Notes under the pieces: generated by a model | Database searches by the model: none | Told to the model about the DNA's origin: nothing | Seen by the model: only the letters and a program-made list of their open reading frames with translations | Assembly (NCBI RefSeq): GCF_002835465.1 | Contig: NZ_PIZM01000001.1 | Coordinates: forward strand, 558,001 to 622,000 | Origin: Psychromonas sp. psych-6C06 | GTDB lineage: Bacteria; Pseudomonadota; Gammaproteobacteria; Enterobacterales; Psychromonadaceae | DNA length: 64,000 nt | Direction: 5' to 3' | Translations under genes and position numbers: made by a program | Shown: positions 1-64,000 of the stretch, piece by piece | Position numbering within the stretch: position 1 is the first letter of the stretch | How the letters are laid out: each line of letters opens with the position of its first letter

Positions 1-40
1 AAAAAAACTAGACGGCACTATACATGTTGTGAAGAAGGCA

Positions 41-598
41 TTAACATTCACTGCTATCTATATCGACAATTGGTTTTAATGTTTCAACAGGGTTTGCAAC
101 ATTAGGGGTATAATAATAAAGATAGCATGCTTGTTGATTTAGGTTAAAGCCATTAGGGTAAATTACAAATCCGCGCCCACCATTGATATTACTAAGTCCA
201 CGACTGGTGAACCAACCAGATCCTTTGTGTCTTACGCACCAAGTAGTTTCAGCATCACAAAGGTTTTGGTTTGAAAAAGTAATATCTGATATATCAACTA
301 AATAGATAAAGGTATTTGACCAACGTCCATCTGGGTAGGTACCTCGTATGCGAATTTGTTGGCCATTTTTGAGTGTATATCGATTCCCATTTCCGTTTAA
401 ATCATCGGGGTTAAGTTTCACTTCAAAAAAGGTGATATCACGTGCAGTTCTTATTGCGCCTTGCATCCCCTTCATGGTGGCTAAATTGGCATCATCAGCG
501 AGGTTGATAAATTTTGGAATAGCGACCGCTGCGAGTATAGCGATTGCTATAATTACAACGATAAGCTCTACTAACGTGAAACCTTGGTATTTTTGCAT
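41..598 (-). CDS. Type IV prepilin-like protein (MSHA-like pseudopilin)
   Basis: A 185-residue class III signal-peptide protein. The N-terminus MQKYQG/FTLVELIVVI has the prepilin peptidase site after Gly6, Phe at mature position 1 and the conserved Glu5, followed by a single hydrophobic helix ending in AIPKF. Such subunits are cleaved and N-methylated by PilD-type peptidase and enter a pilus or a type II secretion pseudopilus. The globular part has a Cys pair (CDAETTWC) and a C-terminal Cys, suggesting disulfides. It follows the AmpG-like gene by 24 bp on the same strand. No pilus assembly gene lies in the window, so it may be an orphan minor pilin. The fold is clear; the exact system is not. 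Confidence 0.85.
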   Translation of the reverse strand: MQKYQGFTLVELIVVIIAIAILAAVAIPKFINLADDANLATMKGMQGAIRTARDITFFEVKLNPDDLNGNGNRYTLKNGQQIRIRGTYPDGRWSNTFIYLVDISDITFSNQNLCDAETTWCVRHKGSGWFTSRGLSNINGGRGFVIYPNGFNLNQQACYLYYYTPNVANPVETLKPIVDIDSSEC

Positions 599-607
599 TT
601 AACTCTC

Positions 608-635
608 TTTAATCTTTAATCTTTAATCATTAATC
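608..635. repeat. 7-bp tandem repeat, four units
   Basis: Three perfect TTTAATC units followed by ATTAATC, bridging the stop of the AmpG-like gene and the ribosome binding site of the pilin gene. The last codons and stop of the permease are themselves made of this repeat. Gain or loss of a unit would shift the spacing to the pilin or alter the permease C-terminus. Confidence 0.8.
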
Positions 636-1972
636 ACTTTTTTAAGGAGCATAATTAATGCCAGTACGGGTATTCCTATTAGTGCGGAGCCGATAAAAAA
701 ATTAACATAACCAAAACTATCTACGTAAACACCTGAAAAGCCGGCGATAAATTTAGGAAAGAGAAGCATCATGGAGCTAAAAAGAGCGTATTGTGTCGCT
801 GAGAACTCTATATTAGTGAGCTTTGATATATAGGTAATAAACGCAGTGGTCGCAATACCTGCGCTGATATTATCCATGGAAATGATCACTGTAAGTAGCA
901 CCAGATCTTTACCTATAAATGCAAGAACTGCAAATATTAGGTTAGTCACGACGACTAAAAAAGCTCCCAAAAATAAAATAGAATAGGTACTATAGCGTGT
1001 TAATAATATGCCTCCTAAACCAGCCCCAAGCAAAGTCATTGCGACACCAAAGACTTTTGAAATAGCCGCCACTTCACCTTTGGTATAACCCATATCTACA
1101 TAAAATGGGTTAGCCATGATACCCATGACAATATCAGAGATACGATATGTGCCTATTAATAATAAAATCAATAATGCATGTTTACCGTAACGCCCAAAAA
1201 AGTCACGAAATGGTGCAATGATGGCAATATCTAACCAAGCTAGAAATCGTGCTAAAGGAGCAGGTAGGTGTTGGTGTTTAAGTGTACTTTCAACTTGTCG
1301 GAGCTTTTCATTCTGTTTGTTTTGATAATCTGGCTCATGACACACAAAAGTAGTGATGATACCCACTCCCATACACGCAGCCATTACAAAATAAGATATG
1401 GACCATGCACTGAGCTGATAAGCATCATTTGGGCTTGCCCAAGCCGCAATGGCTAACGAGCCTGCACCAGCCATGATCATTGCTAAGCGGTATCCTGTCA
1501 TATAGGCAGCCGCCATTGCTGCTTGAAATCTTTCTGGCGCAGACTCAATACGGTAAGCATCGATGACAATATCTTGTGTTGCAGAACTGTAAGCAACAAT
1601 TAAGGCAAAAATAGCAAAAAGAGAAAGATTCACTTGTGGATCGCTCATTGCCATGCCGATTAATGATAAAACGATCGCTAATTGTGAAAGCAACAACCAA
1701 CTCCGCCGACGACCAAGCCAATTTGTTAAAAGGGGAATTGATAACCGGTCAACAAAAGGTGACCAAGCCCATTTAAATGCATAGGCAAGCGCAATCCAAC
1801 TAAAAAATCCGATACTGGCACGACTGACACCTGCTTCTCGTAACCAGAATGACAGGGTAGAAAAAACCAATAAAATGGGTAATCCGGCTGAAAAGCCGAG
1901 AAAGAAAAGGACTGCGACTCTTTTTTCTAGGTAAATTTTACAACTTTCTAGCCAAGTTTGAGTTGGTTGCAT
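623..1972 (-). CDS. ampG: AmpG-type muropeptide permease (MFS)
   Basis: A 449-residue, very hydrophobic protein with about twelve membrane segments, matching the AmpG branch of the major facilitator superfamily. The start (FFLGFSAGLPILLVFSTL, then WLREAGVSRASIGFFSW and KWAWSPFVDR) is characteristic. AmpG imports anhydromuropeptides from the periplasm for cell-wall recycling. E. coli AmpG is somewhat longer (491 residues), and acetyl-CoA/AmpG-like permeases of unproven substrate share these motifs, so the substrate is by family. It lies 55 bp downstream of rnd on the same strand and 24 bp upstream of the pilin, so the three may be co-transcribed. Confidence 0.82.
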   Translation of the reverse strand: MQPTQTWLESCKIYLEKRVAVLFFLGFSAGLPILLVFSTLSFWLREAGVSRASIGFFSWIALAYAFKWAWSPFVDRLSIPLLTNWLGRRRSWLLLSQLAIVLSLIGMAMSDPQVNLSLFAIFALIVAYSSATQDIVIDAYRIESAPERFQAAMAAAYMTGYRLAMIMAGAGSLAIAAWASPNDAYQLSAWSISYFVMAACMGVGIITTFVCHEPDYQNKQNEKLRQVESTLKHQHLPAPLARFLAWLDIAIIAPFRDFFGRYGKHALLILLLIGTYRISDIVMGIMANPFYVDMGYTKGEVAAISKVFGVAMTLLGAGLGGILLTRYSTYSILFLGAFLVVVTNLIFAVLAFIGKDLVLLTVIISMDNISAGIATTAFITYISKLTNIEFSATQYALFSSMMLLFPKFIAGFSGVYVDSFGYVNFFIGSALIGIPVLALIMLLKKVIND

Positions 1973-2027
1973 AGGTTTCTATATTCTATTCAGGAGGAAA
2001 TAACATAAAACGAAACGGTTATTAAAA

Positions 2028-3137
2028 TTAGTGTTTAAACTGATGACCCACTAATTCGAAGCGCCAGCCGGTTAATAATTTGGGTTTTTCTGCATGTTGC
2101 CTCTGTTCATCATTGAGTTTCCACAGCCAACTTAAATACTCATTAATAACGCGTTTAGATGCAATTAGCTCAACCGGTAAAGCATGTTGGTCAGCAGACT
2201 TTTGAATCACATCACGCATCGATTTTAAAGTCTTTTTATAAGCAGGGAAGTCCACTAATCGCGATACGAGAGGTGGGTATGTTTTCGGATCTTGGTCGTT
2301 TACAGAATCGATAATCGCTAAAATTGCTTTACCATGTATGCGGATTTCATTGGGCCCTAAATTTAAACGGCGTAAATCTTCAATACTCGATGGGCGATAA
2401 TGTGCTAATAGCCACAAGTGGTCAGCTTTAACGACAAAGTTAAGGGCAAGATCACGTGATTGCGCTGTTTGTAATCGCCATTTTGCGAGCTTTTGAATAG
2501 TAGCAATGCCTTGCCTATCAAGTTTGAAAAGGTTATTTAATGACTTATAAGCTTTTTCAGGATCTTGTTTTTTCATTTTAAGATCTAAAGTTGTTTGGCA
2601 CTCTTCTTGGAAGAAACGATACATCTTTTTCTCAATGAGTTGTTCCTTAAGTTTGGCTAAACAAGGTGTTAAGTGTAAGACGTCTGCTGCCGCATAGTTT
2701 ACTTGTTTTTCACTTAAAGGGCGCTTACACCAGTCAGTGCGAGACTCTCCTTTGTCTACAACTATACCTTCGAGTATTTCTACCATTTTTGCGTAACCCA
2801 GAGAAGCACCTAAATTTAAAAATGCACAGGCGATTTGTGTATCAAAAAGAGTGAAGTTTAGATCACCTTTATGCTGACGTATTATCTCTAAGTCTTCACT
2901 ACTTGCATGAAGTATGCATTGTTTGTTGTCTAATGCTTGCCAAAAAGCGGTTAAATCGGGTACTGCAATAGGATCAATTAATGTGATTCGACCATTTTGT
3001 GAGAGTTGAAGTAACCCTAGTCTTGCAACATAAGTACGTGTTCGTACAAATTCAGTATCTAAACAGATAGGTGTTTCATCGAGAGAAGCAAGAAAAGCAT
3101 CGAGTTGTGCTTGTGTTGTGACCATTTCAAATTGCAT
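2028..3137 (-). CDS. rnd: Ribonuclease D
   Basis: A 369-residue DEDDy 3'-5' exoribonuclease, close to the E. coli length (375). Exo I is CLDTEF with Asp27 and Glu29; the later YAAADV motif supplies the Tyr and final Asp. An HRDC domain follows in the C-terminal half (around KLAKWRLQTAQSRDLALNFV). RNase D trims the 3' ends of tRNA precursors and small RNAs in the cytoplasm. It is probably first in a short minus-strand run with the AmpG-like permease and the prepilin. The start fits the family N-terminus. Confidence 0.95.
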   Translation of the reverse strand: MQFEMVTTQAQLDAFLASLDETPICLDTEFVRTRTYVARLGLLQLSQNGRITLIDPIAVPDLTAFWQALDNKQCILHASSEDLEIIRQHKGDLNFTLFDTQIACAFLNLGASLGYAKMVEILEGIVVDKGESRTDWCKRPLSEKQVNYAAADVLHLTPCLAKLKEQLIEKKMYRFFQEECQTTLDLKMKKQDPEKAYKSLNNLFKLDRQGIATIQKLAKWRLQTAQSRDLALNFVVKADHLWLLAHYRPSSIEDLRRLNLGPNEIRIHGKAILAIIDSVNDQDPKTYPPLVSRLVDFPAYKKTLKSMRDVIQKSADQHALPVELIASKRVINEYLSWLWKLNDEQRQHAEKPKLLTGWRFELVGHQFKH

Positions 3138-3321
3138 TGTTGCTCCAAGGGAATTGATGAATGAAGCTTAATATTACGGACTTATTAAAAAATCATCCAT
3201 TTTTATTATGCTTTTATCATTGAGTTAGCGGAAATAATCACCACATTGTTATTAACTTAAGCTGAATTTATGCAATTTGCGTAAATAACTATGCAATAGA
3301 AGCGATTTTTGAGTCACTATC

Positions 3322-3350
3322 TTGTGAGATTGAGCCCTTTCAATTAGAAT
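3322..3350 (+). promoter_or_regulatory. Candidate sigma-70 promoter for leuCD
   Basis: TTGTGA (3322-3327), a 17-bp spacer, then TAGAAT (3345-3350). This matches the consensus at 4/6 and 5/6 positions and is the best candidate seen in the 330-bp gap before leuC. It would give a leader of about 110 nucleotides. Confidence 0.45.
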
Positions 3351-3377
3351 AACTTTTTTTAAAAATACTAAATAAGC

Positions 3378-3421
3378 CTGCTTGATAATGGCTCTCAACA
3401 ACGGGTTGTTGGATTAAGCAG
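3378..3421 (+). promoter_or_regulatory. Leader hairpin and 9-codon Leu-rich ORF before leuC
   Basis: CTGCTT (3378-3383) pairs with AAGCAG (3416-3421) around an inner stem CAACAA/TTGTTG (3396-3401/3406-3411). Inside is a minute ORF at 3388-3417, MALNNGLLD-stop, with three Leu codons in nine. This resembles an attenuation leader, but no ribosome binding site and no U-tract terminator are evident, so it may be coincidence. Confidence 0.25.
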
Positions 3422-3468
3422 ATTGTCTAGCACATAAGTTAAATGCATATAGCATGGTAAGGAAAACA

Positions 3469-4866
3469 ATGACTAAAACTATGTATGAAAAAATCTGGGA
3501 TGCGAACTTAGTTCACGAGCCAGAATCAGGATCGCCACTTCTGTTTGTTGACAGACACCTAATGCACGAAGTAACAAGCCCACAAGCGTTTGAAGGTCTG
3601 CGTCTTCAAAACCGTGGTGTGCGAAATGTACACAGCATTCTAGGTACAATCGATCACTGTGTTCCTACCAAAGATCGTTATAACATTGTTGATGCTATTG
3701 CTAAAAAGCAAGTTGAAACAATGACTTCTAACTGTGCTGAGAACGAAATTAACTTATATGGTATGGATAGTGACCAAAACGGTGTTATTCATATCGTTGT
3801 GCCTGAGCATGGTTTTGTTCATCCCGGAATGGTTGTTTGTTGTGGTGATAGCCATACAGCAACACATGGTGCGTTTGGTGCATTAGCTTTCGGTATTGGT
3901 ACGTCTGAGGTTGAGCACATCATGGCAACTCAAACGTTACAACAGAAAAAAGCGAAAACAATGCTGGTTAAAGTTGAAGGTAAATTACCTGCTTACTCAA
4001 CGGCAAAAGATATCGCACTTGCAATCATTGGTGTTACAGGTACGGCTGGCGGTACTGGTTACGTAATGGAATTTGCTGGTAACACAATCACAGATCTTAC
4101 GATGGAAGGTCGTATGACATTGTGTAATATGGCAATCGAAGCCGGTGCTCGTGCAGGTTTAGTTGCACCTGACCAAGTAACGTATGATTACTTAAAAGGG
4201 CGTGAATTCGCACCTAAAGGCGATTACTGGGAGCAAGCTGTTGCACATTGGGAATCAATGAAAACCGATGATGGTGCACAGTTTGATGAAGTGATCACAC
4301 TTAAAGCTGAAGATATTGCGCCACAGGTTTCTTGGGGTACATCTCCAGAGCAAGTTATTTCAGTCACTGGCTCTGTACCCGCTCCTACTGACTTTGATAA
4401 CGAAGTTAAAGCGACGGCATGTGAAAGTGCACTTAAATACATGGACCTTAAAGCAGGCCAGAAGATCACAGATATCCACGTTGATATCGTTTTCGTTGGT
4501 TCTTGTACTAATGGTCGTATTGAAGATTTCCGCGCAACAGCAGAAGTTATCAAAGGCAAAAAAGTAGCGCAAGGTGTGCAAGCAATTGCTGTACCTGGTT
4601 CTTTCCCTGTAAAACTTCAAGCTGAGAAAGAAGGTCTAGACAAAATCTTTATCGAAGCAGGTTGGGAATGGCGTGATCCAGGTTGTTCAATGTGTTTAGC
4701 AATGAATGGTGATGAGCTAAAAGACGGACAACGTAGTGCATCTACTTCGAACCGTAACTTCGAAGGTCGTCAAGGTAAGGGTGGTCGTACTCACCTTGTT
4801 TCACCTGCTATGGCAGGCGCTGCATCAATTGCAGGCCACTTCGTTGATATTCGTGATTGGAAATAG
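3469..4866 (+). CDS. leuC: 3-isopropylmalate dehydratase large subunit
   Basis: Large subunit of isopropylmalate isomerase, which with LeuD converts 2-isopropylmalate to 3-isopropylmalate. It carries an aconitase-type [4Fe-4S] cluster; the ligand motifs VGSCTNGR and [11 protein letters not shown] are intact, as is [23 protein letters not shown] at 3469 is preferred over 3454 because TAAGGA (3458-3463) sits 5 bp before it and [11 protein letters not shown] matches the family start (465 residues). leuD follows after 10 bp. leuA and leuB, usually in the same operon, are absent, and a citramalate/isopropylmalate synthase-like gene lies downstream. LeuCD homologues also isomerise citramalate, which fits that neighbour. 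Confidence 0.97.
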
Positions 4867-4876
4867 GAACTAGATA

Positions 4877-5497
4877 ATGCAACCATATATTAAACATACA
4901 AGTATCGCGGCCTTAATGGATCGTAGTAACGTTGATACAGACCAAATTATCCCTAAAAACTTTATGAAAAAAGTAGAGCGTACAGGTTTTGGCGTAAATT
5001 TATTTCACAACTGGCGCTACCTTGCGGATAACATTACACCAAACCCAGATTTTGAACTAAACAAACCTGCTTTTCAAGGTGCTAAAATTTTAGTAACTGG
5101 CGAAAACTTTGGATGTGGTTCATCTCGTGAGCATGCGCCTTGGGCGATTGCTGACTACGGTTTTAACACTATTATCTCAACAAGTTTTGCTGATATTTTC
5201 TTCAGTAACTGTTTCAAAAACTCAATCTTACCGATTGTTGTAACTGAAGAGCAATTAGCTTCATTAATGGCTGAAATTGCTGCTGACGAAGGTGTTGAGT
5301 TTACTGTTGATTTAGCTGAGCAAAAAGTAACTACTCCAGGTGGTCTGGAAATCAACTTTGACGTAGATGCTTTCCGTAAGCAGTCTTTACTTGAAGGCTT
5401 AGATGACATCGGTTGGACTCTGACGCACGAAGACAAAATTGCTGCGTATGAAGAAGCAAATAAAAAGAAACTACCTTGGCTTTGGCCTAGCGCATAA
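4877..5497 (+). CDS. leuD: 3-isopropylmalate dehydratase small subunit
   Basis: A 206-residue swivel-domain partner of LeuC, of normal family length. Diagnostic motifs are [13 protein letters not shown] near the N-terminus, [15 protein letters not shown] in the middle and [16 protein letters not shown] after it. It completes the leucine-pathway isomerase in the cytoplasm. It begins 10 bp after leuC and is followed by a strong terminator at 5521-5550, so leuCD forms a closed two-gene unit. Confidence 0.97.
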
Positions 5498-5520
5498 TTG
5501 CGTTAGCCAATAAGCTAATT

Positions 5521-5550
5521 AAAAAGGCGCATTTGTTGCGCCTTTTTTAT
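5521..5550 (+). terminator. Rho-independent terminator after leuD
   Basis: A GC-rich stem AAAGGCGCA/TGCGCCTTT with a short TTTGT-type loop is followed directly by a T-run, 24 bp after the leuD stop. It separates leuCD from the synthase-like gene. Confidence 0.9.
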
Positions 5551-5632
5551 CACAAGAATTTATTGCACGATTTATAAAAAATAAAATGAAGCGTGCAATA
5601 GATTTTTAGCCAAAGATTAATGGAGTAACGCA

Positions 5633-7162
5633 ATGATAAAGCAGGCATTAACTGTTGAACTAATGGACACCACGCTACGTGATGGTGAACAAACACAAGG
5701 GGTTTCTTTTTCTCCTGCTGAAAAAGTAAGTATTGCTAAGGCGTTATTACAAAAATTAAAAGTTGATCGTATTGAAGTGGCTTCTGCTCGTGTTTCTGAC
5801 GGAGAAAAAGAGGCCGTTGCACAACTTAATGATTGGGCTACCAAAGAAGGTTATGTTGATCGTATTGAAGTATTAGGGTTTGTTGACCACAAGCGCAGTG
5901 TGGATTGGATCGTTGAGGCTGGTGGGCGAGTATTAAACTTATTAACAAAAGGTAGCTTAAAGCATTGCAGTGAGCAATTGAAGAAAACCTTAGATGAACA
6001 CCTTTTAGAAGTAAAAAAAACCATTAAATACGCGCAACAACAAGGTTTAAAAGTAAATGTTTACCTTGAGGATTGGTCTAATGGTTACAAAGACAGCCCT
6101 GAATACGTGTACGAAATGTTAACAAAGCTTCAAGGTTTGGATATCCAACATTTTATGTTACCAGATACACTTGGTGTGATGTCTCCCGATGAAGTTTTTA
6201 TTAGTCTGAGTGATATGACCGAACGCTTTCCGACAAGTAAGTTTGATTTTCACGGACATAACGATTACGGCTTAGCGACAGCAAATGCAATGTATGCGGT
6301 AAAAGCAGGCGTTTCTTCAATTCATTGTACAATGAACTGCTTGGGTGAGCGCGCTGGTAATGCTTCATTAGCAGAGGTCGCGGTTGTACTGCAAGATAAA
6401 TTGGGTGTTAATGTAAATATTGATGAAACCGAAATTCATACACTCAGTCAACTTGTAGAAAACTTTTCTGGTAAGCGATGTGCTGATAACACACCGATTG
6501 TTGGCGCTGATGTATTTACGCAAACAAGTGGTATTCATGCCGATGGTGATAAAAAGGGCGGACTATATATTTCTGCGTTAACACCTGAGCGTTTTGCGCG
6601 TTCACGTAGTTATGCACTGGGTAAAATGAGTGGTAAGGCTTCTTTAGCGAAAAACCTAGAAGCAATGGATATTGAGCTAGATGACAGCCAGCAACAAAAA
6701 TTGTTACAACGTATTGTGCGTTTGGGCGACCAAAAAGCAACCATCAGTGCCGATGATTTACCTTTTATTATCGCGGATTTACTAGAGCGTAATGAATATA
6801 ATTATGTTGAGTTATTAAACTGCTCGATTAATTCAGGGTTAGAGCTAGAATCAACGGTGAGTATCCGTGTGCGCATTAATGATGAGGTTTATAAAACCAG
6901 TGGCAGTGGTAATGGTGGCTTTGATGCCTTTATCCGCGCAATGAAAAAAGTACTCGATAAAGCGCAGTTTGTATTCCCTGAACTTATCGATTACCAATTA
7001 CGTATTCCACCGGGTGGTAAGACTAATGCCTTAACAGAATGTACGGTTACATGGTTAGATAATGGTGAACAGATCACAACACGTGGTGTAAATGCAAACC
7101 AAGTATTAGCGGGTATTGGTGCAACAATTCGCATGATAAATTTAAAAATGCACACGAAATAG
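5633..7162 (+). CDS. Citramalate/2-isopropylmalate synthase-family enzyme
   Basis: A 509-residue DRE-TIM metallolyase of the LeuA/CimA family. DTTLRDGEQ (Asp12-Gln20) carries the catalytic Arg, FHGHNDYG supplies the metal-binding His pair, and the C-terminal ~130 residues form a LeuA-type allosteric dimer domain (TSGSGNGGFDAFIRAMKK, ending in a GVNANQVLAGIGATIRM-type segment). The enzyme condenses acetyl-CoA with a 2-keto acid: pyruvate gives citramalate for isoleucine, 2-ketoisovalerate gives isopropylmalate for leucine. The sequence belongs to a branch distinct from classic LeuA; its place next to leuCD, which serve both routes, does not decide the substrate. GGAG before the start supports 5633. 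It has its own transcription unit with the DUF3010 gene 14 bp downstream. Confidence 0.85.
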   Translation: MIKQALTVELMDTTLRDGEQTQGVSFSPAEKVSIAKALLQKLKVDRIEVASARVSDGEKEAVAQLNDWATKEGYVDRIEVLGFVDHKRSVDWIVEAGGRVLNLLTKGSLKHCSEQLKKTLDEHLLEVKKTIKYAQQQGLKVNVYLEDWSNGYKDSPEYVYEMLTKLQGLDIQHFMLPDTLGVMSPDEVFISLSDMTERFPTSKFDFHGHNDYGLATANAMYAVKAGVSSIHCTMNCLGERAGNASLAEVAVVLQDKLGVNVNIDETEIHTLSQLVENFSGKRCADNTPIVGADVFTQTSGIHADGDKKGGLYISALTPERFARSRSYALGKMSGKASLAKNLEAMDIELDDSQQQKLLQRIVRLGDQKATISADDLPFIIADLLERNEYNYVELLNCSINSGLELESTVSIRVRINDEVYKTSGSGNGGFDAFIRAMKKVLDKAQFVFPELIDYQLRIPPGGKTNALTECTVTWLDNGEQITTRGVNANQVLAGIGATIRMINLKMHTK

Positions 7163-7176
7163 ATAAGGGTAAAAAG

Positions 7177-7608
7177 ATGAGAGTATGTGGCGTAGAGCTG
7201 ATAGGTAATGAAGCAATTATTGCAATAATGCAATTAAAAGAAGGGCTGTACGATGTACCTGTGGTACGTGCCAATAAATTCAACTTAGTTGATGGCATAA
7301 ATACTGTTCCACTTAAAAAATTTCAAGCAGACTTTAAACAATTAATGACTGACTATAAAGTTGATACTGTTGTTATTAAACAACGCGCTCAAAAAGGTAA
7401 ATTTGCAGGTAGTGCATTGAGTTTTAAAATTGAAGGTGCACTTCAGCTGTTAACTGATGTCAATGTACATGTTATCTCAGCCGCGTATATCAAAGAAGGT
7501 TTATCTGGCGCACAAAATCAGCCTACAGCAGTTGAGCTTGGCCTTAAGAAGTTCCAAGAACAAGCGATGCTAACTGCTTTTGGATATTTAGAACAGCAAT
7601 CGTCATAA
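7177..7608 (+). CDS. DUF3010 family protein
   Basis: A 143-residue protein recognised as DUF3010 from MRVCGVELIGNEAIIAI, the central VVIKQRAQKGKFAGSALSF and its length. Function is unknown. The alternating strand pattern at the start and the central KxR block recall RNase H-like/RuvC-like folds, but this is an inference. It lies 14 bp after the synthase-like gene and is followed by a terminator, so the two are very likely one operon. No signal peptide or membrane segment is seen. Confidence 0.8.
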   Translation: MRVCGVELIGNEAIIAIMQLKEGLYDVPVVRANKFNLVDGINTVPLKKFQADFKQLMTDYKVDTVVIKQRAQKGKFAGSALSFKIEGALQLLTDVNVHVISAAYIKEGLSGAQNQPTAVELGLKKFQEQAMLTAFGYLEQQSS

Positions 7609-7634
7609 TTTTACGATTGTGAGATGATAAAACC

Positions 7635-7666
7635 AAAGGGGCTCCATGATTGAAGCCCTTTTTTTA
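7635..7666. terminator. Terminator between DUF3010 gene and dcuA
   Basis: AAGGGGCT pairs with AGCCCTTT (one G-T pair) around a 10-nt loop and is followed by seven Ts. The genes on each side converge here, so it may act in both directions. Confidence 0.8.
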
Positions 7667-7679
7667 TGTTTGTATTATC

Positions 7680-8978
7680 TTAGCTAATGACAATATTACC
7701 AATAACAAAAGCGATCATCACTGATGCGCTAATCGTCACAATGCCAGGCAATAAAAATGGGTGATCAAACACATATCTTCCAATACGAGTAGAGCCGGTA
7801 TCGTCCATCTCAATAGCCGCCAGTAAAGTCGGGTAAGTTGGTAACACAAATAGTGCACTAACCGCAGCAAAAGAAGCGATAGCTGCAACAGGGGCAACCC
7901 CCATTGCCAACGCAGCTGGCATTAATGCCGCTGTTGTTGCACCTTGCGAATAAAGCAACATTGAAGCGAAGAATAATACCAACGCTAACATCCAAGGGTA
8001 GCTTGCTAACAAAGCACCCGATAAATTTTTAATATCATCAATATGCCCATTAACAAAGGTTGATCCTAACCATGCAACACCAAGTACACAAATACAGGCG
8101 CACATGCCTGCTCTAAAGGTTGGCATTTGCGTAATTTCATTAACGTTAAGTTTACATTTCGTGGCAATTACGCCTGCCGTGGCAAGCATGATAGACATAA
8201 TAGCTTCACTGCGACCGATGGTTGGGTTTTCAATAGTCCCGGAAAGTAAAATGGCATAAGTGACCACTAATATAATTGAAATAACAAAAGCATAAACTGA
8301 AAATTTAGCATTGGAAGTCGGCTTATATTCGTATCGTTCGCGTTGCTTGATCAGTCCTTCCTTTAATCGCTCCTGATAAACTGAGTCTTCAAGTAATGGC
8401 TTTCCAAGTAAATTAGCGATAATTGCACCGATCATCACAGCGACAAAAGTAGATGGAATCGCAATTAATAACAGTTGTAGATAACTAACCCCCATTGGTT
8501 GTAGCATGGCTGCAAATGCAACCACAGCGGCCGATATTGGAGAAGCCGTAATTGCTACCTGTGATGCAACCACAGCGATACTGAGTGGTTTAGAAGGTCG
8601 TATGCCTTGCTCTTTCGCGACTTCAGCTATAACCGGTAAGGTTGAAAAAGCAGTGTGTCCTGTGCCTGCTAATAACGTCATGAAATAAGTTACTATAGGG
8701 GCTGCAAAAGTAATGTATTGCGGATGTTTTCGAAGCATTCTTTCTGATAGATGAACTAAGTAATCAAGCCCTCCAGCACGTTGCATCGCTGCAATCGTGG
8801 CAATGACCGACATAATGATTAAAATTACTTCAACCGGAATAAAAGCCATACTGGTTTCCATGCCTGACAAAGCGAGGACGATAACACCTGCCCCTCCAGC
8901 ATATCCAATACCTATGCCACCTAAGCGAGCACCGATAAAAATAAACACTAAAACTGTTGCAAGCTGTAACCAAAGCAT
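7680..8978 (-). CDS. dcuA: Anaerobic C4-dicarboxylate antiporter DcuA
   Basis: A 432-residue inner-membrane protein with about ten to twelve segments. It follows E. coli DcuA rather than DcuB: FIGARLGGIGIGYAGG, AAMQRAGGLDYLVH, PVIAEVAKEQGIRPSKPLS, ACICVLGVAWLGSTF, then LPTYPTLLAAIEMDDTGSTR. DcuA exchanges fumarate, aspartate, malate and succinate. It stands alone here, without aspA or fumarase. The upstream region on its strand holds an AT-rich stretch with only a weak FNR-like match. Confidence 0.92.
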   Translation of the reverse strand: MLWLQLATVLVFIFIGARLGGIGIGYAGGAGVIVLALSGMETSMAFIPVEVILIIMSVIATIAAMQRAGGLDYLVHLSERMLRKHPQYITFAAPIVTYFMTLLAGTGHTAFSTLPVIAEVAKEQGIRPSKPLSIAVVASQVAITASPISAAVVAFAAMLQPMGVSYLQLLLIAIPSTFVAVMIGAIIANLLGKPLLEDSVYQERLKEGLIKQRERYEYKPTSNAKFSVYAFVISIILVVTYAILLSGTIENPTIGRSEAIMSIMLATAGVIATKCKLNVNEITQMPTFRAGMCACICVLGVAWLGSTFVNGHIDDIKNLSGALLASYPWMLALVLFFASMLLYSQGATTAALMPAALAMGVAPVAAIASFAAVSALFVLPTYPTLLAAIEMDDTGSTRIGRYVFDHPFLLPGIVTISASVMIAFVIGNIVIS

Positions 8979-9165
8979 AAATCTTTCCTGTCAAATAAAT
9001 GTTATTATAATACTAATGTGTATTGTTATTATAATAGATCAAATAACGCGCTTTTTAAATTAACTTAAGAAATTAGTTTGTGAAAAAATGATAATTTGAA
9101 TGTATGTAACGATGGTGACTCATTAACTATAGCGTTATAGTAATCATTTGTTAGCGAGAATAACC

Positions 9166-9381
9166 ATGAATGAAATACACTGCCCATTTTGCTTGAAAGT
9201 AAACAGTTGCAATGTACAAAGTAGGGACTGTTGGTGCCATAACGAATCAATTCCAGAAGCGCTTTTTGAGTTATTACCCGTTGATTCTAAGAACAAAAGT
9301 TGTATTTGTTGGCATTGCATTAGATTATTTAATGAAAATGAACAAGCATTTAAGGAACGACTAAATGGCAAAGCCAAATAA
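9166..9381 (+). CDS. Cysteine-rich CWC family protein
   Basis: A 71-residue protein with a dense Cys pattern: CPFC near the start, then CNV..., CWCHNE, and SCICWHCIRLF. This is the CWC cysteine-rich family, probably zinc-binding, function unknown. ATG at 9166 is preferred to the TTG at 9148, since MNEIHCPFC gives the motif its usual position at the extreme N-terminus. Its last 17 bp overlap the zinc-ribbon gene, so the two are translationally coupled. Confidence 0.7.
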   Translation: MNEIHCPFCLKVNSCNVQSRDCWCHNESIPEALFELLPVDSKNKSCICWHCIRLFNENEQAFKERLNGKAK

Positions 9382-9613
9382 AAAAGGGCCCACTAAAACC
9401 ATCGATATTGCTTGTAGTAAATGCCAAGCGTCATTATATAAATACCGAAAAGCAGGCAAAGGTGCGTTGGTTAAGTGCTTTAAAGAACGCATTAGCATCG
9501 ATTATACGCAAGGAGGGGGAAACTGCCCTAAATGTGGTAGACAATTTGCGCGAGACACTTTAATTCGTGGTACTCCTGCATTTAAAATTATTGGTGGTAA
9601 GGTTACTTATTAA
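9365..9613 (+). CDS. Small zinc-ribbon protein
   Basis: An 82-residue basic protein with two CxxC knuckles, CSKC (about residues 17-20) and CPKC (about 54-57), making a zinc ribbon. Family function is not known to me; the basic composition would suit nucleic-acid or ribosome binding. It overlaps the CWC gene by 17 bp in another frame. Confidence 0.65.
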   Translation: MAKPNKKGPTKTIDIACSKCQASLYKYRKAGKGALVKCFKERISIDYTQGGGNCPKCGRQFARDTLIRGTPAFKIIGGKVTY

Positions 9614-9694
9614 CCTTCTCGTATTAAAGCTGGTTCACGAATCTAATTATATGCATAAAAAAACAGCAAACAGAATAGATAGTTAAAACAATTA

Positions 9695-9723
9695 TTGACA
9701 GTTTAAACACGATAAAGCAAACT
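9695..9723 (+). promoter_or_regulatory. Candidate promoter of tRNA-Val
   Basis: A perfect TTGACA -35 box (9695-9700), a 17-bp spacer and a weak -10 (CAAACT, 9718-9723). The distance to the tRNA 5' end, about 30 bp, is normal for tRNA genes. The -35 is convincing; the -10 is not strong. Confidence 0.5.
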
Positions 9724-9753
9724 AGCTCTGCTTTCCCAAGCAAAGGAAATATC

Positions 9754-9829
9754 GCTCGCTTAACTCAGTTGGTAGAGTGCCGCCATGACATGGCGTAGGT
9801 CACTGGTTCGAGTCCAGTAGCGAGCACCA
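9754..9829 (+). tRNA. tRNA-Val (GAC)
   Basis: Read directly as a cloverleaf of 76 nt with encoded CCA. The acceptor stem GCTCGCT/AGCGAGC is perfect, the D arm is ACTC/GAGT, the anticodon loop ATGACAT (9785-9791) has anticodon GAC at 9787-9789, and the T arm is ACTGG/CCAGT with TTCGAGT. GAC decodes GUC and GUU (Val). The first anticodon-stem pair is a C-T mismatch (9780/9796). It stands alone, with no neighbouring tRNA or integrase. Confidence 0.95.
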
Positions 9830-10130
9830 TTTCTTTACCTATAATAAATATTATCACAAAACAACTCATCCAATTAACATCTATTTGTTAGCTAAAAAAC
9901 TTAAGAAATCTATCTAGTTACTCTAACTACAATAAATAACCTCATTTCTGAATAAGCAAAGCGATACAATACCGCTATTTTCGCGAATTTCGGCGTTAAA
10001 CCATCTACCAATAACCAGTTATTGCGAAGATAATTTTGCTTTGAGCTACGCAAAACTAAAGGCACTTTTTTATAAAAGTAGCAACATCATGATTTTAAAC
10101 GCCTCCAATAACTAGAATTGAGGAGAAATA
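9830..10130. other. Intergenic stretch without recognisable gene
   Basis: About 300 bp between tRNA-Val and a repeat fragment. I see no ORF with coding character, no stable terminator and no known repeat; it is AT-rich and probably decayed sequence, since relics follow it. Confidence 0.5.
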
Positions 10131-10189
10131 GCTTAATTCAAGGCATAAGGTGAGATAAATGGTTGCTCTCTTTAGGAAACTTATAACTG
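10131..10189. repeat. Decayed fragment of the 35.15-kb MITE
   Basis: About 60 bp (GCTTAATTCAAGGC..., then ATGGTTG, GAAACTTA) clearly match the middle of the MITE at 35149-35310 (its 35197-35257), with scattered substitutions. The terminal inverted repeats are not recognisable, so this is an old, truncated copy. It abuts the ilvD relic. Confidence 0.65.
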
Positions 10190-10194
10190 GGTAA

Positions 10195-10724
10195 TAGGAG
10201 CGTCGCCTCTGGCATAACTGCCTACTGCTTCAAATACTGAAACAATATCAGTATGATTTTCACCTGGCAAATGGCGCCACCATAGATAAAAAAAGAAGGT
10301 CGATTAAGACGAGCAAGTGCCATTAAGTAATCTGGCATATTTTTATCACAACCGCCAAGCGCGATAATACCGTCGTGTCCCATGCCTGCGGAGACCGCTT
10401 CGATTTAATCGAAAATCACTTCACGCGAGACCAAAGAATATTTTATGCCTTCGGTGCCCATTGAGATACCGTCGGACATTGTAATAGTGTTATAAATAAC
10501 ACTATTAGCTCCGGAACTATCGACCCCTTTACCTACTTCTTCGGCAAGCCCGTTGATATGCATGTTGCAGGGCGTTACCATTGACCAAACTGAGGAATAC
10601 CAACCTGCGACTTGTTAAAGTCTTCATCTTCAAAACCAACTGCTCTTAACATAGAACGACTAGGAGCTTGTGCTACATCATCTACAATTTTTTGTGAATA
10701 TTTACATGGTTTATCTTTACTCAT
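10195..10724 (-). pseudogene. ilvD: Dihydroxy-acid dehydratase relic
   Basis: Read backwards from ATG at 10724, the sequence gives [34 protein letters not shown], then after a frame change [28 protein letters not shown], and [10 protein letters not shown] (the iron-sulfur Cys motif) with [11 protein letters not shown]. This is the N-terminal third of an IlvD-type dehydratase, which makes 2-keto acids in isoleucine/valine synthesis. Lesions: a small deletion with frameshift near 10578-10600, a TAA at 10405-10407 where the family has an intact helix, another frameshift near 10265-10270, and loss of the remaining ~380 codons. It cannot make enzyme; a functional ilvD is presumably elsewhere. Confidence 0.88.
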
Positions 10725-10770
10725 AGCTTGATATTTCTTTTCAGTTTCAATAAATGCAATATGGAAGGTG

Positions 10771-11214
10771 TTAGCAAATAGCTCCCAATGAAATCTGAGT
10801 TAATTCAATAAAGGCAAGGGGATCTTCACCCATGCTTTTTATTTTGATGTGATCGGCGAAACCAAGTCGCGCAGTCATGAATAACCAAAAGAGCGCACTC
10901 ATTAGGCCTACTATTCGCCACAGTGTTTTTTTTGCCCACTTCAGTGCAAGCGTAATCGACAATACGTAAAATACAAATCCCGCGAGTTTAGAAGAGCCCC
11001 AGCCATTAACAAATGGATATAAATTAAGCGGGTTTACGATGAGTAAATAAATAAAGGTACAGATAAAGAGTGCATATAAAATATGTGGCCCAATTTTAAG
11101 TAATTTATTATTAACCATGTCAGATTCTTTCATTGTTAATACAAAGTTAATCATAAAAAAGATAAAAGTGAGCGCAATTATCGCCAGATGGGTATGTTTA
11201 ATTATCATGTACAT
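10771..11214 (-). CDS. SirB2-like inner-membrane protein
   Basis: A 147-residue protein with four predicted membrane helices (about residues 8-27, 42-62, 75-93, 99-118). The N-terminus [21 protein letters not shown] matches the SirB family, described around invasion gene regulation in enterics but of unknown biochemical role. The true start may be Met3. It is isolated from the usual prmC/kdsA context and lies 46 bp from the ilvD relic. The membrane topology is solid; the family call is moderately so. Confidence 0.7.
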
Positions 11215-11402
11215 GTTGTTGGTTCCTAATATTAATGAAAACTATTTCCACTTGAGGGCCCAGTATATAGTCTGTAGTGACCATTAAAAACCATACATAT
11301 TGTATTCTTTTAAACGAAGCGCCTTCGTTGCAAGAACGAGTTAAATCCACAAATTTTTTATTGTTCTACAATAAAGCTACTATTTCTGCTTTTGGAGTTT
11401 TT

Positions 11403-12512
11403 ATGGCGAATAAAATTCATGTACTAATAGCTGATGATGAGCCTCTTAATCTTGAACTAATGGAAGAGATCTTAGAGGATGATTATAAAGTCGATATGGT
11501 CAGTTCTGGGCAAGAGTGTTTAACGTTTTTACAAGCAAATAAGCCTGATTTATTATTGCTTGATGTTGCGATGCCTAATATGAATGGATATGAGGTCTGC
11601 AAAGCAATCAAAGCAGATGAAGACCTTACGCTTCCTATCATTTTTGTGTCTGCTCGTGGCGCAATAGAAGATCGTTTATTAGGGTATGAGGCAGGTGGGG
11701 ATGATTATCTCGTTAAACCCTTTAATTGTGATGAGTTGTTAGCCAAAGTACAGAGTTTGGTTACTTTTGTGAATCAACAGAAAGAACTCGATTCACAATT
11801 ACAGAGTGCTCGTGATATGAGCATGATGGTCATAACAAATACGGGTGAAATGGGGGTTATTGTCAATTTCATAAGACAAACGTTTGAATGTAATGATCTC
11901 GAATCGCTTTCAAAAGCTGCTTTTGAGGCTTTAGAACAACTTGATTTACACAGTACAGTGCAGTTTTACGACGACAATAATACATTTGATACTTATGATT
12001 CTAGTGGAAGTTTTAAACCCGTTGAAGCGGAGTTACTGCAATTGGCGCGTTCAAAAGGGCGTATATTTAACTTTAATCAGCGATGTATTTTAAATTTTAA
12101 AAATTGTTCGCTATTAATTAAAAATATGCCTGAAGACGAAGAGATGAAAGGGCGCTTTTTAGATCATACTTGTATGTTGATGGAGGGTCTAAATGCGCGC
12201 TTTATTGCGATTTCTCAAAGTAAAATAGTCGATGAAAATGCACAAAAAAATAAACAATTACTAGAAGATACAAAAGATAGCATGATGGCTGCACAACAAG
12301 GTTTACAAGAGCAAAGTAAACAAGCAGTAAGCGTTGCACAACAACTTATTCACCAGTTAGAGCGCGACTTTTTATCATTAGGCTTAGATGAAGATCAAGA
12401 AAAATATCTGATTAATTTAATTGAAACGAATACTCAGAAAATAGCCGATATTTTTCACAAAAATGATGTCGTTGATGACTATTTTGCAAAGATGCTGTCA
12501 GCGTTAAAGTGA
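11403..12512 (+). CDS. Response regulator with GAF-like/coiled-coil output
   Basis: A 369-residue protein. The receiver domain (residues 1-120) has the acidic pair at Asp11/Asp12, phosphoacceptor Asp54 (LLLDVAMPNMNGYEV), the SA switch (FVSARG) and the Lys in DYLVKPF. No DNA-binding domain follows: the rest begins with a coiled coil, then an alpha/beta segment possibly GAF-like, then a helical tail. ATG 11403 is chosen because GGAG lies 5 bp upstream and the receiver begins at once; an upstream ORF extension to 11277 lacks any domain. It converges on the histidine kinase with a 9-bp overlap of 3' ends, a likely cognate partner. Confidence 0.85.
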   Translation: MANKIHVLIADDEPLNLELMEEILEDDYKVDMVSSGQECLTFLQANKPDLLLLDVAMPNMNGYEVCKAIKADEDLTLPIIFVSARGAIEDRLLGYEAGGDDYLVKPFNCDELLAKVQSLVTFVNQQKELDSQLQSARDMSMMVITNTGEMGVIVNFIRQTFECNDLESLSKAAFEALEQLDLHSTVQFYDDNNTFDTYDSSGSFKPVEAELLQLARSKGRIFNFNQRCILNFKNCSLLIKNMPEDEEMKGRFLDHTCMLMEGLNARFIAISQSKIVDENAQKNKQLLEDTKDSMMAAQQGLQEQSKQAVSVAQQLIHQLERDFLSLGLDEDQEKYLINLIETNTQKIADIFHKNDVVDDYFAKMLSALK

Positions 12513-13979
12513 TTTTGCATGTTGTAGTGGAATCTGAATAGTAAATTTGGCCCCCTCTTTAGGGGGGACTAAATTGTTTACTAAAATATCTGCATTATGG
12601 TAATTACAAATATCTTTACAGATTGACAGCCCTAACCCGGTTCCACCCGCTCCTGTATTTGTATTTGAAGACTGGGAAAACTTTTCAAATATATGGCTAA
12701 TTTCTTGTTCGGGAATTCCCACACCCTGGTCTTCAATTATAATTTCAGCAATATTAACGATCTGTTGTTCTTTTTTAATCGTTTTTTTAGATATCTCAAT
12801 AAAGATAATACCTTCATCTGGTGAGAATTTAATGGCATTATTAATGATATTGTAAAATACCTGGTGGATACGATTAACGTCCATCTCCACCATGATGTCA
12901 CTGTTGGGGCTATCTGTGACAATAGTAATTTGTTTCATATTAATGAGTGAATCTAGCTCTATTAGTACATTATTCATCACCTCGTTTACCAGTGCACTTT
13001 CAAAATTAAATTGCATCTCTCCGGCTTCAAGTTTTGAAAGGTCCAGTAAGTTATTGAGCAACAATAATAACCGAGAGCCACTAGTATGAATTCGATTAAA
13101 ATATTTTATTAATTTTTGTTTTTCTACTTTTTCAATTTTGTTAAGTCCAAGTTCTGCAAAACCTAAAATACCCAACATTGGGGTACGTAACTCATGAGAA
13201 ATATTCGCTAAAAATTCTGATTTAGCTTGATTCGCATTTTGTGCTTCAGTCACCGCTGTTTCTAATAGTTTCTGTTTATGCTCTAACTCATTTTTCATGG
13301 AAAAGAAGGAACTAATCAGAAGCTGCACTTCATCCCCTTCATTTTCAATTGTATGTTTTCCGCCTTGAAAGTCTTCGATACTCTCACGTAGTTTGATCAG
13401 TGGATTAATGATCAAGCCAATTGCGTACATGACCAGTATTAGCAAGAGAATGAATAAAACAATAGAGCTACTTACCTCATAATAAAAAAGGGTTTCAATA
13501 TTTTCATCTGCCTCAGATTGAACAATAGAAAAAGAATGATGGATATAATCTCTTAGTTGGCGCTGCAATAGCTCTTTCTCATCGATTAATAATTGTTTAT
13601 GCTGCGGAGAAGTAGAGCTTAAATTATTGATCTCCATCTGTTTTAGTATTAGTAACGCGCTATACTGCATCATTTTTTCTGCAAGTCGTCGCTCTTCTAT
13701 TTCATCTATATCGTCATTATTTAATACATTTTGAAGGTTTTCTTTTGCTAATTGCGATACTTTATTTAACTCCTTAATGCTAACAAAACGAGAAGATGCA
13801 ATAGCGACCTGATGATCTAATTGTGAGAGCAATTTATGGTCGGTAAAAGCGTCGTTTTTTACTTTTTTAAACAGCATGTTAAAGGCAAACACGTATATTA
13901 AAAGAATTAGAAAAAGAGTTGTTGCAGTAGCGAGAAAGACTTTGGTTCGAATAGATAATGTTGCTAGTTTGAATGACAC
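12504..13979 (-). CDS. Membrane sensor histidine kinase
   Basis: A 491-residue protein: membrane helix 1 (about 14-34), a helical periplasmic segment (about 45-168), helix 2 (about 171-191), HAMP (to about 235), a coiled coil, then HisKA with the phosphorylatable His262 (ANISHELRTPMLG) and a HATPase domain (N box HQVFYNIINNAIKFS, GVGIPEQE, GAGGTGLGLSICK). The all-helical sensor domain suggests a four-helix bundle that binds a small ligand or senses the membrane. It ends inside the last 9 bp of the opposing response regulator gene. The signal is unknown. Confidence 0.9.
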   Translation of the reverse strand: MSFKLATLSIRTKVFLATATTLFLILLIYVFAFNMLFKKVKNDAFTDHKLLSQLDHQVAIASSRFVSIKELNKVSQLAKENLQNVLNNDDIDEIEERRLAEKMMQYSALLILKQMEINNLSSTSPQHKQLLIDEKELLQRQLRDYIHHSFSIVQSEADENIETLFYYEVSSSIVLFILLLILVMYAIGLIINPLIKLRESIEDFQGGKHTIENEGDEVQLLISSFFSMKNELEHKQKLLETAVTEAQNANQAKSEFLANISHELRTPMLGILGFAELGLNKIEKVEKQKLIKYFNRIHTSGSRLLLLLNNLLDLSKLEAGEMQFNFESALVNEVMNNVLIELDSLINMKQITIVTDSPNSDIMVEMDVNRIHQVFYNIINNAIKFSPDEGIIFIEISKKTIKKEQQIVNIAEIIIEDQGVGIPEQEISHIFEKFSQSSNTNTGAGGTGLGLSICKDICNYHNADILVNNLVPPKEGAKFTIQIPLQHAKSL

Positions 13980-14068
13980 ATTAAATTCCTAACAGGTAAT
14001 GACGTATAAAAATTATAAGTCGCCTATGAAAAATTGCCATTCTTGATAATTACCTTTTGCTCTAGCCA

Positions 14069-14719
14069 CTAGTTTTCATCTTGCCGGGTTAAACAAAACT
14101 GATAAAGGTGATGGTAGGCCGGTAGTAAGGTGCTTTGAATTTGCCCAGCAGACTCCTGAATTAATAAACTATCACCAATCACAATGTCACAGTTAAAAGG
14201 AACAAATAACCCTTCTCCGCGTGGTAATGAACGACCTAACCCATGCATGACAATCGGGGTTATTGGCACATGACCGTATTCCTTAGAAAGATAAAATATT
14301 CCTCTTTTAAGGTTGGACAATTGCTCTGGCTCGCCACGAGACCCCTCAGGAAAAACCACCAAAATATCACCGTTGTCGAGTGCTTTTAAACACTCACTGA
14401 ATATCTCATCACGAGCTGTACCGCCTTTTCTATCAAGCGGGATAATGCCAATCACATTTAACGAAAACCAGGCTAAGAGCCTATTGGATAGAAAATAATC
14501 CGCAGCAGCCACTGGACGTACTTTATGTATTTTAGATAACGGATAAAGACTAATTAACACCATCGTATCAAGGTGACTGTTATGGTTTGGGGCTAATAAA
14601 GCTGGGCCTTTTTGCGGTAATTTTTCTCTAAAGGAGATGTTTAAACCCAAGACAATAAAGACGATTGGCTTAATCAATAGTGCAAAAAATAGTATTTTTA
14701 GGATACGTGAAATCATCAT
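14069..14719 (-). CDS. Lysophospholipid acyltransferase (PlsC family)
   Basis: A 216-residue membrane-anchored acyltransferase. The catalytic HX4D motif is His46-Asp51 (NHNSHLDTM), and the substrate motif is FPEGSRGEPE. An N-terminal hydrophobic helix (about 7-27) anchors it. PlsC enzymes place the second acyl chain to make phosphatidic acid. Its start overlaps the stop of the CDP-diglyceride synthase-like gene (TAATG), so it is the last gene of the ynb-like cluster. E. coli ynbABCD has no such gene, so this is an addition that could supply dedicated phosphatidic acid or remodel the final lipid. Confidence 0.88.
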   Translation of the reverse strand: MMISRILKILFFALLIKPIVFIVLGLNISFREKLPQKGPALLAPNHNSHLDTMVLISLYPLSKIHKVRPVAAADYFLSNRLLAWFSLNVIGIIPLDRKGGTARDEIFSECLKALDNGDILVVFPEGSRGEPEQLSNLKRGIFYLSKEYGHVPITPIVMHGLGRSLPRGEGLFVPFNCDIVIGDSLLIQESAGQIQSTLLPAYHHLYQFCLTRQDEN

Positions 14720-15654
14720 TAATAATGTAAAAAGTAGAGGTAGTGAAAGAATAAAGGAGCGGTATAAATAAGGCTATCAATGCGATCTAGAATACCACCA
14801 TGGCCTGGAATGAGTTGACTACTGTCTTTAATTTTTAAATCTCGTTTAACCGATGAAAGAACGACATCACCAAAAAAACCACCAATACAAATAATTAGAC
14901 CTGCACCCAGTCCTTGCACCCATGTAAGCGGGGTTAAATAAGGTGTAATAAACCCAGAAGTAATGGTAAGTGTTAGCAGTCCTCCGATAAAACCTTCCCA
15001 TGTTTTATTTGGGCTAACTTTAGGAATTATTTTATGTTTACCGATCATTTTTCCCCAAATATATTGGCACACATCGTTAAACTGAGTCATGAATATCAAG
15101 TATAAAATAAGTCCGACACCACCTCCTAACGTATTTTTTTCAGGTAAAACCAGTAAAAATGCGATATGACTAACTGAGAAAACGGTGAGCATGACCGCCC
15201 AATGCAAGATCCCTGCTGATTTTATAAACCCCTTTGTTTCACCAACTAAAACCATACGGATCGGTATAAAGAGAAATACATAAATAGGGATGAAGATAAT
15301 AAACATACCGAAATAGGCTTGGCTAACCCAATAATACTGAACTGGAATTGAAAGGTATAACCAAAAAACAGCACGCCTGTCTGCCATGCGCATGGGTACT
15401 ATCGATAAAAACTCTTTTAATGCTAAAAAGCTTAAAAAAGCAAAGAATACGATGGTGGCAGTATGACTAAAAATGAAAACGAAGAACATGATGCCAATCA
15501 TCCACCACCATGACTGAATACGTTGTCTTAATTCAGTATAATCGGTCTGTGGCGATCGAAAGCCAAGTATTAAACGGCTTGAGGTTGCAATGATCAACAT
15601 TGCTAAGACACTCATCATGGCATACTTCGAATGTAATGGAATGTGTTCAAACAT
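14719..15654 (-). CDS. ynbB: CDP-diglyceride synthase-like protein (YnbB)
   Basis: A 311-residue CdsA-family integral membrane protein with about eight helices. Family motifs are SPNKTWEGFIGG and the C-terminal signature KRDLKIKDSSQLIPGHGG followed by LDRIDS. It activates phosphatidic acid with CTP to CDP-diacylglycerol. A housekeeping cdsA normally sits with bamA/ispU; this copy sits with ynbA-, ynbC- and ynbD-like genes and is close to YnbB in length (298), so it is likely a dedicated paralogue. A MITE-like element lies upstream, between it and the ynbD-like gene. Confidence 0.85.
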   Translation of the reverse strand: MFEHIPLHSKYAMMSVLAMLIIATSSRLILGFRSPQTDYTELRQRIQSWWWMIGIMFFVFIFSHTATIVFFAFLSFLALKEFLSIVPMRMADRRAVFWLYLSIPVQYYWVSQAYFGMFIIFIPIYVFLFIPIRMVLVGETKGFIKSAGILHWAVMLTVFSVSHIAFLLVLPEKNTLGGGVGLILYLIFMTQFNDVCQYIWGKMIGKHKIIPKVSPNKTWEGFIGGLLTLTITSGFITPYLTPLTWVQGLGAGLIICIGGFFGDVVLSSVKRDLKIKDSSQLIPGHGGILDRIDSLIYTAPLFFHYLYFLHY

Positions 15655-15687
15655 GTTGTTTTCCTTGCTCTGAATTACCTAGTGTCC

Positions 15688-15910
15688 GTTGATCTTTCGA
15701 GTTTGTTTTTGCAACAAATGTTGCTGTTCGGGGTCAACACAACACGCTTTTCCCTTGATTTATTTGACTACGTCAAACAGTACGGAATACAAAATCAAAA
15801 GACGTTTTGCTATCTGTTAGAGGAAACTCGCTTAGAATAACTAAGCCACATTCCGTCTGCCTTGCTTAAAACGCGTTGTGTTGAACAACATTTAAACGTC
15901 AAAGATTAAC
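15688..15910. repeat. MITE-like element with imperfect terminal inverted repeats
   Basis: The left end GTTGATCTTT (15688-15697) is mirrored by AAAGATTAAC at 15901-15910, and similarity continues inward (TTCAACACAACGCG-type motifs on both arms). About 68 bp of the right arm recur at 58646-58712. No transposase is encoded; the plus-strand ORF inside lacks coding features. The right end forms the last codons and stop of the ynbD-like gene. Confidence 0.65.
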
Positions 15911-17272
15911 ATCCCCTAGCTTAGTGCTTAAAAATTGCTGGTATAAATCGATATTAATAGCCATATACTTGGATTGCACATAACGTGGTCTAATGCTTTT
16001 TAATTCGTTTTCTATTTCTGCGTTACTTTTACCGTTGAATAACATCCAAGCCCAAATCACTAACACGGATCTTGAGAGCCCTAGTGCACAATGTACATAA
16101 ACGCCCTGTTTTATGGATTGTTCTATAAGCATCACCGCCTGATGAATTGCTTGCGGTGATTGAATAGTTTGATCGAGAAAATTTAAACGATGCTGTGCAA
16201 GTCGCGTTTCATTACCTTGTAACTCGCTGGCTAAATTTATCACTGTATTCACTCCTAAATCGGCTAACTGCTGATATTCTTCAGTTGTAGGGAAACGACC
16301 AAAATAGAGTTTGTCATTCACCTTAGCGAACAAGGGTAATGAGCGTTTATAGTAACGCCAAGAAAGTTTACTGCCTAAAAAGTAGGGGGCAAATATGAGC
16401 CATTGCCAAAGGTTGGCCTTGTGGCCTGGTTTGACTAATAGATCATTTAAACCAAATGCATAAACAAGACTGACACTTAATAGTGATAAAAATGGGTATA
16501 TAAAATAGACGCTTACTTTAAAGCTAAGCACCATCATTAAAATGCTTGAAAGCAGGAAATACAGCGCCATTTTTAAATGTCGGGGTGTCATAAAAGATGT
16601 TAATAGTGAAGGACTTCGTTTGGGGGTGAACATTGTGATTGCAGTAAAGCCAACCAGTAACCCTGTTGGTAAATCAACAAAGTGATGTTGAAATACAAAT
16701 AGCGTTGAAATGATGATTAATAATAACCAACACCCTAATAATGCTTTTAGCCATAATGCTTTCATATGCTGTTGCATACTAAACCAAAAAACAATGGCAA
16801 AGCTAACATGCAAAGAAGGTAACTGATTAAAGGGTTTATCTGCTTCTAACAAAGTAAATAAAAATGGGAATTGAATAATTTCGGGTTTTACAAATGAAAA
16901 TTGCAGGGGCATAACCACAAACATAGCGACAGAGAGTAAGACAATAAAAGCAACTCGTACGGCAAGGGTCCGTAACTCAAGCCTATTTTGAGCCAATAAA
17001 AAAGCAATCACAAAAATAATGTCAGATGACATGTAGGGGATGATAAATATCTCAATAAAGGGAATTTGGCTTTCCCATGCAAACAGCCATGATGGGTGTG
17101 GCGCAGTCAAGCTAGCAAATTCATTGGCAGAGCCATATAGCAGAAAGAACAAAATACCAAGATAGGCAAGCCACACAAATCGTTCCTTGAGTGTAGCGGG
17201 GGCCTGCATAGAAGCATTGAATGAAGCTTCCATGCCATTCTTTGGCTTGGGTTGTGGTGATGTAATTCCCAT
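15899..17272 (-). CDS. ynbD: PAP2 phosphatase / dual-specificity phosphatase fusion (YnbD)
   Basis: A 457-residue two-domain protein. The N-terminal ~310 residues are a multi-helix membrane domain with PAP2-like motifs (LPSLHVSFA, then HHFVDLPTG). The C-terminal ~140 residues are a dual-specificity/tyrosine phosphatase with the HCX5R loop HCALGLSRS (Cys395, Arg401). E. coli YnbD has this fusion. PTPMT1, a DSP-type enzyme, dephosphorylates phosphatidylglycerophosphate, so a lipid phosphate substrate is plausible. The gene starts in the stop of ynbC (TAATG). Its last codons (GDVNL-stop) fall in the MITE-like repeat end, so its native C-terminus may have been replaced. Confidence 0.88.
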   Translation of the reverse strand: MGITSPQPKPKNGMEASFNASMQAPATLKERFVWLAYLGILFFLLYGSANEFASLTAPHPSWLFAWESQIPFIEIFIIPYMSSDIIFVIAFLLAQNRLELRTLAVRVAFIVLLSVAMFVVMPLQFSFVKPEIIQFPFLFTLLEADKPFNQLPSLHVSFAIVFWFSMQQHMKALWLKALLGCWLLLIIISTLFVFQHHFVDLPTGLLVGFTAITMFTPKRSPSLLTSFMTPRHLKMALYFLLSSILMMVLSFKVSVYFIYPFLSLLSVSLVYAFGLNDLLVKPGHKANLWQWLIFAPYFLGSKLSWRYYKRSLPLFAKVNDKLYFGRFPTTEEYQQLADLGVNTVINLASELQGNETRLAQHRLNFLDQTIQSPQAIHQAVMLIEQSIKQGVYVHCALGLSRSVLVIWAWMLFNGKSNAEIENELKSIRPRYVQSKYMAINIDLYQQFLSTKLGDVNL

Positions 17273-19098
17273 TATGCAACCGACTCGCTTTCACTTAGGT
17301 CGGTGAGCGAAACATTTACCGACTGAGTGCTATTAGGAGAAAATGTAGCTGTTGAAACGGTAAAAATTCCCCAATTATCGATTAGCATATTATCTTTTTT
17401 GAAACCAAATTGAGCAAAAATATTATCTAATTCATATTGGCTACGGCGACGCATGATCCATTTACTTTGCTGGTGGTTTCCTAATACGTGTGCTATTTGA
17501 TGTAGCTGGGGGTGCCAAGGTTGTCCGGTATAGATAAGCTGTGTATTGTTATCAATCATTGAACAAATGCCTTCAATCGCTTTACTAATAAGGGAATTGT
17601 CAGGAAATAGTTCAAATACGCCAGAAATCACCACAATATTAGGTTTAAAATCGGATTGTTTATAATTATTCAGATCAAATGCATCGCACTGACTATAACT
17701 GATATTGTTCAATCCTCGCTCTTTGGCAAGTAGCCACCCTTGATCTACATTTTGTATTTGGTAATCGCGTACTTGAATATTCACATTACGATATTTATTC
17801 GCAATTTCAATTAAATAACGTGCTGGCCCCCCTGCAATATCAAGAATATTAACTTCTTTACCCTCTGCTTGTAATGCATGTATTTTTTCTTCTAATAGTT
17901 TGATGGTATGTATTTTACGTTGGCGAATTCCTTTCCAGCCAATGCTGCTGAGGTAGCCTTTATCAATGAACCGCCCGATAGCTCCCACGCCTTGTGGTTT
18001 GTTTTTATAAACATGATCAAGTGTCACGCCTGAATCAAAACCATACTGCAAACCAACTTGCATCCCTTTACTTAAAAAACCTAAATATTTCATTGAGGTA
18101 CGCTGCAGTAAAAAATTCATATTAGTGAAAAGAGGGAGAGTGCCATAGCTGATTTGATCACATTCTTGCTGCGCAATGTTAACGAGTTTTTTGCGCAGAC
18201 AAGACTGTTTTGAAGCAAAAGATTGCGCTGCAAACTTTGCAATCTCATCAATCGCAATTTGTGCATTTTTTTCATATAAGACCCCATGAAAAAAATTATC
18301 GAGTAACACGAAACGTTTATTCTCAGAAGAGAGTCGAGCATAAAAATCGCCTTGGACCTTCGAATCGACGACATAATCTTTACCTGCAGAAAGCACTAAT
18401 GTAGGGACAGTGATCATTGCTGCATCATCAACAATTCGTTCACCTGTCTCAAGCAACGTAGTGAGTTGTCTGGCAGGAATATGAGGCGTAATAAGTTCAT
18501 CACTGTCATATTTTTGCTGTTCATTTTTATCGTGGGTTAAATATTTAGATTTAACATAGGAGGTGATGTTAAGCGTCGGAAAAGCTTTCACTGCCTGTGT
18601 TAAAACCGGTTTCGCGAAGGGAACATAAAGTTTAATTTTGAATGCCGGCGCGACTAAGGCCATTCCATTAATTTGTGGTGCATAGTCATGTACCCATGTA
18701 GAGGCGACTACCCCAGCAACTGAATTTGCGACCACAAATATCTCATCTTGTTGTTTGTCTTCTTTACGACAAACGAACTGCACAAAGGCATCTAAATCGC
18801 GAACCATATCCATGAACTCAAATGTGGCAGATAAATCGGTCATTCCATGGCCACGGTTGTCAAAAGAATAGATGGTGTAACCTAAAAATGCTTGGTTATT
18901 AGCAATTTGCTCAAGGCGAAGTGAGTGTTCATGGCCTCGGTGTAAAAGTAATAAAATTTTGCCATTGTTCATTTCCTTATTCTGCCAACGGCGGTAGAAC
19001 AGAGTATTATTATCGAAACTTGAAAAGGTGCCCGTTTGCATTTGCAGGGCTTGAGGTTTTGTATTGTCCTGTTGTAAATCGATATCGTTAACACTCAT
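17272..19098 (-). CDS. ynbC: Alpha/beta hydrolase / SAM methyltransferase fusion (YnbC)
   Basis: A 608-residue cytoplasmic-type fusion, near the E. coli YnbC length (585). Residues 1 to ~290 are an alpha/beta hydrolase of monoacylglycerol-lipase style (LLLHRGHEHSLR, YSFDNRGHGMTD, nucleophile elbow VVANSVAGVVAS, later FFHGVLYE with the His). Residues ~390-590 are a class I methyltransferase (VNILDIAGGPARYLIEI as the SAM loop). The elbow reads NSVAG rather than GxSxG, a variant also worth checking. Its partners are all lipid enzymes, so a lyso/acyl lipid and a head-group methylation are possible targets; the reaction is unknown. Confidence 0.88.
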   Translation of the reverse strand: MSVNDIDLQQDNTKPQALQMQTGTFSSFDNNTLFYRRWQNKEMNNGKILLLLHRGHEHSLRLEQIANNQAFLGYTIYSFDNRGHGMTDLSATFEFMDMVRDLDAFVQFVCRKEDKQQDEIFVVANSVAGVVASTWVHDYAPQINGMALVAPAFKIKLYVPFAKPVLTQAVKAFPTLNITSYVKSKYLTHDKNEQQKYDSDELITPHIPARQLTTLLETGERIVDDAAMITVPTLVLSAGKDYVVDSKVQGDFYARLSSENKRFVLLDNFFHGVLYEKNAQIAIDEIAKFAAQSFASKQSCLRKKLVNIAQQECDQISYGTLPLFTNMNFLLQRTSMKYLGFLSKGMQVGLQYGFDSGVTLDHVYKNKPQGVGAIGRFIDKGYLSSIGWKGIRQRKIHTIKLLEEKIHALQAEGKEVNILDIAGGPARYLIEIANKYRNVNIQVRDYQIQNVDQGWLLAKERGLNNISYSQCDAFDLNNYKQSDFKPNIVVISGVFELFPDNSLISKAIEGICSMIDNNTQLIYTGQPWHPQLHQIAHVLGNHQQSKWIMRRRSQYELDNIFAQFGFKKDNMLIDNWGIFTVSTATFSPNSTQSVNVSLTDLSESESVA

Positions 19099-19260
19099 TT
19101 TTTCGTTTCCTTTAAATTGATAATAAAAGCAATTGTTTCTAAGGTATGTTGATTTTGCCGTTTAGATTTATATATTACGTAGTGTTTGAGCTAGTAAAAT
19201 AGCGCAAATATAAAGCCGTCAAAGGGAAGTTAAATAGCAATATATGTTTCAGCCCCTAAA

Positions 19261-19869
19261 TTACTGTTTTTCCAGTTGGTGGCCTCGGTTCATTCGGCGA
19301 TATAAGGTCAATAAACCCAATAGTGTCGCGGTGCTTAAGTAAAGTGAAGTCCAGGTTATATTAATAAGTTCAAAGCTTAATAATATCGCCAATAAACTGA
19401 TCACAAAGGCTCTATCGCTTTTGCCCATTGGGCCATCATATCGGCGCTTTGCCGTTAACGTTTGTGCAACCACACCGGCCATTTCTGTAAAAATACCAAC
19501 TGTCACAAAGGCGACCAATAAACTTGGGGAAACACCTGCAACGTAGGCGAGAGGAAGATACATCACGACATCAGCCATAACATCTGTCATCTCATTGAGC
19601 ATTGCGCCTTTTTTAGTTTGCTGATCATGCTCACGTGCTAGCATGCCATCGATCGCATTCAACGCCATTCGAAGAAATAAAATGATGGGTAAGGCTAATA
19701 AAGTCCAAACAAGCGTATGACTAAAATAGATAAACACACCGCAACATAACGACAATAGCATCGCCGCGACAGTCACTTGGTTAGGAGTAATATTTTCGTG
19801 AGCAAGTTTTTTGACGATTGGTCTGAGGAGATCCTGAAACTTAGGTTTGAGATCATAAATGGTTAACAT
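19261..19869 (-). CDS. ynbA: CDP-alcohol phosphatidyltransferase (YnbA)
   Basis: A 202-residue membrane enzyme, matching E. coli YnbA length (201). The family signature is visible as N71-x2-D74-G-x2-A-R-x8-G88-x3-N92-x3-D96: two of the four canonical Asp positions are Asn. Members move a phosphatidyl group from CDP-diacylglycerol to an alcohol (serine, glycerol-3-phosphate, inositol phosphate). It is the first gene of the ynb-like minus-strand cluster, 162 bp ahead of ynbC. The acceptor is unknown; the D to N changes may define a subfamily or reduce activity. Confidence 0.87.
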   Translation of the reverse strand: MLTIYDLKPKFQDLLRPIVKKLAHENITPNQVTVAAMLLSLCCGVFIYFSHTLVWTLLALPIILFLRMALNAIDGMLAREHDQQTKKGAMLNEMTDVMADVVMYLPLAYVAGVSPSLLVAFVTVGIFTEMAGVVAQTLTAKRRYDGPMGKSDRAFVISLLAILLSFELINITWTSLYLSTATLLGLLTLYRRMNRGHQLEKQ

Positions 19870-20023
19870 AAAAACATCTTCTTTGTGTTGATTGGTTAAT
19901 AGAGTAAATATGTACTCTTAGTGCTAAAGAGGGGACACTTTATGGCGTAAAGTAGAGAATAATTTTAAATCGCCCCTAAATAATATCGGCAACAATATCA
20001 TAATAAAATGATGACTGTTTGTT

Positions 20024-20128
20024 TTGTCACGCAAAAGTCATGTTGTATATATGTTTATACAATTTTCGTAAAACCCAATCAGCTTTATCTCTAAAATTGA
20101 CCGTTAATTCCTGTTATTCACCATTTGT
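20024..20128 (+). promoter_or_regulatory. Candidate promoter and LytTR-box pair ahead of the export operon
   Basis: TTGTCA (20024-20029), 17 bp, ATATAT (20047-20052) form a possible promoter. Downstream, ACCGTTAAT (20100-20108) fits the LytTR-domain consensus, and a weaker ACCATTTGT lies 20 bp further (20120-20128), about two helical turns as expected for dimeric LytTR sites. The operon's last gene encodes a LytTR regulator, so autoregulation is plausible. Lying downstream of the promoter, the boxes could act as a block, or another promoter may be used. Confidence 0.35.
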
Positions 20129-20196
20129 CGCATCGATAAGATCTGTTCCAACGCTTGATTTATTGTTTAACCATCAAAACAACCAAGGAGAGAGTC

Positions 20197-20847
20197 ATGA
20201 ATACGTTATTAAGAAATACTGTCGGTGCGATTTCAATTAGTTTATTAACGGTGTTATCAGCGCATGCCACATTAACTGAAAACGATATCGCTATTTATAA
20301 TCAAGCGGCTGCCGGAGATGAAGATCAGGTTGAGCCTGCATACTACGTTTTTAAACAGCTTATAAAAAATGAGGGAGCGACAGCACTAACCTTGGTCTAT
20401 TTAGGGAGCATAGAAACACTAAAAGGCCGTGATGCTTGGATGCCTTGGACGGCAATGAAACATGTTGAAAAAGGCCTTTCTACTATCGACAAAGGATTAA
20501 CATTGTTAGCATCAGAGCCGAATATTGAACAACAGTCACGCTATATGGGACTTAATGAAAGTTATTTAGCGCGGGCATTAGCGGCGACAACCTATTCAAG
20601 TTTGCCGGATATGTTTAACCACTTTGAGCGCGGGTATGATCTGTTTGTTGAACTACTTGCTGAGCCACAATTTGAGCAACAACCATTCCCAGCGACCGCT
20701 TGGATTTACAACTACGCAGTACAAGCCGCACTTCGTGCAAACGATATCCAACAAGCACAACAATGGTTAAACACGATGCGACAGCAAGATAAAACACATC
20801 CAGAAACGCTTTCCGCTCAAGAAGCTGTAAAAGGGGAGCAATCATGA
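20197..20847 (+). CDS. Periplasmic helical-repeat protein, operon gene 1
   Basis: A 216-residue protein with a Sec signal peptide (MNTLLRNTVGAISISLLTVLSAHA, cleavage after AHA). The mature part is nearly all helical with TPR-like spacing (AYYVFKQLIKNEGATALTLVYLG, AALRANDIQQAQQWLNTM). ATG 20197 is chosen because AAGGAGAG lies 4-5 bp upstream and the signal peptide begins there. Its stop overlaps the ATPase start (ATGA). I do not recognise a named family; a periplasmic adaptor for the exporter is an inference. Confidence 0.75.
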   Translation: MNTLLRNTVGAISISLLTVLSAHATLTENDIAIYNQAAAGDEDQVEPAYYVFKQLIKNEGATALTLVYLGSIETLKGRDAWMPWTAMKHVEKGLSTIDKGLTLLASEPNIEQQSRYMGLNESYLARALAATTYSSLPDMFNHFERGYDLFVELLAEPQFEQQPFPATAWIYNYAVQAALRANDIQQAQQWLNTMRQQDKTHPETLSAQEAVKGEQS

Positions 20848-21527
20848 TCACCTTTGATAATATCAGTAAATCATATCAATTAGGCTCACAGCAGGTGCAA
20901 GCATTAAGAGGGATTAACGGGCAGATTCAACAGGGCAAGATGATCGCACTTTGTGGTCCGTCTGGCTCAGGTAAAAGTACATTGTTAAGCATATTAGGCT
21001 TATTAGATATGCACTATCAAGGGCAAGTCTCGCTTAATGGACAAACATATCCTTGCGACCCTATAAAAGCAGCTAAATTGCGCCGCAATCAATTTGGTTT
21101 TGTATTTCAACGTTTTAATCTCGTGCCAGTCATGACTGCTTTAGAAAATGTTGCTTATCCGTTACACCTGACTGGTTATGATCGTGAAGAGCAGAAAAAA
21201 CGTGCGACACAAATATTATCGCGCGTCGGATTGGAAGATTTTATTCATCATCGTCCAGATAACCTATCAGGTGGACAGCAACAACGGGTTGCAATTGCAC
21301 GAGCCTTGGTTCACCAGCCACAATTAGTGATTGCCGATGAGCCCACAGCCAGTTTAGACAGCGAAACTGCAACTTTAGTGATTGACCTAATGAAAGAGTT
21401 AGGTAAAGAGATCGGCAGTACCTTTATTGTTGCCACGCACGACCACCGTATGGCTCGCCATTGTGATAACAGCATTAATCTATTGGATGGCATGATAAAT
21501 AAGGAGCAGATGCAATGGGCAAGCTAA
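20844..21527 (+). CDS. ABC transporter ATPase, LolD/MacB type
   Basis: A 227-residue nucleotide-binding protein: Walker A GPSGSGKSTLL (about residues 38-48), Q loop FVFQRFNLVPVMTALENV, signature LSGGQQQRVAIARAL, Walker B LVIADEPTASLD and the H loop (ATHDHRM). The pattern is typical of mechanotransmission-type ABC systems (LolD, MacB, FtsE), which work with FtsX-like permeases to drive envelope transport rather than classic uptake. It overlaps its neighbours on both sides (4 and 13 bp). Confidence 0.92.
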   Translation: MITFDNISKSYQLGSQQVQALRGINGQIQQGKMIALCGPSGSGKSTLLSILGLLDMHYQGQVSLNGQTYPCDPIKAAKLRRNQFGFVFQRFNLVPVMTALENVAYPLHLTGYDREEQKKRATQILSRVGLEDFIHHRPDNLSGGQQQRVAIARALVHQPQLVIADEPTASLDSETATLVIDLMKELGKEIGSTFIVATHDHRMARHCDNSINLLDGMINKEQMQWAS

Positions 21528-22783
21528 ATTTTTTAATTCCCGATACTTATCGTATTGCATTCCTTAATTTATTGCGTAATAGCCGTCGTAGCATGTTATC
21601 GGTCCTAATTATTAGTATCACTGTGTTTGCATTAACAGGCGCGGGGGGATTTGGGCTATACACCTATGAATCACTTGAAGAATCAACGGCGCGTGATACT
21701 GGGCACTTAACCTTAAGTACACCAGACTATTTTGAAAAAGAGGAGGAAACACCACTCGCGAATGGCCTTATTAAATCTGAAAAGTTAATAACCACGATAA
21801 TGAAATATGAACAAGTAAGAAGTGTACAGCCCCGCATTAGTTTTACTGGTTTAATCTCTAATGGCAATAAATCCACCATATTTATGGGCACTGGTGTAAA
21901 TGATAAAGAGTTTGATATGAAAGGGCCATTTTTAGATATGCGCCAAGGTAAAACACTTTCTAATATTCATTCACACCGTTATAACCACGAACAACCTGAA
22001 ATTATGCTAGCCACTGAGCTGGCAAAAAACCTAAATGTAACAGTGGGGGATTGGATCACGCTATTAGCAACGACAAGTGAAGGGGCATTAAATGCTTTTG
22101 ATTTTAAAGTAAAAGGGATCTACTCAACGGGTGTACCTGATTTAGATAAACGCCAGTTATACATTCATATCGATTCCGCACAATCGCTATTGGCCAGCAA
22201 TAAAATCAGTACATTATCGGTTTTTCTTTTTGATACGGCGAGTACAAAAAAAGTGCAACTGTTACTAGAAGATGCATTGAATGTAATGAACTTAGATGAG
22301 CCACTTGAAATAACGCCATGGCAAGAGCGCGCGTTTTTTTATGACAAAGTAAAAGATTTATACGATCTGATTTTTGGAGTAATGGGGGCGATTATGGCAT
22401 TGGTTGTCTTTGTCGCATTGTTTAATACCATGACAATGTCTGTGACTGAACGAACTCGAGAAATTGGCACGCTATCAGCATTAGGTAATTATCCTAATGA
22501 AATTATCGCTATATTTTTACGAGAAGCGACCCTATTAGCTGTTATTGGTGTAATTATTGGCAGTATTGCCACGGCAATCACCAGTTTGACGCTGTTAGTT
22601 GTGGATGTACAAATGCCTCCGCCACCAGGGAGAACCGAAGGGTATCCTCTAAATATCTACTTTTCCTATGAACTAGTGGTGTTTGCCGCCATTGGTATCA
22701 CCTTTATCTGTCTATTTGCAGCATTCCTTTCCGCATACAAGGGTGTGAATAAACCTATTACAGAGGCGCTTATCTATGTTTAA
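21515..22783 (+). CDS. FtsX-like ABC permease (MacB/LolC type)
   Basis: A 422-residue permease with helix 1 at about residues 27-50, a long periplasmic domain (~50-285, MacB_PCD-like), and three C-terminal helices forming the FtsX domain (GAIMALVVFVALFNTMTMSV, ERTREIGTLSALG as coupling region). A single copy pairs with the upstream ATPase as a likely homodimer. The partners downstream (LolA-like protein and outer-membrane barrel) suggest moving a lipophilic substrate or lipoprotein across the envelope. Overlaps: 13 bp with the ATPase, 8 bp with the next gene. Confidence 0.9.
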   Translation: MGKLNFLIPDTYRIAFLNLLRNSRRSMLSVLIISITVFALTGAGGFGLYTYESLEESTARDTGHLTLSTPDYFEKEEETPLANGLIKSEKLITTIMKYEQVRSVQPRISFTGLISNGNKSTIFMGTGVNDKEFDMKGPFLDMRQGKTLSNIHSHRYNHEQPEIMLATELAKNLNVTVGDWITLLATTSEGALNAFDFKVKGIYSTGVPDLDKRQLYIHIDSAQSLLASNKISTLSVFLFDTASTKKVQLLLEDALNVMNLDEPLEITPWQERAFFYDKVKDLYDLIFGVMGAIMALVVFVALFNTMTMSVTERTREIGTLSALGNYPNEIIAIFLREATLLAVIGVIIGSIATAITSLTLLVVDVQMPPPPGRTEGYPLNIYFSYELVVFAAIGITFICLFAAFLSAYKGVNKPITEALIYV

Positions 22784-23555
22784 ATTTATTCCAATGTTCA
22801 TCATGTTAGTTACTCCCGTGTTTTGTATTGCCAATCAACCACTGAGCAATCAGCAAGTGCAGCAATTAATTACACAAGCCGATAGCTATCGACTTGGCGA
22901 GGAATCAGCCAAAGTAGTATCAAAAGCGACACTTTATAAACAAGGGAAACAAGATAAAACTCGTCAATACACCGTCTATACGCGAGCGAATAGAGAGTCG
23001 CTGGTGATATTTAATGCACAAGTAGAAGCAGGGCAAAAAATGCTGATGTTAGGTGATAACTATTGGTTATTAATGCCTAAAAGTCGCCGTCCTATTCGCA
23101 TAACACCGATGCAAAAGTTATTAGGCGAAGCTTCAATTGGTGATATATCAACGCTTACTTGGAGTGAAGACTACCAAGGCCACTGGTTAAGCGAAGCACA
23201 ATTGAGTTTTGTTGATCTCGATGGGAGTAAGCAACGCACTGATACACATAAACTAAGGCTAGAGGCTAAAACAAAGGGCGCGAGTTATACCGCTATCACG
23301 CTTTGGTTAGAGAAAGAAACAGGTTTTCCGGTCAAGGCAGATCTCTTTTTACAATCAGGAAAAATGGCTAAACAAGCTTGGTTTACCAAAGGGATGAGAG
23401 ACGGAGAAGAAAAAGTTATCTCAATGCAACTTGATGATCAAATCCAAAACCAACAGCAAACAGTGATTGAATATTTATTAGTTGAGCCCGTTGAAATTGC
23501 CGATAAATATTATAACCCATCATATTTATCGCGTACTAAAAGCTTAGCGCTATGA
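22776..23555 (+). CDS. LolA-like outer-membrane lipoprotein-sorting family protein
   Basis: A 259-residue exported protein with a signal peptide (MFKFIPMFIMLVTPVFCIA). The beta-rich mature domain (LLMPKSRRPIRITPMQKLLGEASIGDI, then EKETGFPVKADLFLQSGKMAKQAWF) resembles the family labelled outer membrane lipoprotein-sorting protein, structurally LolA-like. Such proteins often sit next to MacB/LolC-type ABC genes and RND pumps; a periplasmic lipid- or lipoprotein-carrier role is inferred. It overlaps neighbours by 8 and 4 bp. Confidence 0.82.
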   Translation: MFKFIPMFIMLVTPVFCIANQPLSNQQVQQLITQADSYRLGEESAKVVSKATLYKQGKQDKTRQYTVYTRANRESLVIFNAQVEAGQKMLMLGDNYWLLMPKSRRPIRITPMQKLLGEASIGDISTLTWSEDYQGHWLSEAQLSFVDLDGSKQRTDTHKLRLEAKTKGASYTAITLWLEKETGFPVKADLFLQSGKMAKQAWFTKGMRDGEEKVISMQLDDQIQNQQQTVIEYLLVEPVEIADKYYNPSYLSRTKSLAL

Positions 23556-24745
23556 GTATCTCGATTAAAACTATGCTGTTTAGCATTTCATTAATTGCCA
23601 ATTCAACCTATGCAAGTGAGTTGGCAATGCAATGGGACTGGACTCTCAGCGCACAAACCAGTAAACAACAATCGACTGTTTTCAATCCAGTTATAGCATC
23701 GCCTACCGCGTTACAGTCAGTGAATGGATTATTTGATGCACAACTTGATTATCAAGGGTTTAGTGCATCGGTTGCGCTCAAAGCAGATAATATTTACCAC
23801 TCCAATAACGACTATGAGTACAAAACAACATTTATTCTCAGTGAGCTATTTTGGCAAGGTAGTATTAGTAATGCGATAGACCTACAAATAGGGAAGGTTC
23901 GTGTGGATTGGGGAGTGGGTTACGGATATCGACCTTTAGACATTTTTACGCCATACCGGAGAAATCCCGTTGGTATTCAAGTTGAAGAAGGTGCGGGTAT
24001 CGCATCCCTTTCATATTTCGATGCGTTGGGAGAGTGGACGCTCATTTACAGCGACTCTTCATGGAATCAACAACTTGGTAACCAATTAGATGAACAAGCT
24101 ACACAACAAGGTATTGGCATTCGGCGCTATGGGTTAATTGATGATACCGAGTATCAATTTGTTGCATATTATGATGACGTTCGCCATGGCTTAATAGCCA
24201 CCAGCTTGGTGACGGTATTTGATGAGGCATGGGAATTTCATGGCACGGCTTTATATCAAAACAAATTTCTTGGATATCAACAAAAACAGTATGGTGCTGT
24301 CCACTTAGAAAAACAAAATAACGGTTATCAAGCGTTAGCTGGGTTAACATGGGCACATAGTACTGGCCACACCATCATTTTTGAATACTGGTATGACAAT
24401 CGGGCTTGGAATAAGCAACAATGGCAACAAGCTATCAATGATGGGGATCAATATTATCAACAAGGTTACACCCATAGCAATATTGTTGCGCATAACCTAA
24501 TGCTACACTGGGCTTTTGATAACAGTATATTGAAAGACGTTGTACCGAGCATGGATTTATTATATTCACCGCAAGATAATGGTTTGATTGTCACGCAATG
24601 GATAAGTTATTTACTTCATGACTCGGGACGAAGTAAAATCGAAATCCAACTAGCCGCGCGCTTTTTCACCGGAAAGCATGATGCAGCCTATGCCAATTTA
24701 CCTGATCAACACACCTTTCTCGCCAATTTAAAAGGACGTTTCTGA
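23552..24745 (+). CDS. Outer-membrane beta-barrel protein
   Basis: A 397-residue protein with a signal peptide (MSISIKTMLFSISLIANSTYAS) and many alternating aromatic/polar beta strands, ending in the C-terminal LANLKGRF, whose final Phe is the usual Bam recognition residue. I do not recognise a named family. The conserved-looking RVDWGVGYGYRPLDIF stretch, and its position after a LolA-like protein, recall barrel proteins that accompany lipid exporters. It overlaps the preceding gene by 4 bp and touches the kinase start. Confidence 0.75.
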   Translation: MSISIKTMLFSISLIANSTYASELAMQWDWTLSAQTSKQQSTVFNPVIASPTALQSVNGLFDAQLDYQGFSASVALKADNIYHSNNDYEYKTTFILSELFWQGSISNAIDLQIGKVRVDWGVGYGYRPLDIFTPYRRNPVGIQVEEGAGIASLSYFDALGEWTLIYSDSSWNQQLGNQLDEQATQQGIGIRRYGLIDDTEYQFVAYYDDVRHGLIATSLVTVFDEAWEFHGTALYQNKFLGYQQKQYGAVHLEKQNNGYQALAGLTWAHSTGHTIIFEYWYDNRAWNKQQWQQAINDGDQYYQQGYTHSNIVAHNLMLHWAFDNSILKDVVPSMDLLYSPQDNGLIVTQWISYLLHDSGRSKIEIQLAARFFTGKHDAAYANLPDQHTFLANLKGRF

Positions 24746-25797
24746 TGACCGCAACAGAAAATAGCAAAAAAGGGCTTTTTAATACTTTCACATTTACCAG
24801 CCTATTTTGCTTAATAGTCGCAGGGTTAACTTATACATTATGGGGAGATCCCTTATATATCCATCTGGTGATCAGTTTTGGCTACGGGTATAGCACCATC
24901 CTTTGTGAACGTATCTTGCAACGTTTCTTTCCCTGTTTGAAATATTTAATGTTGAACTTTATGGCACTGTTTATGGCAATCATAATAGGTAGTATCAATG
25001 CTTTTTTATGGTTACAGCAGTATGATAAATATGCGTCTTTAGATTCATTAAAACCTGTTATTTTCCTTGGCCTTATTTTTACCGCTATCTGTTATTACTT
25101 TTTTCATACTCATGAACAAAAAGCACTCGCCATTCAAGCATTAGAAAAAGCCAAGCGCAAAGAATCTGAACAAGAAAAAGCGCTGATATTAAGCCAACTA
25201 AATCAATTACAGAGTCAAATTGAACCGCATTTTTTATTTAATACCCTTGCCAATTTACGTGCACTGATTGAATTAGATCCCAAAAAGGCAACCACCGTAC
25301 TTGATAAACTCACTGATTTAATGCGCAGTACCTTAACGAGCAATCGCGCTGCCTTAACCAATTTAAAGCAAGAAACACAATTACTGAGCGCTTATTTAGA
25401 CATTCAAAAAATTCGCTTGGGTGACCGTTTAAGTTACCGTATTATCGATAAAATTGAAGAAACGCTAAGCATCCCACCGTTCCTTATTCAGCCATTAGTC
25501 GAAAATGCACTTCAACATGGTATTGAACCAAAAGCAGAGGGAGGTGAAGTTGTTATTTGCTTTGAAATACAGCAAGATAAGTTGTTGATCACTATTTCAG
25601 ACAACGGCTTAGGCTTACAAGAAAATCCCACAAGCAAAGGCAACGGGATAAGCTTACAAAACATCCAAGATCGTTTGGCAAGCCTCTTTGAATCAACAGC
25701 TTTTCTCTCCATTCAACAAAATAAAGTAAGTGGAGTCAGCTCTATCGTAAGCATTCCTTTGGCGCAGCTACAACAACTTCATCAGGAACATAAATAA
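24745..25797 (+). CDS. LytS/YehU-type sensor histidine kinase
   Basis: A 350-residue kinase of the His_kinase (LytS) family. Four hydrophobic segments (about residues 14-35, 38-55, 66-88, 102-122) lead into a coiled coil and the H box QIEPHFLFNTLANLR, followed by ATPase motifs PPFLIQPLVENALQHG and DNGLGL with GNGISLQNIQDRL. There is almost no periplasmic loop, so it probably senses a membrane-embedded cue or the transporter itself. It starts in the barrel gene's stop region and its stop overlaps the regulator start. Confidence 0.92.
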   Translation: MTATENSKKGLFNTFTFTSLFCLIVAGLTYTLWGDPLYIHLVISFGYGYSTILCERILQRFFPCLKYLMLNFMALFMAIIIGSINAFLWLQQYDKYASLDSLKPVIFLGLIFTAICYYFFHTHEQKALAIQALEKAKRKESEQEKALILSQLNQLQSQIEPHFLFNTLANLRALIELDPKKATTVLDKLTDLMRSTLTSNRAALTNLKQETQLLSAYLDIQKIRLGDRLSYRIIDKIEETLSIPPFLIQPLVENALQHGIEPKAEGGEVVICFEIQQDKLLITISDNGLGLQENPTSKGNGISLQNIQDRLASLFESTAFLSIQQNKVSGVSSIVSIPLAQLQQLHQEHK

Positions 25798-26585
25798 TGG
25801 CTAAATACACCGCAATCATTGCAGATGATGAACCTTTATTACGCTTTCATCTACAAAAAATGCTGACCGACATTTGCCATGATATTGAGATTGTTGCACA
25901 TTGTGAAAATGGTCAGCAAGCACTACAGGCGATTGATGAACTTAATCCTGATTTTTTATTTTTAGATATTAAAATGCCAGAGTTAGATGGAATGGAGGTC
26001 GCTAAAAAGTTAGCGAGCATGAAGCAAGCACCGCTAATCGCATTTATCACCGCCTATGATGAGTTTGCTGTTAAAGCCTTTGAAAATAATGCGGTTGATT
26101 ATTTACTTAAACCGATTTCTGAAAATCGATTAATCAAAACCTGCGACAAACTTAAATTACAAAAGAAGCAAACACCAACGAATGATAATAGCGGGGCAGT
26201 ATTAACCGATCTTTTACAACAAATTCAGCAGTTATCGAGCAATGCACAGCCAGACTACTTAGTTTGGGTAAAAGCGTTTAAAGGGGAAGATCTGCACTTG
26301 ATCGCGATTAACGACGTATTATTCTTTAAAGCAGAAGACAAATATATCTCCGTATTTGCTCAATCGCAGGGCACGTTAAATGAATACATTATTCGTAGCT
26401 CTTTAAAAGAGCTTCAACAAAAACTCGATAGCGAACAGTTTTGGCAGATTCATCGTTCATGTATTGTTAATGTTAGCAAAATTGACAAAGTGAAAAAGGA
26501 TCTACTGGGTCACATGAAAGTGCATATTCAAACTCATAAATTACCGGTGAGTCGTAGTGGTCAGAGTTTGTTTAAAGGCATGTAA
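25797..26585 (+). CDS. LytTR-family response regulator
   Basis: A 262-residue regulator. Receiver: Asp10/Asp11, phosphoacceptor Asp57 (FLFLDIKMPELDGMEV), ITAYDEFAVKAF, DYLLKPI. The C-terminal LytTR DNA-binding domain (about 155-262) shows LFFKAEDKYISVF and FWQIHRSCIVNVSKI. It is the last gene of the seven-gene operon and the obvious partner of the LytS-type kinase. LytTR boxes upstream of gene 1 make self-control of the operon likely. Confidence 0.94.
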   Translation: MAKYTAIIADDEPLLRFHLQKMLTDICHDIEIVAHCENGQQALQAIDELNPDFLFLDIKMPELDGMEVAKKLASMKQAPLIAFITAYDEFAVKAFENNAVDYLLKPISENRLIKTCDKLKLQKKQTPTNDNSGAVLTDLLQQIQQLSSNAQPDYLVWVKAFKGEDLHLIAINDVLFFKAEDKYISVFAQSQGTLNEYIIRSSLKELQQKLDSEQFWQIHRSCIVNVSKIDKVKKDLLGHMKVHIQTHKLPVSRSGQSLFKGM

Positions 26586-26600
26586 GCCAAAAATATTAAC

Positions 26601-26628
26601 CACGTGAATTTCAAACTACGTGTTTTTT
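26601..26628 (+). terminator. Weak terminator after the LytTR gene
   Basis: CACGT (26601-26605) pairs with ACGTG (26618-26622), followed by six Ts. The stem is short, but it is placed correctly between converging genes. Confidence 0.45.
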
Positions 26629-26643
26629 ACTTTTTAGTATTTG

Positions 26644-27003
26644 TTATGATTCAAAGAAGCACAGTTTGTTGTTATCTAAATCTCTGACATAAGCAGAATA
26701 ATGAATCCCTTTTTCATGTGGTTCACCCTCACATGTTCCCCCCAAATCAATCGCCTTTTGGTGAAGGCGTATAACCTCTTCACGTGATTCAACGTTAAAA
26801 CCAATCATTGTTCCATTTCCGTTGCTTGCTGGCTCTTTATCAAAGGGGATAGCGATTGCAAATGCGAAGTCTTCAAATAACCAGAAAGTCATTCTCTCTG
26901 TTTGGGAAGTTTGATAGGGAGTAGTATGGTCAAACAATGCATTGTAAAACTCAACGGCCGCTTGCATGTTGTTTGTTCCTAGTACCGTGTAGCTCATTTT
27001 CAT
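26644..27003 (-). CDS. VOC-family (glyoxalase-like) protein
   Basis: A 119-residue single vicinal-oxygen-chelate module: N-terminal VLGTNNMQAAVEFYNALFD and C-terminal HYSAYVRDLDNNKLCFFES, with the metal-ligand type Glu near the end. Such proteins are dimeric and range from glyoxalases to drug-binding proteins; substrate unknown. It is a lone gene between the export operon and the esterase. Confidence 0.85.
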   Translation of the reverse strand: MKMSYTVLGTNNMQAAVEFYNALFDHTTPYQTSQTERMTFWLFEDFAFAIAIPFDKEPASNGNGTMIGFNVESREEVIRLHQKAIDLGGTCEGEPHEKGIHYSAYVRDLDNNKLCFFES

Positions 27004-27077
27004 TGTTTAATCTCCTCTAGTTGAAAAGTATATCGGCACGTGACAGTGTCTTAATACTAATCGGTGCATGAGAATGT

Positions 27078-27124
27078 TATTGCTGGTGAATACAGCAATA
27101 GTGGCCTTTGATTCATTCGGCCAC
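27078..27124 (-). terminator. Two tandem hairpins downstream of the esterase gene
   Basis: GTGGCC/GGCCAC (27101-27106/27119-27124) and TATTGCTG/CAGCAATA (27078-27085/27093-27100) follow the esterase stop on the minus strand. No clear T-run follows, so termination would be Rho-assisted, or they are RNA-stabilising hairpins. Confidence 0.4.
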
Positions 27125-27144
27125 ATCGCATTGAATATATAGTT

Positions 27145-27804
27145 TTAGCGTAAACGTTGTTGCAACCAACTAGAAATATCTGCTATTTGTGCTGCACACA
27201 CACTATGTTCCATCGGATATTGTGAATAACTCGGTGTAAAACCAAGTGACTGCAAAGTCTGCAATGCCTTTTCGCCAAGTTGCGGTAATACCACATTATC
27301 GTAACTGCCATGCATAATATTGATATCAAGTTGCTTATTATTAGCATCTATTTCGATGCTGTCTTTAGTCGCAAAGTAGGTCGACATTGCTAACAGTCCA
27401 GCTAAAGATTGACCAAAGGATAAAGCCGCTTGATAAGCCACCGCGCCTCCTTGTGAAAAACCAGCCAGAATAATCCGGTTAGCAGGAATACCGCGCTGTA
27501 TTTCACGCTCAATTAGTGCTTGTACCGCGTTAGCAGATTGCGTTAGTTGTGCCACATCGACTTTACGGTCAATACTCATATCTAAAATATCGTACCAAGC
27601 AGGCATGGTCATGCCCCCATTGACCGTGACGGGAATAGAAGGGGAGTGCGGAAAAATAAAACGAATTGCGAATTGTTCTGGGAGCTGTAACTCTTTGACT
27701 ATGGGCTCAAAATCATGCCCATCAGCGCCTAGACCATGTAGCCAAATTACCGAAGCGCTTGCTTCATGAGTTGGCTCAACTTCAACACAGGATAAATATT
27801 GCAT
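27145..27804 (-). CDS. Carboxylesterase/phospholipase (alpha/beta hydrolase)
   Basis: A 219-residue esterase of the phospholipase/carboxylesterase family. The oxyanion region VIWLHGLGADGHDF, elbow GFSQGG (Ser117), GSYDN (Asp169) and MEHS (His200) make a full catalytic triad. The start at 27804 gives the family N-terminus; an upstream ATG at 27849 adds 15 residues with no similarity. Likely cytoplasmic, hydrolysing short-chain or lysophospholipid esters. It is monocistronic. Confidence 0.9.
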   Translation of the reverse strand: MQYLSCVEVEPTHEASASVIWLHGLGADGHDFEPIVKELQLPEQFAIRFIFPHSPSIPVTVNGGMTMPAWYDILDMSIDRKVDVAQLTQSANAVQALIEREIQRGIPANRIILAGFSQGGAVAYQAALSFGQSLAGLLAMSTYFATKDSIEIDANNKQLDINIMHGSYDNVVLPQLGEKALQTLQSLGFTPSYSQYPMEHSVCAAQIADISSWLQQRLR

Positions 27805-28108
27805 AAAGGTTCTCAATTTGGAGGAATAATAGTAACTATACCTATCCATTATGGAGATTCAACTCATTGAAATACCTTATACTAATCAGGATAAATAAGT
27901 GGTCTAACATTTTGTAGGAAAAATCAATATGAATAAGGTGTTTGATTGAGCAATAGCAGGTTATTGGGTTAAAAAACGAGTGGGCATTGTGTTGAACCTT
28001 AGGGCAACGTTTGTTGACACAATTTACTGTGTTTTCGCCTTTAGTTAAGTCACGTTTTCTGGAAAAATTTAAATATCATATATTATTCGGTTAGTGTTCG
28101 CCGCAATA

Positions 28109-29380
28109 TCAAGCCACTTTTGAATTTATTTCATAGCGATTACGGCCATTTTCTTTTGCTAAAAACATGCTTTCATCGGCTCTATTTAAAAGGCCCTCAA
28201 AGGTTTTATCGTCATCATCACTGAGGGCGATACCTATGCTGACAGTGACAGTTAATGATATGTTATCGGTTTCTATTGTGGTGCTATTGAGTGCCTGTTG
28301 TAAGCGTTTTGCTAATTCAATTGCCCCCTGCGTTTCGCAATGTGGTAATAAAATGACGAATTCTTCACCGCCATATCGCGCTAAAAAGTCAACATCGCGA
28401 ATCTCTTTTTCAAAAGTACGACAAAGTTGCTTTAAAACATGATCTCCTACTAAATGCCCGTGAGTATCATTAATTTTTTTAAAAAAATCACAATCAATCA
28501 TTAATAATGCCAATGGAGAAGGATAACGTTTACTGCGTAAAAATTCAGTCTCACCGCGCTTGTATAATGCACGGCGGTTGGCAACATTGGTTAGCGGATC
28601 GGTATTAGAAAGTGCTTCTAAAGCTGCCGTTCGTTCATCTACTAAAGCTTGTAATGAATCGCGTGAAATGGTTGTTTCTGCAAGTTGTTTACTCATTTTA
28701 TTAAACTGTTCTACGAATTCATTAAACTCAGTACTGCGTTGCGAAAGAGTGATCTCTTTATATTCACCATGTGATAAATTATTAATACCATATTCAATCT
28801 CCTTGATAGATGATTTAAACACTTGGCTAATATTTAGCGCGCCCCATGCAAGGCCAACAACCGTAGTTATCAATACCACGGCTAATATATAAAATAACTT
28901 GAGTACCGTGTAGCGTAATTCTGCTTCAGCATTTTCGGCTAATTGGGCGCAATCTTCACGGATCAATTCTATTTGTGTCAGTAATCGAGCATAAAGATGA
29001 TCTGATATCTCAGCCTTGTTGGCATCGGTTACTAAATACTCAACCTGTCTGAATAAAATGATGATGCTACTGTGTTGATTTATGATTGCATTTTGTAAGG
29101 TTTGTTGACGGGGAGTTAATGTGGGAACGGATGAGATAATGTTAGTAAAATGTCGCTGTCCGGCGAACCAATCGGCTGCTTTTTGTGGTGTTCGGTTAGC
29201 TTGATCAGTAAAAATATTGAGCTGAAGGTCGTTCACTGCACCACTTACACGTTGTGTATAATCAACTTTTTCCATTGCAATATTTAAAGAGTTCCAAGAG
29301 CCTGCCAAGATAGATAAAATAATCACCATCAGACCAAAACCTGCGAAACTAAATAGATATAAGCGTTGCGTAAACCCCAT
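28109..29380 (-). CDS. Membrane diguanylate cyclase (GGDEF)
   Basis: A 423-residue protein: membrane helix 1 (about 10-28), a ~130-residue helical periplasmic domain, helix 2 (about 160-182), a HAMP-like/coiled linker, then a GGDEF domain starting at DPLTNVANRR. The active site is GGEEF (337-341), and the product-inhibition I-site RDVD (328-331) is intact, so it should make cyclic di-GMP and be feedback-inhibited. It follows a periplasmic solute-binding-protein gene by 83 bp on the same strand, suggesting the binding protein feeds the sensor domain. Confidence 0.93.
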   Translation of the reverse strand: MGFTQRLYLFSFAGFGLMVIILSILAGSWNSLNIAMEKVDYTQRVSGAVNDLQLNIFTDQANRTPQKAADWFAGQRHFTNIISSVPTLTPRQQTLQNAIINQHSSIIILFRQVEYLVTDANKAEISDHLYARLLTQIELIREDCAQLAENAEAELRYTVLKLFYILAVVLITTVVGLAWGALNISQVFKSSIKEIEYGINNLSHGEYKEITLSQRSTEFNEFVEQFNKMSKQLAETTISRDSLQALVDERTAALEALSNTDPLTNVANRRALYKRGETEFLRSKRYPSPLALLMIDCDFFKKINDTHGHLVGDHVLKQLCRTFEKEIRDVDFLARYGGEEFVILLPHCETQGAIELAKRLQQALNSTTIETDNISLTVTVSIGIALSDDDDKTFEGLLNRADESMFLAKENGRNRYEINSKVA

Positions 29381-29463
29381 TTATACTTCCTGTCACTGTT
29401 GTTAAGTAATTATTTTTCGCACAGTGTAATGAATTCACTGAACATAGTTATACACTGATTTGT

Positions 29464-30456
29464 TCAAAGCTGTACTGCGTTATTATCTACAAGTGCTAAA
29501 GGCCTATGATCTAACAATAATTTATAATCAGGTACTTCTCCATCTTCCACTAATTCTGATTTGACCATCCATTTTGCCTGAGATTTTAAATGCATTAATA
29601 AAGATTTATTTAGGGTTAATTTAAAAATGTAATCGGGCCATACCCAGTCGATAAAATGATCATTTGCGTCAATTCTTTTTATGATGGTCGCTTTGGCATC
29701 ATCAGGATGTGTTGCGATAAACTCGATGGCTGCATTTAACGATTTTAAGACGCAGGTTGCACGCGCTAATTTATGTGAGTTATTTAATGGGGCTGTAATT
29801 AAATTAAACATGAGGGTATTTAAATTCTTGGTATTGAGGGTTGTTACCTGATCATTTAAGCGATGATTAGTTTCAAAAGCGTAGGGTTCCCAAGCAACAA
29901 TATAGTCTACTTCATTATCAATCAGTGCTTGTGGTAATTTATCTGGTGAAAAATAGCGAACAATAACATCCTCTGTCGTTAAACCTGATAATGCAAGATA
30001 GGTGCTTAATAAGTATTCCCCTGAAGCGCCTTTTGTAACGCCTACTTTTTTACCGGAAATATTAATAGTTTGACGCATATTATTCAATTTACGCCCAATA
30101 ATTTTTACATCATTATCAGATTGAGTGAAGGTCGCCAAGCTAACAAAATCACGGCGCTTCATACCTTGAAATACAATAACAGAGCCTGAGCTTGTGCCCA
30201 TATCGGCCTTACCGTTAACAACCTGTTGGAAGCTTTTTTTGCCGCCAATGACATCCTTAATAATGACTTCGCCACAATACTCTTGGAAATATCCCTCTGA
30301 TTCTGCGATGTAAAAAGGGGCTGAAAGCGGTGTTGTAGAAACAGCGATAGTAATTGCTGATTGAATTTGCGGAGAGTTGACATCGTTGGCACCACTAAAA
30401 GCCCTAATGGTTAGCACCACCACGATTAATATTATTAGCGTTATGGTCATGCGCAT
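29464..30456 (-). CDS. NMT1/SsuA-like periplasmic binding protein
   Basis: A 330-residue protein with an N-terminal hydrophobic segment (residues 4-20, signal peptide or anchor). The body has the pattern of NMT1/THI5/SsuA binding proteins: TTPLSAPFYIAESEGYF, GKADMGTSSGSVIVFQ, KKVGVTKGASGEYLLSTYLA, and DYIVAWEPYAFE. Such proteins bind nitrate, sulfonates, taurine or thiamine precursors for ABC uptake. No ABC permease or ATPase is nearby; instead a diguanylate cyclase follows, so a sensory rather than transport role is inferred. Confidence 0.85.
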   Translation of the reverse strand: MRMTITLIILIVVVLTIRAFSGANDVNSPQIQSAITIAVSTTPLSAPFYIAESEGYFQEYCGEVIIKDVIGGKKSFQQVVNGKADMGTSSGSVIVFQGMKRRDFVSLATFTQSDNDVKIIGRKLNNMRQTINISGKKVGVTKGASGEYLLSTYLALSGLTTEDVIVRYFSPDKLPQALIDNEVDYIVAWEPYAFETNHRLNDQVTTLNTKNLNTLMFNLITAPLNNSHKLARATCVLKSLNAAIEFIATHPDDAKATIIKRIDANDHFIDWVWPDYIFKLTLNKSLLMHLKSQAKWMVKSELVEDGEVPDYKLLLDHRPLALVDNNAVQL

Positions 30457-30765
30457 GTTGTATGCCTTCTCAGTTAAAAGTCAATTAAGTATAGAATAGT
30501 AATGAAGTTAGGTGAGCGAAAGAAGCGAGAACTGTTAGCGGTAATACATTTTGTCTAAGCTCAGTTGATTGCCGATTGATTTAAGTTGATAAAGATAACT
30601 AATTTTAATCGCTGAAACTGAGTGCATGTTCATCGCCTTGACACGAAAAATTGTTAATAAAATGAAAAATTGTATGGATAAACAGTATCGAATGCACCAC
30701 GATATCATTAGAATGGGCACCTTAAATTTGCCCTCTATCCAAACGATTTTGAAAAGGAACCGTTC
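30457..30765. other. Divergent promoter region
   Basis: About 310 bp between the minus-strand binding-protein gene and the plus-strand PRPP-synthetase-like gene. A TTGACA (30638-30643) is present, but the nearest good -10 (TAAAAT, 30658-30663) is only 14 bp away. No small gene or RNA is recognisable. Confidence 0.4.
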
Positions 30766-31980
30766 ATGCGTTTTTCTGCTAATCAGTCTAGTAACCTTGT
30801 CGTTGTAAGTAATACTTCTGACAATCCTTTTGCCATTGATATCGCGTATGCGATGGGACAACATGAAGATATTGCTGATTTAATCAGCATGAAAACCTTT
30901 ATGAACTCTGAGTTCTGCCCTCGTTTTATCTCCGACGAACTCGATATGGATGCCATTGGTCAAAGCTTAGAAGGCAAGACAGTCGTGATTGTTAGTACCA
31001 GTAGCCATACTAAATCACGTCAAGAATTAGCAATGGCTAACTTAGTGATCGCTCGTACCGCAAAAGAAAATGGGGCTACACGTGTCGTATTAGTTGAACC
31101 AGATCTGTTTTACAGCGCTCAGGATCGTGGTGCACATGCCGACCTTGGCGAAACTAATTTTGAACGTGATATTAACGATATTAAAAAGTTTGATGGACAG
31201 GCATTTACAGCGAAATTATACGCACAGCTATTAAAGTTCTCGGGTGTTGATACAGTATTAACAATCCATAATCACTCTTATTCTGTTCAACGTGTCTTTG
31301 CAGACATCTTTGAAGGTGATTTTCATAACCTGATTCCTTATGAGATTTACGCGCACTACTTATTAAACAGCAACATCCTAAATTACGGGCCAGAAGGCGA
31401 AGGGCTTGTATTATGTGCACCCGACAAAGGCGCACGTGATTTTGTAAAAGAGATGTACAACGCACTTGGTTTATCGAAAGCGAAATTTATCATGTTAGAT
31501 AAAGAGCGTACCAGTGAGCGTAAAGTTGAAATCACATTACACAAAGAGAGCGAGCATACCTTTGAAGGACTAGATGGAAGCAGTATTGTATTATTCGACG
31601 ATATGGTACGCACTGGCTCTACCGTGGTAATGTCTTGTCAGTTCCTACAAAAAATCAACCCTGAGCGCATGGTATTTGCAGTATCTCACTTCTATGCAAG
31701 TGACGAAGGTCGTGAGCGTATGATCCACCCTGCAATCGGTGAAATTTTAACACTTAATACACTGCCAACGATTCTAAACCGAGATGAACAGGGACGTTTA
31801 CGTAAAAAGCTGGTGGTATTAAAAGTAGAGAAATGGCTTGCACAGGAGCTATCGAATATTCTTGATTTACCACACCAAGCGGAAACTAACCCGTACAAAA
31901 TTGATATGTCATCTAAAAACCCACGTTTTCAACGTAAAATTTGGCACAGCGATGAGCTTTCAGACCTAAAGAAAGGTTAA
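30766..31980 (+). CDS. Ribose-phosphate pyrophosphokinase-like protein
   Basis: A 404-residue protein related to PRPP synthetase (type I phosphoribosyltransferase fold) but longer than the canonical ~315. The PRPP-binding loop is IVLFDDMVRTGSTVV; the ATP-site region is less typical. AAGGA precedes the ATG. The usual prs context (ispE, lolB, pth) is absent, so this is a second, divergent homologue. It may make PRPP, bind it as a regulator, or act on another sugar phosphate. A short duplication (AAAGGTTAAAG) follows the stop, then a strong terminator. Confidence 0.75.
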   Translation: MRFSANQSSNLVVVSNTSDNPFAIDIAYAMGQHEDIADLISMKTFMNSEFCPRFISDELDMDAIGQSLEGKTVVIVSTSSHTKSRQELAMANLVIARTAKENGATRVVLVEPDLFYSAQDRGAHADLGETNFERDINDIKKFDGQAFTAKLYAQLLKFSGVDTVLTIHNHSYSVQRVFADIFEGDFHNLIPYEIYAHYLLNSNILNYGPEGEGLVLCAPDKGARDFVKEMYNALGLSKAKFIMLDKERTSERKVEITLHKESEHTFEGLDGSSIVLFDDMVRTGSTVVMSCQFLQKINPERMVFAVSHFYASDEGRERMIHPAIGEILTLNTLPTILNRDEQGRLRKKLVVLKVEKWLAQELSNILDLPHQAETNPYKIDMSSKNPRFQRKIWHSDELSDLKKG

Positions 31981-32022
31981 AGAAAGGTTAAAAAAGCTAA
32001 TTCGTTTTTAGAAACTCCCCCA

Positions 32023-32051
32023 AAAAAGCTCGGTATTGTCCGAGCTTTTTT
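32023..32051 (+). terminator. Rho-independent terminator
   Basis: A perfect stem AAAAAGCTCGG/CCGAGCTTTTT with a six-base loop and a T-run, 43 bp after the PRPP-like gene. Confidence 0.92.
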
Positions 32052-32177
32052 ATATCCTAAATAACCTCATAAAAACACACCTGCAACGGTTTTTATGGCA
32101 TCATTTGCACCTCTTCCTTTCACGTAATGCAAATCGAGTCATTAACGCTCCCGCTTAATTTAGGTCGCAAGTAAAAT

Positions 32178-35090
32178 ATGTTTTCAGTTAAATCAAATAT
32201 TTTGGGTCAGCTATTTGGCAATCCAACCCGCATTAATATTGATTCTCAGGCGATCAAGGTGACCATTGGGAAAGAGCAACAAACCATCCCATGGCAATCG
32301 CTCAGCACACCACCTGTGTTCTTATCTACCTTGCTTGGTCATCACATTAGTTTTGATACAGACGATAATACCGTGCAGCTGAGTAAACTGAGTGCGCGTG
32401 GAATAAAAGAGTTCAAACAACAATGTCAAACCTATTGGATAGCGGTCCATCAACATAAATTGCAATTATTGCTTGGTAAAATAAAGCCACTGATTAGCAA
32501 ACGTTATCTGAGAGAATCGACCCTCAATGCGATTAAAGGCAACATCAATCGACTTTATCAGCAGTGGTTTCCTTGGTCAGAATCGGCTCCTGCATTAAGC
32601 GATAAAACGCAACAGTTATTGATGCAACTTACAATTTATCAGCACTGGAACGCAGATGATATAACGCATTGTCGAGAAACTTATATTCAATCCCAGCTTA
32701 AATTACATCAAGCATTTTTCGATAATGTTGAGTCCAACCCCTTAACACAAGCACAGCGAAGAGCCTGCATTATAGATGACGATAACAACCTGTTATTAGC
32801 GGGAGCGGGCACCGGTAAAACCAGTGTGATGGTCGGGCGCACCGCTTATCTGCTTAATAGCGAGCAAGCAACGCACAGCAATATATTGCTGCTTGCCTAT
32901 GGCAAAAAAGCGGCCAAAGAGATGGATCAACGCATTAAAGAAAAGCTTGCCACCGATAAAATAAAAGCGAGTACCTTTCATAGTCTTGGTTTACGAATTA
33001 TTGCCCAGGTCGAAGGCGCAATGCCCAGCCTTAGCCCCTTTGTTGAAGATGAAAAGGCCAAAGCCAAATGGGTGCAACAATGCTTTGAACAGTTAATTTC
33101 CAGCGATAAAGCTTATCGCCAATCAGTATTAACCTATTTCAGCCAATACTATTACGTTGAAAAAAGTCCTTTTGCATTTCCCACACTTGGTGATTATTAC
33201 CAATACCTTAGTGATAATGATATTCGTACCCTCAAAGGAGAAAAGGTAAAAAGCTTTGGTGAACTACATATTGCCAATTGGCTGTTTAACCATGGCATCG
33301 CATATCAGTATGAGGCCAAGTATCACGTTGCCTTAAATACACTTGAGCGAAAACAGTATCAGCCAGACTTCTTTATACCTGAGTTCAATATTTATATTGA
33401 ATATTATGGCATCGATGAAAATGGCGATAGCGCGCCTTATATCGACAAACAGCAATACCATGATGCGATAAACTGGAAACGAGAAACACACCAACAACAT
33501 GGTAGTGAATGCATCGAGCTAAGTTATGCAGAGCTTAAGCAGGGAAAGTTATTAGCAACACTTGAGAAATTGCTGAATAAAAAAGGCATAAAATACAACA
33601 AATTGCCCGATGAGGTGATGCTAGCAAACCTAAAAGAAACGGGGCGAATTACAGAGTTAGCACAGATATTTTCAACCCTATTGGGTTTGTATAAAGGTGC
33701 CTGTTTAACAGAGGCCCTAGCGCAAAACATTATCGAGCAAGCGTTAGATAGCAAACAAACAGAAAAAGCCTTTGAGTTACTCAAGCCAATATTAAGCGCA
33801 TATCAAACCTTACTGAGTAGTCGTCATGAAATAGATTTCGAAGACATGATAAGCAAGGCGATTGAATATGTGCAAAAGGGGCAATTCACATCGCCATGGC
33901 GTTACATTATGGTAGATGAATTTCAAGATATCTCCGAGCCCCGTGCCAGACTCGTTAAAGCCTTACGTGATAACCATCGAGGTAGCTCGCTATTTGCTGT
34001 CGGTGACGATTGGCAAGCAATCTATCGATTTAGTGGTGCAGATGTTTCACTAACGACACAATTTAGCGACTACTTTGGTGCGACAACACAAACGCAGCTT
34101 GATACCACCTTTCGTTTTAATGATCGAATTGGACAAGTTGCGACACAGTTTGTCTGTCAAAATCCAACGCAAATTAAAAAAATCATCAACTCACATAGTA
34201 AAGTGAGTAAACCCGCCGTGTCACTGCTACGTAAAGGCGCAGTAACACAGGCTAAAAGTCATGACGATGACGCAATTGATGAAATGGTGAATGGCGCACT
34301 CGATCAAGTATTAAAGGCTATCAGTCAACAGGTAACGCAAACGGCGAGTGTCTACCTATTAGCGAGAAACTGGTTTCAACTGCCCAATAAAAAAGCGCTT
34401 GCACAGTTGAATCAACAATACCCCTTGCTTAACATTGAAAACCAATCTTTTCATTCATCTAAAGGTAAAGAGGCAGATTTTGTGGTGATTGTTGGCCTTA
34501 AAAAAGGCAAACAGGGTTTCCCTTCCAACAAAGCAACCCCTGCAATTATTGATGCCTTATTGGCAAAACAGGAATCGTTTGTACATGCCGAAGAGCGACG
34601 ATTATTCTATGTCGCATTAACCCGCGCTAAACATCGCGCTTACTTGATTGCCGATATGAGCAATAACAGTGAATTTGTTAGCGAATTAATTGAAAACTAT
34701 GATATCGAACTGAACGAATTTGCTATCACCATGAACCAAGCCTTTGTGAAACAGCTTAACTGTTTAGTCTGTGAAACGGGCACATTAACGCCACGAAACA
34801 GTCGCTTTGGCCAGTTTTATGGTTGTACCCATTTTCCGCGTTGCGATCACAAAGAGCGAGGATGCAAGCAATGTGAAAGCGCCATGAGCAAACAAAAACA
34901 CCAAGGTTTTAAAACTTGTTTAAACCCTAGCTGTTTAGAAATCGTGCCTCTATGTGATAAATGTGGCGCAGAAATGGTGCTAAGAAAAGGCCCTAAGGGC
35001 GAATTCTGGGGATGTCGAAACTTCAAAGGCAATGAACCTTTAAGCTGCAAAAATGGCATTAACAAAGAAGCGTTACAGTGGCCTGTTTAG
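32178..35090 (+). CDS. UvrD/HelD-type superfamily-1 DNA helicase with C-terminal zinc fingers
   Basis: A 970-residue helicase. Walker A LLLAGAGTGKTSVMVGR (about 205-221), motif II MVDEFQDIS (about 577), GDDWQAIYRFSGAD, and C-terminal motifs HSSKGKEADFVVI and ALTRAKHRAYL. Layout and N-terminal region recall helicase IV (HelD, 684 residues). Between motifs I and II an inserted segment (about 359-430; QPDFFIPEFNIYIEYYG, then WKRE) looks like a PD-(D/E)XK-type nuclease fold. The last ~105 residues hold paired Cys motifs of topoisomerase-type zinc fingers (CLVC...CDHKERGCKQC, CDKCGAEM...CRNF). A DNA repair or recombination role is inferred. It is monocistronic, just left of the phosphorothioation island. 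Confidence 0.88.
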   Translation: MFSVKSNILGQLFGNPTRINIDSQAIKVTIGKEQQTIPWQSLSTPPVFLSTLLGHHISFDTDDNTVQLSKLSARGIKEFKQQCQTYWIAVHQHKLQLLLGKIKPLISKRYLRESTLNAIKGNINRLYQQWFPWSESAPALSDKTQQLLMQLTIYQHWNADDITHCRETYIQSQLKLHQAFFDNVESNPLTQAQRRACIIDDDNNLLLAGAGTGKTSVMVGRTAYLLNSEQATHSNILLLAYGKKAAKEMDQRIKEKLATDKIKASTFHSLGLRIIAQVEGAMPSLSPFVEDEKAKAKWVQQCFEQLISSDKAYRQSVLTYFSQYYYVEKSPFAFPTLGDYYQYLSDNDIRTLKGEKVKSFGELHIANWLFNHGIAYQYEAKYHVALNTLERKQYQPDFFIPEFNIYIEYYGIDENGDSAPYIDKQQYHDAINWKRETHQQHGSECIELSYAELKQGKLLATLEKLLNKKGIKYNKLPDEVMLANLKETGRITELAQIFSTLLGLYKGACLTEALAQNIIEQALDSKQTEKAFELLKPILSAYQTLLSSRHEIDFEDMISKAIEYVQKGQFTSPWRYIMVDEFQDISEPRARLVKALRDNHRGSSLFAVGDDWQAIYRFSGADVSLTTQFSDYFGATTQTQLDTTFRFNDRIGQVATQFVCQNPTQIKKIINSHSKVSKPAVSLLRKGAVTQAKSHDDDAIDEMVNGALDQVLKAISQQVTQTASVYLLARNWFQLPNKKALAQLNQQYPLLNIENQSFHSSKGKEADFVVIVGLKKGKQGFPSNKATPAIIDALLAKQESFVHAEERRLFYVALTRAKHRAYLIADMSNNSEFVSELIENYDIELNEFAITMNQAFVKQLNCLVCETGTLTPRNSRFGQFYGCTHFPRCDHKERGCKQCESAMSKQKHQGFKTCLNPSCLEIVPLCDKCGAEMVLRKGPKGEFWGCRNFKGNEPLSCKNGINKEALQWPV

Positions 35091-35148
35091 GTATATTAAT
35101 TATTAATTCGGTGCTGAGGAATAGAGGGGAAACATAACTGAAGTAGTA

Positions 35149-35310
35149 ATACCAATTCCATTAAGTATGTGATCTAAATTTAACGCAGGGAAAATGGCTT
35201 AATTCAAGGCGTAAGTTGATGTAAATGGTTGTTCCCTTTACGAAACTTACAACGTGGAAATAAGTTATTTTAACCAGTTAAATAGATCAGCTATTTACTG
35301 GAATTGGTAT
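35149..35310. repeat. 162-bp MITE with 27-bp terminal inverted repeats
   Basis: Left end ATACCAATTCCATTAAGTAT... (35149-35175) mirrors the right end ...ATTTACTGGAATTGGTAT (35284-35310) with few mismatches. There is no coding capacity. Its core recurs, decayed, at 10131-10189, so it is a dispersed, non-autonomous element. It marks the left edge of the phosphorothioation island. A target duplication is not obvious. Confidence 0.85.
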
Positions 35311-35443
35311 AATGCACATTTAAAATATGATGTGTTCATTTATTTGAACTCGACATTACTATTCAATATTTCAATCTGTTACCATCAATAAAATCATCTA
35401 AATATATAATCACTACACAATTAAGCCTACAGGAATTAATCAT

Positions 35444-37042
35444 TTGATTGACTTTCGAACCGCCCTTAGTGTGATGTCAAAATCATCACCATACGCTGTT
35501 TCTACAGAACGAAGCACTGTATTATCAACTGACTTGGATGCTGTAAAAAAATACCTTTATATTGAAGACTCTGATATTGAGACTGATTTTAAAAAGGTAC
35601 TAAATAGTCTGTCATTTAACGATAAAAAGATAATTTTCCTTTGTGGTAGTAGTGGAGATGGAAAGTCTGAAATTTTAACTAGAGCAAAGAAAAATTTCCT
35701 ATCTAAGGTAAATTTCCACCTCGATGCAACACATAGTTTCCATCCAAATGATTCAGCAATACAGACGCTGGATAAATTATTTTTGGAATTCTCGGAAAAC
35801 TCAAAACCATTGGTTGTGGGTATCAATACCGGTATGTTAGGTAACTATGCGAAAGAGGGGGCTGTATCTGAAATTAAAAAGTCTGCATTGGCTTTTTTAG
35901 ATAAGGAGTCAACACCTGACAATCACATATTCCTAGATTTTGAAAGCTACCCTAAGTTTAAAATAACTGATGATGGCTATGAAGCAGATTTTACACATAA
36001 ATTGCTTAATAAAATTACACAAGCCGAAGGTAACTTAATTCGAGAAATTTATGAGAGAAATAGGTCTGTAAATAAAGATAAAAGTAGCAAGCGGTTACAT
36101 GCCAATTATGAGTTGTTGAGTCAACCTGCAGTTCAAAAAACAATTGTTGAATTATTGTTTAAAGCGCGTTTAATGCACGATCAGTTTTTGACTGCTCGTT
36201 CTTTATTAGATTTTATTTTTACGCTTTTAGCGGGACCTGGTTACTTGTTTGATAATTTATTTGCGGGTGGGGACAATGAACTTTTAAGCAAAATTACTGA
36301 TTTTGATCCTGCCCATTTAAGAACACAGAAAATTGATCGTTTTATCTTAGCAAATGACCTCGCTTTACCAGATAACGAATTTGATGAATTCAAGGCACAT
36401 ATCGAATCTATTGGCATTGAAAACTTAACAGGTAGCCACTCTTACTTAAGATTGTTTTATGTGCTAAAAAATGGTGACTTTAAAAATACTTACCCTAGTA
36501 AATTTATTCAGGACTTTAATGAATCACTGATAGAGAAATATATCAATATTTATCAGTTACATAGAAGTTATGATGGTAGTTCTATTCAAAGGAAGGCATT
36601 AAAAGACTTTTATAAGAACAGCTTGAGTACAGCTATTAGAAAGTATAATAACCGTAATGCCCCTAACTTGGGTAAGAGCCATTATTTAATCTCTGAATTA
36701 AATGGTTATCAACTAGCTGCTGAGTTAGACATCACTGCGGATATTAAAAGAATTACTCAATTTTCGACCCAATCTCCAGCCAGTTTTACTGCATGTATAA
36801 AAGTAGAAAATGAATTGTTATCAATTCCTGTCAATATCAATTTATTAAATCTGATGCAAAAAATAGTTGATGGTTATAGACCCAATAAGCATGACAAAAA
36901 TACAGTCGTACTATTGGATGAGTTAATCGCTGGAATAGTGAAAGTGGCTAATAAGTTAAACACGCTTCATATTTTCAAATCCAATCAACATATTACAGTG
37001 AAAAAAGTAGATGAAGACGAACTTAAAGTAAGTGGGATGTAA
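35444..37042 (+). CDS. dptF: PT-dependent restriction protein DptF
   Basis: A 532-residue P-loop protein of the DptF (DndF) family. The N-terminal block ALSVMSKSSPYAVST is conserved in the family, and Walker A is CGSSGDGKSE (about 66-75). Together with DptG and DptH it restricts DNA that lacks phosphorothioate marks. The TTG start at 35444 is preferred: AGGA lies 9 bp upstream, and the ATG at 35474 would cut into the conserved block. It is the first gene of the plus-strand restriction operon; dptG follows its stop by 1 bp. Confidence 0.9.
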   Translation: MIDFRTALSVMSKSSPYAVSTERSTVLSTDLDAVKKYLYIEDSDIETDFKKVLNSLSFNDKKIIFLCGSSGDGKSEILTRAKKNFLSKVNFHLDATHSFHPNDSAIQTLDKLFLEFSENSKPLVVGINTGMLGNYAKEGAVSEIKKSALAFLDKESTPDNHIFLDFESYPKFKITDDGYEADFTHKLLNKITQAEGNLIREIYERNRSVNKDKSSKRLHANYELLSQPAVQKTIVELLFKARLMHDQFLTARSLLDFIFTLLAGPGYLFDNLFAGGDNELLSKITDFDPAHLRTQKIDRFILANDLALPDNEFDEFKAHIESIGIENLTGSHSYLRLFYVLKNGDFKNTYPSKFIQDFNESLIEKYINIYQLHRSYDGSSIQRKALKDFYKNSLSTAIRKYNNRNAPNLGKSHYLISELNGYQLAAELDITADIKRITQFSTQSPASFTACIKVENELLSIPVNINLLNLMQKIVDGYRPNKHDKNTVVLLDELIAGIVKVANKLNTLHIFKSNQHITVKKVDEDELKVSGM

Positions 37043-37043
37043 A

Positions 37044-38357
37044 ATGATAAAAGAGCAACTAGATATACCAGCAAATAATAAACTGAGTACATACCTACCT
37101 TTAAGAACTAAAAGCCTTCATTACAAGTTTTGTTGGGATACGGTACTGGGTTACTTTGTACGCGTATTTTATGGAAAAGAAGTAAAAAAAATTACTGTTG
37201 ATGATTTTAAAGAGCTATGTAAAAAGAGGTTATCTCCAAAAATAGAAGAAGAACCTGATTTTTGGCTTGTACTAGAAAAAATGTACTTTGAACATGAACA
37301 AATTTTCAAAATTTCTCCTGAGTTATTAATTTTTAAAGCAGTAAAAGGTGAGATAGATACAAACAGTAAAAAGTTAGGTGATATGTACCTCGGTTTGCTA
37401 AATGGTTTTAATGTACCTAGCTCAGCCGAAAATAACCTTAATTTTTTAGAAAAAGAAATTAAATCCGAATTTGATAATTTTTATGAGACAGGAAAAGGTA
37501 AAGCGAGGGAGAATGAAGAAACACCTTATCTACCTTTCCTGACGGAACTCTTTCAGCAAGACTTACTCTTCCTTAGCAAGAGGCCACAATACCTATTAAA
37601 TAATTTTAATGCCTTTATTCGCTTATATGGTTTTTTATATGTTTCTCAAATGGCCCTTAATATAAAAAATTGGAGCAATGGAGCGCCAACAAGTAAACCC
37701 TGCTATTTCATCATCGATAATGAAAAAGCCAGTGATGAGCGTTCACAAGTTAAAAATTATGGTTATGGTCAACTAAACGAGTACCTTGAGTACCTGTTTC
37801 CATACCTAGTGATGAATGAAACGTTACAAGAAAAAGGTGATATTAAGCCTATTTGGCAACTATTTGAAGGTTTAACAGACGATCATATTAGTAAGTTAAA
37901 TGATTTCGGTAAAGATTTCGTAGAAGATCGCCATCAACGTAAATGGTATAAAAAACCGCTCAACTGGACTAACACCAACGATAATAATGAACTGTTAGCA
38001 CAATTACTCGATATAGCACATGCACAATTTGAGAAAGGTAAAGGTGGTTTAACCACATTCAACGATACGGTGAGAAAAGGTCTTTTAGGCAATATTTGCG
38101 ACCCTTTTATTCAACGTCGTGGTCGTGCAGGGCAAGTGCTCACCTTCAATCAAGATTACATTGTATTACTAACCAATTTAGCAATTGGTGAAAAGGAAAA
38201 ATTACGCCTTCATGAGCTGCTTGATGAGTTTGAAGCAAGAGGTATCTTTTTCGATAAACAAAGTCAGCAATGTTTGATCGATTTTTATGAGCGTATGGGC
38301 AATGTTGAAAGAATGAGTGATAGTGGGGATGCAGTATATGTTAGAAAAACAGTTTGA
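37044..38357 (+). CDS. dptG: PT-dependent restriction protein DptG
   Basis: A 437-residue protein recognised as DptG (DndG) by context and sequence; it has no motif I can name. It lies 1 bp after dptF and overlaps dptH by 20 bp, the standard order F-G-H. DptFGH are thought to form one complex that damages unmodified DNA; DptG's own activity is not established. ATG at 37044 immediately follows the dptF stop, suggesting translational coupling. Confidence 0.88.
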   Translation: MIKEQLDIPANNKLSTYLPLRTKSLHYKFCWDTVLGYFVRVFYGKEVKKITVDDFKELCKKRLSPKIEEEPDFWLVLEKMYFEHEQIFKISPELLIFKAVKGEIDTNSKKLGDMYLGLLNGFNVPSSAENNLNFLEKEIKSEFDNFYETGKGKARENEETPYLPFLTELFQQDLLFLSKRPQYLLNNFNAFIRLYGFLYVSQMALNIKNWSNGAPTSKPCYFIIDNEKASDERSQVKNYGYGQLNEYLEYLFPYLVMNETLQEKGDIKPIWQLFEGLTDDHISKLNDFGKDFVEDRHQRKWYKKPLNWTNTNDNNELLAQLLDIAHAQFEKGKGGLTTFNDTVRKGLLGNICDPFIQRRGRAGQVLTFNQDYIVLLTNLAIGEKEKLRLHELLDEFEARGIFFDKQSQQCLIDFYERMGNVERMSDSGDAVYVRKTV

Positions 38358-41300
38358 AGAGTTTTTAGTAACACACTTTAATACTTGGGCTGAGACAAAT
38401 TTAAAAGCAGGTTATCGTTACCAATTTAAAACATCGGATAGTGATAAAGGGCAAGCGCTTTATAATGCTTTTGTTGATTCTTCTACTAGCAGCATTTCAA
38501 TTAAAGGTGTTGAGTTAAAGATACTTCAATATGGTAGTACGAAGCTTTTACCTGTCTATCATGGCGACTCTGAAAATGGCTTTACTGAAAACTTTATATC
38601 GCATCTACGCGATGAAATATCTTCTCAACAGGGGGAATTTAAAGGCACTGCGTTATTAATTATTCATAATTCAATGCTTGATACGTTAATAAATTCTACA
38701 GAGGATGTCGCGCAGCCTAAATTTGTTTGGCACCCTAAAAATATCAAGCAGTTGCTTTTTGCTGAGATTAAGCAGGAAGATCAAAATGCAAAAATCTCTG
38801 AATGTTTACTCGATTTTTATTTCGACGATATTGTTGATGACGGCGCAACCATGTTTGGTTTTGAAAAACTGTATTATGCAATTGCGGATGGTGATTTACA
38901 GTTTCATGAATTAGGTCTTTTAAACGATGATCAACTTACAGAAGGGGGCTGGGATGGAGAGCAAATTAATGATCGTTTAAAAGACAATAAAGAACTAAGT
39001 GAAAAACTTGATTTTATAACACATCATTTCCCCAATGAATTAGAAGATAAATTAGCCTCGCTTGATTTCAGTGAAAAATTTATAAAAGAAAACTTTCCAA
39101 GTGAAGATGTAGAGCAGTATAAAGGTAAGCTTGATCTTGGTCTGTGTTTTGCAGAACAACAAAAAAACAGAACAAATCTACTTGAACTTGAAAGTGAAAA
39201 AGCGCCTTATATTGATTTATTAAGTAAAGCGAAGTCAGAAAAAGGGGCGGGTGCAAGAGAACGTCATTTAATACTTCTACTTGAGCCTGAACAGCATACC
39301 TTCGAGTTAGAGTTGTGCTTTTTGAATCAAAAATTAAAAGACAGTTACTGTAAGATACAACACAATAAAAACCAGCAAGATGTCAATATAGAAATAAAGA
39401 ATCCCGGCGGTATAAGAAGTCGTGCAGTGTTAACCAGTAGCTTTGATGGTAATGCACGTTACTTTACATTTCAGGTTAAAACGGACAAGCCAAAAGAAAC
39501 GCATAAGTTTAAAGTATTGGTGATTGGTAAAACTGATTTTTATATAGAAGGTTTCAAGCATACCTACTTGGTTGAACCCTCTAAACAGTGGTTAACACTG
39601 CAAACGGATGATCAGTCTTTACAAGTGAGTGATTTAACCAATACCAGCGTATTAAACACCAACCAGCAAGTGTTTGATGCGAGTGACGTGGGCTTTGTTG
39701 ATTTTAAAAAATTAGCCAGTGAATCCGACGAAGTTTGCTTCACGGTAAAGGGCACTACAAGCCAATTAACATTTAATGTGGAAGGTGAGGTTGCAACCGA
39801 CTCGCTGGCTTTTCCGCTTATGTTAGACCAAGGGCGCTTTAATCATCTATTTAACGATGAATATTTTGGTCAATATAACCGCCGTAAAAGCAAAGTATTA
39901 TTAGACGGTAAAGAAGTTGCACCGAAAGGCAAGCGACTCACATTATTGCAAAATGAAGCCGAGCTACTCGACAGCCAATTGCTTGCAAAACATTCACTTG
40001 AAAATGATATAAAACTCCATGATATAGAAGTTTATTACCCAGACCTTTTTAATGCTTACCGTGATTTATACGATTATCTCGCATTTCATAAAACACTCTT
40101 AAGTCTATCGGGATGGGGGCCCAAGCTAAGAGGTTTGATTGAACAAATAGTTACTGTTTATCAAATCGCTATCGAAGACATTCCCTATCATGCACCGCTA
40201 CTAGATCAACATAGCTTACTGGTTAATATTGGTTTCGCTGAATTTGAAGAGCAGGAGTACATAAGCCCTTACCATCCAATGGTATTAGCTTACAATGCCA
40301 ACTTAGCGAATAGTCTCGCCAACGATAAATTGGAAACAGGCAGCTATAAAAAATTGCCACCAGTTACTATCCAGCGTTTAACGGCCCAAGGCTTATTACC
40401 GTTTGTTTATCACCCTCAGCATGACTTCTCATACAACCATGCTGAAAAAGAAAATGTCTTTTGGTCGAAGCTTATCCCGCAACAAGAAAGTAGTTATGAC
40501 TTTGTCCGCTCGCTTGTTAAAGACAAAGTGGGGAAATTTACAACCGCCTTCAAACAGTTATTTTTAGCGGGCAGTAAAACAACCCTGATCATTAACTCGG
40601 TTAATAATCAGAAAAATGAAGAGTTGTTCCTAGGTTTAATAGATTACATCAAGCTTAAAAAAGACAAAGTTACCAATATTCATGTCAATCTATATGATGA
40701 GTCAGAGTGCTATAGCTGGTTTGATAAGTTTGCAGATATGGCCAGCTACGATGAAATTAAAGTACTCTGTGAATTAAATAAAGGGGCTATTCGAGAGCAA
40801 GCCGATAGCATTGTTGACTTGCTACGAACACGTTTAACCTACAGTAAGTATGAGCATGGTAAGGGCGACAAAGAACAAGCGTATGCGCACATGTCTTTTT
40901 TCAAAAATAATGAACGTGTTCAAGCGACGGACGTAGATGTCTTAAAACAGGAAAGTGGCGTGGTATGTCATGGTTTAATGCCGGGCGAATCAGCATCTAA
41001 TAAAAATGGTCGTTACTATACCTCTTTTGGTTTGCAAGGCGTCGATATCGAAAGTGCACCACATTTAAAACTGATTGCTAAATACAGTGGGTTGATAAAA
41101 CCCGCTAAGCTTAGGCATGAAGAATATAGTGCCTCTAAATCGCAAGCATTAGTAGTCAAGGATAGTTTCAAAACCTTACTTGAGCGCTCTTACGAAAACT
41201 CAATTTGGACCACCATTATCGACCCAAAGGTGACGCTAGAGTTTTTTGAAAACCAAAAAAATATGGTGCTGATCCACTATTCAGATAACTACACCAACTC

Positions 41301-43398
41301 AGTTAACTACGATGCAATAACGGTGACCAAGCAGACAGATCTTTATCATAAAGTACTTGAAAGTGATCAAGGTGGCATCATAGAAGAATTTAATGCATTC
41401 AATGGCGAATGGTTGCTTAATTTAGTAACTGCAGAGGCCAATGAACGAAAAGAAAAGCGCGGTATTATTGGTGCGTATAAATATGTTAACTGCCTTGTTG
41501 CAGATTCCAACATTACTTGGGTGCCGTTATCAATTGCCGAAATAGTCAGAGTGGCGGGTAACCTTGGTTTAAATATGAAAGACAGTGATTTATCACGTCA
41601 TTCACAAGGTTTCAAAAAAGGGGCTATTTCAGACGATATTCTTTTTGTTGGTTTTAAAGAACAGCAAATTATATTTTTACCCGTTGAGGTAAAAACGGGT
41701 AAACGCCAGACGCATAACAAAGGGGTGGAGCAAACTAAAGAGCTTAAACGCTATTTTGAAGCGCTGTTAGGGCAACAAAATTTAGCGGGACATTTGTACC
41801 GTGGTTTGTTTATGCGCCAAGTGCTGATGCAAATAGATAAGTACAAGCTCTATAAAGTGTATGCTGATGGATATTTTAATAGAATCGAGAATAATAGCGC
41901 GCAGTGGTTACAAGGTGATTACCAACTTGTTGAACTGACAGATTATCCTGAAGGTATTTTGTTTGTAAATGTTGAAGACACTGACTTTACCAAAGCTTCT
42001 TTCTTGAAAATACAAAATATTCTGAAGATAGAGCTACCAGCAGATAACTTGGGTTATTGGATTAAAACACCAATGCAAAAGTTACTTGGTGATTTAACGC
42101 CTGCTAAGTTACATCATATCGATGAGCAATATATTTTAAAAAGGGAGCCTGTGGTAAATCTTGTTGTAACGGATTCTGAGCCTTCTACAACAAACAGTGA
42201 AGATTTAACTACGTTAGTTAGCTTAGGTAGCACAACACAAACCACTATTAGCGAACAATCAGATTCTACAGATAACTCAGAAAGCGCGTCTAAGACTACT
42301 GATGAAGCAGACGTTGTAGCCACTGATTCAATACGTAAAAAAATGCCTGTTGAAGATTTACAAGCAATGTACCAAACAATCATTGATTGTTATTACAGCC
42401 ATAAAGTTAACTTGCTCAAAGCTGATAATGTTGAACCTTATATTGAGGGACCAGCCTCTATTCTATTTAGAGTCGGGCTCAGTCTCGGTGATAAACCAGA
42501 GAATGTATTTGCGAAGTCCCAATCACTTAAATTAGCGTTAAAGCTAGAACAAGAACAAGAGATTGGTTTTGGTATCGATAAAGGCTGTATCACTATTGAT
42601 GTGCCTAAAAGCCAAGAGCAACGTTACTTTGTAGACCAAAACGACATTTGGCCAAATTGGCAACGTCCACAAAACGCTCTTGAAGTACCACTAGGTGAAG
42701 ACCGCTTCGGCGAAGTAATTAAACTTAATTTTTCATCCTCAAATTGCCCACATTTGCTTATTGGTGGTACAACCGGTAGCGGTAAGTCAGAAGCGCTAAA
42801 TACTATTTTATATGGCATGGTTGAGCATTACACACCAAGTGAATTAAAGTTGATGTTAATTGACCCTAAAGGGACCGAGCTTAACGATTTTGAACGCTAT
42901 CCGCACTTAATAGGGCGCATTGGGTTTGATGATGAAGACGCACTAGAACTGTTAACTCAAGCAGTAGCTGAAATGCAATCGCGCTATGCACAATTTAAAG
43001 CACAGGGTGTACGCTCACTGCCAGACTACAACGCCAAAGTAACACCTGAAGAGCGTATACCTTGGTGGGTATTGGTGCTTGATGAATACGCCGATTTAAC
43101 ATCAGATAAAGACATGAAAAAGGATATTGAATCTGAGCTAAAGCGCTTAGCGCAAAAAGCCCGTGCTGCCGGTATCCATTTAATTATTGCCACGCAAAAA
43201 CCAAGTGGCGATGTAATAAGCACAAATTTACGTTCTAACCTGCCAGCACAACTTGCACTACGAGTTAAAAATGGTACTGAAAGTCGTGTTATTCTTGATG
43301 AACAAGGCGCGGAAGTACTTAATGGTAAAGGGGATGCTTATCTTAAATCAGAAGGTAAGTTGGTTAGAATACAGTGTGCAAGAGTCCAGCAAAACTAA
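38338..43398 (+). CDS. dptH: PT-dependent restriction protein DptH with FtsK-like ATPase
   Basis: A 1686-residue protein, the large subunit of the DptFGH restriction complex. The C-terminal ~270 residues form an FtsK/HerA-type motor: Walker A GGTTGSGKSEALN (about 1475), LMLIDPKGTELNDFERYPHL, Walker B WVLVLDEYADL (about 1579), and ARAAGIHLIIATQKPSGDVI. Upstream is a long region without clear motifs, with a nuclease-like FLPVEVKTGKRQTHNKG segment (about residue 1115-1135) worth checking as a PD-(D/E)XK core (E-V-K). A Ser/Thr-rich linker (about 1275-1320) separates the two. Start 38338 has GGGG 9 bp upstream. Confidence 0.92.
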   Translation: MLEKQFEEFLVTHFNTWAETNLKAGYRYQFKTSDSDKGQALYNAFVDSSTSSISIKGVELKILQYGSTKLLPVYHGDSENGFTENFISHLRDEISSQQGEFKGTALLIIHNSMLDTLINSTEDVAQPKFVWHPKNIKQLLFAEIKQEDQNAKISECLLDFYFDDIVDDGATMFGFEKLYYAIADGDLQFHELGLLNDDQLTEGGWDGEQINDRLKDNKELSEKLDFITHHFPNELEDKLASLDFSEKFIKENFPSEDVEQYKGKLDLGLCFAEQQKNRTNLLELESEKAPYIDLLSKAKSEKGAGARERHLILLLEPEQHTFELELCFLNQKLKDSYCKIQHNKNQQDVNIEIKNPGGIRSRAVLTSSFDGNARYFTFQVKTDKPKETHKFKVLVIGKTDFYIEGFKHTYLVEPSKQWLTLQTDDQSLQVSDLTNTSVLNTNQQVFDASDVGFVDFKKLASESDEVCFTVKGTTSQLTFNVEGEVATDSLAFPLMLDQGRFNHLFNDEYFGQYNRRKSKVLLDGKEVAPKGKRLTLLQNEAELLDSQLLAKHSLENDIKLHDIEVYYPDLFNAYRDLYDYLAFHKTLLSLSGWGPKLRGLIEQIVTVYQIAIEDIPYHAPLLDQHSLLVNIGFAEFEEQEYISPYHPMVLAYNANLANSLANDKLETGSYKKLPPVTIQRLTAQGLLPFVYHPQHDFSYNHAEKENVFWSKLIPQQESSYDFVRSLVKDKVGKFTTAFKQLFLAGSKTTLIINSVNNQKNEELFLGLIDYIKLKKDKVTNIHVNLYDESECYSWFDKFADMASYDEIKVLCELNKGAIREQADSIVDLLRTRLTYSKYEHGKGDKEQAYAHMSFFKNNERVQATDVDVLKQESGVVCHGLMPGESASNKNGRYYTSFGLQGVDIESAPHLKLIAKYSGLIKPAKLRHEEYSASKSQALVVKDSFKTLLERSYENSIWTTIIDPKVTLEFFENQKNMVLIHYSDNYTNSVNYDAITVTKQTDLYHKVLESDQGGIIEEFNAFNGEWLLNLVTAEANERKEKRGIIGAYKYVNCLVADSNITWVPLSIAEIVRVAGNLGLNMKDSDLSRHSQGFKKGAISDDILFVGFKEQQIIFLPVEVKTGKRQTHNKGVEQTKELKRYFEALLGQQNLAGHLYRGLFMRQVLMQIDKYKLYKVYADGYFNRIENNSAQWLQGDYQLVELTDYPEGILFVNVEDTDFTKASFLKIQNILKIELPADNLGYWIKTPMQKLLGDLTPAKLHHIDEQYILKREPVVNLVVTDSEPSTTNSEDLTTLVSLGSTTQTTISEQSDSTDNSESASKTTDEADVVATDSIRKKMPVEDLQAMYQTIIDCYYSHKVNLLKADNVEPYIEGPASILFRVGLSLGDKPENVFAKSQSLKLALKLEQEQEIGFGIDKGCITIDVPKSQEQRYFVDQNDIWPNWQRPQNALEVPLGEDRFGEVIKLNFSSSNCPHLLIGGTTGSGKSEALNTILYGMVEHYTPSELKLMLIDPKGTELNDFERYPHLIGRIGFDDEDALELLTQAVAEMQSRYAQFKAQGVRSLPDYNAKVTPEERIPWWVLVLDEYADLTSDKDMKKDIESELKRLAQKARAAGIHLIIATQKPSGDVISTNLRSNLPAQLALRVKNGTESRVILDEQGAEVLNGKGDAYLKSEGKLVRIQCARVQQN

Positions 43399-43410
43399 AA
43401 CGAGGTTAAA

Positions 43411-44058
43411 ATGTATAATAAAAGAAAGTATCTTAGTGAAGCATTTATTAAACGCTATTCAATACCTATAGGCATTGTAGGTTTAGCACTTACAACTATG
43501 TCTACATTCGGCGTATCTATGGAGGGGACTTTCAATGCTTCAAATTTCTGGGCTATGGTGTGGCTTTTCGTCGCATTAATAATACTTGTCATAATTGCGC
43601 TAGATTTAGCACTCAAGGATCTAAACGTCTTTGTAAATTCAAAGTTCAATATTGGTGAATTACCACCTGTATTGAGTATTGCAGGGATTAATGACGACGA
43701 AAATGCGAAAATCATTCTTCACCCAAATAAAGATATATCAATTCAAAAAGATGCCGTAGTAACAATAATACTATGTGACGAAAAACAAGGTGATATTGAG
43801 TTTGGTTTAGGAGTTATTACAGATCTACAGGCTGACGGAAAAATTGCTTTAGTAGCAACACCGAAAAGAGCATTAGAGAAACAATGGAGACTTGTTCTTG
43901 AAAATACAGGTAATTATGCGAGTAAATTGAGAGTTAGAACTATAGTAGACAGAAACTATGTTAATGATGATTATTTGTATAAAGAAAATTATGAAATTGG
44001 CAATTTAAGTAAATCGGCAAATGTTTTGAGTCATGATGGGACAGGAGTAAAGCTATGA
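43411..44058 (+). CDS. Two-membrane-helix protein of unknown function in the PT island
   Basis: A 215-residue protein with two hydrophobic segments (about residues 15-34 and 46-68), then a beta-rich soluble domain of ~145 residues (AKIILHPNKDISIQKDAVVTIILCD, GKIALVATPKRALEKQW, LRVRTIVDRNYV). I do not recognise the family. GAGG lies upstream, it starts 13 bp after dptH, and its stop overlaps the next start (ATGA), so it belongs to the dpt operon. The 2TM + beta-domain layout resembles membrane effectors of other phage-defence systems, but that is only an analogy. Confidence 0.75.
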   Translation: MYNKRKYLSEAFIKRYSIPIGIVGLALTTMSTFGVSMEGTFNASNFWAMVWLFVALIILVIIALDLALKDLNVFVNSKFNIGELPPVLSIAGINDDENAKIILHPNKDISIQKDAVVTIILCDEKQGDIEFGLGVITDLQADGKIALVATPKRALEKQWRLVLENTGNYASKLRVRTIVDRNYVNDDYLYKENYEIGNLSKSANVLSHDGTGVKL

Positions 44059-45104
44059 GTAACTATAACTACATTCAGTTTACTCAGCCAGCGGGGGTAT
44101 TTTATATGCTGAGCTTACCTGCTAAATTCGTTACTAAAATAATGGTCGTAAACGAACGAGATGAAGACGGGAGTGGGATGCAAAGAGGGGACTCTAAACC
44201 AAGGATTGATGAAATAAAGAGTTATTGTAATGATCCTGATGCTACATTCCCAACCCCCGTAATAATGGCAATTGATTCAGAAAATTTGACATTTAACAAA
44301 GATAATACAGTTACAATAGCTGATGAAGCAGGAATAGCTGATGTTTTAGATGGGCAACACAGGCTGAAAGGTCTTAGAGCATCAAATAATATTGATGCAT
44401 TTGAATTACCGGTAGTATTTGTAAAAGATGCAACAGAAGAACAAAAAGCTTATATATTTTCTATTATTAATAGTAAGCAAACTAGAGTATCACCCTCTCT
44501 AATTTATGATTTATTCGCGGTCATGAAAAAGAGAAGCCCTCAAAAAACATGTCATGAAATTGCTCGCAGCTTGAATAAAATGGAATCATCACCATTTTTC
44601 GGGCGTTTGAAAATGTTGGGAAAAGGTGGAGGGGAAAATGCCTCATTGTCACAAGGAACATTTGTGAAAAGGCTTGTTACTCTAATCACTAAGAAACCAG
44701 ATGATTATCTGATAAAAATAAAAAATGATGAAGAACTTCCGATAGAAGATCTACCTTTCAATGAGTATTTCCGAGAAAATAAGGATGACGTAATTTTCAA
44801 AGTGGTCTTGAATTTATTTTCAGCTGTAAGGCATGAGTTTAGAGATGAATGGGGCAACCCGAGTGAATCAATCCTTTCGAAAGGTATAGGTTTTGGGGCT
44901 ATTATAAGAGCATTTCCAGCTATCTTTAAGAAAGGTAAATCAAAAGGAGATCTTTCTGAAAGTTACTTCCGTGAAGTGTTCGCTAATTTCAAAACTGTTC
45001 TAAGTGAGGAGAATATTAGCCTGACATCGGAACACTTTGGCTCAAATGAAGCGAATGTTACACAGTTACACAAACTCATTGAAAAAGGGCTATTAAGGGT
45101 GTGA
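44055..45104 (+). CDS. DGQHR-domain protein, second copy in the island
   Basis: A 349-residue protein with the hallmark VLDGQHRLKGL (Asp99-Arg103) of the DGQHR family, to which DndB also belongs, but otherwise unlike the DndB of this island. Similar DG(Q/H)HR signatures occur in ParB/sulfiredoxin-fold proteins, so nucleotide or DNA binding is plausible. It overlaps the 2TM gene by 4 bp and is the last gene of the dptFGH operon. DndB is a transcriptional regulator in Salmonella; whether this copy regulates, senses PT DNA, or works with the 2TM protein is unknown. Confidence 0.85.
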   Translation: MSNYNYIQFTQPAGVFYMLSLPAKFVTKIMVVNERDEDGSGMQRGDSKPRIDEIKSYCNDPDATFPTPVIMAIDSENLTFNKDNTVTIADEAGIADVLDGQHRLKGLRASNNIDAFELPVVFVKDATEEQKAYIFSIINSKQTRVSPSLIYDLFAVMKKRSPQKTCHEIARSLNKMESSPFFGRLKMLGKGGGENASLSQGTFVKRLVTLITKKPDDYLIKIKNDEELPIEDLPFNEYFRENKDDVIFKVVLNLFSAVRHEFRDEWGNPSESILSKGIGFGAIIRAFPAIFKKGKSKGDLSESYFREVFANFKTVLSEENISLTSEHFGSNEANVTQLHKLIEKGLLRV

Positions 45105-45153
45105 CTAAAGTACTTTTTAAATTTAACAAAGTTGGGTTACTTGCTTAAATATA

Positions 45154-45181
45154 AACTGACAGTTCCCATAGGCTGTCAGTT
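45154..45181. terminator. Hairpin between the converging dpt and dnd operons
   Basis: A perfect 9-bp stem AACTGACAG/CTGTCAGTT with a 10-nt loop, 50 bp after the DGQHR stop and 20 bp beyond the dndE stop. It has no T-run in either direction beyond TTATAA, so it is a weak bidirectional terminator candidate. Confidence 0.55.
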
Positions 45182-45200
45182 ATAAGTAAAGAACGCGGGT

Positions 45201-45542
45201 TTAATCTCTTTTATTATAAAAACTAATCCCACGATTCAAATGCAACTTAACAAAATCTCCAAACTGCACACCTCCTAGGTGTGCAGTTTGTTTTTGATAC
45301 GCTTCACGCAGCACGGCTAAATAAACATCGGCATATTCACCGGCAAACACTTTCCAGCTCATTTCCACGTTGCTGTCTGATGGAATATCTTCAACAGGGG
45401 GGATTGAATCTTCAGCGAGCGACATACAAAGTGCCCACCGACAAAGTACATTCCAGTTTTCGATTCCTGTTTTACGTTTTAAGGTGGTTAGTTGTTGCTT
45501 TTGCTTTTCAGAAAGGCGAATAGTATCAATTGTATGTTCCAT
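45201..45542 (-). CDS. dndE: DNA sulfur modification protein DndE
   Basis: A 113-residue small helical protein with the DndE pattern: DTIRLSEKQKQQLTTLKRKTGI at the start and FGDFVKLHLNRGI near the end. DndE binds nicked DNA as an oligomer and is needed for phosphorothioate insertion with DndC and DndD. Its ATG shares a base with the dndD stop (TAATG) and AAGGGG lies upstream. The 3' part contains a perfect 14-bp inverted repeat, see the terminator at 45260. It is the last gene of dndBCDE. Confidence 0.93.
   Translation of the reverse strand: MEHTIDTIRLSEKQKQQLTTLKRKTGIENWNVLCRWALCMSLAEDSIPPVEDIPSDSNVEMSWKVFAGEYADVYLAVLREAYQKQTAHLGGVQFGDFVKLHLNRGISFYNKRD
45260..45296 (+). terminator. Strong plus-strand terminator-like hairpin inside dndE
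   Basis: CAAACTGCACACCT (45260-45273) is perfectly complementary to AGGTGTGCAGTTTG (45277-45290) with a three-base loop, and TTTTTG follows on the plus strand. A 14-bp perfect stem with T-tract is as strong a terminator as any in the window, yet it lies within the dndE reading frame (coding QTAHLGGVQ). It would stop plus-strand transcription coming from the dpt operon; dndE itself is read the other way. Confidence 0.7.
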
Positions 45543-47497
45543 TAAAAGTACCCCTTTGTGAACGCTGAGCTTTGTTGTTGTTCGTTATATTGAATGTGGT
45601 ATTCACGGCAAATAGCTGGACTGAGTTGCTTATAATACTGTCCGTTTATCTCTTCATCCGTTGATAACAAGATCACTTGCTGACTCGCATTTGGGAAGTA
45701 GTTGTTAATCAACTTATTACGGTGTTTACCATCTAAACGACCTAATGGTGTATCAATCACTGTTGGGATCTCTTTACCTGATGCTTCTGCTAATCCCCAT
45801 AAAACAGCAATCGCCAATAATTGTCGCTCACCTGCTGATAAACGGCTTGGTGACATCGCTTGGTTTTTATTATCAAGCAGGGTTAGTTCAAAGCTAGTAG
45901 GACAAACTGTTATACCATTTATGAGTTTTTCTTTACGCGATAACGCATGAAACTTTTCACTGATATGAGATTGAAGGTACTCAACGTTTTCAGCCACTAA
46001 CTTTTCAGCAAAGCTTTGCATTGTGTTTTTAAGCTTGCCAATATGCTCTGCAACTTGTCCTGCACGTTTCTGCTCAAAGGTATCTTTACTTTGTTGTGTC
46101 AGTAGATTTGAGTAACGTTGATTCAACACATCTAACTTGGCTATTGCCTGATCTAATAAGACTTCTTTTTGCTTCTTAATAGTTTGTGTATTTTTGAACA
46201 TCGCTTCATGTTCAGCAAGCTCATTTAACAGATGTTGTACGGTTTCATAATCAGGCACACTTTCTAGCTTTTTATCAAATAAGGCCTGTGCTTCTAATAA
46301 CTCTGCTCGCTCTTCTGCAAACTGTTGTCGCTCAATGGCATCGTTTGCTAATTTGTCATCTAGCCCATTAAATATCGCAATATCTGAATGAAGGTAACAC
46401 TCTGTACCAACCACTTTTTGGCGTTCATTCGCCAGTGCTTGCATGGTTTCTGCTACTTTGGCAAAGGCTTTTTGATCAACACCAGCTTCTGTGAGTGACG
46501 TTTTTATAGTTTGCTCATACTCATAAATAGCACTCTCGATCACTTTTGCCTGCGTGGCTTTTTGTTCAAGGTTAATCTGTTTTTTAGTTTGCTTGATTAA
46601 CTTTGAGACTAACGAAAGTGGTCCACAACCAGCATCTAATTTTACGCGATTGTGTTGATTGGTTTTTAATTTTTGCTCAATGGCCCCAAGTTCAAATTTA
46701 ATGCTATCGCGCTCTTCGATTAAATGTGCACCTGCATTACGTACTTTTTGACGAGATTTATTAATGCTGAGATTATATTGACTTGCTTGTTGTTCAAGAT
46801 TGGCAAGATCGGTACGTAGATCATGCACCACGATGCCTTGCTCGCCAATTTCGGCTTCACAGAGACTCACTTTTTGCATGACACTGTCATCAAGGTTTGC
46901 GCTTTTACGTTTTCGCTCTACATTGCCTAAATCTATTTGCAATTGGCTAAGTAGATCTAAGCCTAATAGATTTTCAATGCCTGTACGGATAAGTTCAGAG
47001 CTTCTGTCTGGGTGTGCTAAGTTTTCAATTTTTTCACCATCAAAGAAAAACAGATCTGATAATGAAAGGGGAATAAACTCATTCACGAATTCATCCCAGT
47101 ATTGGCTTAAATGGCGATCTTCTTCACCATCACAGAACACTTTAACTTTATCGCGGGTTTCCACAGCAACTTTCCAGTAACGCACGACTTTAAACTCTTT
47201 TGTCTCAGTATCTGATGAGTGAGTAAAAGTAATTGATAATTCTACTTTTTCATTAGCCTCGGCATAACGATTTTTAGTATTAGCTAAATAGGTGCTAAAG
47301 GCCTCTACGCCACGGTTTGAGCATTTAGCATGTTTACCATATAAAACGAGTTGCAGTGCATCTAAGAAGGTCGTCTTACCTCCACCGTTTAAGCCACCAA
47401 ACAATATAACAGGTTTAGTTTTAGTGACGCTTAAATCGATTTCATGAAAACCTTTATAGATACCAAAATTTTCAATGGTGAGCTGTTTAATAATCAT
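45542..47497 (-). CDS. dndD: DNA sulfur modification protein DndD (SMC-like ATPase)
   Basis: A 651-residue Rad50/SMC-like ATPase: Walker A FGGLNGGGKTTFLDALQL (about 35-52), two long coiled-coil arms around the middle, and the signature/Walker B region SPSRLSAGERQLLAIAVLW then TVIDTPLGRLD. DndD is thought to prepare or nick DNA for sulfur insertion by DndC. Start 47497 is chosen because GAGGAG lies 7 bp upstream and MIIKQLTIENFG is the family start; it overlaps the dndC end by 11 bp. It shares its stop with the dndE start. Confidence 0.95.
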   Translation of the reverse strand: MIIKQLTIENFGIYKGFHEIDLSVTKTKPVILFGGLNGGGKTTFLDALQLVLYGKHAKCSNRGVEAFSTYLANTKNRYAEANEKVELSITFTHSSDTETKEFKVVRYWKVAVETRDKVKVFCDGEEDRHLSQYWDEFVNEFIPLSLSDLFFFDGEKIENLAHPDRSSELIRTGIENLLGLDLLSQLQIDLGNVERKRKSANLDDSVMQKVSLCEAEIGEQGIVVHDLRTDLANLEQQASQYNLSINKSRQKVRNAGAHLIEERDSIKFELGAIEQKLKTNQHNRVKLDAGCGPLSLVSKLIKQTKKQINLEQKATQAKVIESAIYEYEQTIKTSLTEAGVDQKAFAKVAETMQALANERQKVVGTECYLHSDIAIFNGLDDKLANDAIERQQFAEERAELLEAQALFDKKLESVPDYETVQHLLNELAEHEAMFKNTQTIKKQKEVLLDQAIAKLDVLNQRYSNLLTQQSKDTFEQKRAGQVAEHIGKLKNTMQSFAEKLVAENVEYLQSHISEKFHALSRKEKLINGITVCPTSFELTLLDNKNQAMSPSRLSAGERQLLAIAVLWGLAEASGKEIPTVIDTPLGRLDGKHRNKLINNYFPNASQQVILLSTDEEINGQYYKQLSPAICREYHIQYNEQQQSSAFTKGYF

Positions 47498-49145
47498 CGG
47501 TTGACTCCTCAGTCTCAATAATTAAGGAGCTATAGCCTTGTTCTTTAATAGATCTTGTTACCATTATAATTTTTTCTTCAATTGCTCTCTTATCTTCTTC
47601 ATCGAGATTAGGAGAGTTATTTAAATGTATTTGTAAACGATGGCGCTCGCGCTCTAAGGCAAATTGCTTTGCTTCAAACAAGCTATTAAATGCACCTTTA
47701 TCTAAGCTTTTGTTTAATTCTTCTGATAAATTTGCACGACGCAGTTGATTACGGTGCTTATTGGCAATCGACATCACAGAGCGCATTTGTTGGTAAAGCA
47801 GGCCATCTTCATCACCTTGCTCTTTACAGTGTTGCTTTAACTTATCAAGCACGTCCAAATTTAAAATAGGGTGATGCGCGCGTTGTTTACCCGGGTAGCT
47901 TTGTTTAATTGCTTGCTCATAAATGCGAGGTACGCTGTCTTCCGCTTCATGTTTATCTTCTAGCCAAATACGGCGGATCTCTTCTAAATCTTCTATCGTT
48001 AATAGCTCTATGTCTTTGACTTCTTCTGGCCCTAATTGTTGCACTGCAACTTGCGCTTCTAAAACCTTAGCTAACAGGTGTTCACGAAACGATTGAATGT
48101 AAGGTCCTGGTACTAAATCTGCACCATGCTTTGAAACATGCACGGTTAAATTGCCTTTCATTCGTCTAAAGTCTCGATTGGCTTTATCCCGCTTTAGCTT
48201 TTCTATTTTTTTATGGCGGTTGGCATCATTGACTTCAATTTCATTTCGCAGTGCAACCAATGGATACATCCACTCTTTTTCTTCATCATTGGCTATCATG
48301 GCATTCATGGATTTATCTTCAGATACCATAGTACAAACGTAACAACCAAAGCGGCTATCGCCACAACTTTGCGTGCTTTTATCAACTACTAAAGGGCATT
48401 CACCACCTTCAGTTGCGCCTTGATACATGCCCATTAAATCATGGTTTGGAAAACCCCAAGGATTTTTAATACTGTTGAGATAGACCCACACATCATCATT
48501 AGTCCAACTTGCAATAGGCGTATAAACCCAAACACGTTCGAGAGAGTCATTTTCAGTTAAACCTTGTGCTTTACGAGTATTAGTTTCAGAACTCTCAAAA
48601 CGCTCCATACTCGCTGCACGTGCAGTGCTTTCTGCTTTACGTGTACCTAACACTAAAATAGCTTCGCCACTTTTGTTGGCCATATTTTGGATGAAGGTAT
48701 TCGAAGGTGATATTTTCAGGCGATCTGTACACCAACGAAATTTGTAACGTGGGGCAGGGTAACCTTTACCAATTAGATTAACCCAAAATCGGTCTTTGAC
48801 TGCAGGGGTTAATCTGTGTGGGGTAATCGGTAAACCTTGCTCATCAGCTTGTTCTTTCATTTTACTTAAAGATTTACCTACCCACATTGCAACGATGGGG
48901 TTTTCAACCAGAGTATCGGTACTGATAACATGTACTTTTTTCTTACACGCGCCTTCTTCTTTTAACTCTTGTAAGGCATACCAGATAAGTTGCAAAATTG
49001 CAGTTGAATCTTTACCGCCACTGTAACCAATTACCCATGGTATCTGATCACTTTTATAAAGTGTTTTTACGTGATCAATAGAATCTCTGATCGTTTCTTT
49101 CAAGCCTACTTTCGTAAATGCAGATTGGTTTTTTGTGCTAGACAT
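47487..49145 (-). CDS. dndC: DNA sulfur modification protein DndC (PAPS-reductase-like)
   Basis: A 552-residue protein of the PP-loop/PAPS reductase fold. The ATP pyrophosphatase loop SGGKDS is at about residues 42-47, and a Cys cluster CGDSRFGCYVC supplies ligands for the [4Fe-4S] cluster that DndA loads. DndC, with DndD and DndE, puts sulfur in the DNA backbone. Start 49145 (after AAGGGCAAG) overlaps the dndB stop by 8 bp; a longer ORF to 49190 is not supported. Length is close to known DndC proteins. Confidence 0.95.
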   Translation of the reverse strand: MSSTKNQSAFTKVGLKETIRDSIDHVKTLYKSDQIPWVIGYSGGKDSTAILQLIWYALQELKEEGACKKKVHVISTDTLVENPIVAMWVGKSLSKMKEQADEQGLPITPHRLTPAVKDRFWVNLIGKGYPAPRYKFRWCTDRLKISPSNTFIQNMANKSGEAILVLGTRKAESTARAASMERFESSETNTRKAQGLTENDSLERVWVYTPIASWTNDDVWVYLNSIKNPWGFPNHDLMGMYQGATEGGECPLVVDKSTQSCGDSRFGCYVCTMVSEDKSMNAMIANDEEKEWMYPLVALRNEIEVNDANRHKKIEKLKRDKANRDFRRMKGNLTVHVSKHGADLVPGPYIQSFREHLLAKVLEAQVAVQQLGPEEVKDIELLTIEDLEEIRRIWLEDKHEAEDSVPRIYEQAIKQSYPGKQRAHHPILNLDVLDKLKQHCKEQGDEDGLLYQQMRSVMSIANKHRNQLRRANLSEELNKSLDKGAFNSLFEAKQFALERERHRLQIHLNNSPNLDEEDKRAIEEKIIMVTRSIKEQGYSSLIIETEESTDDY

Positions 49146-50229
49146 TTCTTGCCCTTTGTAATTTTTCTTCGTCGGCTTGTTCTTTTTCATTAAGCGGTAT
49201 TTCGAGATAATGCTTTATTTTATTGGCTGTTAGCTTTGCTGATTGGGAATTATTATTCATACCACCATTCACTACACATCGACTCTCCCAGTCTGCCTGG
49301 TTAGATTTATCCCAATTAATTTGTTTTAACCTTATTAATGTTTGCTTCCAATTTTTATCATTTTTCAATAAATATGAACCGACGATACCGAGGGCTTGAA
49401 AAGTAACTGAATGAGCATGAATGCCCTCTTCTCTTAGTTCTTTGCTCGAAACTTCATCTCGGCATACTAATAACCAAGCTGGCATGTTCTTAATTACTTC
49501 TTCCCAGTATTCAGATGCAATTGGAATTAGGCTCTGATAATTATCTTTATCGATTTTGCCAACTAACTGCTTTGTTGCTTTATTTACAGCACTATGGCTG
49601 ATTAATTTTTTGGATCGAGAGCCTAAGTTGCTTTTTTCCATATGCACAAGTTTCGATAGGTTTTTACTTTGATATATGATTGTTTTTGACAAAATAGCAT
49701 GAGGCTTATCGTCGTAAGTAATGCTTAATGAAGTATCTGTTTTAACAGGGTATAGATTTAGATCTTTAAATATTCGCTGCCTCTCTGCAAGGGTTTTATT
49801 TGCAAAAAAAACAATAGATATAGTTTCATTTGCTAATGAAGGATCCTCTTTTAATGCTTCTAATATTGCAGCATTTCGATGTTGACCATCAGTGATATAG
49901 ATTTCTGCATCTTCATCAATTAAAAGAGTACCAATTTTTTGTTCGTGTTTAGATTCGCCTATGCCAATGAATTCACTTTTACCATCGATACAAGCAGTTA
50001 ATGCAGAAAACACATAACCATAGCGGTTATCTAAGATGTAGTTAGTAATTTCAGGAATTCGATCTTCATTAATAACACGTTGCGCTCGTTTCTCTACAGG
50101 CAATATGCTTTCATCTAAAGTAAAAACTTTCATTAACCTTTTTAGAGGGCACATAACCGTGTAATATTCATTACCAGCCTGAGTACCTTTAATTGCAGGA
50201 AACGAAGTACCCGATACTATTGTTTGCAT
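49138..50229 (-). CDS. dndB: DNA sulfur modification regulator DndB
   Basis: A 363-residue DGQHR-family protein, first gene of dndBCDE. The motif YITDGQHRNAAI is at about 111-122 (DGQHR 114-118). In Salmonella, DndB is reported to repress the operon by binding TACG-N10-CGTA sites, with a Cys near residue 29 important; Cys27 in VMCPLKR here is the likely equivalent. Start 50229 is preferred, with GAGG 8 bp upstream and FPAIKGTQAGNEYY as family N-terminus. The divergent gap to dndA contains a large inverted repeat that is a natural operator. Confidence 0.9.
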   Translation of the reverse strand: MQTIVSGTSFPAIKGTQAGNEYYTVMCPLKRLMKVFTLDESILPVEKRAQRVINEDRIPEITNYILDNRYGYVFSALTACIDGKSEFIGIGESKHEQKIGTLLIDEDAEIYITDGQHRNAAILEALKEDPSLANETISIVFFANKTLAERQRIFKDLNLYPVKTDTSLSITYDDKPHAILSKTIIYQSKNLSKLVHMEKSNLGSRSKKLISHSAVNKATKQLVGKIDKDNYQSLIPIASEYWEEVIKNMPAWLLVCRDEVSSKELREEGIHAHSVTFQALGIVGSYLLKNDKNWKQTLIRLKQINWDKSNQADWESRCVVNGGMNNNSQSAKLTANKIKHYLEIPLNEKEQADEEKLQRARNV

Positions 50230-50258
50230 ACTTAAAACCTCAAAATACTTATCATCCA

Positions 50259-50310
50259 TGTTCTTACGAAATATATGCTTGTTCGTAAGAACAAGAGTGC
50301 GTAATGTACG
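50259..50310. promoter_or_regulatory. Putative operator in the dndB-dndA divergent region
   Basis: A perfect 12-bp inverted repeat TGTTCTTACGAA (50259-50270) / TTCGTAAGAACA (50282-50293), 11-bp spacer. It contains TACG (50265-50268) and CGTA (50284-50287), spaced 15 bp rather than the 10 bp reported for Salmonella DndB. Three copies of GTTC/GAAC (50260, 50281, 50289) fall inside it. A further CGTA-ATG-TACG (50300-50310) follows. It lies between the dndB start and dndA start and could control both. Confidence 0.7.
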
Positions 50311-50358
50311 TGACATGACGTTAAATGTCTTTATTTATTTCTCATTTTGGAGCAATTC

Positions 50359-51483
50359 ATGCCTGTTTATTTAGATTGCAACGCAACAACTCAAGTTGAC
50401 CAAGAGGTTGCTGATTTAGTGTTCAAATTAATGCGTGAAGAATATGGCAATGCGGGTAGCAGAACTCATGCATTTGGGGCAAGTGCTAAGAAGTACGTCG
50501 AACAGGCAAGAACTCAAGTTGCAGCTGTGACAGATGATGATAAATCTACTGTGATATTTACCAGCGGTGCAACTGAAAGCAATAACATTGCTTTGTTAGG
50601 CTTAGAAAACTACGCCAAAAAGCAAAACAAAAAACACATTATTACCACTGAAATTGAGCATAAGTCTGTATTAGAGCCGATCCAAGAGTTACAAAAACGT
50701 GGCTTTGAAGTGACTTATCTTCCTGCTAATGCAGATGGATTAATTGATGCTGTTACTTTAAAAAATGCGTTAAGAGATGACACGTTTTTAGTTTCCATTA
50801 TGCATATCAATAATGAAACTGGCTCTATTCAACCTATCGGTGAATTCTGCTCTGCTTTAGAAGGTCACGATGCCTATTTTCATGTTGATGCAGCGCAGAG
50901 CTTTGGTAAGTACAGTGAAGTGTTAAAAAACGAACGAATCGATTTAATTAGTGCGAGTGGTCATAAATTATATGCGCCAAAAGGCATTGGGGCATTAATT
51001 CAGCGTAAACGTGGTTTTATTAAAGTACCACTTAAGCCCATTCTATTTGGTGGTGGGCAAGAGCGTAGTTTACGACCTGGAACACTTGCGGTTCCGTTAA
51101 TTGCTGGTTTTGGTTTAGCCTGTGAACTAGCGGTAAAAAACAGTCCGAACCGCTTGGAAAATGCTAAAAATCTAAAAGTTGAAGTGTTGGATTTCTTAGC
51201 AAAATATGATGCAGAAATTAACGGTCAAAACACTTCAGATTATGTTGTTAACTTCTCTATACCTGAAGTTAATTCTGAAGCCGCTATTGTGATGTTTAAA
51301 GATGTTGTTGCTGTTTCAAATGGCTCTGCCTGTACTTCTAATAGCTATACACCAAGTCATGTTTTAGTTTCTATGGGGTTAAATGAGAACCGCATCAATG
51401 GTGCAATACGAATGTCTTGGAGCCATCAAACAGAAGCGATACCATTCATTCAACTATCTGAAAAAATTGAGCAATTGCTATGA
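50359..51483 (+). CDS. dndA: Cysteine desulfurase DndA
   Basis: A 374-residue PLP-dependent desulfurase of the NifS/IscS class. The start MPVYLDCNATTQ, the PLP Lys in SASGHKLYAPKG, and the catalytic Cys in SNGSACTSNSYTPSHVL are all present. DndA takes sulfur from cysteine and activates DndC. ATG 50359 is preferred with GGAG 6 bp upstream. It diverges from dndB and overlaps the Mrr-type nuclease gene by 4 bp (ATGA). Many dnd clusters use a housekeeping IscS instead; here a dedicated enzyme is kept. Confidence 0.93.
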   Translation: MPVYLDCNATTQVDQEVADLVFKLMREEYGNAGSRTHAFGASAKKYVEQARTQVAAVTDDDKSTVIFTSGATESNNIALLGLENYAKKQNKKHIITTEIEHKSVLEPIQELQKRGFEVTYLPANADGLIDAVTLKNALRDDTFLVSIMHINNETGSIQPIGEFCSALEGHDAYFHVDAAQSFGKYSEVLKNERIDLISASGHKLYAPKGIGALIQRKRGFIKVPLKPILFGGGQERSLRPGTLAVPLIAGFGLACELAVKNSPNRLENAKNLKVEVLDFLAKYDAEINGQNTSDYVVNFSIPEVNSEAAIVMFKDVVAVSNGSACTSNSYTPSHVLVSMGLNENRINGAIRMSWSHQTEAIPFIQLSEKIEQLL

Positions 51484-52262
51484 GTAAAAAGCTAACTATT
51501 GTTGAAGCCGCTGTTGAAGCGTTGCACTTAATTGGTGTGCCTGCTTCTGTTAACCAGACTTATGCCAAGATAATGGAAAGACAACTCTATAAATTTGGTG
51601 CGAAAGATCCTATTGCCGTCTTACGTATACAAATGGAGCGCCACAGTGATGCTTCTGCATGGTGCTCTCAGGCTAAAGTTAAAGTATTAACTAAAGACGA
51701 TGATGGGAAATTTAGCCCTCTAGATATGACTAAAAAGAAAGCAAAAAAAGAGGATAAGCCAACTGACAATTTATCTATGGTGAATGAGTTAGCAAACAAA
51801 CTAAAGCAAGATACTATTTTAAGAATCGTTGATCATTTGTATGCACTTGATCCTGATGAGTTTGAATCATTCTGTCGTCGTTTTCTAGATCGCTATGGCT
51901 TTGATGATATGGAAGTTACCAAACGTGGTCGTGATGGTGGTATCGATGTATTTGGTACTTTAGAAGTGGGTATATCCCAGCTTCATGTTGCTGCACAATG
52001 TAAGCGTTACAAGAAAAGTAATAAAGTATCTCGGCCTGATATTGACCAATTTAGAGGGGCGATACAAGGTGAATTTCAGCAGGGCATATTCATAACAACA
52101 AGCTCTTTCACCAAAGAAGCAAAAGATAATGCGTTTAAACGTGGCTGTGTGCCAATTGTTTTAATTGATGGTGAAACGCTAGCTGAGATCATGATTGATA
52201 GAGGGATTGGCGTTTCGGTTAAAAATATTCCAATCTATGATTTTGAGATTGATTTGGTTTAA
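51480..52262 (+). CDS. Mrr-type restriction endonuclease with HARE-HTH-like N-terminus
   Basis: A 260-residue protein. Residues 1-82 fit a HARE-HTH-like winged helix (TIVEAAVEALHLIGVPASVNQTYAKIMERQLYK). After a Lys-rich linker, residues 115-250 form an Mrr_cat nuclease: Glu128 (FESFC), GRDGGIDVFG (Asp156), and AAQCKRY (Gln173-Lys175). Mrr enzymes cut modified DNA; HARE-HTH modules are linked to sensing DNA modification. It is co-translated with dndA (4-bp overlap), so it is part of the phosphorothioate system rather than a bystander: it may cut foreign modified DNA or respond to faulty PT marking. Target unknown. Confidence 0.87.
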   Translation: MSKKLTIVEAAVEALHLIGVPASVNQTYAKIMERQLYKFGAKDPIAVLRIQMERHSDASAWCSQAKVKVLTKDDDGKFSPLDMTKKKAKKEDKPTDNLSMVNELANKLKQDTILRIVDHLYALDPDEFESFCRRFLDRYGFDDMEVTKRGRDGGIDVFGTLEVGISQLHVAAQCKRYKKSNKVSRPDIDQFRGAIQGEFQQGIFITTSSFTKEAKDNAFKRGCVPIVLIDGETLAEIMIDRGIGVSVKNIPIYDFEIDLV

Positions 52263-52269
52263 TACTATC

Positions 52270-52294
52270 GGTTACATCGTTCGGATATGTAACC
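52270..52294. terminator. Hairpin at the converging ends of the Mrr gene and the methyltransferase relic
   Basis: GGTTACAT/ATGTAACC (52270-52277/52287-52294), 8 bp perfect with a 9-nt loop, without a T-run. It overlaps the 3' end of the minus-strand relic. Confidence 0.45.
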
Positions 52295-53267
52295 CACATA
52301 CTTTTTTATTTAATTGTACTAGTTGTGCCTCAAATTCATTTCTTGCCATTATTACATCCTCATTCAAATTAAATCCTAATAACTTACCTAAACGTTTATC
52401 AAAGCTCACCTGTTTTTTGTAGTTAGTAAATCTTTCATCTATATAAGCACCTTTGTTAAGCAGTGGTGGTCTTCTGTTTTCATTGATGTAATCAAAGAAG
52501 TCGATATCTTTATCGGCCATTTTTATTTTGATACGTTCTTTTAGGAAGGGTAATGCTTTGTTTTCAAAGTCGTCATAACCTGTGAGGGTTACTTTGCCTG
52601 AGGTGATGTGGATTTTAACTAAATCGATATCGTCGTCTATTTCACCGTACATTTGTAATGCCGCATCGACATAAATCCGTAATAGCAGTGGTAATTCGCC
52701 TGAGAAATGCTTGTGCAGTAATAGCGAGTGGCCTTTGTTTAAAACGCTTGCTGGTAGGCTTTGGTGTGCTTTGATACATTGCTGTTCAATCAACTCAACA
52801 TCAGAGATAGCAAACAGTAAATCGGTTGCTAGGTTTAGCGCTGTTTTGTATTCGCCAAACAGCGCTTTGATATCGCGTTTTAAGTTTTCTGGTTGTTGGG
52901 TGTAGGGTTTACGTTTTTCAAATAGGCTCATGGCAAAGTAGGCTAAAAGATCCTCTTGGCGTTTCCTCTGCGCCTGTTCAAATTCAGCCGTATCATATAA
53001 CTCTTCAAGCAGTGAGAAGGTCTTTTTGAACGAACCCGTTAATGCTTTAACCTTTTCTGCTTGTATAAACTCTTCATTCGCTGGCACACGCCCAAGCTGT
53101 AAACAGCTTTGCCAAAAGTCGTTATATAGTTCTTGATTCCGGGTAATAAGCAGTTTGGCTTTGTTTTTATTTAAGAGTCGTGAATCAACTGGCTCTGGCG
53201 CGGTGAGTTGTTTCCGGCTGTTATGTCGCTTATATCTGCTTTGTAGGTAATTTTGCTCTGGAGTAGC
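52272..53267 (-). pseudogene. PT-associated putative methyltransferase, 5'-truncated
   Basis: The C-terminal part resembles the DNA phosphorothioation-associated putative methyltransferase family: RIYVDAALQMYGEIDD, LVKIHITSGKVTLTGYDDF, then LPFLKERIKIKMADKDIDFFDY. The reading frame is open upstream of the GTG at 53087 to the exact edge of the transposase element at 53268 (adding RKQLTAPEP, ITRNQELYNDFWQSCLQLGR), where it meets a stop made by the element's end. About 330 codons remain of a family of 500 or more; the N-terminal methyltransferase part is missing and not found beyond the element. It was therefore cut by the insertion. Confidence 0.72.
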
Positions 53268-54152
53268 AAGGGGTCATGATTTGATCCAATAGCTTTTTCT
53301 ACTATCTTTAGCTTTTAAAGGCTAAGTTAAAAGGAAACCGCGATGCCTCGGCCATTACGATTGGAATATGAAAATCCCTGTTTTCATGTTATGAATCGTG
53401 GCCGTGATAGAAAGAGGTTTTTTATGATGGTAGTTGTTATCTGGCATTTATAGAGTCATTAAAAGAAGCACATGAGAGATTTGGTTTGGTGAGCCACGCT
53501 GTTTGTCTTATGCCCAATCACTATCATCTTTTAGTTCAAAGCCCCAGAGCGAATTTAAGTCGTTGCATGCGACACATCAACGGCGTTTATACTCAAAGGT
53601 TTAATCGATTAGGTAAAACCGATGGCCCTTTGTTTCGTGGACGTTATAAAGCTCTGATTATGGATGTCGATAACTACTTTCTTCAAGTGTTCCGTTATAT
53701 ACATCGTAATCCCATCGATTGCGCTATCCCTTTAGTTGACCAATTAGATACATTTAAATGGTCAAGCTTTCCAGCTTATGTAGTCAAGGATATTTTTGTT
53801 GAATGGTTGCAACGGGATTTTACGTTAGCGCAGTTTGACGATAAGTGGCAACGGTATAACCATTTTGTGCATAATGACACCAGTCATGAAGTAAAAGATA
53901 TTTTAGATAAAACAAGATGGCCTGCCATTTTAGGTTCTCAATGTTGTGTTGAGCAGAAAAATTCTGTCACAGTCAATCATATTAATAAATTACAAAATAG
54001 TTTACCGGATATTGAAACTGTAATAGCAATCGCCTTTAATATGGGTCATGTAAGCGGTATCAATCAGTTAATAAATAAGTTGAAGGCTCGTTTAGATTCA
54101 AATAACGAATTAAAAGAAAAATTAAAGTTATTAACTCAAATCTTGACCCCTT
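53268..54152 (+). mobile_element. Y1/RAYT-type transposase element, degenerate copy
   Basis: Left end AAGGGGTCATGATTTGATCC (53268 on) and right end TCTTGACCCCTT (54141-54152) are mirror images. It encodes a broken transposase and is an internally deleted relative of the element at 56089. Inserted in the methyltransferase gene. Two more right-end copies follow (TGACCCCTTAAGACC near 54160 and TCTTGACCCCTT at 54183-54194). Confidence 0.8.
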
Positions 54153-54154
54153 AA
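53343..54154 (+). pseudogene. Y1-type transposase, frameshifted and internally deleted
   Basis: Compared with the intact copy at 56163, one base is missing after codon ~24 (the run AGAGAATTTTTT has become AGAGGTTTTTT), giving a stop at the first TAG. Later, about 50 codons of the C-terminal DNA-binding part have been lost, leaving ETVIA joined to IAFNMGHVSG. The HUH core MPNHYHLLVQ and RYIHRNP remain readable downstream of the frameshift. It should not be active. Confidence 0.9.
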
Positions 54155-54511
54155 GACCTGACCCCTTAAGACCTAACTCAAGTCTTGACCCCTTAATCTC
54201 CGCTATTGCAGATCAATAGATGTGAGTCTCAGAAAGTACAATCACAAAGATAAGTTTAAAACATCAAATTAATGGTGCGACTTCGTTATATTGCCCTTAG
54301 TTGACAGTATTCTTGGATAAGTACGATAAGTAAACAATACCCTGCATCACACTATTTAAAACATCAAGTTGAACCTCACGTAATAGCAAACTTTTGGACT
54401 GGTTATGATCTAAAACCCTAACTAGGATTAATAGATTATTCAACAAAACGTGAAACTTGCAATTAATCGGCGAATTAATGCGTAGTTTTATTCGATAAAA
54501 GGTAAATATCA
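54155..54511. other. Intergenic region with element right-end repeats
   Basis: The first 40 bp hold two extra copies of the right-end motif (54156-54194). The remaining ~315 bp before the chemoreceptor are AT-rich. A TTGACA at 54301-54306 lacks a good -10. No gene is supported; a minus-strand ORF at 54297-54563 has no coding features. Confidence 0.45.
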
Positions 54512-56056
54512 ATGACAGATCAAAGAGTGAAATATTCAGATAAGGATAGCCTGATATCCACAACTACTGCTGATAGCCATATTACATCGTGCAATGAAGA
54601 TTTTTGTCGAATTGCGGGTTATGAAGAAAAAGAACTACTTGGCAAACCTCATAACGTTATTCGACATGATGATATGCCTAAAGCTGCATTTGGGCAGTTA
54701 TGGGATTATATCCAATCGGGCAAAAGCTGGATGGGGATTGTAAAAAACAGATGCAAGGGATCTGGCCATTACTGGGTTTCTGCCTTTGTTACGCCTATTA
54801 AAGGAAAAGATGGCAAAATTCATGAATATCAATCTGTCAGAACACAGCCGAGTGATGAACAAATCTCTCGCGCAGGTTCACTTTACGAAAGTTTGAAAAA
54901 AGGTAACGTTTCTGTTCGTAGAATGCAGTGGCTAAATTCAATGGTTATTATCGGTGCTATTCAATTAATCATCGTGGCTTTGTCAATATCGGGTGTCGCG
55001 CCCGCATTACTGTCGAGTGTATTCATAATGGCGTTGGGTGGCTTACAAATGATAGGAATATTTAAAATTAAAAGTAGGCTTTCTTCGATCAATAAAATGG
55101 CTGAAAAGCATTATGATAACCCATTGATGGAAAAGCCTTATACGGGACATTGTGATGACATTTCAAAAATAGAGTTAGCGATGATGATGAAGCGCGCTGA
55201 GTTAAGGGCAGTAACAGCTAGGGCAAGTGAAACATCGGGTGAGTTAATTGCTTCAGCAAGCGAAGAGTTTGTTAACAGCCAAGCGATTGATGTTGAATTA
55301 CATGAGCAGGAAGTTGCAATCGATGCGATGGCGGAGTCTGCGGATCAGATGCTCATCTCTATTAACGAAGTGGTTCAGCAGGCTGAGCATAGTTCTAATT
55401 TTGCGGGTAATACCAAAAATACCGCCACGGAGGCGGTATCGACAATTGAAGATGCCGTAGACACCGTACAGGCCGTTAGTCAGCAATTGGAAGAGTCTAA
55501 AGTTGCCCTTAGTCAGCTTTATTCTGACGTTGATGGTATAAAATCTATTCTTACTCTAATACAGGGGATTGCAGATCAGACTAATTTATTAGCGCTAAAT
55601 GCGGCAATCGAAGCCGCTAGAGCTGGGGAACAAGGGAGAGGATTTGCCGTGGTGGCCGATGAAGTTCGGTCATTATCAGGAAAAACTAGCTCATCAGTTG
55701 AAGAGATTCGTTTAAACATTGAAGCGCTACAATTAGCCGTCAATAAAACCGGCGCGCTGGTGGAAAAAGGCATTGAGTCCTCTAAATCGAGCATAGAAAA
55801 ATCCCAAGAAGGCAAAGAAGCTTTTAAGACTATCGTAAATGATTTAGCGAACATTGGATCGCAAAGCGCAGAAACTTTAGCAGTTGTAACAGAGCAGGAG
55901 CAAGTCACTAAAGCAATGGCTGAACATGTCTTGCGTATGAAAGAAGCAAATCAATCTAATCGAAAACTTTCAGGTAATTCACTAGAAAGAACTGAAAATT
56001 TGGTGGATAGCTTGGAAAGCTTACAGCGGTTAGTTGCGCAATTTAGCCAGTCATAG
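54512..56056 (+). CDS. Aer-like PAS chemoreceptor
   Basis: A 514-residue receptor of Aer layout (E. coli Aer 506). The PAS domain (about 15-115) contains [17 protein letters not shown] and [12 protein letters not shown], similar to the FAD-binding PAS of Aer. Two hydrophobic segments (about 143-160 and 163-185) anchor it without a periplasmic domain. The signalling hairpin is canonical: [20 protein letters not shown] then [15 protein letters not shown]. It likely senses redox state and feeds CheA. It is flanked on both sides by copies of the same transposase element in direct orientation. Confidence 0.92.
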
Positions 56057-56088
56057 TGTGCTTTAACCTAAGTCTCGGAAGAAGGAAG

Positions 56089-57126
56089 AAGGGGTCAAGA
56101 TTTGATCCAATAGCTTTTTCTACTATCTTTAGCTTTAAAGGTTAAGTTAAAAGGAAACCGCGATGCCTCGGCCATTACGATTGGAATATGAAAATGCCTG
56201 TTATCATGTTATGAATCGTGGTCGTGGTAGACAGAGAATTTTTTATGATGATAGTTGTTATCTGGCATTTATAGAGTCATTAAAAGAAGCACATGAGAGA
56301 TTCGGTTTGGTGATACACGCTTATTGTCTTATGCCCAATCACTATCATCTTTTAGTTCAAACTCCCAGAGCGAATTTAAGTCGTTGCATGCGACACATTA
56401 ACGGTGTTTATACTCAAAGGTTTAATCGATTACGTAAAACAGATGGCCCTTTGTTTCGTGGACGTTATAAAGCTCTGATTGTGGATGTCGATAACTACTT
56501 TCTTCAAGTGTCCCGTTATATACATCGCAACCCCATCGATTGCGCGATCCCTTTAGTTGACCAATTAGATACATTTAAATGGTCAAGCTTTCCAGCTTAT
56601 GTAGACAAGGATATTTTTGTTGAATGGTTGCAACGGGATTTTACGTTAGCTCAGTTTGACGATAATCAGCAACGGTATAACCATTTTGTACATAATGACA
56701 CCGATCATGAAGTAAAAGATATTTTAGATAAAACAAGATGGCCTGCCATTTTAGGTTCTCAATGCTTTGTTGAGCAGATAAAAGCAGAGCAGAAAAATTC
56801 TGTCACAGTCAATCGTATTAATAAATTACAAAATAGTTTACCGGAAATTGAAACTGTAATAGCGCAAACAGCAAAATTATTTTTGGTAGGAACTAAATCA
56901 ATCGCCTTTGCACGGAGAGGGCGAGGGACAGAAAATCTTCCTCGATGGTGTGCCATTTATCTTGCTCGGGAAATCGGTGATCATCCACTAAATGCAATAG
57001 CAAGCGCCTTTAATATGGGTCATGTTAGCGGTATTAATCAAGTAATAAAAAAGTTGAAGGCTCGTTTAGATTCAGATAACGACCTAAAAGAAAAATTAAA
57101 GCTATTAACTCAAGTCTTGACCCCTT
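56089..57126 (+). mobile_element. Y1/RAYT-type transposase element, intact copy
   Basis: 1038 bp with inverted ends AAGGGGTCAAGA (56089-56100) and TCTTGACCCCTT (57115-57126). It encodes one full-length transposase, in direct orientation to the copy at 53268 and ~93 per cent alike over shared stretches by eye. It may be active. Confidence 0.85.
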
Positions 57127-57128
57127 AA
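56163..57128 (+). CDS. REP-associated-type Y1 transposase
   Basis: A 321-residue HUH single-strand transposase (Y1_Tnp/RAYT-like). HUH is His60-Tyr61-His62 in MPNHYHLLVQ; the catalytic Tyr119 lies in SRYIHRNP. The C-terminal ~70 residues (LPRWCAIYLAREIGDHPLNAIASAFNMGHVSG) form a DnaA-like helix-turn-helix. AAGGA precedes the ATG. Such proteins nick at palindromic ends and move or spread small repeats. Complete, unlike its neighbour copy. Confidence 0.92.
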   Translation: MPRPLRLEYENACYHVMNRGRGRQRIFYDDSCYLAFIESLKEAHERFGLVIHAYCLMPNHYHLLVQTPRANLSRCMRHINGVYTQRFNRLRKTDGPLFRGRYKALIVDVDNYFLQVSRYIHRNPIDCAIPLVDQLDTFKWSSFPAYVDKDIFVEWLQRDFTLAQFDDNQQRYNHFVHNDTDHEVKDILDKTRWPAILGSQCFVEQIKAEQKNSVTVNRINKLQNSLPEIETVIAQTAKLFLVGTKSIAFARRGRGTENLPRWCAIYLAREIGDHPLNAIASAFNMGHVSGINQVIKKLKARLDSDNDLKEKLKLLTQVLTP

Positions 57129-57166
57129 TCTAATTTAACTCAAGTCTTGACCCCTTAATCTAATTA
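57107..57166. repeat. 30-bp tandem duplication of the element right end
   Basis: AACTCAAGTCTTGACCCCTT plus TAATCTAATT occurs twice in tandem (57107-57136, 57137-57166) with one mismatch. The first unit is the true right end of the element. The degenerate copy also has extra right ends, so repeated ends are a habit of this family. Confidence 0.85.
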
Positions 57167-57223
57167 ATTTTCTAGCCGTGGATGAAATTCAATAACGAAT
57201 TTCATCCACGAACAATCAATATG

Positions 57224-58468
57224 TTAAGTACGGTATTCCGCATTAATTTTCACGTAGTCGTAACTAAAGTCGCAGGTCCAAATGGTGGTGCTCGCTTCAC
57301 CGCGATCTAATTTCAACGTTACCGTTATTTCAGCTTGGTTCATCACCGCTTGGCCTTTTTCTTCCGTATAACCTTTCGCAAACCCGCCATTTTCAGCAAC
57401 CTTTACATCACCTAAATACAAGCTAATGGTTTCAGTATCTAAATCGTCTAAGCTGCTGCATTCTCGGTTGGCATAACCAATGGCAGCTAATAAGCGACCT
57501 AAATTAGGATCTGAGGCAAAAAATGCGGTTTTAACCAGTGGGCTTTTGGCAATTGCATAACCAAGCGCCTTCGCCTCTTCGAGTGATTTGGCACCTTGTA
57601 CATCAACGCTAATAAATTTAGTTGCCCCTTCACCATCACGTACGATTGCTTTCGCTAAGAATTGTGCGGTTTCAAGTAACGTTTCATAAATAGCAGTAAA
57701 ACCACTGTCTTCACGCGTACTTATTTGCTGTTGTTGGCCTTTACCTGTGGCAATAATAATAAACGAATCGTTGGTCGACGTATCACCATCTACTGAAATA
57801 CAGTTGAAAGATTTGTCGGCAATCTCTTGGGTTATTTCATCGAGTAAACCTTGGCTGATATTTGCATCGGTTGCCATGTAACTTAGCATGGTAGCCATAT
57901 TCGGGTGGATCATACCCGCGCCTTTACTCATCCCTGTGATGGTAATTTCTTCCCCATTCACCATTATTTTTGTAGAGGTGGCTTTAGGTGCAACATCCGT
58001 GGTCATAATCGCTTCGGCTGCATCGGCCCAGTTATCAGCAGTTAAGTTATCTTTTGCAAGGGGTAAGGCTGGCAATAACTTATCCATGGGCAGTGTTTCT
58101 AAAATAACGCCTGTTGAAAAGGGTAATACTTGCTCCGGAGTTATCTCCATAATTTCCGCCACGGTATTACAGGTTTTTATCGCGTCATTCATGCCTTGTT
58201 CACCTGTGCCTGCATTTGCATTACCGGTATTCACTACCAAAGCGCGAATCCCTTTAGCTGATTTTAAGTGGCTTCTGCATAGGGTGACGGGGGCTGCGCA
58301 ATATCGGTTCAATGTAAAAACACCTGAAACTGCGCTATTTTCTGCAATTTCTACGATGAGGGTATCTTTTCTGTCGACGTATTTTATTTCACCTTTTGCC
58401 CAGCCTAAACGAACACCAGTAACTGGATGAAGACTAGCAGGATCAATAACAGGTAAATTCACAGGCAT
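57224..58468 (-). CDS. argJ: Bifunctional ornithine/glutamate N-acetyltransferase
   Basis: A 414-residue ArgJ. The self-cleavage site is in MSKGAGMIHPNMATML (cleavage before the Thr, about residue 190), and DVAPKATSTKIMVNG precedes it; FFASDPNLGRLLAAIGYA is typical. ArgJ moves the acetyl group between N-acetylornithine and glutamate and, in bifunctional forms, also acetylates glutamate from acetyl-CoA. It is monocistronic, away from other arg genes. The usual enteric pathway uses ArgA/ArgE, so its presence alone is of note. The C-terminus ends in NAEYRT, as in the family. Confidence 0.95.
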   Translation of the reverse strand: MPVNLPVIDPASLHPVTGVRLGWAKGEIKYVDRKDTLIVEIAENSAVSGVFTLNRYCAAPVTLCRSHLKSAKGIRALVVNTGNANAGTGEQGMNDAIKTCNTVAEIMEITPEQVLPFSTGVILETLPMDKLLPALPLAKDNLTADNWADAAEAIMTTDVAPKATSTKIMVNGEEITITGMSKGAGMIHPNMATMLSYMATDANISQGLLDEITQEIADKSFNCISVDGDTSTNDSFIIIATGKGQQQQISTREDSGFTAIYETLLETAQFLAKAIVRDGEGATKFISVDVQGAKSLEEAKALGYAIAKSPLVKTAFFASDPNLGRLLAAIGYANRECSSLDDLDTETISLYLGDVKVAENGGFAKGYTEEKGQAVMNQAEITVTLKLDRGEASTTIWTCDFSYDYVKINAEYRT

Positions 58469-58895
58469 AACAAGATCTCTTTAATAATGTTGAGTCCTCT
58501 AAAGAACTCTGAATAGTTATGCGATTATATTAACATATTTATGCAAAAGTAAAGGGAGTGATACGCATTCACTAAGCAATGGTTACAAACTAAAACGATG
58601 ATTTATATATATTCCTATTATTTGGTATTGCTCAAATAAGGGACTGTTGATCTTTGCTGTCTAATTTTGTTCAACACTACGCGTTTTGAGTAAGGCGGAC
58701 GGAATATGGCTTTTAGAGAAATCGTAAACAAAAATGTACATTGTGGCCACCATTCATATTTAATAATGCCAGTCACTTGGCAGTTCTTTTTGCACGAATG
58801 GTGGTGTAAATTCGGTGAGCGTGAAACTGCTCATGCGATGAGATGTGAGCTATCATTAAGAGCACCTTTTATCGCCATTTAGGAGCAAAATTATA
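58469..58895. other. Intergenic region with repeat fragment and a paired hairpin
   Basis: 427 bp between argJ and a binding-protein gene. It holds a fragment of the MITE-like repeat (58646-58712) and a nested structure: CCACCATTC (58747-58755) pairs with GAATGGTGG (58796-58804), enclosing TGCCA/TGGCA (58767-58771/58778-58782) followed by GTTCTTTTT. No ORF. Confidence 0.6.
58646..58712. repeat. Partial copy of the 15.7-kb MITE-like element
   Basis: GTTGATCTTTG, TTGTTCAACACTACGCG, AAGGCGGACGGAATATGGCTT match the reverse complement of 15843-15910 with about one mismatch in six. Only one end is present. Confidence 0.7.
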
Positions 58896-59627
58896 TTGAA
58901 AGCAAGTTTGGTTCTGATTCTTTTTTGGTTGAGTGCTTCTGCATTCGCTTGTCCAACTAAACTTCGTATTGGCTGGACAGAGTGGGCGCCTCTTCATTAC
59001 ATGGAGGAGGGGGAATTGCGTGGTAAAAGCACCGATATAATAAAAACAGTGCTTGGTAAAATGGGCTGTCAATACACGTTTATTGAAACGCCATGGGTAC
59101 GTTTAATGCGTGAGTTGGAAGTTGGTAATATTGATATTATCGCAGGGGTGACTTTTTCTGATGAACGCGCTAAATTTGCATGGTTTTCACATGTCACCGA
59201 TTCTGAATCGCTTCAGTTTTTTGGTCGAAAAGATGATCCCCGTTTGACTCATATTAACACTCTGGATGCTCTTTTAGCGCAAAAGTTACGCATTGGTTTA
59301 CGTCATAAAGTGGAATATGGTGAAACATTAATGGCGCAATTAGAAGACCAAGAGGTGATGTATTTTAATAAAGGTCAGTTGGATAAATTATTACTTCGTC
59401 GGCGTATTGATGTGATCATTTTTAATGATCATGTTGCGGACATGGCTTTTAACCAAGAAAATTTAGTCTCGTTAAACTTACCTGATTTACAAGTGAATAT
59501 AACGCATCTGATGCTAAGTAAAAAAACGATTGATAAGCACTTTTTGAAAAAAATGAACATCGCGATTGATGAGCTTACTGAACAGGGGGTATTAAGAAAT
59601 ATACACATGCGCTACGAAAATTATTAA
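58896..59627 (+). CDS. Periplasmic amino-acid-type binding protein (SBP_bac_3)
   Basis: A 243-residue exported protein. The start is TTG at 58896: AGGAG lies 10 bp before it, and it alone keeps the complete signal peptide (MKASLVLILFWLSASAFA/C). The mature part has the family 3 pattern (LRIGWTEWAPLHYME, GKSTDIIKTVLGKMG, TPWVRLMRELEVGNIDIIAGVTFSDERAKFAWFS). These bind polar amino acids or act as sensor modules. No ABC partners are adjacent, so a free-standing or environmental-sensor role is likely. Confidence 0.85.
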   Translation: MKASLVLILFWLSASAFACPTKLRIGWTEWAPLHYMEEGELRGKSTDIIKTVLGKMGCQYTFIETPWVRLMRELEVGNIDIIAGVTFSDERAKFAWFSHVTDSESLQFFGRKDDPRLTHINTLDALLAQKLRIGLRHKVEYGETLMAQLEDQEVMYFNKGQLDKLLLRRRIDVIIFNDHVADMAFNQENLVSLNLPDLQVNITHLMLSKKTIDKHFLKKMNIAIDELTEQGVLRNIHMRYENY

Positions 59628-59736
59628 GTCATTAATTTCATAACGTTATTCAAAGATTAATAGTAGAACGCTTTAAGTTGAGCTATCTGGGTGATATTCT
59701 CGCCAGACGAACAGCATCATTAAATGGGTTTCGACA

Positions 59737-62442
59737 TTGAGCAGCCAAGAGATTCTCTCCTACTATAGAGATTGTTACAAAGAAGATAGTGCCGATCTTA
59801 ATCTATGGAATCTAAATAAGTTTAAAAAAGAAGACTGTCTCATTTTAGAAGGCCAAGATGATTTAGGCTCTGGTTTCCTTTCTCGTTTGCCTATCCCTGC
59901 TGAATTTGCTGTGCCAATGAGTAAACGCGTTAAGGCATATCAACGCGAACGTGTTTTACTTTATGTAAGTTTCATTTTGGTCGGAAAAGTGAATGTAAAA
60001 GGGGAGATGAAACAAATCGTCTCGCCACTGTTGTACAACGAAGCGGTGATCGAACATGATCAGTCCAATTATTTCTTTTCCGTTAATGAGCCGTCACCTG
60101 AAATTAATGAGTCATTAACGCAGTTATTGATGCCGGAGAGCAGTGGCCGTCCAAATTTAAAGGGTACTGGCAATATTCAATCACCTGCATTATGGACGGC
60201 ATGGCTTAAAGATAGCCCCTGTGAGATAGATTTATTCGGGTTACTCAACTTCCCGACTTTGGCAACCGGTGCTGAGATTAAAAAAGCGTTAAAGGCAACT
60301 AAACCGGTATTATTGCCAGCTTCTATGTTGGTCTTTGTTGAACGCTCAACGAGTAGTCGTGGTGTTTTACACGAGCTCGAAGAGGTGATTGCCGCAAAAC
60401 AGTTATCTGCTCCCCTGACTAACTTATTCAACCCCTGTGAACCTCAAGAGCATAATAAAGTAGTCAAATATGATTATTTACCTGGCTTATTATCCACGCC
60501 TCAAAAAAAGATTATTTCTATTGCCGCTAATGCCAAGCTCGGTTGCGCTTATGGGCCACCCGGAACCGGAAAAAGTTACACGATTGCAGCCATTGCCGCG
60601 GAACACATGGCAAGAGGAGAGTCTGTACTGATTGTTGCTAATAACGAGACTGCGTTAGAGGTGATTGCCAATAAACTCGATGTTAATTTTGGTCTCAGCG
60701 ATATCTCCATTCGTGCTGGACAAAAAGCGTTTTTAAAGCAGTTAAAAAGTTATATTGCTGACTTATTGTCGGGTTTTTTCAATGATGAACTTGAAAGAGA
60801 CCCGCTGTTATGCGAATCAGAATTAAACAATATTAATGGTTCACTGCATCATTTAGAGGCGCGTTTTATTAAATTCTGTCGTAAAGCAATAGTCAGGGGG
60901 CAAAGGCTAAAGTGGGTAGAAGAAAAGGAGTCAAAGTGGATAAAAGGACTTTACTTGAGCATTGCTCGTAGAGGTATTTTGCAATTAAGCCAACAGTGGC
61001 AGGCGTTAAACGACATTAATTCGCTTCATATGAAGCGAGAAAAATTAGCGAGTGATTACTTGAGTGCGCTCAAAAGTAAAAACCTTAAAACCTTAGTTGA
61101 AACAAAACGGAAATCACTGCAGGCCTTTAATAAAGCAATACGAAGTCGCACCTCCCAACGTCAGTTTGAATTATTTGATGATATTGAATATGCTGCGCTG
61201 TTGAGCGCCTTTCCTGTTTGGTTAGTGAGTTTAAATACATTACATCGTGTATTACCGTTAAAAGCAGAAATGTTTGATTTAGTGATAATTGATGAAGCAA
61301 CACAATGTAATATAAGCAGTTGTTTACCTGCTTTTTATCGTGCAAAGCGTGCCATGGTAGTAGGCGATACTAAGCAGTTAAGGCATTACTCATTTTTGGC
61401 GAAAAGCAAAGAGCGTGAATTATTGTCTCGACACAATCTCAACGCGGAAACACAAGGCGTGCTCAGTTACCGTGATAACTCAATACTCGATTTAACTTTA
61501 CATGCACTGAGTAGTCATCAGCAATTGGCTTTTTTAGATGAACACTTTAGATGCAAACCGGAGCTGATTCATTTTAGTAATGTGCATTTTTATCAAAATA
61601 AATTAAAAGTAATGCAACATCGCCCCTGCACAACCTCTGGTCATCTGCATGTCCATCGAGTGGATGGTTTACGTGATAAATCAGGCGTTAATAAACTCGA
61701 AACTGCAAAAGTGATAAAGTCATTACGAGAAACGATCGACGAAGATGCTACTTGTGGTATTACGCACAGCATTGGCATTATTTCGCCCTTTAGGCACCAA
61801 GCAGAGCATATCAATAAAGAGATTCACGCCCATTTCAGTGAATCAGAAATTACTTTGCATAATATTCGTGTCGCTACACCATTTGGTTTTCAAGGGGAGG
61901 AAAGAGATATTATGCTTATTTCATTTTCTGTGGACAATAACAGTAAAAGGGCGGCTATTTATCTTAATAAGGCGGATGTATTCAACGTTACTATTACCAG
62001 AGCGCGTCTGCGACAGTTGTTGTTTATTTCAATCGATGAAACACAACTTCCAACGGACAATTTACTAAGGCGTTATTTACACTCGGTGTATCAGTTTGAA
62101 GCGCAACATTCAGTGACCTCGCAACGCGATGAATTTCAAAATAGTGTTATCGCGGCGCTAAAAAACCTTAAAATAAGCTGTTGGCCGGGCTACTCCATGG
62201 CTGGTACCGAGGTGGATATGCTGTGTTGTTATCAAGGCAAATATTTAGCACTTGATCTCATCGGTTATCCTGGCCCTTGGTCTGATTTTTTTGAATTAAA
62301 TACTTATAAATTGTTTAAAAGGGCGGGTGTTGAAGTTCTGCCAATTAGTTACGGTTTATGGGTGATAGACAACGAAACCTGTTTACAGGCAATTATAAAA
62401 AAACTTGCCATACAGCCTGAAAATTTCATAGAAGGTGCTTAA
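59737..62442 (+). CDS. Superfamily-1 helicase/AAA protein with nuclease-like tail
   Basis: A 901-residue DNA2/UPF1-type ATPase. Walker A GPPGTGKSYTI (about 273-283), motif II VIIDEATQC (about 514-522), GDTKQLRHYS, FRCKPELIHFSN, GEERDIMLISFS and TITRARLRQLLF. The last ~90 residues (DEFQNSVIAALKNLKISCWPG, GTEVDML, YLALDLIGY) look like a PD-(D/E)XK restriction-type fold with DxI instead of ExK, perhaps inactive. The TTG start at 59737 is the earliest plausible; upstream codons offer only ATT/ATC. Single-gene unit. Such helicase-nuclease proteins occur in defence or repair; role unproven. Confidence 0.85.
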   Translation: MSSQEILSYYRDCYKEDSADLNLWNLNKFKKEDCLILEGQDDLGSGFLSRLPIPAEFAVPMSKRVKAYQRERVLLYVSFILVGKVNVKGEMKQIVSPLLYNEAVIEHDQSNYFFSVNEPSPEINESLTQLLMPESSGRPNLKGTGNIQSPALWTAWLKDSPCEIDLFGLLNFPTLATGAEIKKALKATKPVLLPASMLVFVERSTSSRGVLHELEEVIAAKQLSAPLTNLFNPCEPQEHNKVVKYDYLPGLLSTPQKKIISIAANAKLGCAYGPPGTGKSYTIAAIAAEHMARGESVLIVANNETALEVIANKLDVNFGLSDISIRAGQKAFLKQLKSYIADLLSGFFNDELERDPLLCESELNNINGSLHHLEARFIKFCRKAIVRGQRLKWVEEKESKWIKGLYLSIARRGILQLSQQWQALNDINSLHMKREKLASDYLSALKSKNLKTLVETKRKSLQAFNKAIRSRTSQRQFELFDDIEYAALLSAFPVWLVSLNTLHRVLPLKAEMFDLVIIDEATQCNISSCLPAFYRAKRAMVVGDTKQLRHYSFLAKSKERELLSRHNLNAETQGVLSYRDNSILDLTLHALSSHQQLAFLDEHFRCKPELIHFSNVHFYQNKLKVMQHRPCTTSGHLHVHRVDGLRDKSGVNKLETAKVIKSLRETIDEDATCGITHSIGIISPFRHQAEHINKEIHAHFSESEITLHNIRVATPFGFQGEERDIMLISFSVDNNSKRAAIYLNKADVFNVTITRARLRQLLFISIDETQLPTDNLLRRYLHSVYQFEAQHSVTSQRDEFQNSVIAALKNLKISCWPGYSMAGTEVDMLCCYQGKYLALDLIGYPGPWSDFFELNTYKLFKRAGVEVLPISYGLWVIDNETCLQAIIKKLAIQPENFIEGA

Positions 62443-62692
62443 TTTATCTTTCCACCTGCTTAGCCTCCTTTGCTTTTTTATTCATTTTTTGGCCTTCTAC
62501 ATTTTTAGGGGCTGTTGATTAATTGAGGGAGACCTCTACATCGTACATTAACAAAAGTTACAACCTAGCATTAAGCGTTCTCGCTATAAATAGGTAAGCC
62601 TCAAAGTATTAGTCTCAATCATCTACAGTCATAAAATCTTAATTAAGTTTGTATATGCTTTTGTTTTATATAAATTTTGATAGGTTAAATTG

Positions 62693-64000
62693 ATGAATGT
62701 AACTAAAATTTTTTCTGCACTTTATTTAGCGCTTGCTTGTTCAGCGTGTGCAATGGCTAATAATGTTGCTAATGAACACAATACACAGGCCACCTCTGGG
62801 GCTATGTTGCCCTACACGGTATTGCGCGATGATCTTAAAAATCACGCTAAAGGTATTGAAGATAGTAGGCTTGAGATTCGTAATGGTGGTTATGGCTCAG
62901 ATATGACCGCACATCCGCATATTAAAAATCAGTTTTATGCGTTAACTGACCGAGGCCCAAATGCAACCTACAAAAAAGGGGCATTGGGTAAAGGTAAGAT
63001 ATTCCCCGTTGCTGATTATACGCCACGTATTGGCCTTTTTGAGTTACAGGGTAATGGCAGTATTAAACAGTTGAAAACCATTTTGCTTAAACGCCCTGAT
63101 GGCACACCAATCACTGGTTTACCAAACAGTAGTGCATTTGGAGGTACAGGCGAAACACCTTACACAGCGACAGGTAAGCCGATTGTTGAAGATATGGCGT
63201 TACCCTTTGATGCTGAGAAAAATCCGATTAAGCTTGATGATTTTGGCTTGGATGGCGAAGGACTGGTTGCATTAAAAGATGGTAGTTTTTGGGTAAGTGA
63301 TGAATATGGTCCACACCTTGTTCATTTTGATAGCCAAGGTATTGAAATTGGTCGTATTAACCCATTCGTAACTGATAGCAGAGCTAAATTGAATTTACCG
63401 GCTGAGTTTGCTAATCGTCGTCCTAATCGCGGTATGGAAGGGCTTGCGGTTACACAAGATCAAGCGACGTTAATCGGGACGATGCAATCGACCATGTTTA
63501 ATCCCAATAAAAAAGTTAAGAAACTTAATTTGGTGAGACTTGTTACGGTCAATTTAAAAACGCAAAAAATCCAGCAATTTATTTATCAGCAAGAGAAAAA
63601 TCAAAATGCCAATTCGGGTATTGCCACGCTCTCAGATAGCACTTTTTTGGTGATTGAACGTGATGGGCGTTTTTTACGTGATACACAAGGTGCGATGAAG
63701 CACATTTATCGCATTGATATCAGTGAAGCAACCGATTTAGAATCGATTGCAAATAACAGTGCACTGAAACAGGATGATAAATTAGGGCTGTTAATTAATG
63801 GACAAACGCTCGAGCAAGCTGTTTTTGAGCACGGTTGGAAAATATTGGAAGCGCATGATATTAAACCTGTGTCGAAGACATTAGTCGTGGATTTGGTGAA
63901 AGCGGTTAATTATCCGCATGATAAGCTCGAAGGGATGTGGTTAAGAGGCCCTCACTCTTTGGCGGTGGTCAATGATGATGACTTTGCAACTTGGTCTAAA
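62693..64000 (+). CDS. Phytase-like esterase (esterase-like activity of phytase family), 3' end missing
   Basis: The frame is open from ATG 62693 to the end of the window (436 codons, no stop). Signal peptide MNVTKIFSALYLALACSACAMA, then a beta-propeller-like protein with YALTDRGPNATY, DFGLDGEGLVALKDGSFWVSDEYGPHLVHFD, RRPNRGMEGLAVT, and a late PHDKLEGMWLRG. This is the pattern of the esterase-like/phytase-like family, secreted or periplasmic, substrate uncertain (phosphate esters proposed). The 250 bp before it contain no gene. Confidence 0.85.
   Translation, partial: MNVTKIFSALYLALACSACAMANNVANEHNTQATSGAMLPYTVLRDDLKNHAKGIEDSRLEIRNGGYGSDMTAHPHIKNQFYALTDRGPNATYKKGALGKGKIFPVADYTPRIGLFELQGNGSIKQLKTILLKRPDGTPITGLPNSSAFGGTGETPYTATGKPIVEDMALPFDAEKNPIKLDDFGLDGEGLVALKDGSFWVSDEYGPHLVHFDSQGIEIGRINPFVTDSRAKLNLPAEFANRRPNRGMEGLAVTQDQATLIGTMQSTMFNPNKKVKKLNLVRLVTVNLKTQKIQQFIYQQEKNQNANSGIATLSDSTFLVIERDGRFLRDTQGAMKHIYRIDISEATDLESIANNSALKQDDKLGLLINGQTLEQAVFEHGWKILEAHDIKPVSKTLVVDLVKAVNYPHDKLEGMWLRGPHSLAVVNDDDFATWSK

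What the first reader, a model, noticed from the sequence alone, without database searches (positions are those of the whole stretch)
43411..45104. Uncharacterised 2TM protein + DGQHR protein module inside a phosphorothioation defence island
Seen: two overlapping genes fused into the dptFGH operon, ahead of the intragenic terminator. The first has two membrane helices plus a beta-rich domain; the second has DGQHR (99-103) but is not the island's DndB. Known: DndB is a DGQHR regulator; some defence systems use 2TM + beta-domain proteins as membrane effectors. Inference: a membrane-effector module tied to PT sensing, or a separate defence pair that has joined the operon. I know of no described Dnd/Dpt system with such a pair.
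Basis: partly seen in the sequence, partly recalled or inferred. Interest (0 to 1): 0.82.

Follow-up and report, generated by a model that had tools for sequence, protein, structure and literature searches.

The report
Membrane-effector module inside sulfur-DNA defence operon
Two genes lodged between the cutting and the DNA-marking genes of a bacterial immune island are one copy of a widespread two-gene unit (a small membrane protein plus a DndB-family nucleotide-binding partner) that often sits beside DNA-marking enzymes and may stop infections by acting on the cell membrane.

Summary
The pair is real: 43411-44058 (membrane protein, two helices plus a beta-rich domain) and 44055-45104 (DGQHR protein, ParB/sulfiredoxin-type fold) overlap by 4 nt, 12 nt after dptH. 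It is not a one-off. Of the 80 best genome relatives of the DGQHR protein, 79 have an upstream ORF within 60 nt; all 79 have a predicted membrane segment, 78 have two or more, against 48 of 463 control ORFs. In 75 of 80 no relative of the window's dnd/dpt proteins was found nearby; 33 of 80 have a Dam-type methyltransferase gene within 500 nt. The pair entered the slot before the dnd genes at least twice (p-AU 5e-9), and that slot also holds other effectors (PIN nuclease; DndI in Salmonella, from a paper). The DGQHR half was reported in 2011 as a PT satellite (TIGR04172); I found no description of the membrane partner or of the Dam-linked form. Best reading: a ParB-fold switch controlling a membrane effector, serving here as a backup effector of the PT system. 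Toxicity, docking and anti-phage activity are unshown.

The parts
43411..44058 (+). Membrane protein, 215 aa: two predicted membrane helices, cytoplasmic beta-rich domain (about 87-179), C-terminal tail ending DGTGVKL; proposed effector
   Evidence: no Pfam, NCBIfam or PADLOC family; one relative, L014 9357-10004, 67% identical
44055..45104 (+). DGQHR protein, 349 aa: ParB/Srx-type N-terminal domain (about 1-145), helical C-terminal part; proposed nucleotide-dependent switch
   Evidence: TIGR03187 169.1 bits, PF14072 57.7 bits; model pLDDT 92.6; VIA Z 9.1-7.7 to ParB-type chains
38317..43398 (+). dptH, upstream gene of the same presumed operon, ends 12 nt before the pair
   Evidence: TIGR03237 1872.7 bits
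37032..38357 (+). dptG
   Evidence: TIGR03236 476.3 bits
35444..37042 (+). dptF
   Evidence: TIGR03238 616.3 bits
45201..45542 (-). dndE, convergent; far edge of the accessory slot
   Evidence: TIGR03184 128.3 bits
45260..45290 (+). Terminator-like hairpin (14-bp stem, T-run) inside dndE, possible end of the dpt-pair transcript
   Evidence: a consensus match only (4 sites found, 1.9 expected by shuffling)
49138..50316 (-). dndB, the island's true DndB, a distant paralogue of the DGQHR protein
   Evidence: TIGR03233 498.6 bits; 27% identity over 162 aa

Best explanation
The two genes are a member of a widespread mobile two-gene module: a small membrane protein (usually 3-4 TM; here a 2TM plus beta-domain version) encoded just before a DGQHR protein. 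The recurrence is shown. The DGQHR protein has a ParB/Srx-type fold (predicted) and so is probably a nucleotide-binding switch (from the family). It probably docks on the cytoplasmic C-terminal tail of the membrane protein (inferred from the shared tail). When infection disturbs the cell's DNA-marking state or its restriction machinery, the switch releases or activates the membrane protein, which damages the membrane and aborts the infection (inferred). In this window the module has joined the dptFGH operon in a slot that takes alternative accessory effectors, so it most likely acts as a backup effector of the phosphorothioation system; relatives sit beside Dam-type methyltransferases or stand alone.
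For: Near viral relatives with an upstream ORF: 31 of 31 with at least 2; distant ones: 0 of 15 with any (both sets hold near-identical copies). Overlap of 4 nt in 25 of the 30 loci L014-L043. Fold: VIA Z 9.1 PadC, 8.9 ParB, 6.8 sulfiredoxin, 4.5 SspE. D12/Dam methyltransferase within 500 nt in 33 of 80 genome and 25 of 32 near viral loci; 33 of 151 adjacent genes against 4 of 1013 others, p 8e-27. Same slot in L014, L086, E. coli 55989 and, after a DndI-like gene, L066; one clade for window, L014, L066 and L086 rejected, p-AU 5.4e-9. Other slot contents: PIN_8 nuclease in a same-genus genome; DndI in Salmonella (PMC11662687, passages). Tail D-x-x-G-x-x-[LIVMF]: window and 19 of 30 partners in L014-L043, 0 of 49 others, 0 of 1130 background genes; a tail profile trained without window and L014 gives them 10.6 and 17.1 bits, the best of 1307 background genes 6.6, of 2000 shuffles 8.2.
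Against: No functional data: toxicity, membrane damage, NTP binding, docking and anti-phage activity are untested. In L014-L043, the clade of the window, 0 of 30 loci have an adjacent D12 gene and only L014, with L033 doubtful, has PT genes, so dependence on a DNA mark is not general. The 2TM protein has one known relative, no family and a weak model (one of five models at pLDDT 59, the rest 38-44). The window's own tail match is weak (E 0.086); the partners of L033 and L038 score below the best shuffles (4.4 and 4.5 bits), 11 of 30 partners lack the exact motif, and the tail overlaps the next gene's ribosome-binding region, though its Gly uses all four codons (GGA 7, GGT 6, GGC 4, GGG 1) and the tail persists in L031, whose genes do not overlap. 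Controls come from the same loci; TM calls are a plain hydropathy window; gene starts and partners were chosen mechanically.
Confidence: 0.5

Rival explanations
1. Toxin-antitoxin or addiction module: the membrane protein is a toxin held in check by the DGQHR protein, and the pair stabilises the islands, plasmids and prophages that carry it, without a specific role in PT or methylation.
For: Two tightly coupled genes on plasmids, prophages and islands, standing alone in most loci of the window's clade.
Against: Repeated entry into one slot of PT islands and strong adjacency to D12 methyltransferases point to a link with DNA marking; toxicity untested.
Confidence: 0.2
2. Regulator: like DndB, the DGQHR protein is an NTP-dependent repressor that tunes the dnd/dpt (or dam) genes, and the membrane protein sequesters it or reports a membrane signal.
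For: Family link to DndB, reported as a regulator of PT (PMC4507180, abstract and passages); adjacency to DNA-marking genes.
Against: The island already has its own DndB; about half of the loci have no marking gene next to the pair; no DNA-binding domain was identified by Pfam.
Confidence: 0.15
3. Entry block: the membrane protein with DGQHR hinders phage or plasmid DNA entry at the envelope (superinfection exclusion) rather than killing the cell.
For: Membrane location; presence in P2-like prophages and on plasmids.
Against: Does not explain the link with Dam and PT genes.
Confidence: 0.1
4. Chance passenger with no function in this island.
For: Only two genomes are known with this 2TM version.
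Against: Protein-level constraint on both genes and repeated entry into the same slot.
Confidence: 0.05

Closest known systems
TIGR04172, DNA phosphorothioation-associated DGQHR protein 1 (ProPhylo paper PMC3226654, passages)
   Same: DGQHR protein numbered between DptH and DptE in Serratia odorifera 4Rx13, proposed as a DPT satellite family; all 74 members of A3 match the model at E <= 1e-5
   Different: window protein scores 140 bits, cut-off 450; the paper has it in 7 genomes, always beside DPT genes, while 75 of 80 relatives here show none nearby; membrane partner and Dam-linked form are not in the passages read
DndI of IscS-DndBCDE-DndI (PMC11662687, passages)
   Same: accessory effector co-transcribed with dndFGH next to dndBCDE; ParB-superfamily ATPase domain; a DndI-like gene directly precedes the pair in L066
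   Different: DndI carries an HNH nuclease in the same chain; here the partner is a separate membrane protein and no nuclease domain matches
SspE of SspABCD-SspE (role as told in PMC11662687)
   Same: ParB-superfamily NTPase that reads PT and controls an effector
   Different: nuclease effector in one chain; weak structural match (Z 4.5)
Backup suicide effectors at Dnd loci (PMC10853773, section 17 read)
   Same: the concept that effectors at Dnd loci act when the main system fails
   Different: that section lists nucleases; this is a membrane protein
PD-lambda-5 (PMC9519451, passages)
   Same: described as a compacted prophage version of an RM+Abi system; its methyltransferase model matches 14 of 143 neighbour proteins
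   Different: neither window protein matches a PD-lambda-5 model at E <= 0.1
ParB-CTPase fold proteins (PMC12704722, passages)
   Same: fold; a DndB-like member bound ATP and GTP
   Different: 'transmembrane' does not occur in the main text held

Membership tests
DGQHR domain (TIGR03187) | score over curated cut-off 58.85 | tested here: met
   169.1 bits, residues 8-290
TIGR04172 DGQHR_dnd_1 | score over curated cut-off 450 | tested here: not met
   140.4 bits
TIGR04172 DGQHR_dnd_1 | gene adjacent to DPT system genes | tested here: met
   between dptH and dndE
DndB (TIGR03233) | score over curated cut-off 328 | tested here: not met
   18.8 bits
DpdB (NF041060) | score over curated cut-off 300 | tested here: not met
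   69.2 bits
DndI / GmrSD | DUF262 (GmrSD_N) plus HNH (GmrSD_C) domains | tested here: not met
   GmrSD_N 15.5 bits, cut-off 33.2; GmrSD_C not listed at E <= 1
ParB/Srx superfamily | ParB/Srx fold with QR pair, DGQxR and FxxxN motifs | tested here: met
   Z 9.1-7.7 to 14 ParB-type entries in a second look (Foldseek itself gave none at E <= 0.001); D99 G100 Q101 H102 R103, F135 and N139 invariant, Q43 R44 nearly so, in A5; motifs from PMC4619093 (passages)
ParB/Srx superfamily | NTP binding or hydrolysis | not testable with these tools
   needs purified protein
TM-DGQHR module (defined here) | membrane-protein gene just upstream of the DGQHR gene, overlapping or within 60 nt | tested here: met
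TM-DGQHR module (defined here) | the usual 4TM body of the window's clade | tested here: not met
   a 4TM body profile does not list the window or L014 partner in the 70 rows shown, down to E 1.7; the tail is shared
Cap15-type 2TM beta-barrel effector of CBASS (features recalled) | 2TM plus beta-barrel domain, CD-NTase partner | tested here: inconclusive
   2TM plus beta domain modelled at low confidence, no Pfam family; a CD-NTase was not searched for

The most novel reading that the evidence does not exclude
A nuclease-free relative of restriction-modification: a DNA-marking enzyme (Dam-type methyltransferase, or the PT machinery) labels self, a ParB-fold DGQHR NTPase reads the mark or its loss, and the response is not DNA cleavage but activation of a dedicated membrane protein whose body can be swapped while its docking tail is kept (2TM-beta here, 3-4 TM elsewhere).
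Probability: 0.25. Interest if true: 0.9.

Novelty: new variant of a known kind. Interest (0 to 1): 0.68.

Why it matters
It turns hypothetical proteins between dpt and dnd into a defined, portable two-gene module with relatives in many phyla, and indicates that the PT operon has a slot where accessory effectors are exchanged (DndI, PIN nuclease, TM-DGQHR). The frequent Dam-TM-DGQHR arrangement suggests that DNA marks may be coupled to membrane proteins as well as to nucleases, which can be tested directly in laboratory E. coli.

Tried and rejected
Relatives of the 2TM protein: no match in plasmids or phages; 1 of 295 genomes of the order, the window's own; none in viral contigs with the single sequence or the two-sequence alignment. 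It was never the query of a genome-contig scan (one allowed, spent on DGQHR); its one relative, L014, came through DGQHR.

Folds: for the 2TM model Foldseek gave nothing at E <= 0.001, best 0.02-0.04 to ATP synthase, FNR-type and DUOX barrels; VIA Z up to 8.8 to Upf1, V/F-ATPase and FAD-barrel domains, close to what the tool calls common. I conclude only 'small beta barrel'. For the DGQHR model Foldseek also gave nothing at E <= 0.001; ParB/Srx rests on the VIA second look and on family profiles. A profile of A5 found no solved structure by sequence at E <= 1.

Dropped: dependence on a DNA mark for all copies (0 of 30 loci L014-L043 have an adjacent D12 gene). L033 as a PT locus is doubtful (DndD 143 bits, cut-off 245.85); L069 passes DndD (257.4) but is below cut-off for TIGR04095 and TIGR04062. 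Sampling genomes was uninformative: dptH in 1 of 369 of the class and 2 of 24 of the genus, DGQHR in 2 of 369. The Pfam scan of partners gave no family with more than 3 of 81 members at E <= 0.01.

Tree caveats: long branches for L009, L069 and L010; the fork holding the window's clade is 91/91, under the tool's star; the rows of the AU test were named after seeing the tree. Literature: 'DGQHR' is in 6 held papers; further searches. Preprints and most subscription papers are not held, so 'undescribed' means not found there.

Full report
What is there. The two ORFs lie at the stated coordinates: 43411-44058 (215 aa) and 44055-45104 (349 aa), + strand, overlapping by four bases, 12 nt after dptH. 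Around them are dptFGH and a convergent dndE-D-C-B set, all above NCBIfam cut-offs. The second protein is a DGQHR-domain protein (TIGR03187, 169.1 bits, cut-off 58.85) but neither DndB (18.8 of 328) nor a full TIGR04172 member (140.4 of 450). The first matches no NCBIfam or PADLOC family at E <= 0.1, and in Pfam only below cut-off. Its second helix is a strong membrane segment, the first a weak one; the best model, of low confidence, shows two long helices and a beta-rich domain. L014, whose two proteins are 67% and 74% identical to the window's, shows constraint on both (pN 0.19 each against pS 0.75 and 0.84).

It recurs. A search of E. coli genomes led to a similar pair in P2-like prophages of 3 of 5426 genomes; in the two that I opened it lies between tail fibre assembly and tail sheath genes (that this is a cargo site is recalled). 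There the DGQHR protein is 45% identical to the window's over 341 residues, with the same 4-nt overlap, but the partner is a 4TM protein whose only similarity is a short C-terminal stretch (E 0.025). In 79 of 80 a + strand ORF of 121-275 aa ends between 11 nt inside and 59 nt before the DGQHR gene; the exception, L092, is at a contig edge. All 79 have at least one hydropathy-predicted TM segment, 78 at least two, 71 at least three; of 463 other ORFs of 120-280 aa in the same loci 48 have two or more and 32 three or more. In viral contigs 31 of 31 near relatives with an upstream ORF (L094-L126; L114 and L116 had none) have two or more, and 0 of 15 distant ones (L127-L153, 12 more without an upstream ORF) have any; both viral sets contain near-identical copies. 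So the membrane partner goes with this DGQHR clade. The partners match no common Pfam family.

Link to DNA marking. I scanned 143 nearest-neighbour proteins of 100-900 aa from 76 of the 80 genome loci (L014, L066 and L086 left out as PT loci, L092 for lack of an upstream ORF). They include 32 D12-class adenine methyltransferases, 3 DpnII and 1 BglII endonucleases (similar in PADLOC). A profile search of all genes of the loci put such a methyltransferase within 500 nt of the pair in 33 of 80 genome loci (29 directly upstream on the same strand, 1 downstream on the same strand, 3 convergent) and in 25 of 32 near viral loci; 33 of 151 adjacent genes against 4 of 1013 others (p 8e-27). One example, from L050, matches DpnII methylase and Dam in the PDB. 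None of the 30 loci L014-L043, the window's own clade, has one adjacent. Restriction enzymes are rare as nearest neighbours (REase_II models match 3 of 143), so many Dam-TM-DGQHR triplets have no recognised nuclease as next neighbour; nucleases further away were not excluded.

Link to PT islands. Both dpt and dnd genes flank the pair in L014 (same 2TM type), L086 (Marinobacter, 4TM) and E. coli 55989 (4TM); in L066 (Psychrosphaera, 3TM) dnd genes follow it, a DndI-like GmrSD_N+GmrSD_C gene precedes it, and no dptFGH was found in the held stretch. L007 (Ruegeria plasmid) lies among annotated PT genes; L069 probably and L033 possibly. In E. coli 123 of 5426 genomes match the region between dptH and dndE and 109 hold at least 80% of it; in the copy that I read, the DGQHR gene is split by an in-frame stop. 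On the tree, window plus L014 nest among rows with mostly 3-4 TM partners, while L066 plus L086 nest among Dam-linked rows. Holding these four together is rejected (p-AU 5.4e-9); the PT label needs 4 changes, or 3 without L033. So the slot before the dnd genes was entered at least twice, and the 2TM-beta body most simply replaced a 4TM body. In a genome of the window's genus the slot instead holds a PIN_8 nuclease, a 687-aa protein with a weak DndB match (20.4 bits, cut-off 29.1) and a 415-aa protein. In Salmonella, dndI lies next to dndBCDE and is co-transcribed with dndFGH (PMC11662687, passages). I read this as a cargo slot for accessory effectors, several of which include a ParB/DndB-type domain.

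How it may work. The DGQHR model is confident (pLDDT 92.6, 69 sequences). Its first 145 residues resemble ParB-type domains and sulfiredoxin (Z 9.1 to 5), with weaker matches to SspE 4.5, BrxU 3.9 and DndI 3.1. Two features suggest contact with the partner: the gene overlap, and a C-terminal tail D-x-x-G-x-x-[LIVMF] found in the window and in 19 of 30 partners of L014-L043 (L014 included) but in 0 of 49 others and 0 of 1130 background genes. A tail profile trained without window and L014 puts both above all 1307 background genes and 2000 shuffles, though the window's own E-value is only 0.086 and the partners of L033 and L038 fall below the best shuffles. The tail Gly uses all four codons, and the tail survives in L031 where the genes do not overlap, which speaks against a mere ribosome-binding-site effect. 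From this I infer a ParB-fold switch docked on the tail of a membrane effector. The trigger is open: loss or absence of the mark, attack on the restriction machinery, or direct sensing of PT.

Relation to what is known. The DGQHR satellite of DPT systems was found in 2011 by phylogenetic profiling (PMC3226654, passages). Backup suicide effectors at Dnd loci were proposed in 2024 with nucleases as examples (PMC10853773, section 17 read; 'transmembrane' occurs once there, in a reference title). A 2025 survey of ParB-CTPase folds found ATP and GTP binding by a DndB-like protein (PMC12704722, passages). PD-lambda-5 was described as a compacted RM+Abi system (PMC9519451, passages). I found no description of the membrane partner, of the Dam-TM-DGQHR triplet or of the exchange slot in searches of the held open-access library.

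Verdict. I rate it a new variant of a known kind (ParB-superfamily switch plus effector at a DNA-marking system), new in its membrane partner and its Dam-linked relatives.

Noticed in passing
window 45260-45290: A 14-bp hairpin with a T-run lies inside the dndE coding sequence and could end the convergent dpt-pair transcript there.
   Followed up: partly
L010 12557-13717 (E. coli 55989): The DGQHR gene between dptH and dndE is split by an in-frame stop; 109 of 5426 E. coli genomes hold at least 80% of this region, matches being 99% identical or more. The stop was read in one copy only.
   Followed up: partly
L156 (genome G237, same genus as the window): The slot holds a PIN_8 nuclease, a 687-aa protein with a weak DndB match and a 415-aa protein; dptG reads as several short ORFs, as if frameshifted.
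   Followed up: partly
L066 7449-9269: A DndI-like GmrSD_N+GmrSD_C gene stands directly before the TM-DGQHR pair, so two accessory effectors share one slot.
   Followed up: yes
L039, L041, L042 downstream of the pair: A shared run of genes of about 350, 146, 500 and 335 aa and two convergent genes of about 525 aa; in L041 the 500-aa protein is an SNF2-type helicase and one convergent protein has a HATPase match: possibly a larger defence system.
   Followed up: partly
L129-L142 (viral contigs): Distant DGQHR genes often have an upstream ORF of about 285-310 aa without TM segments, perhaps another DGQHR pair type.
   Followed up: no
L021 11074-14739: A gene for a 1221-aa protein with a SIR2_2 domain overlaps the DGQHR gene by 4 nt, suggesting a further effector in some operons.
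   Followed up: no

What the first reader, a model, noticed from the sequence alone, without database searches (positions are those of the whole stretch)
50259..50310. Operator between dndB and dndA carries PT-type motifs in both arms
Seen: a perfect 12-bp inverted repeat with TACG/CGTA half-sites and three GTTC/GAAC motifs in 34 bp. Known: GAAC/GTTC is the PT context in Salmonella and some E. coli, and Salmonella DndB binds TACG-N10-CGTA. Here the half-sites are 15 bp apart. Inference: DndB (or the second DGQHR protein) controls both directions, and sulfur marking of the operator could provide feedback on the system.
Basis: partly seen in the sequence, partly recalled or inferred. Interest (0 to 1): 0.75.

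Follow-up and report, generated by a model that had tools for sequence, protein, structure and literature searches.

The report
Conserved dndB operator, not sulfur-feedback site
The repeat is a real, conserved pair of repressor-type DNA sites just behind the dndB promoter, probably bound by DndB to restrain its own DNA-sulfur-marking operon, but the predicted sulfur-marking motif here is GGCC, which the site lacks, so sulfur feedback on it is unlikely.

Summary
The 12-bp perfect inverted repeat (50259-50270 / 50282-50293) is real, unlikely by chance (3 of 20,000 shuffles of the gap) and conserved. Ten further dndA-dndB gaps, with DndB 46-71% identical and from five genera other than the window's, carry at the same place a palindrome TGTTCGTACGAACA (O1) and a second site or half-site (O2) 19-22 bp nearer dndB. 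O1 starts 8-13 bp behind a conserved dndB promoter. Most likely DndB dimers bind O1 and O2 and repress dndBCDE. The second DGQHR gene is missing beside dnd in most relatives that keep the operator, so it is a poorer candidate. Control of dndA is unproven.

Sulfur feedback is not supported. DndC carries the loop RYK (relatives RYK/RMK/RHK), the published signature for GGCC modification; GAAC/GTTC needs TRS. No GGCC lies within 1.6 kb. Two relatives keep the palindrome with no GAAC/GTTC in it (TGTTTGTACAAACA, TGTACGTACGTACA), and three relatives with the TRS loop have none in their dndB promoters. The tetramers are simply part of the operator sequence. New variant of a known kind; modest interest.

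The parts
50280..50293 (-). O1, main operator: TGTTCTTACGAACA in dndB orientation (one change from the perfect palindrome TGTTCGTACGAACA); extends to the 18-mer CTTGTTCTTACGAACAAG at 50278-50295
   Evidence: conserved palindrome at the same place in 10 relatives
50259..50272 (-). O2, second site 21 bp further towards dndB: ATTTCGTAAGAACA in dndB orientation; same element in L068 (AATTCGTAAGAACA), full mirrored 12-mer in L067, half-site ACGAAC in the others
50326..50331 (-). -35 of the dndB promoter (AAGACA)
   Evidence: -35 [ACG]AGAC[AT], 17 bp, -10 TA...T at this place in all 11 gaps
50303..50308 (-). -10 of the dndB promoter (TACATT; TAGAAT in most relatives); start of transcription inferred near 50296
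   Evidence: start site inferred
49138..50229 (-). dndB, true start at ATG 50229 (363 aa); TIGR03233 DndB, DGQHR domain; likely binder of O1/O2
47487..49190 (-). dndC, sulfurtransferase
48732..48764 (-). DndC specificity loop GYPAP-RYK-FRW (residues 143-153 of the ORF): signature published for GGCC modification
   Evidence: PMC12193691
45542..47518 (-). dndD
45201..45542 (-). dndE
   Evidence: TIGR03184
50359..51483 (+). dndA, cysteine desulfurase, divergent from dndB
   Evidence: TIGR03235
50310..50339 (+). weak candidate dndA promoter (GTGACA, 18 bp, TTTATT), overlapping the dndB promoter; unproven
   Evidence: one search finds no promoter at its stricter threshold
51480..52262 (+). Mrr-like nuclease, overlapping the end of dndA
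44055..45104 (+). second DGQHR protein (the rival regulator)
   Evidence: missing beside dnd in most relatives

Best explanation
The repeat is a double operator for autorepression of dndBCDE. A DndB dimer binds the 14-bp palindrome O1 (50280-50293), which lies about +4 to +17 of the dndB transcript; a second dimer, or the second half of the assembly, binds O2 (50259-50272) about two helical turns further on. Together they block start or early elongation of dndBCDE transcription, so DndB holds down the amount of DndCDE and hence of sulfur marking. The GTTC/GAAC tetramers are bases of the operator, not sulfur sites. Shown by sequence: anatomy, conservation, single-locus occurrence, promoter placement, GGCC-type DndC loop. 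Inferred: that DndB is the binder, that binding represses, the dimer geometry, and that the sulfur motif is GGCC.
For: Eleven dndA-dndB gaps (window plus ten, six genera in all, DndB of the ten 46-71% identical) hold the palindrome 8-13 bp behind a conserved -35/17/-10 and O2 19-22 bp further. A matrix made without the window ranks 50280 first in 64 kb, and only 2 of 5,000 gap shuffles score as high. GTTCKTACGAAC occurs once in the 3.72-Mb genome; with two mismatches the genome has fewer sites than the reversed control pattern. In 109 genomes of one genus the GTTCGTACGAAC form followed by the half-site occurs only at dndB, in exactly the four genomes with DndB above 65% identity. Salmonella DndB, a homodimer, represses dndBCDE from two palindromes (PMC4507180); a Cys in the CPL motif is invariant in the alignment (C27 here) and probably corresponds to the Cys29 that matters there. 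Two relatives keep the palindrome symmetry while losing both tetramers.
Against: No binding, expression or start-site data exist for this clade. The operator differs from the Salmonella box, so homology of DndB does not prove recognition. The predicted DndB fold matches solved structures only weakly (ParB-like PadC and sulfiredoxin, E about 0.6-0.8) and shows no tested DNA-binding surface. The promoter scan with strict thresholds finds no promoter in the window gap. DndE or an unlinked regulator is not excluded.
Confidence: 0.72

Rival explanations
1. One reading: GAAC/GTTC in the operator is sulfur-modified by DndCDE, and the mark changes DndB binding, giving feedback from the modification to its own genes.
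For: Three tetramers in 34 bp, kept in O1 of 9 of 11 gaps. Loss of sulfur marking raises dndB expression in S. lividans (PMC6186775). PT at GTTC strengthens TorR binding in vitro (PMC9239176).
Against: DndC loop RYK is the GGCC signature, not TRS; no GGCC within 1.6 kb; L067 (61% DndB, same RYK loop) and L059 have no GAAC/GTTC in O1; three relatives with the TRS loop have none in the 150 bp before dndB. In Salmonella the in vivo effect on torCAD came from DndCDE proteins, not from PT.
Confidence: 0.05
2. The repeat acts in RNA: a hairpin in the dndB leader that affects mRNA stability, translation or termination.
For: The leader folds well (-14.1 kcal/mol for 44 nt, z -6.0); L067 also folds well (-11.7) with changed bases. 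A weak terminator-like site is called at 50295-50278.
Against: In five of the seven relatives compared the long stem is not kept (6-9 of 12 positions) and the L062 leader folds at only -5.7 kcal/mol, while O1 stays a palindrome without loop, including its central TAC, as DNA recognition by a dimer would require. No T-run follows O1 in relatives.
Confidence: 0.1
3. Another protein binds the operator: DndE (described as ribbon-helix-helix), the second DGQHR protein, or an unlinked host regulator.
For: DndE is conserved in all loci compared and its fold class often represses transcription (fold class from PMC10853773; the rest is general knowledge). The second DGQHR protein shares the DGQHR domain with DndB.
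Against: The second DGQHR gene is found beside dnd only in the window and L061. The site is unique in the genome, unlike that of a global regulator. Direct precedent exists only for DndB.
Confidence: 0.13

Closest known systems
DndB operators of Salmonella enterica Cerro 87 (BB1/BB2, TACG-N10-CGTA; PMC4507180)
   Same: Two palindromic sites at the dndB promoter of a dndBCDE operon, proposed binder DndB, CG-containing half-sites, autorepression (inferred here).
   Different: Sequence TGTTCGTACGAACA with centre CGTACG; sites 21 bp apart and behind the inferred start, whereas the Salmonella footprints lie at -72 to +4; dndA divergent; TACG-N10-CGTA absent from the dndB upstream regions scanned in this clade.
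dndB control region of Streptomyces lividans (R repeat and GGCC sulfur sites; PMC6186775)
   Same: Inverted repeat near the dndB -10, dndA nearby, GGCC-type DndC loop.
   Different: The R repeat acts positively there; sulfur sites lie at -343 and +329, whereas the nearest GGCC here are 1.6 kb or more away.
TorR boxes with GTTC in Salmonella (PMC9239176)
   Same: A regulator site whose bases happen to include the GAAC/GTTC tetramer.
   Different: There the host modifies GAAC/GTTC; here the predicted motif is GGCC.

Membership tests
DndB protein family (TIGR03233) | Curated model score above cut-off over the whole length | tested here: met
   498.9 bits against 328, residues 7-356
Salmonella-type DndB operator | Palindrome TACG-N10-CGTA in the dndB promoter | tested here: not met
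   None in the 150 bp upstream of dndB in the window or in the six clade members scanned for it; TACG/CGTA in the window are 15 bp apart
Autoregulatory operator of dndBCDE | Conserved palindrome at a fixed place next to the dndB promoter | tested here: met
   11 of 11 gaps
Autoregulatory operator of dndBCDE | Bound by DndB and repressing | not testable with these tools
   Needs EMSA, footprint and a dndB deletion
PT-sensitive (sulfur feedback) operator | Operator contains the PT motif of the host's own DndCDE | tested here: not met
   Predicted motif GGCC from the RYK loop; no GGCC in the gap or within 1.6 kb. Prediction, not mapping
PT-sensitive (sulfur feedback) operator | Tetramers kept in the operators of relatives | tested here: not met
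   Kept in O1 of 9 of 11 gaps, but absent from O1 of L067 and L059 while symmetry is kept
RNA hairpin element in the dndB leader | Stem conserved across relatives | tested here: not met
   12/12, 12/12 and 11/12 in window, L067, L068; 6-9 of 12 elsewhere

The most novel reading that the evidence does not exclude
The published loop code fails here, DndCDE does modify GAAC/GTTC (or binds these tetramers unmodified), and the operator is read differently when marked, so the system senses its own sulfur level at its own promoter.
Probability: 0.05. Interest if true: 0.75.

Novelty: new variant of a known kind. Interest (0 to 1): 0.33.

Why it matters
It defines an operator class for dnd systems with the GGCC-type DndC loop and divergent dndA, distinct from the footprinted Salmonella DndB box. 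The natural variants (GTTC, GTTT, GTAC arms) give ready-made probes to test what DndB recognises and whether sulfur marking has any part in dnd regulation. It also removes a tempting but probably false example of sulfur feedback.

Tried and rejected
Salmonella box with changed spacing: rejected, the conserved unit is a different palindrome. Sulfur feedback: see rivals. Second DGQHR protein as regulator: missing beside dnd in most relatives. A shared operator at the dndFGH operon: no further site with up to 3 mismatches in the window except 3039 inside another gene. Tetramer depletion as a sign of the sulfur motif: GAAC, GATC and GGCC are all near 0.8 of expectation in the window, so uninformative. 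No relatives in viral contigs and no DNA match in E. coli genomes. Fold search of the DndB model: only weak ParB/sulfiredoxin matches, no solved relative by sequence. Twelve pattern hits in the genus of the Pseudoalteromonas loci are one repeated string GTTCTTACGAACTGC..., not the dndB form; its gene was not examined.

Full report
What was checked. In shuffles of the 129-bp dndA-dndB gap that keep dinucleotide content, 3 of 20,000 hold any such repeat. Three GAAC/GTTC tetramers in the gap are by themselves not unusual (P = 0.087). The dndB frame is open up to 50316, but relatives start at the equivalent of ATG 50229, so the repeat is in non-coding DNA.

Comparison with relatives. Close DndB relatives were sought in genome collections. 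Ten loci with divergent dndA and DndB 46-71% identical were compared with the window: L034, L033, L064, L065, L060, L061, L062, L067, L068 and L059. They come from five genera other than the window's (g12, g87, g388, g88, g400 in the tool's numbering); L064 and L065 are nearly identical. In all, a palindrome sits at the same place: TGTTCGTACGAACA in most, AGTTCGTACGAACA in L034, TGTTTGTACAAACA in L067, TGTACGTACGTACA in L059. The window has TGTTCTTACGAACA, one change from the perfect form. A second element follows 19-22 bp nearer to dndB: a mirrored 12-mer in the window and L067, nearly so in L068, and a half-site ACGAAC in the others; L034 has this half-site twice, 19 bp apart.

Promoter context. 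In all 11 gaps a -35 of the form [ACG]AGAC[AT], a 17-bp spacer and a -10 of the form TA...T lie 8-13 bp before O1. In the window these are AAGACA (50331-50326) and TACATT (50308-50303). The transcript start is therefore inferred near 50296 and O1 at about +4 to +17, a place where a bound protein can block transcription. A strict promoter scan does not call this promoter; the evidence is its conservation. For dndA only weak promoter candidates were found, overlapping the dndB promoter, so control of dndA is open.

Specificity. A matrix built without the window ranks 50280 first in the 64 kb; 2 of 5,000 gap shuffles score as high. GTTCKTACGAAC occurs once in the 3.72-Mb genome, and sites with up to two mismatches are fewer than for the reversed control pattern. 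In 109 genomes of one genus the GTTCGTACGAAC form with the half-site occurs only at dndB and only in the four genomes with a close DndB. This is a dedicated operator, not the site of a global regulator.

Who binds it. Salmonella DndB is a homodimer that represses dndBCDE through two palindromic boxes (PMC4507180). Its operator TACG-N10-CGTA is not found in the clade members scanned, so the kind of regulation is shared but not the sequence. The second DGQHR gene stands beside dnd only in the window and L061. DndB is the best candidate; direct proof is lacking.

The sulfur question. [quoted passage not shown]). The window has GYPAP-RYK-FRW and all ten compared relatives have RYK, RMK or RHK, so GGCC is predicted. 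No GGCC lies in any of the gaps, and the nearest in the window is 1,608 bp away. L067, with the same RYK loop, has no GAAC/GTTC in its whole gap, and L059 has none in O1, yet both keep a perfect palindrome. Conversely, three relatives with the TRS loop (L004, L005, L007) have no GAAC/GTTC in the 150 bp before dndB. Tetramers and sulfur motif are thus uncoupled in both directions. The limit of this argument is that the loop code rests on one study and no sulfur map of this strain was available.

Alternatives. An RNA hairpin is possible for the window and L067, which fold well, but the long stem is not kept in most relatives while the loop-free palindrome is. DndE or an unlinked regulator cannot be excluded. 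In S. lividans the loss of sulfur marking raises dndB expression, and double mutation of sites at -343 and +329 does the same; comparable GGCC sites are absent near the window's operator.

Verdict. A real and conserved operator, probably for DndB autorepression, of a sequence type not described in the papers read here. The sulfur-feedback reading is improbable.

Noticed in passing
52272-53087 (-) and 53486-54154 (+): A gene matching only the C-terminal half of TIGR04096 (DNA phosphorothioation-associated putative methyltransferase; profile 215-474 of 478), with an IS200-like transposase gene beside it; the N-terminal half was not found in 4 kb.
   Followed up: partly
L062 and L063 (Pseudoalteromonas luteoviolacea HI1, one contig): Two copies of the dnd locus about 1.15 Mb apart on one contig with the same operator and identical dndB upstream DNA.
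   Followed up: no
48679-52032: No GGCC between 48678 and 52033, around dndB-dndA, where about four would be expected; GGCC is the predicted sulfur motif.
   Followed up: partly
51480-52262: An Mrr-like nuclease gene overlapping the end of dndA, present in several but not all relatives.
   Followed up: no
43411-44058: A 215-aa protein without Pfam, PADLOC or NCBIfam match between dndH and the second DGQHR gene; found again in L061.
   Followed up: no
L036, L037, L003 upstream of dndB: More distant dndB promoters carry other ACGT-centred palindromes (ATTTTACGTAAAAT in L036, AGTTACGTAACT in L037) or repeated ACGTTA/TAACGT (L003), suggesting that dndB operators change with the DndB clade.
   Followed up: partly
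L042-L046, L048, L050-L052, L055, L056, L058: A near-identical string GTTCTTACGAACTGC(A/G)TCTTCACCTTCAAGAAC in 12 genomes of the genus of the Pseudoalteromonas loci, probably a conserved coding stretch.
   Followed up: no
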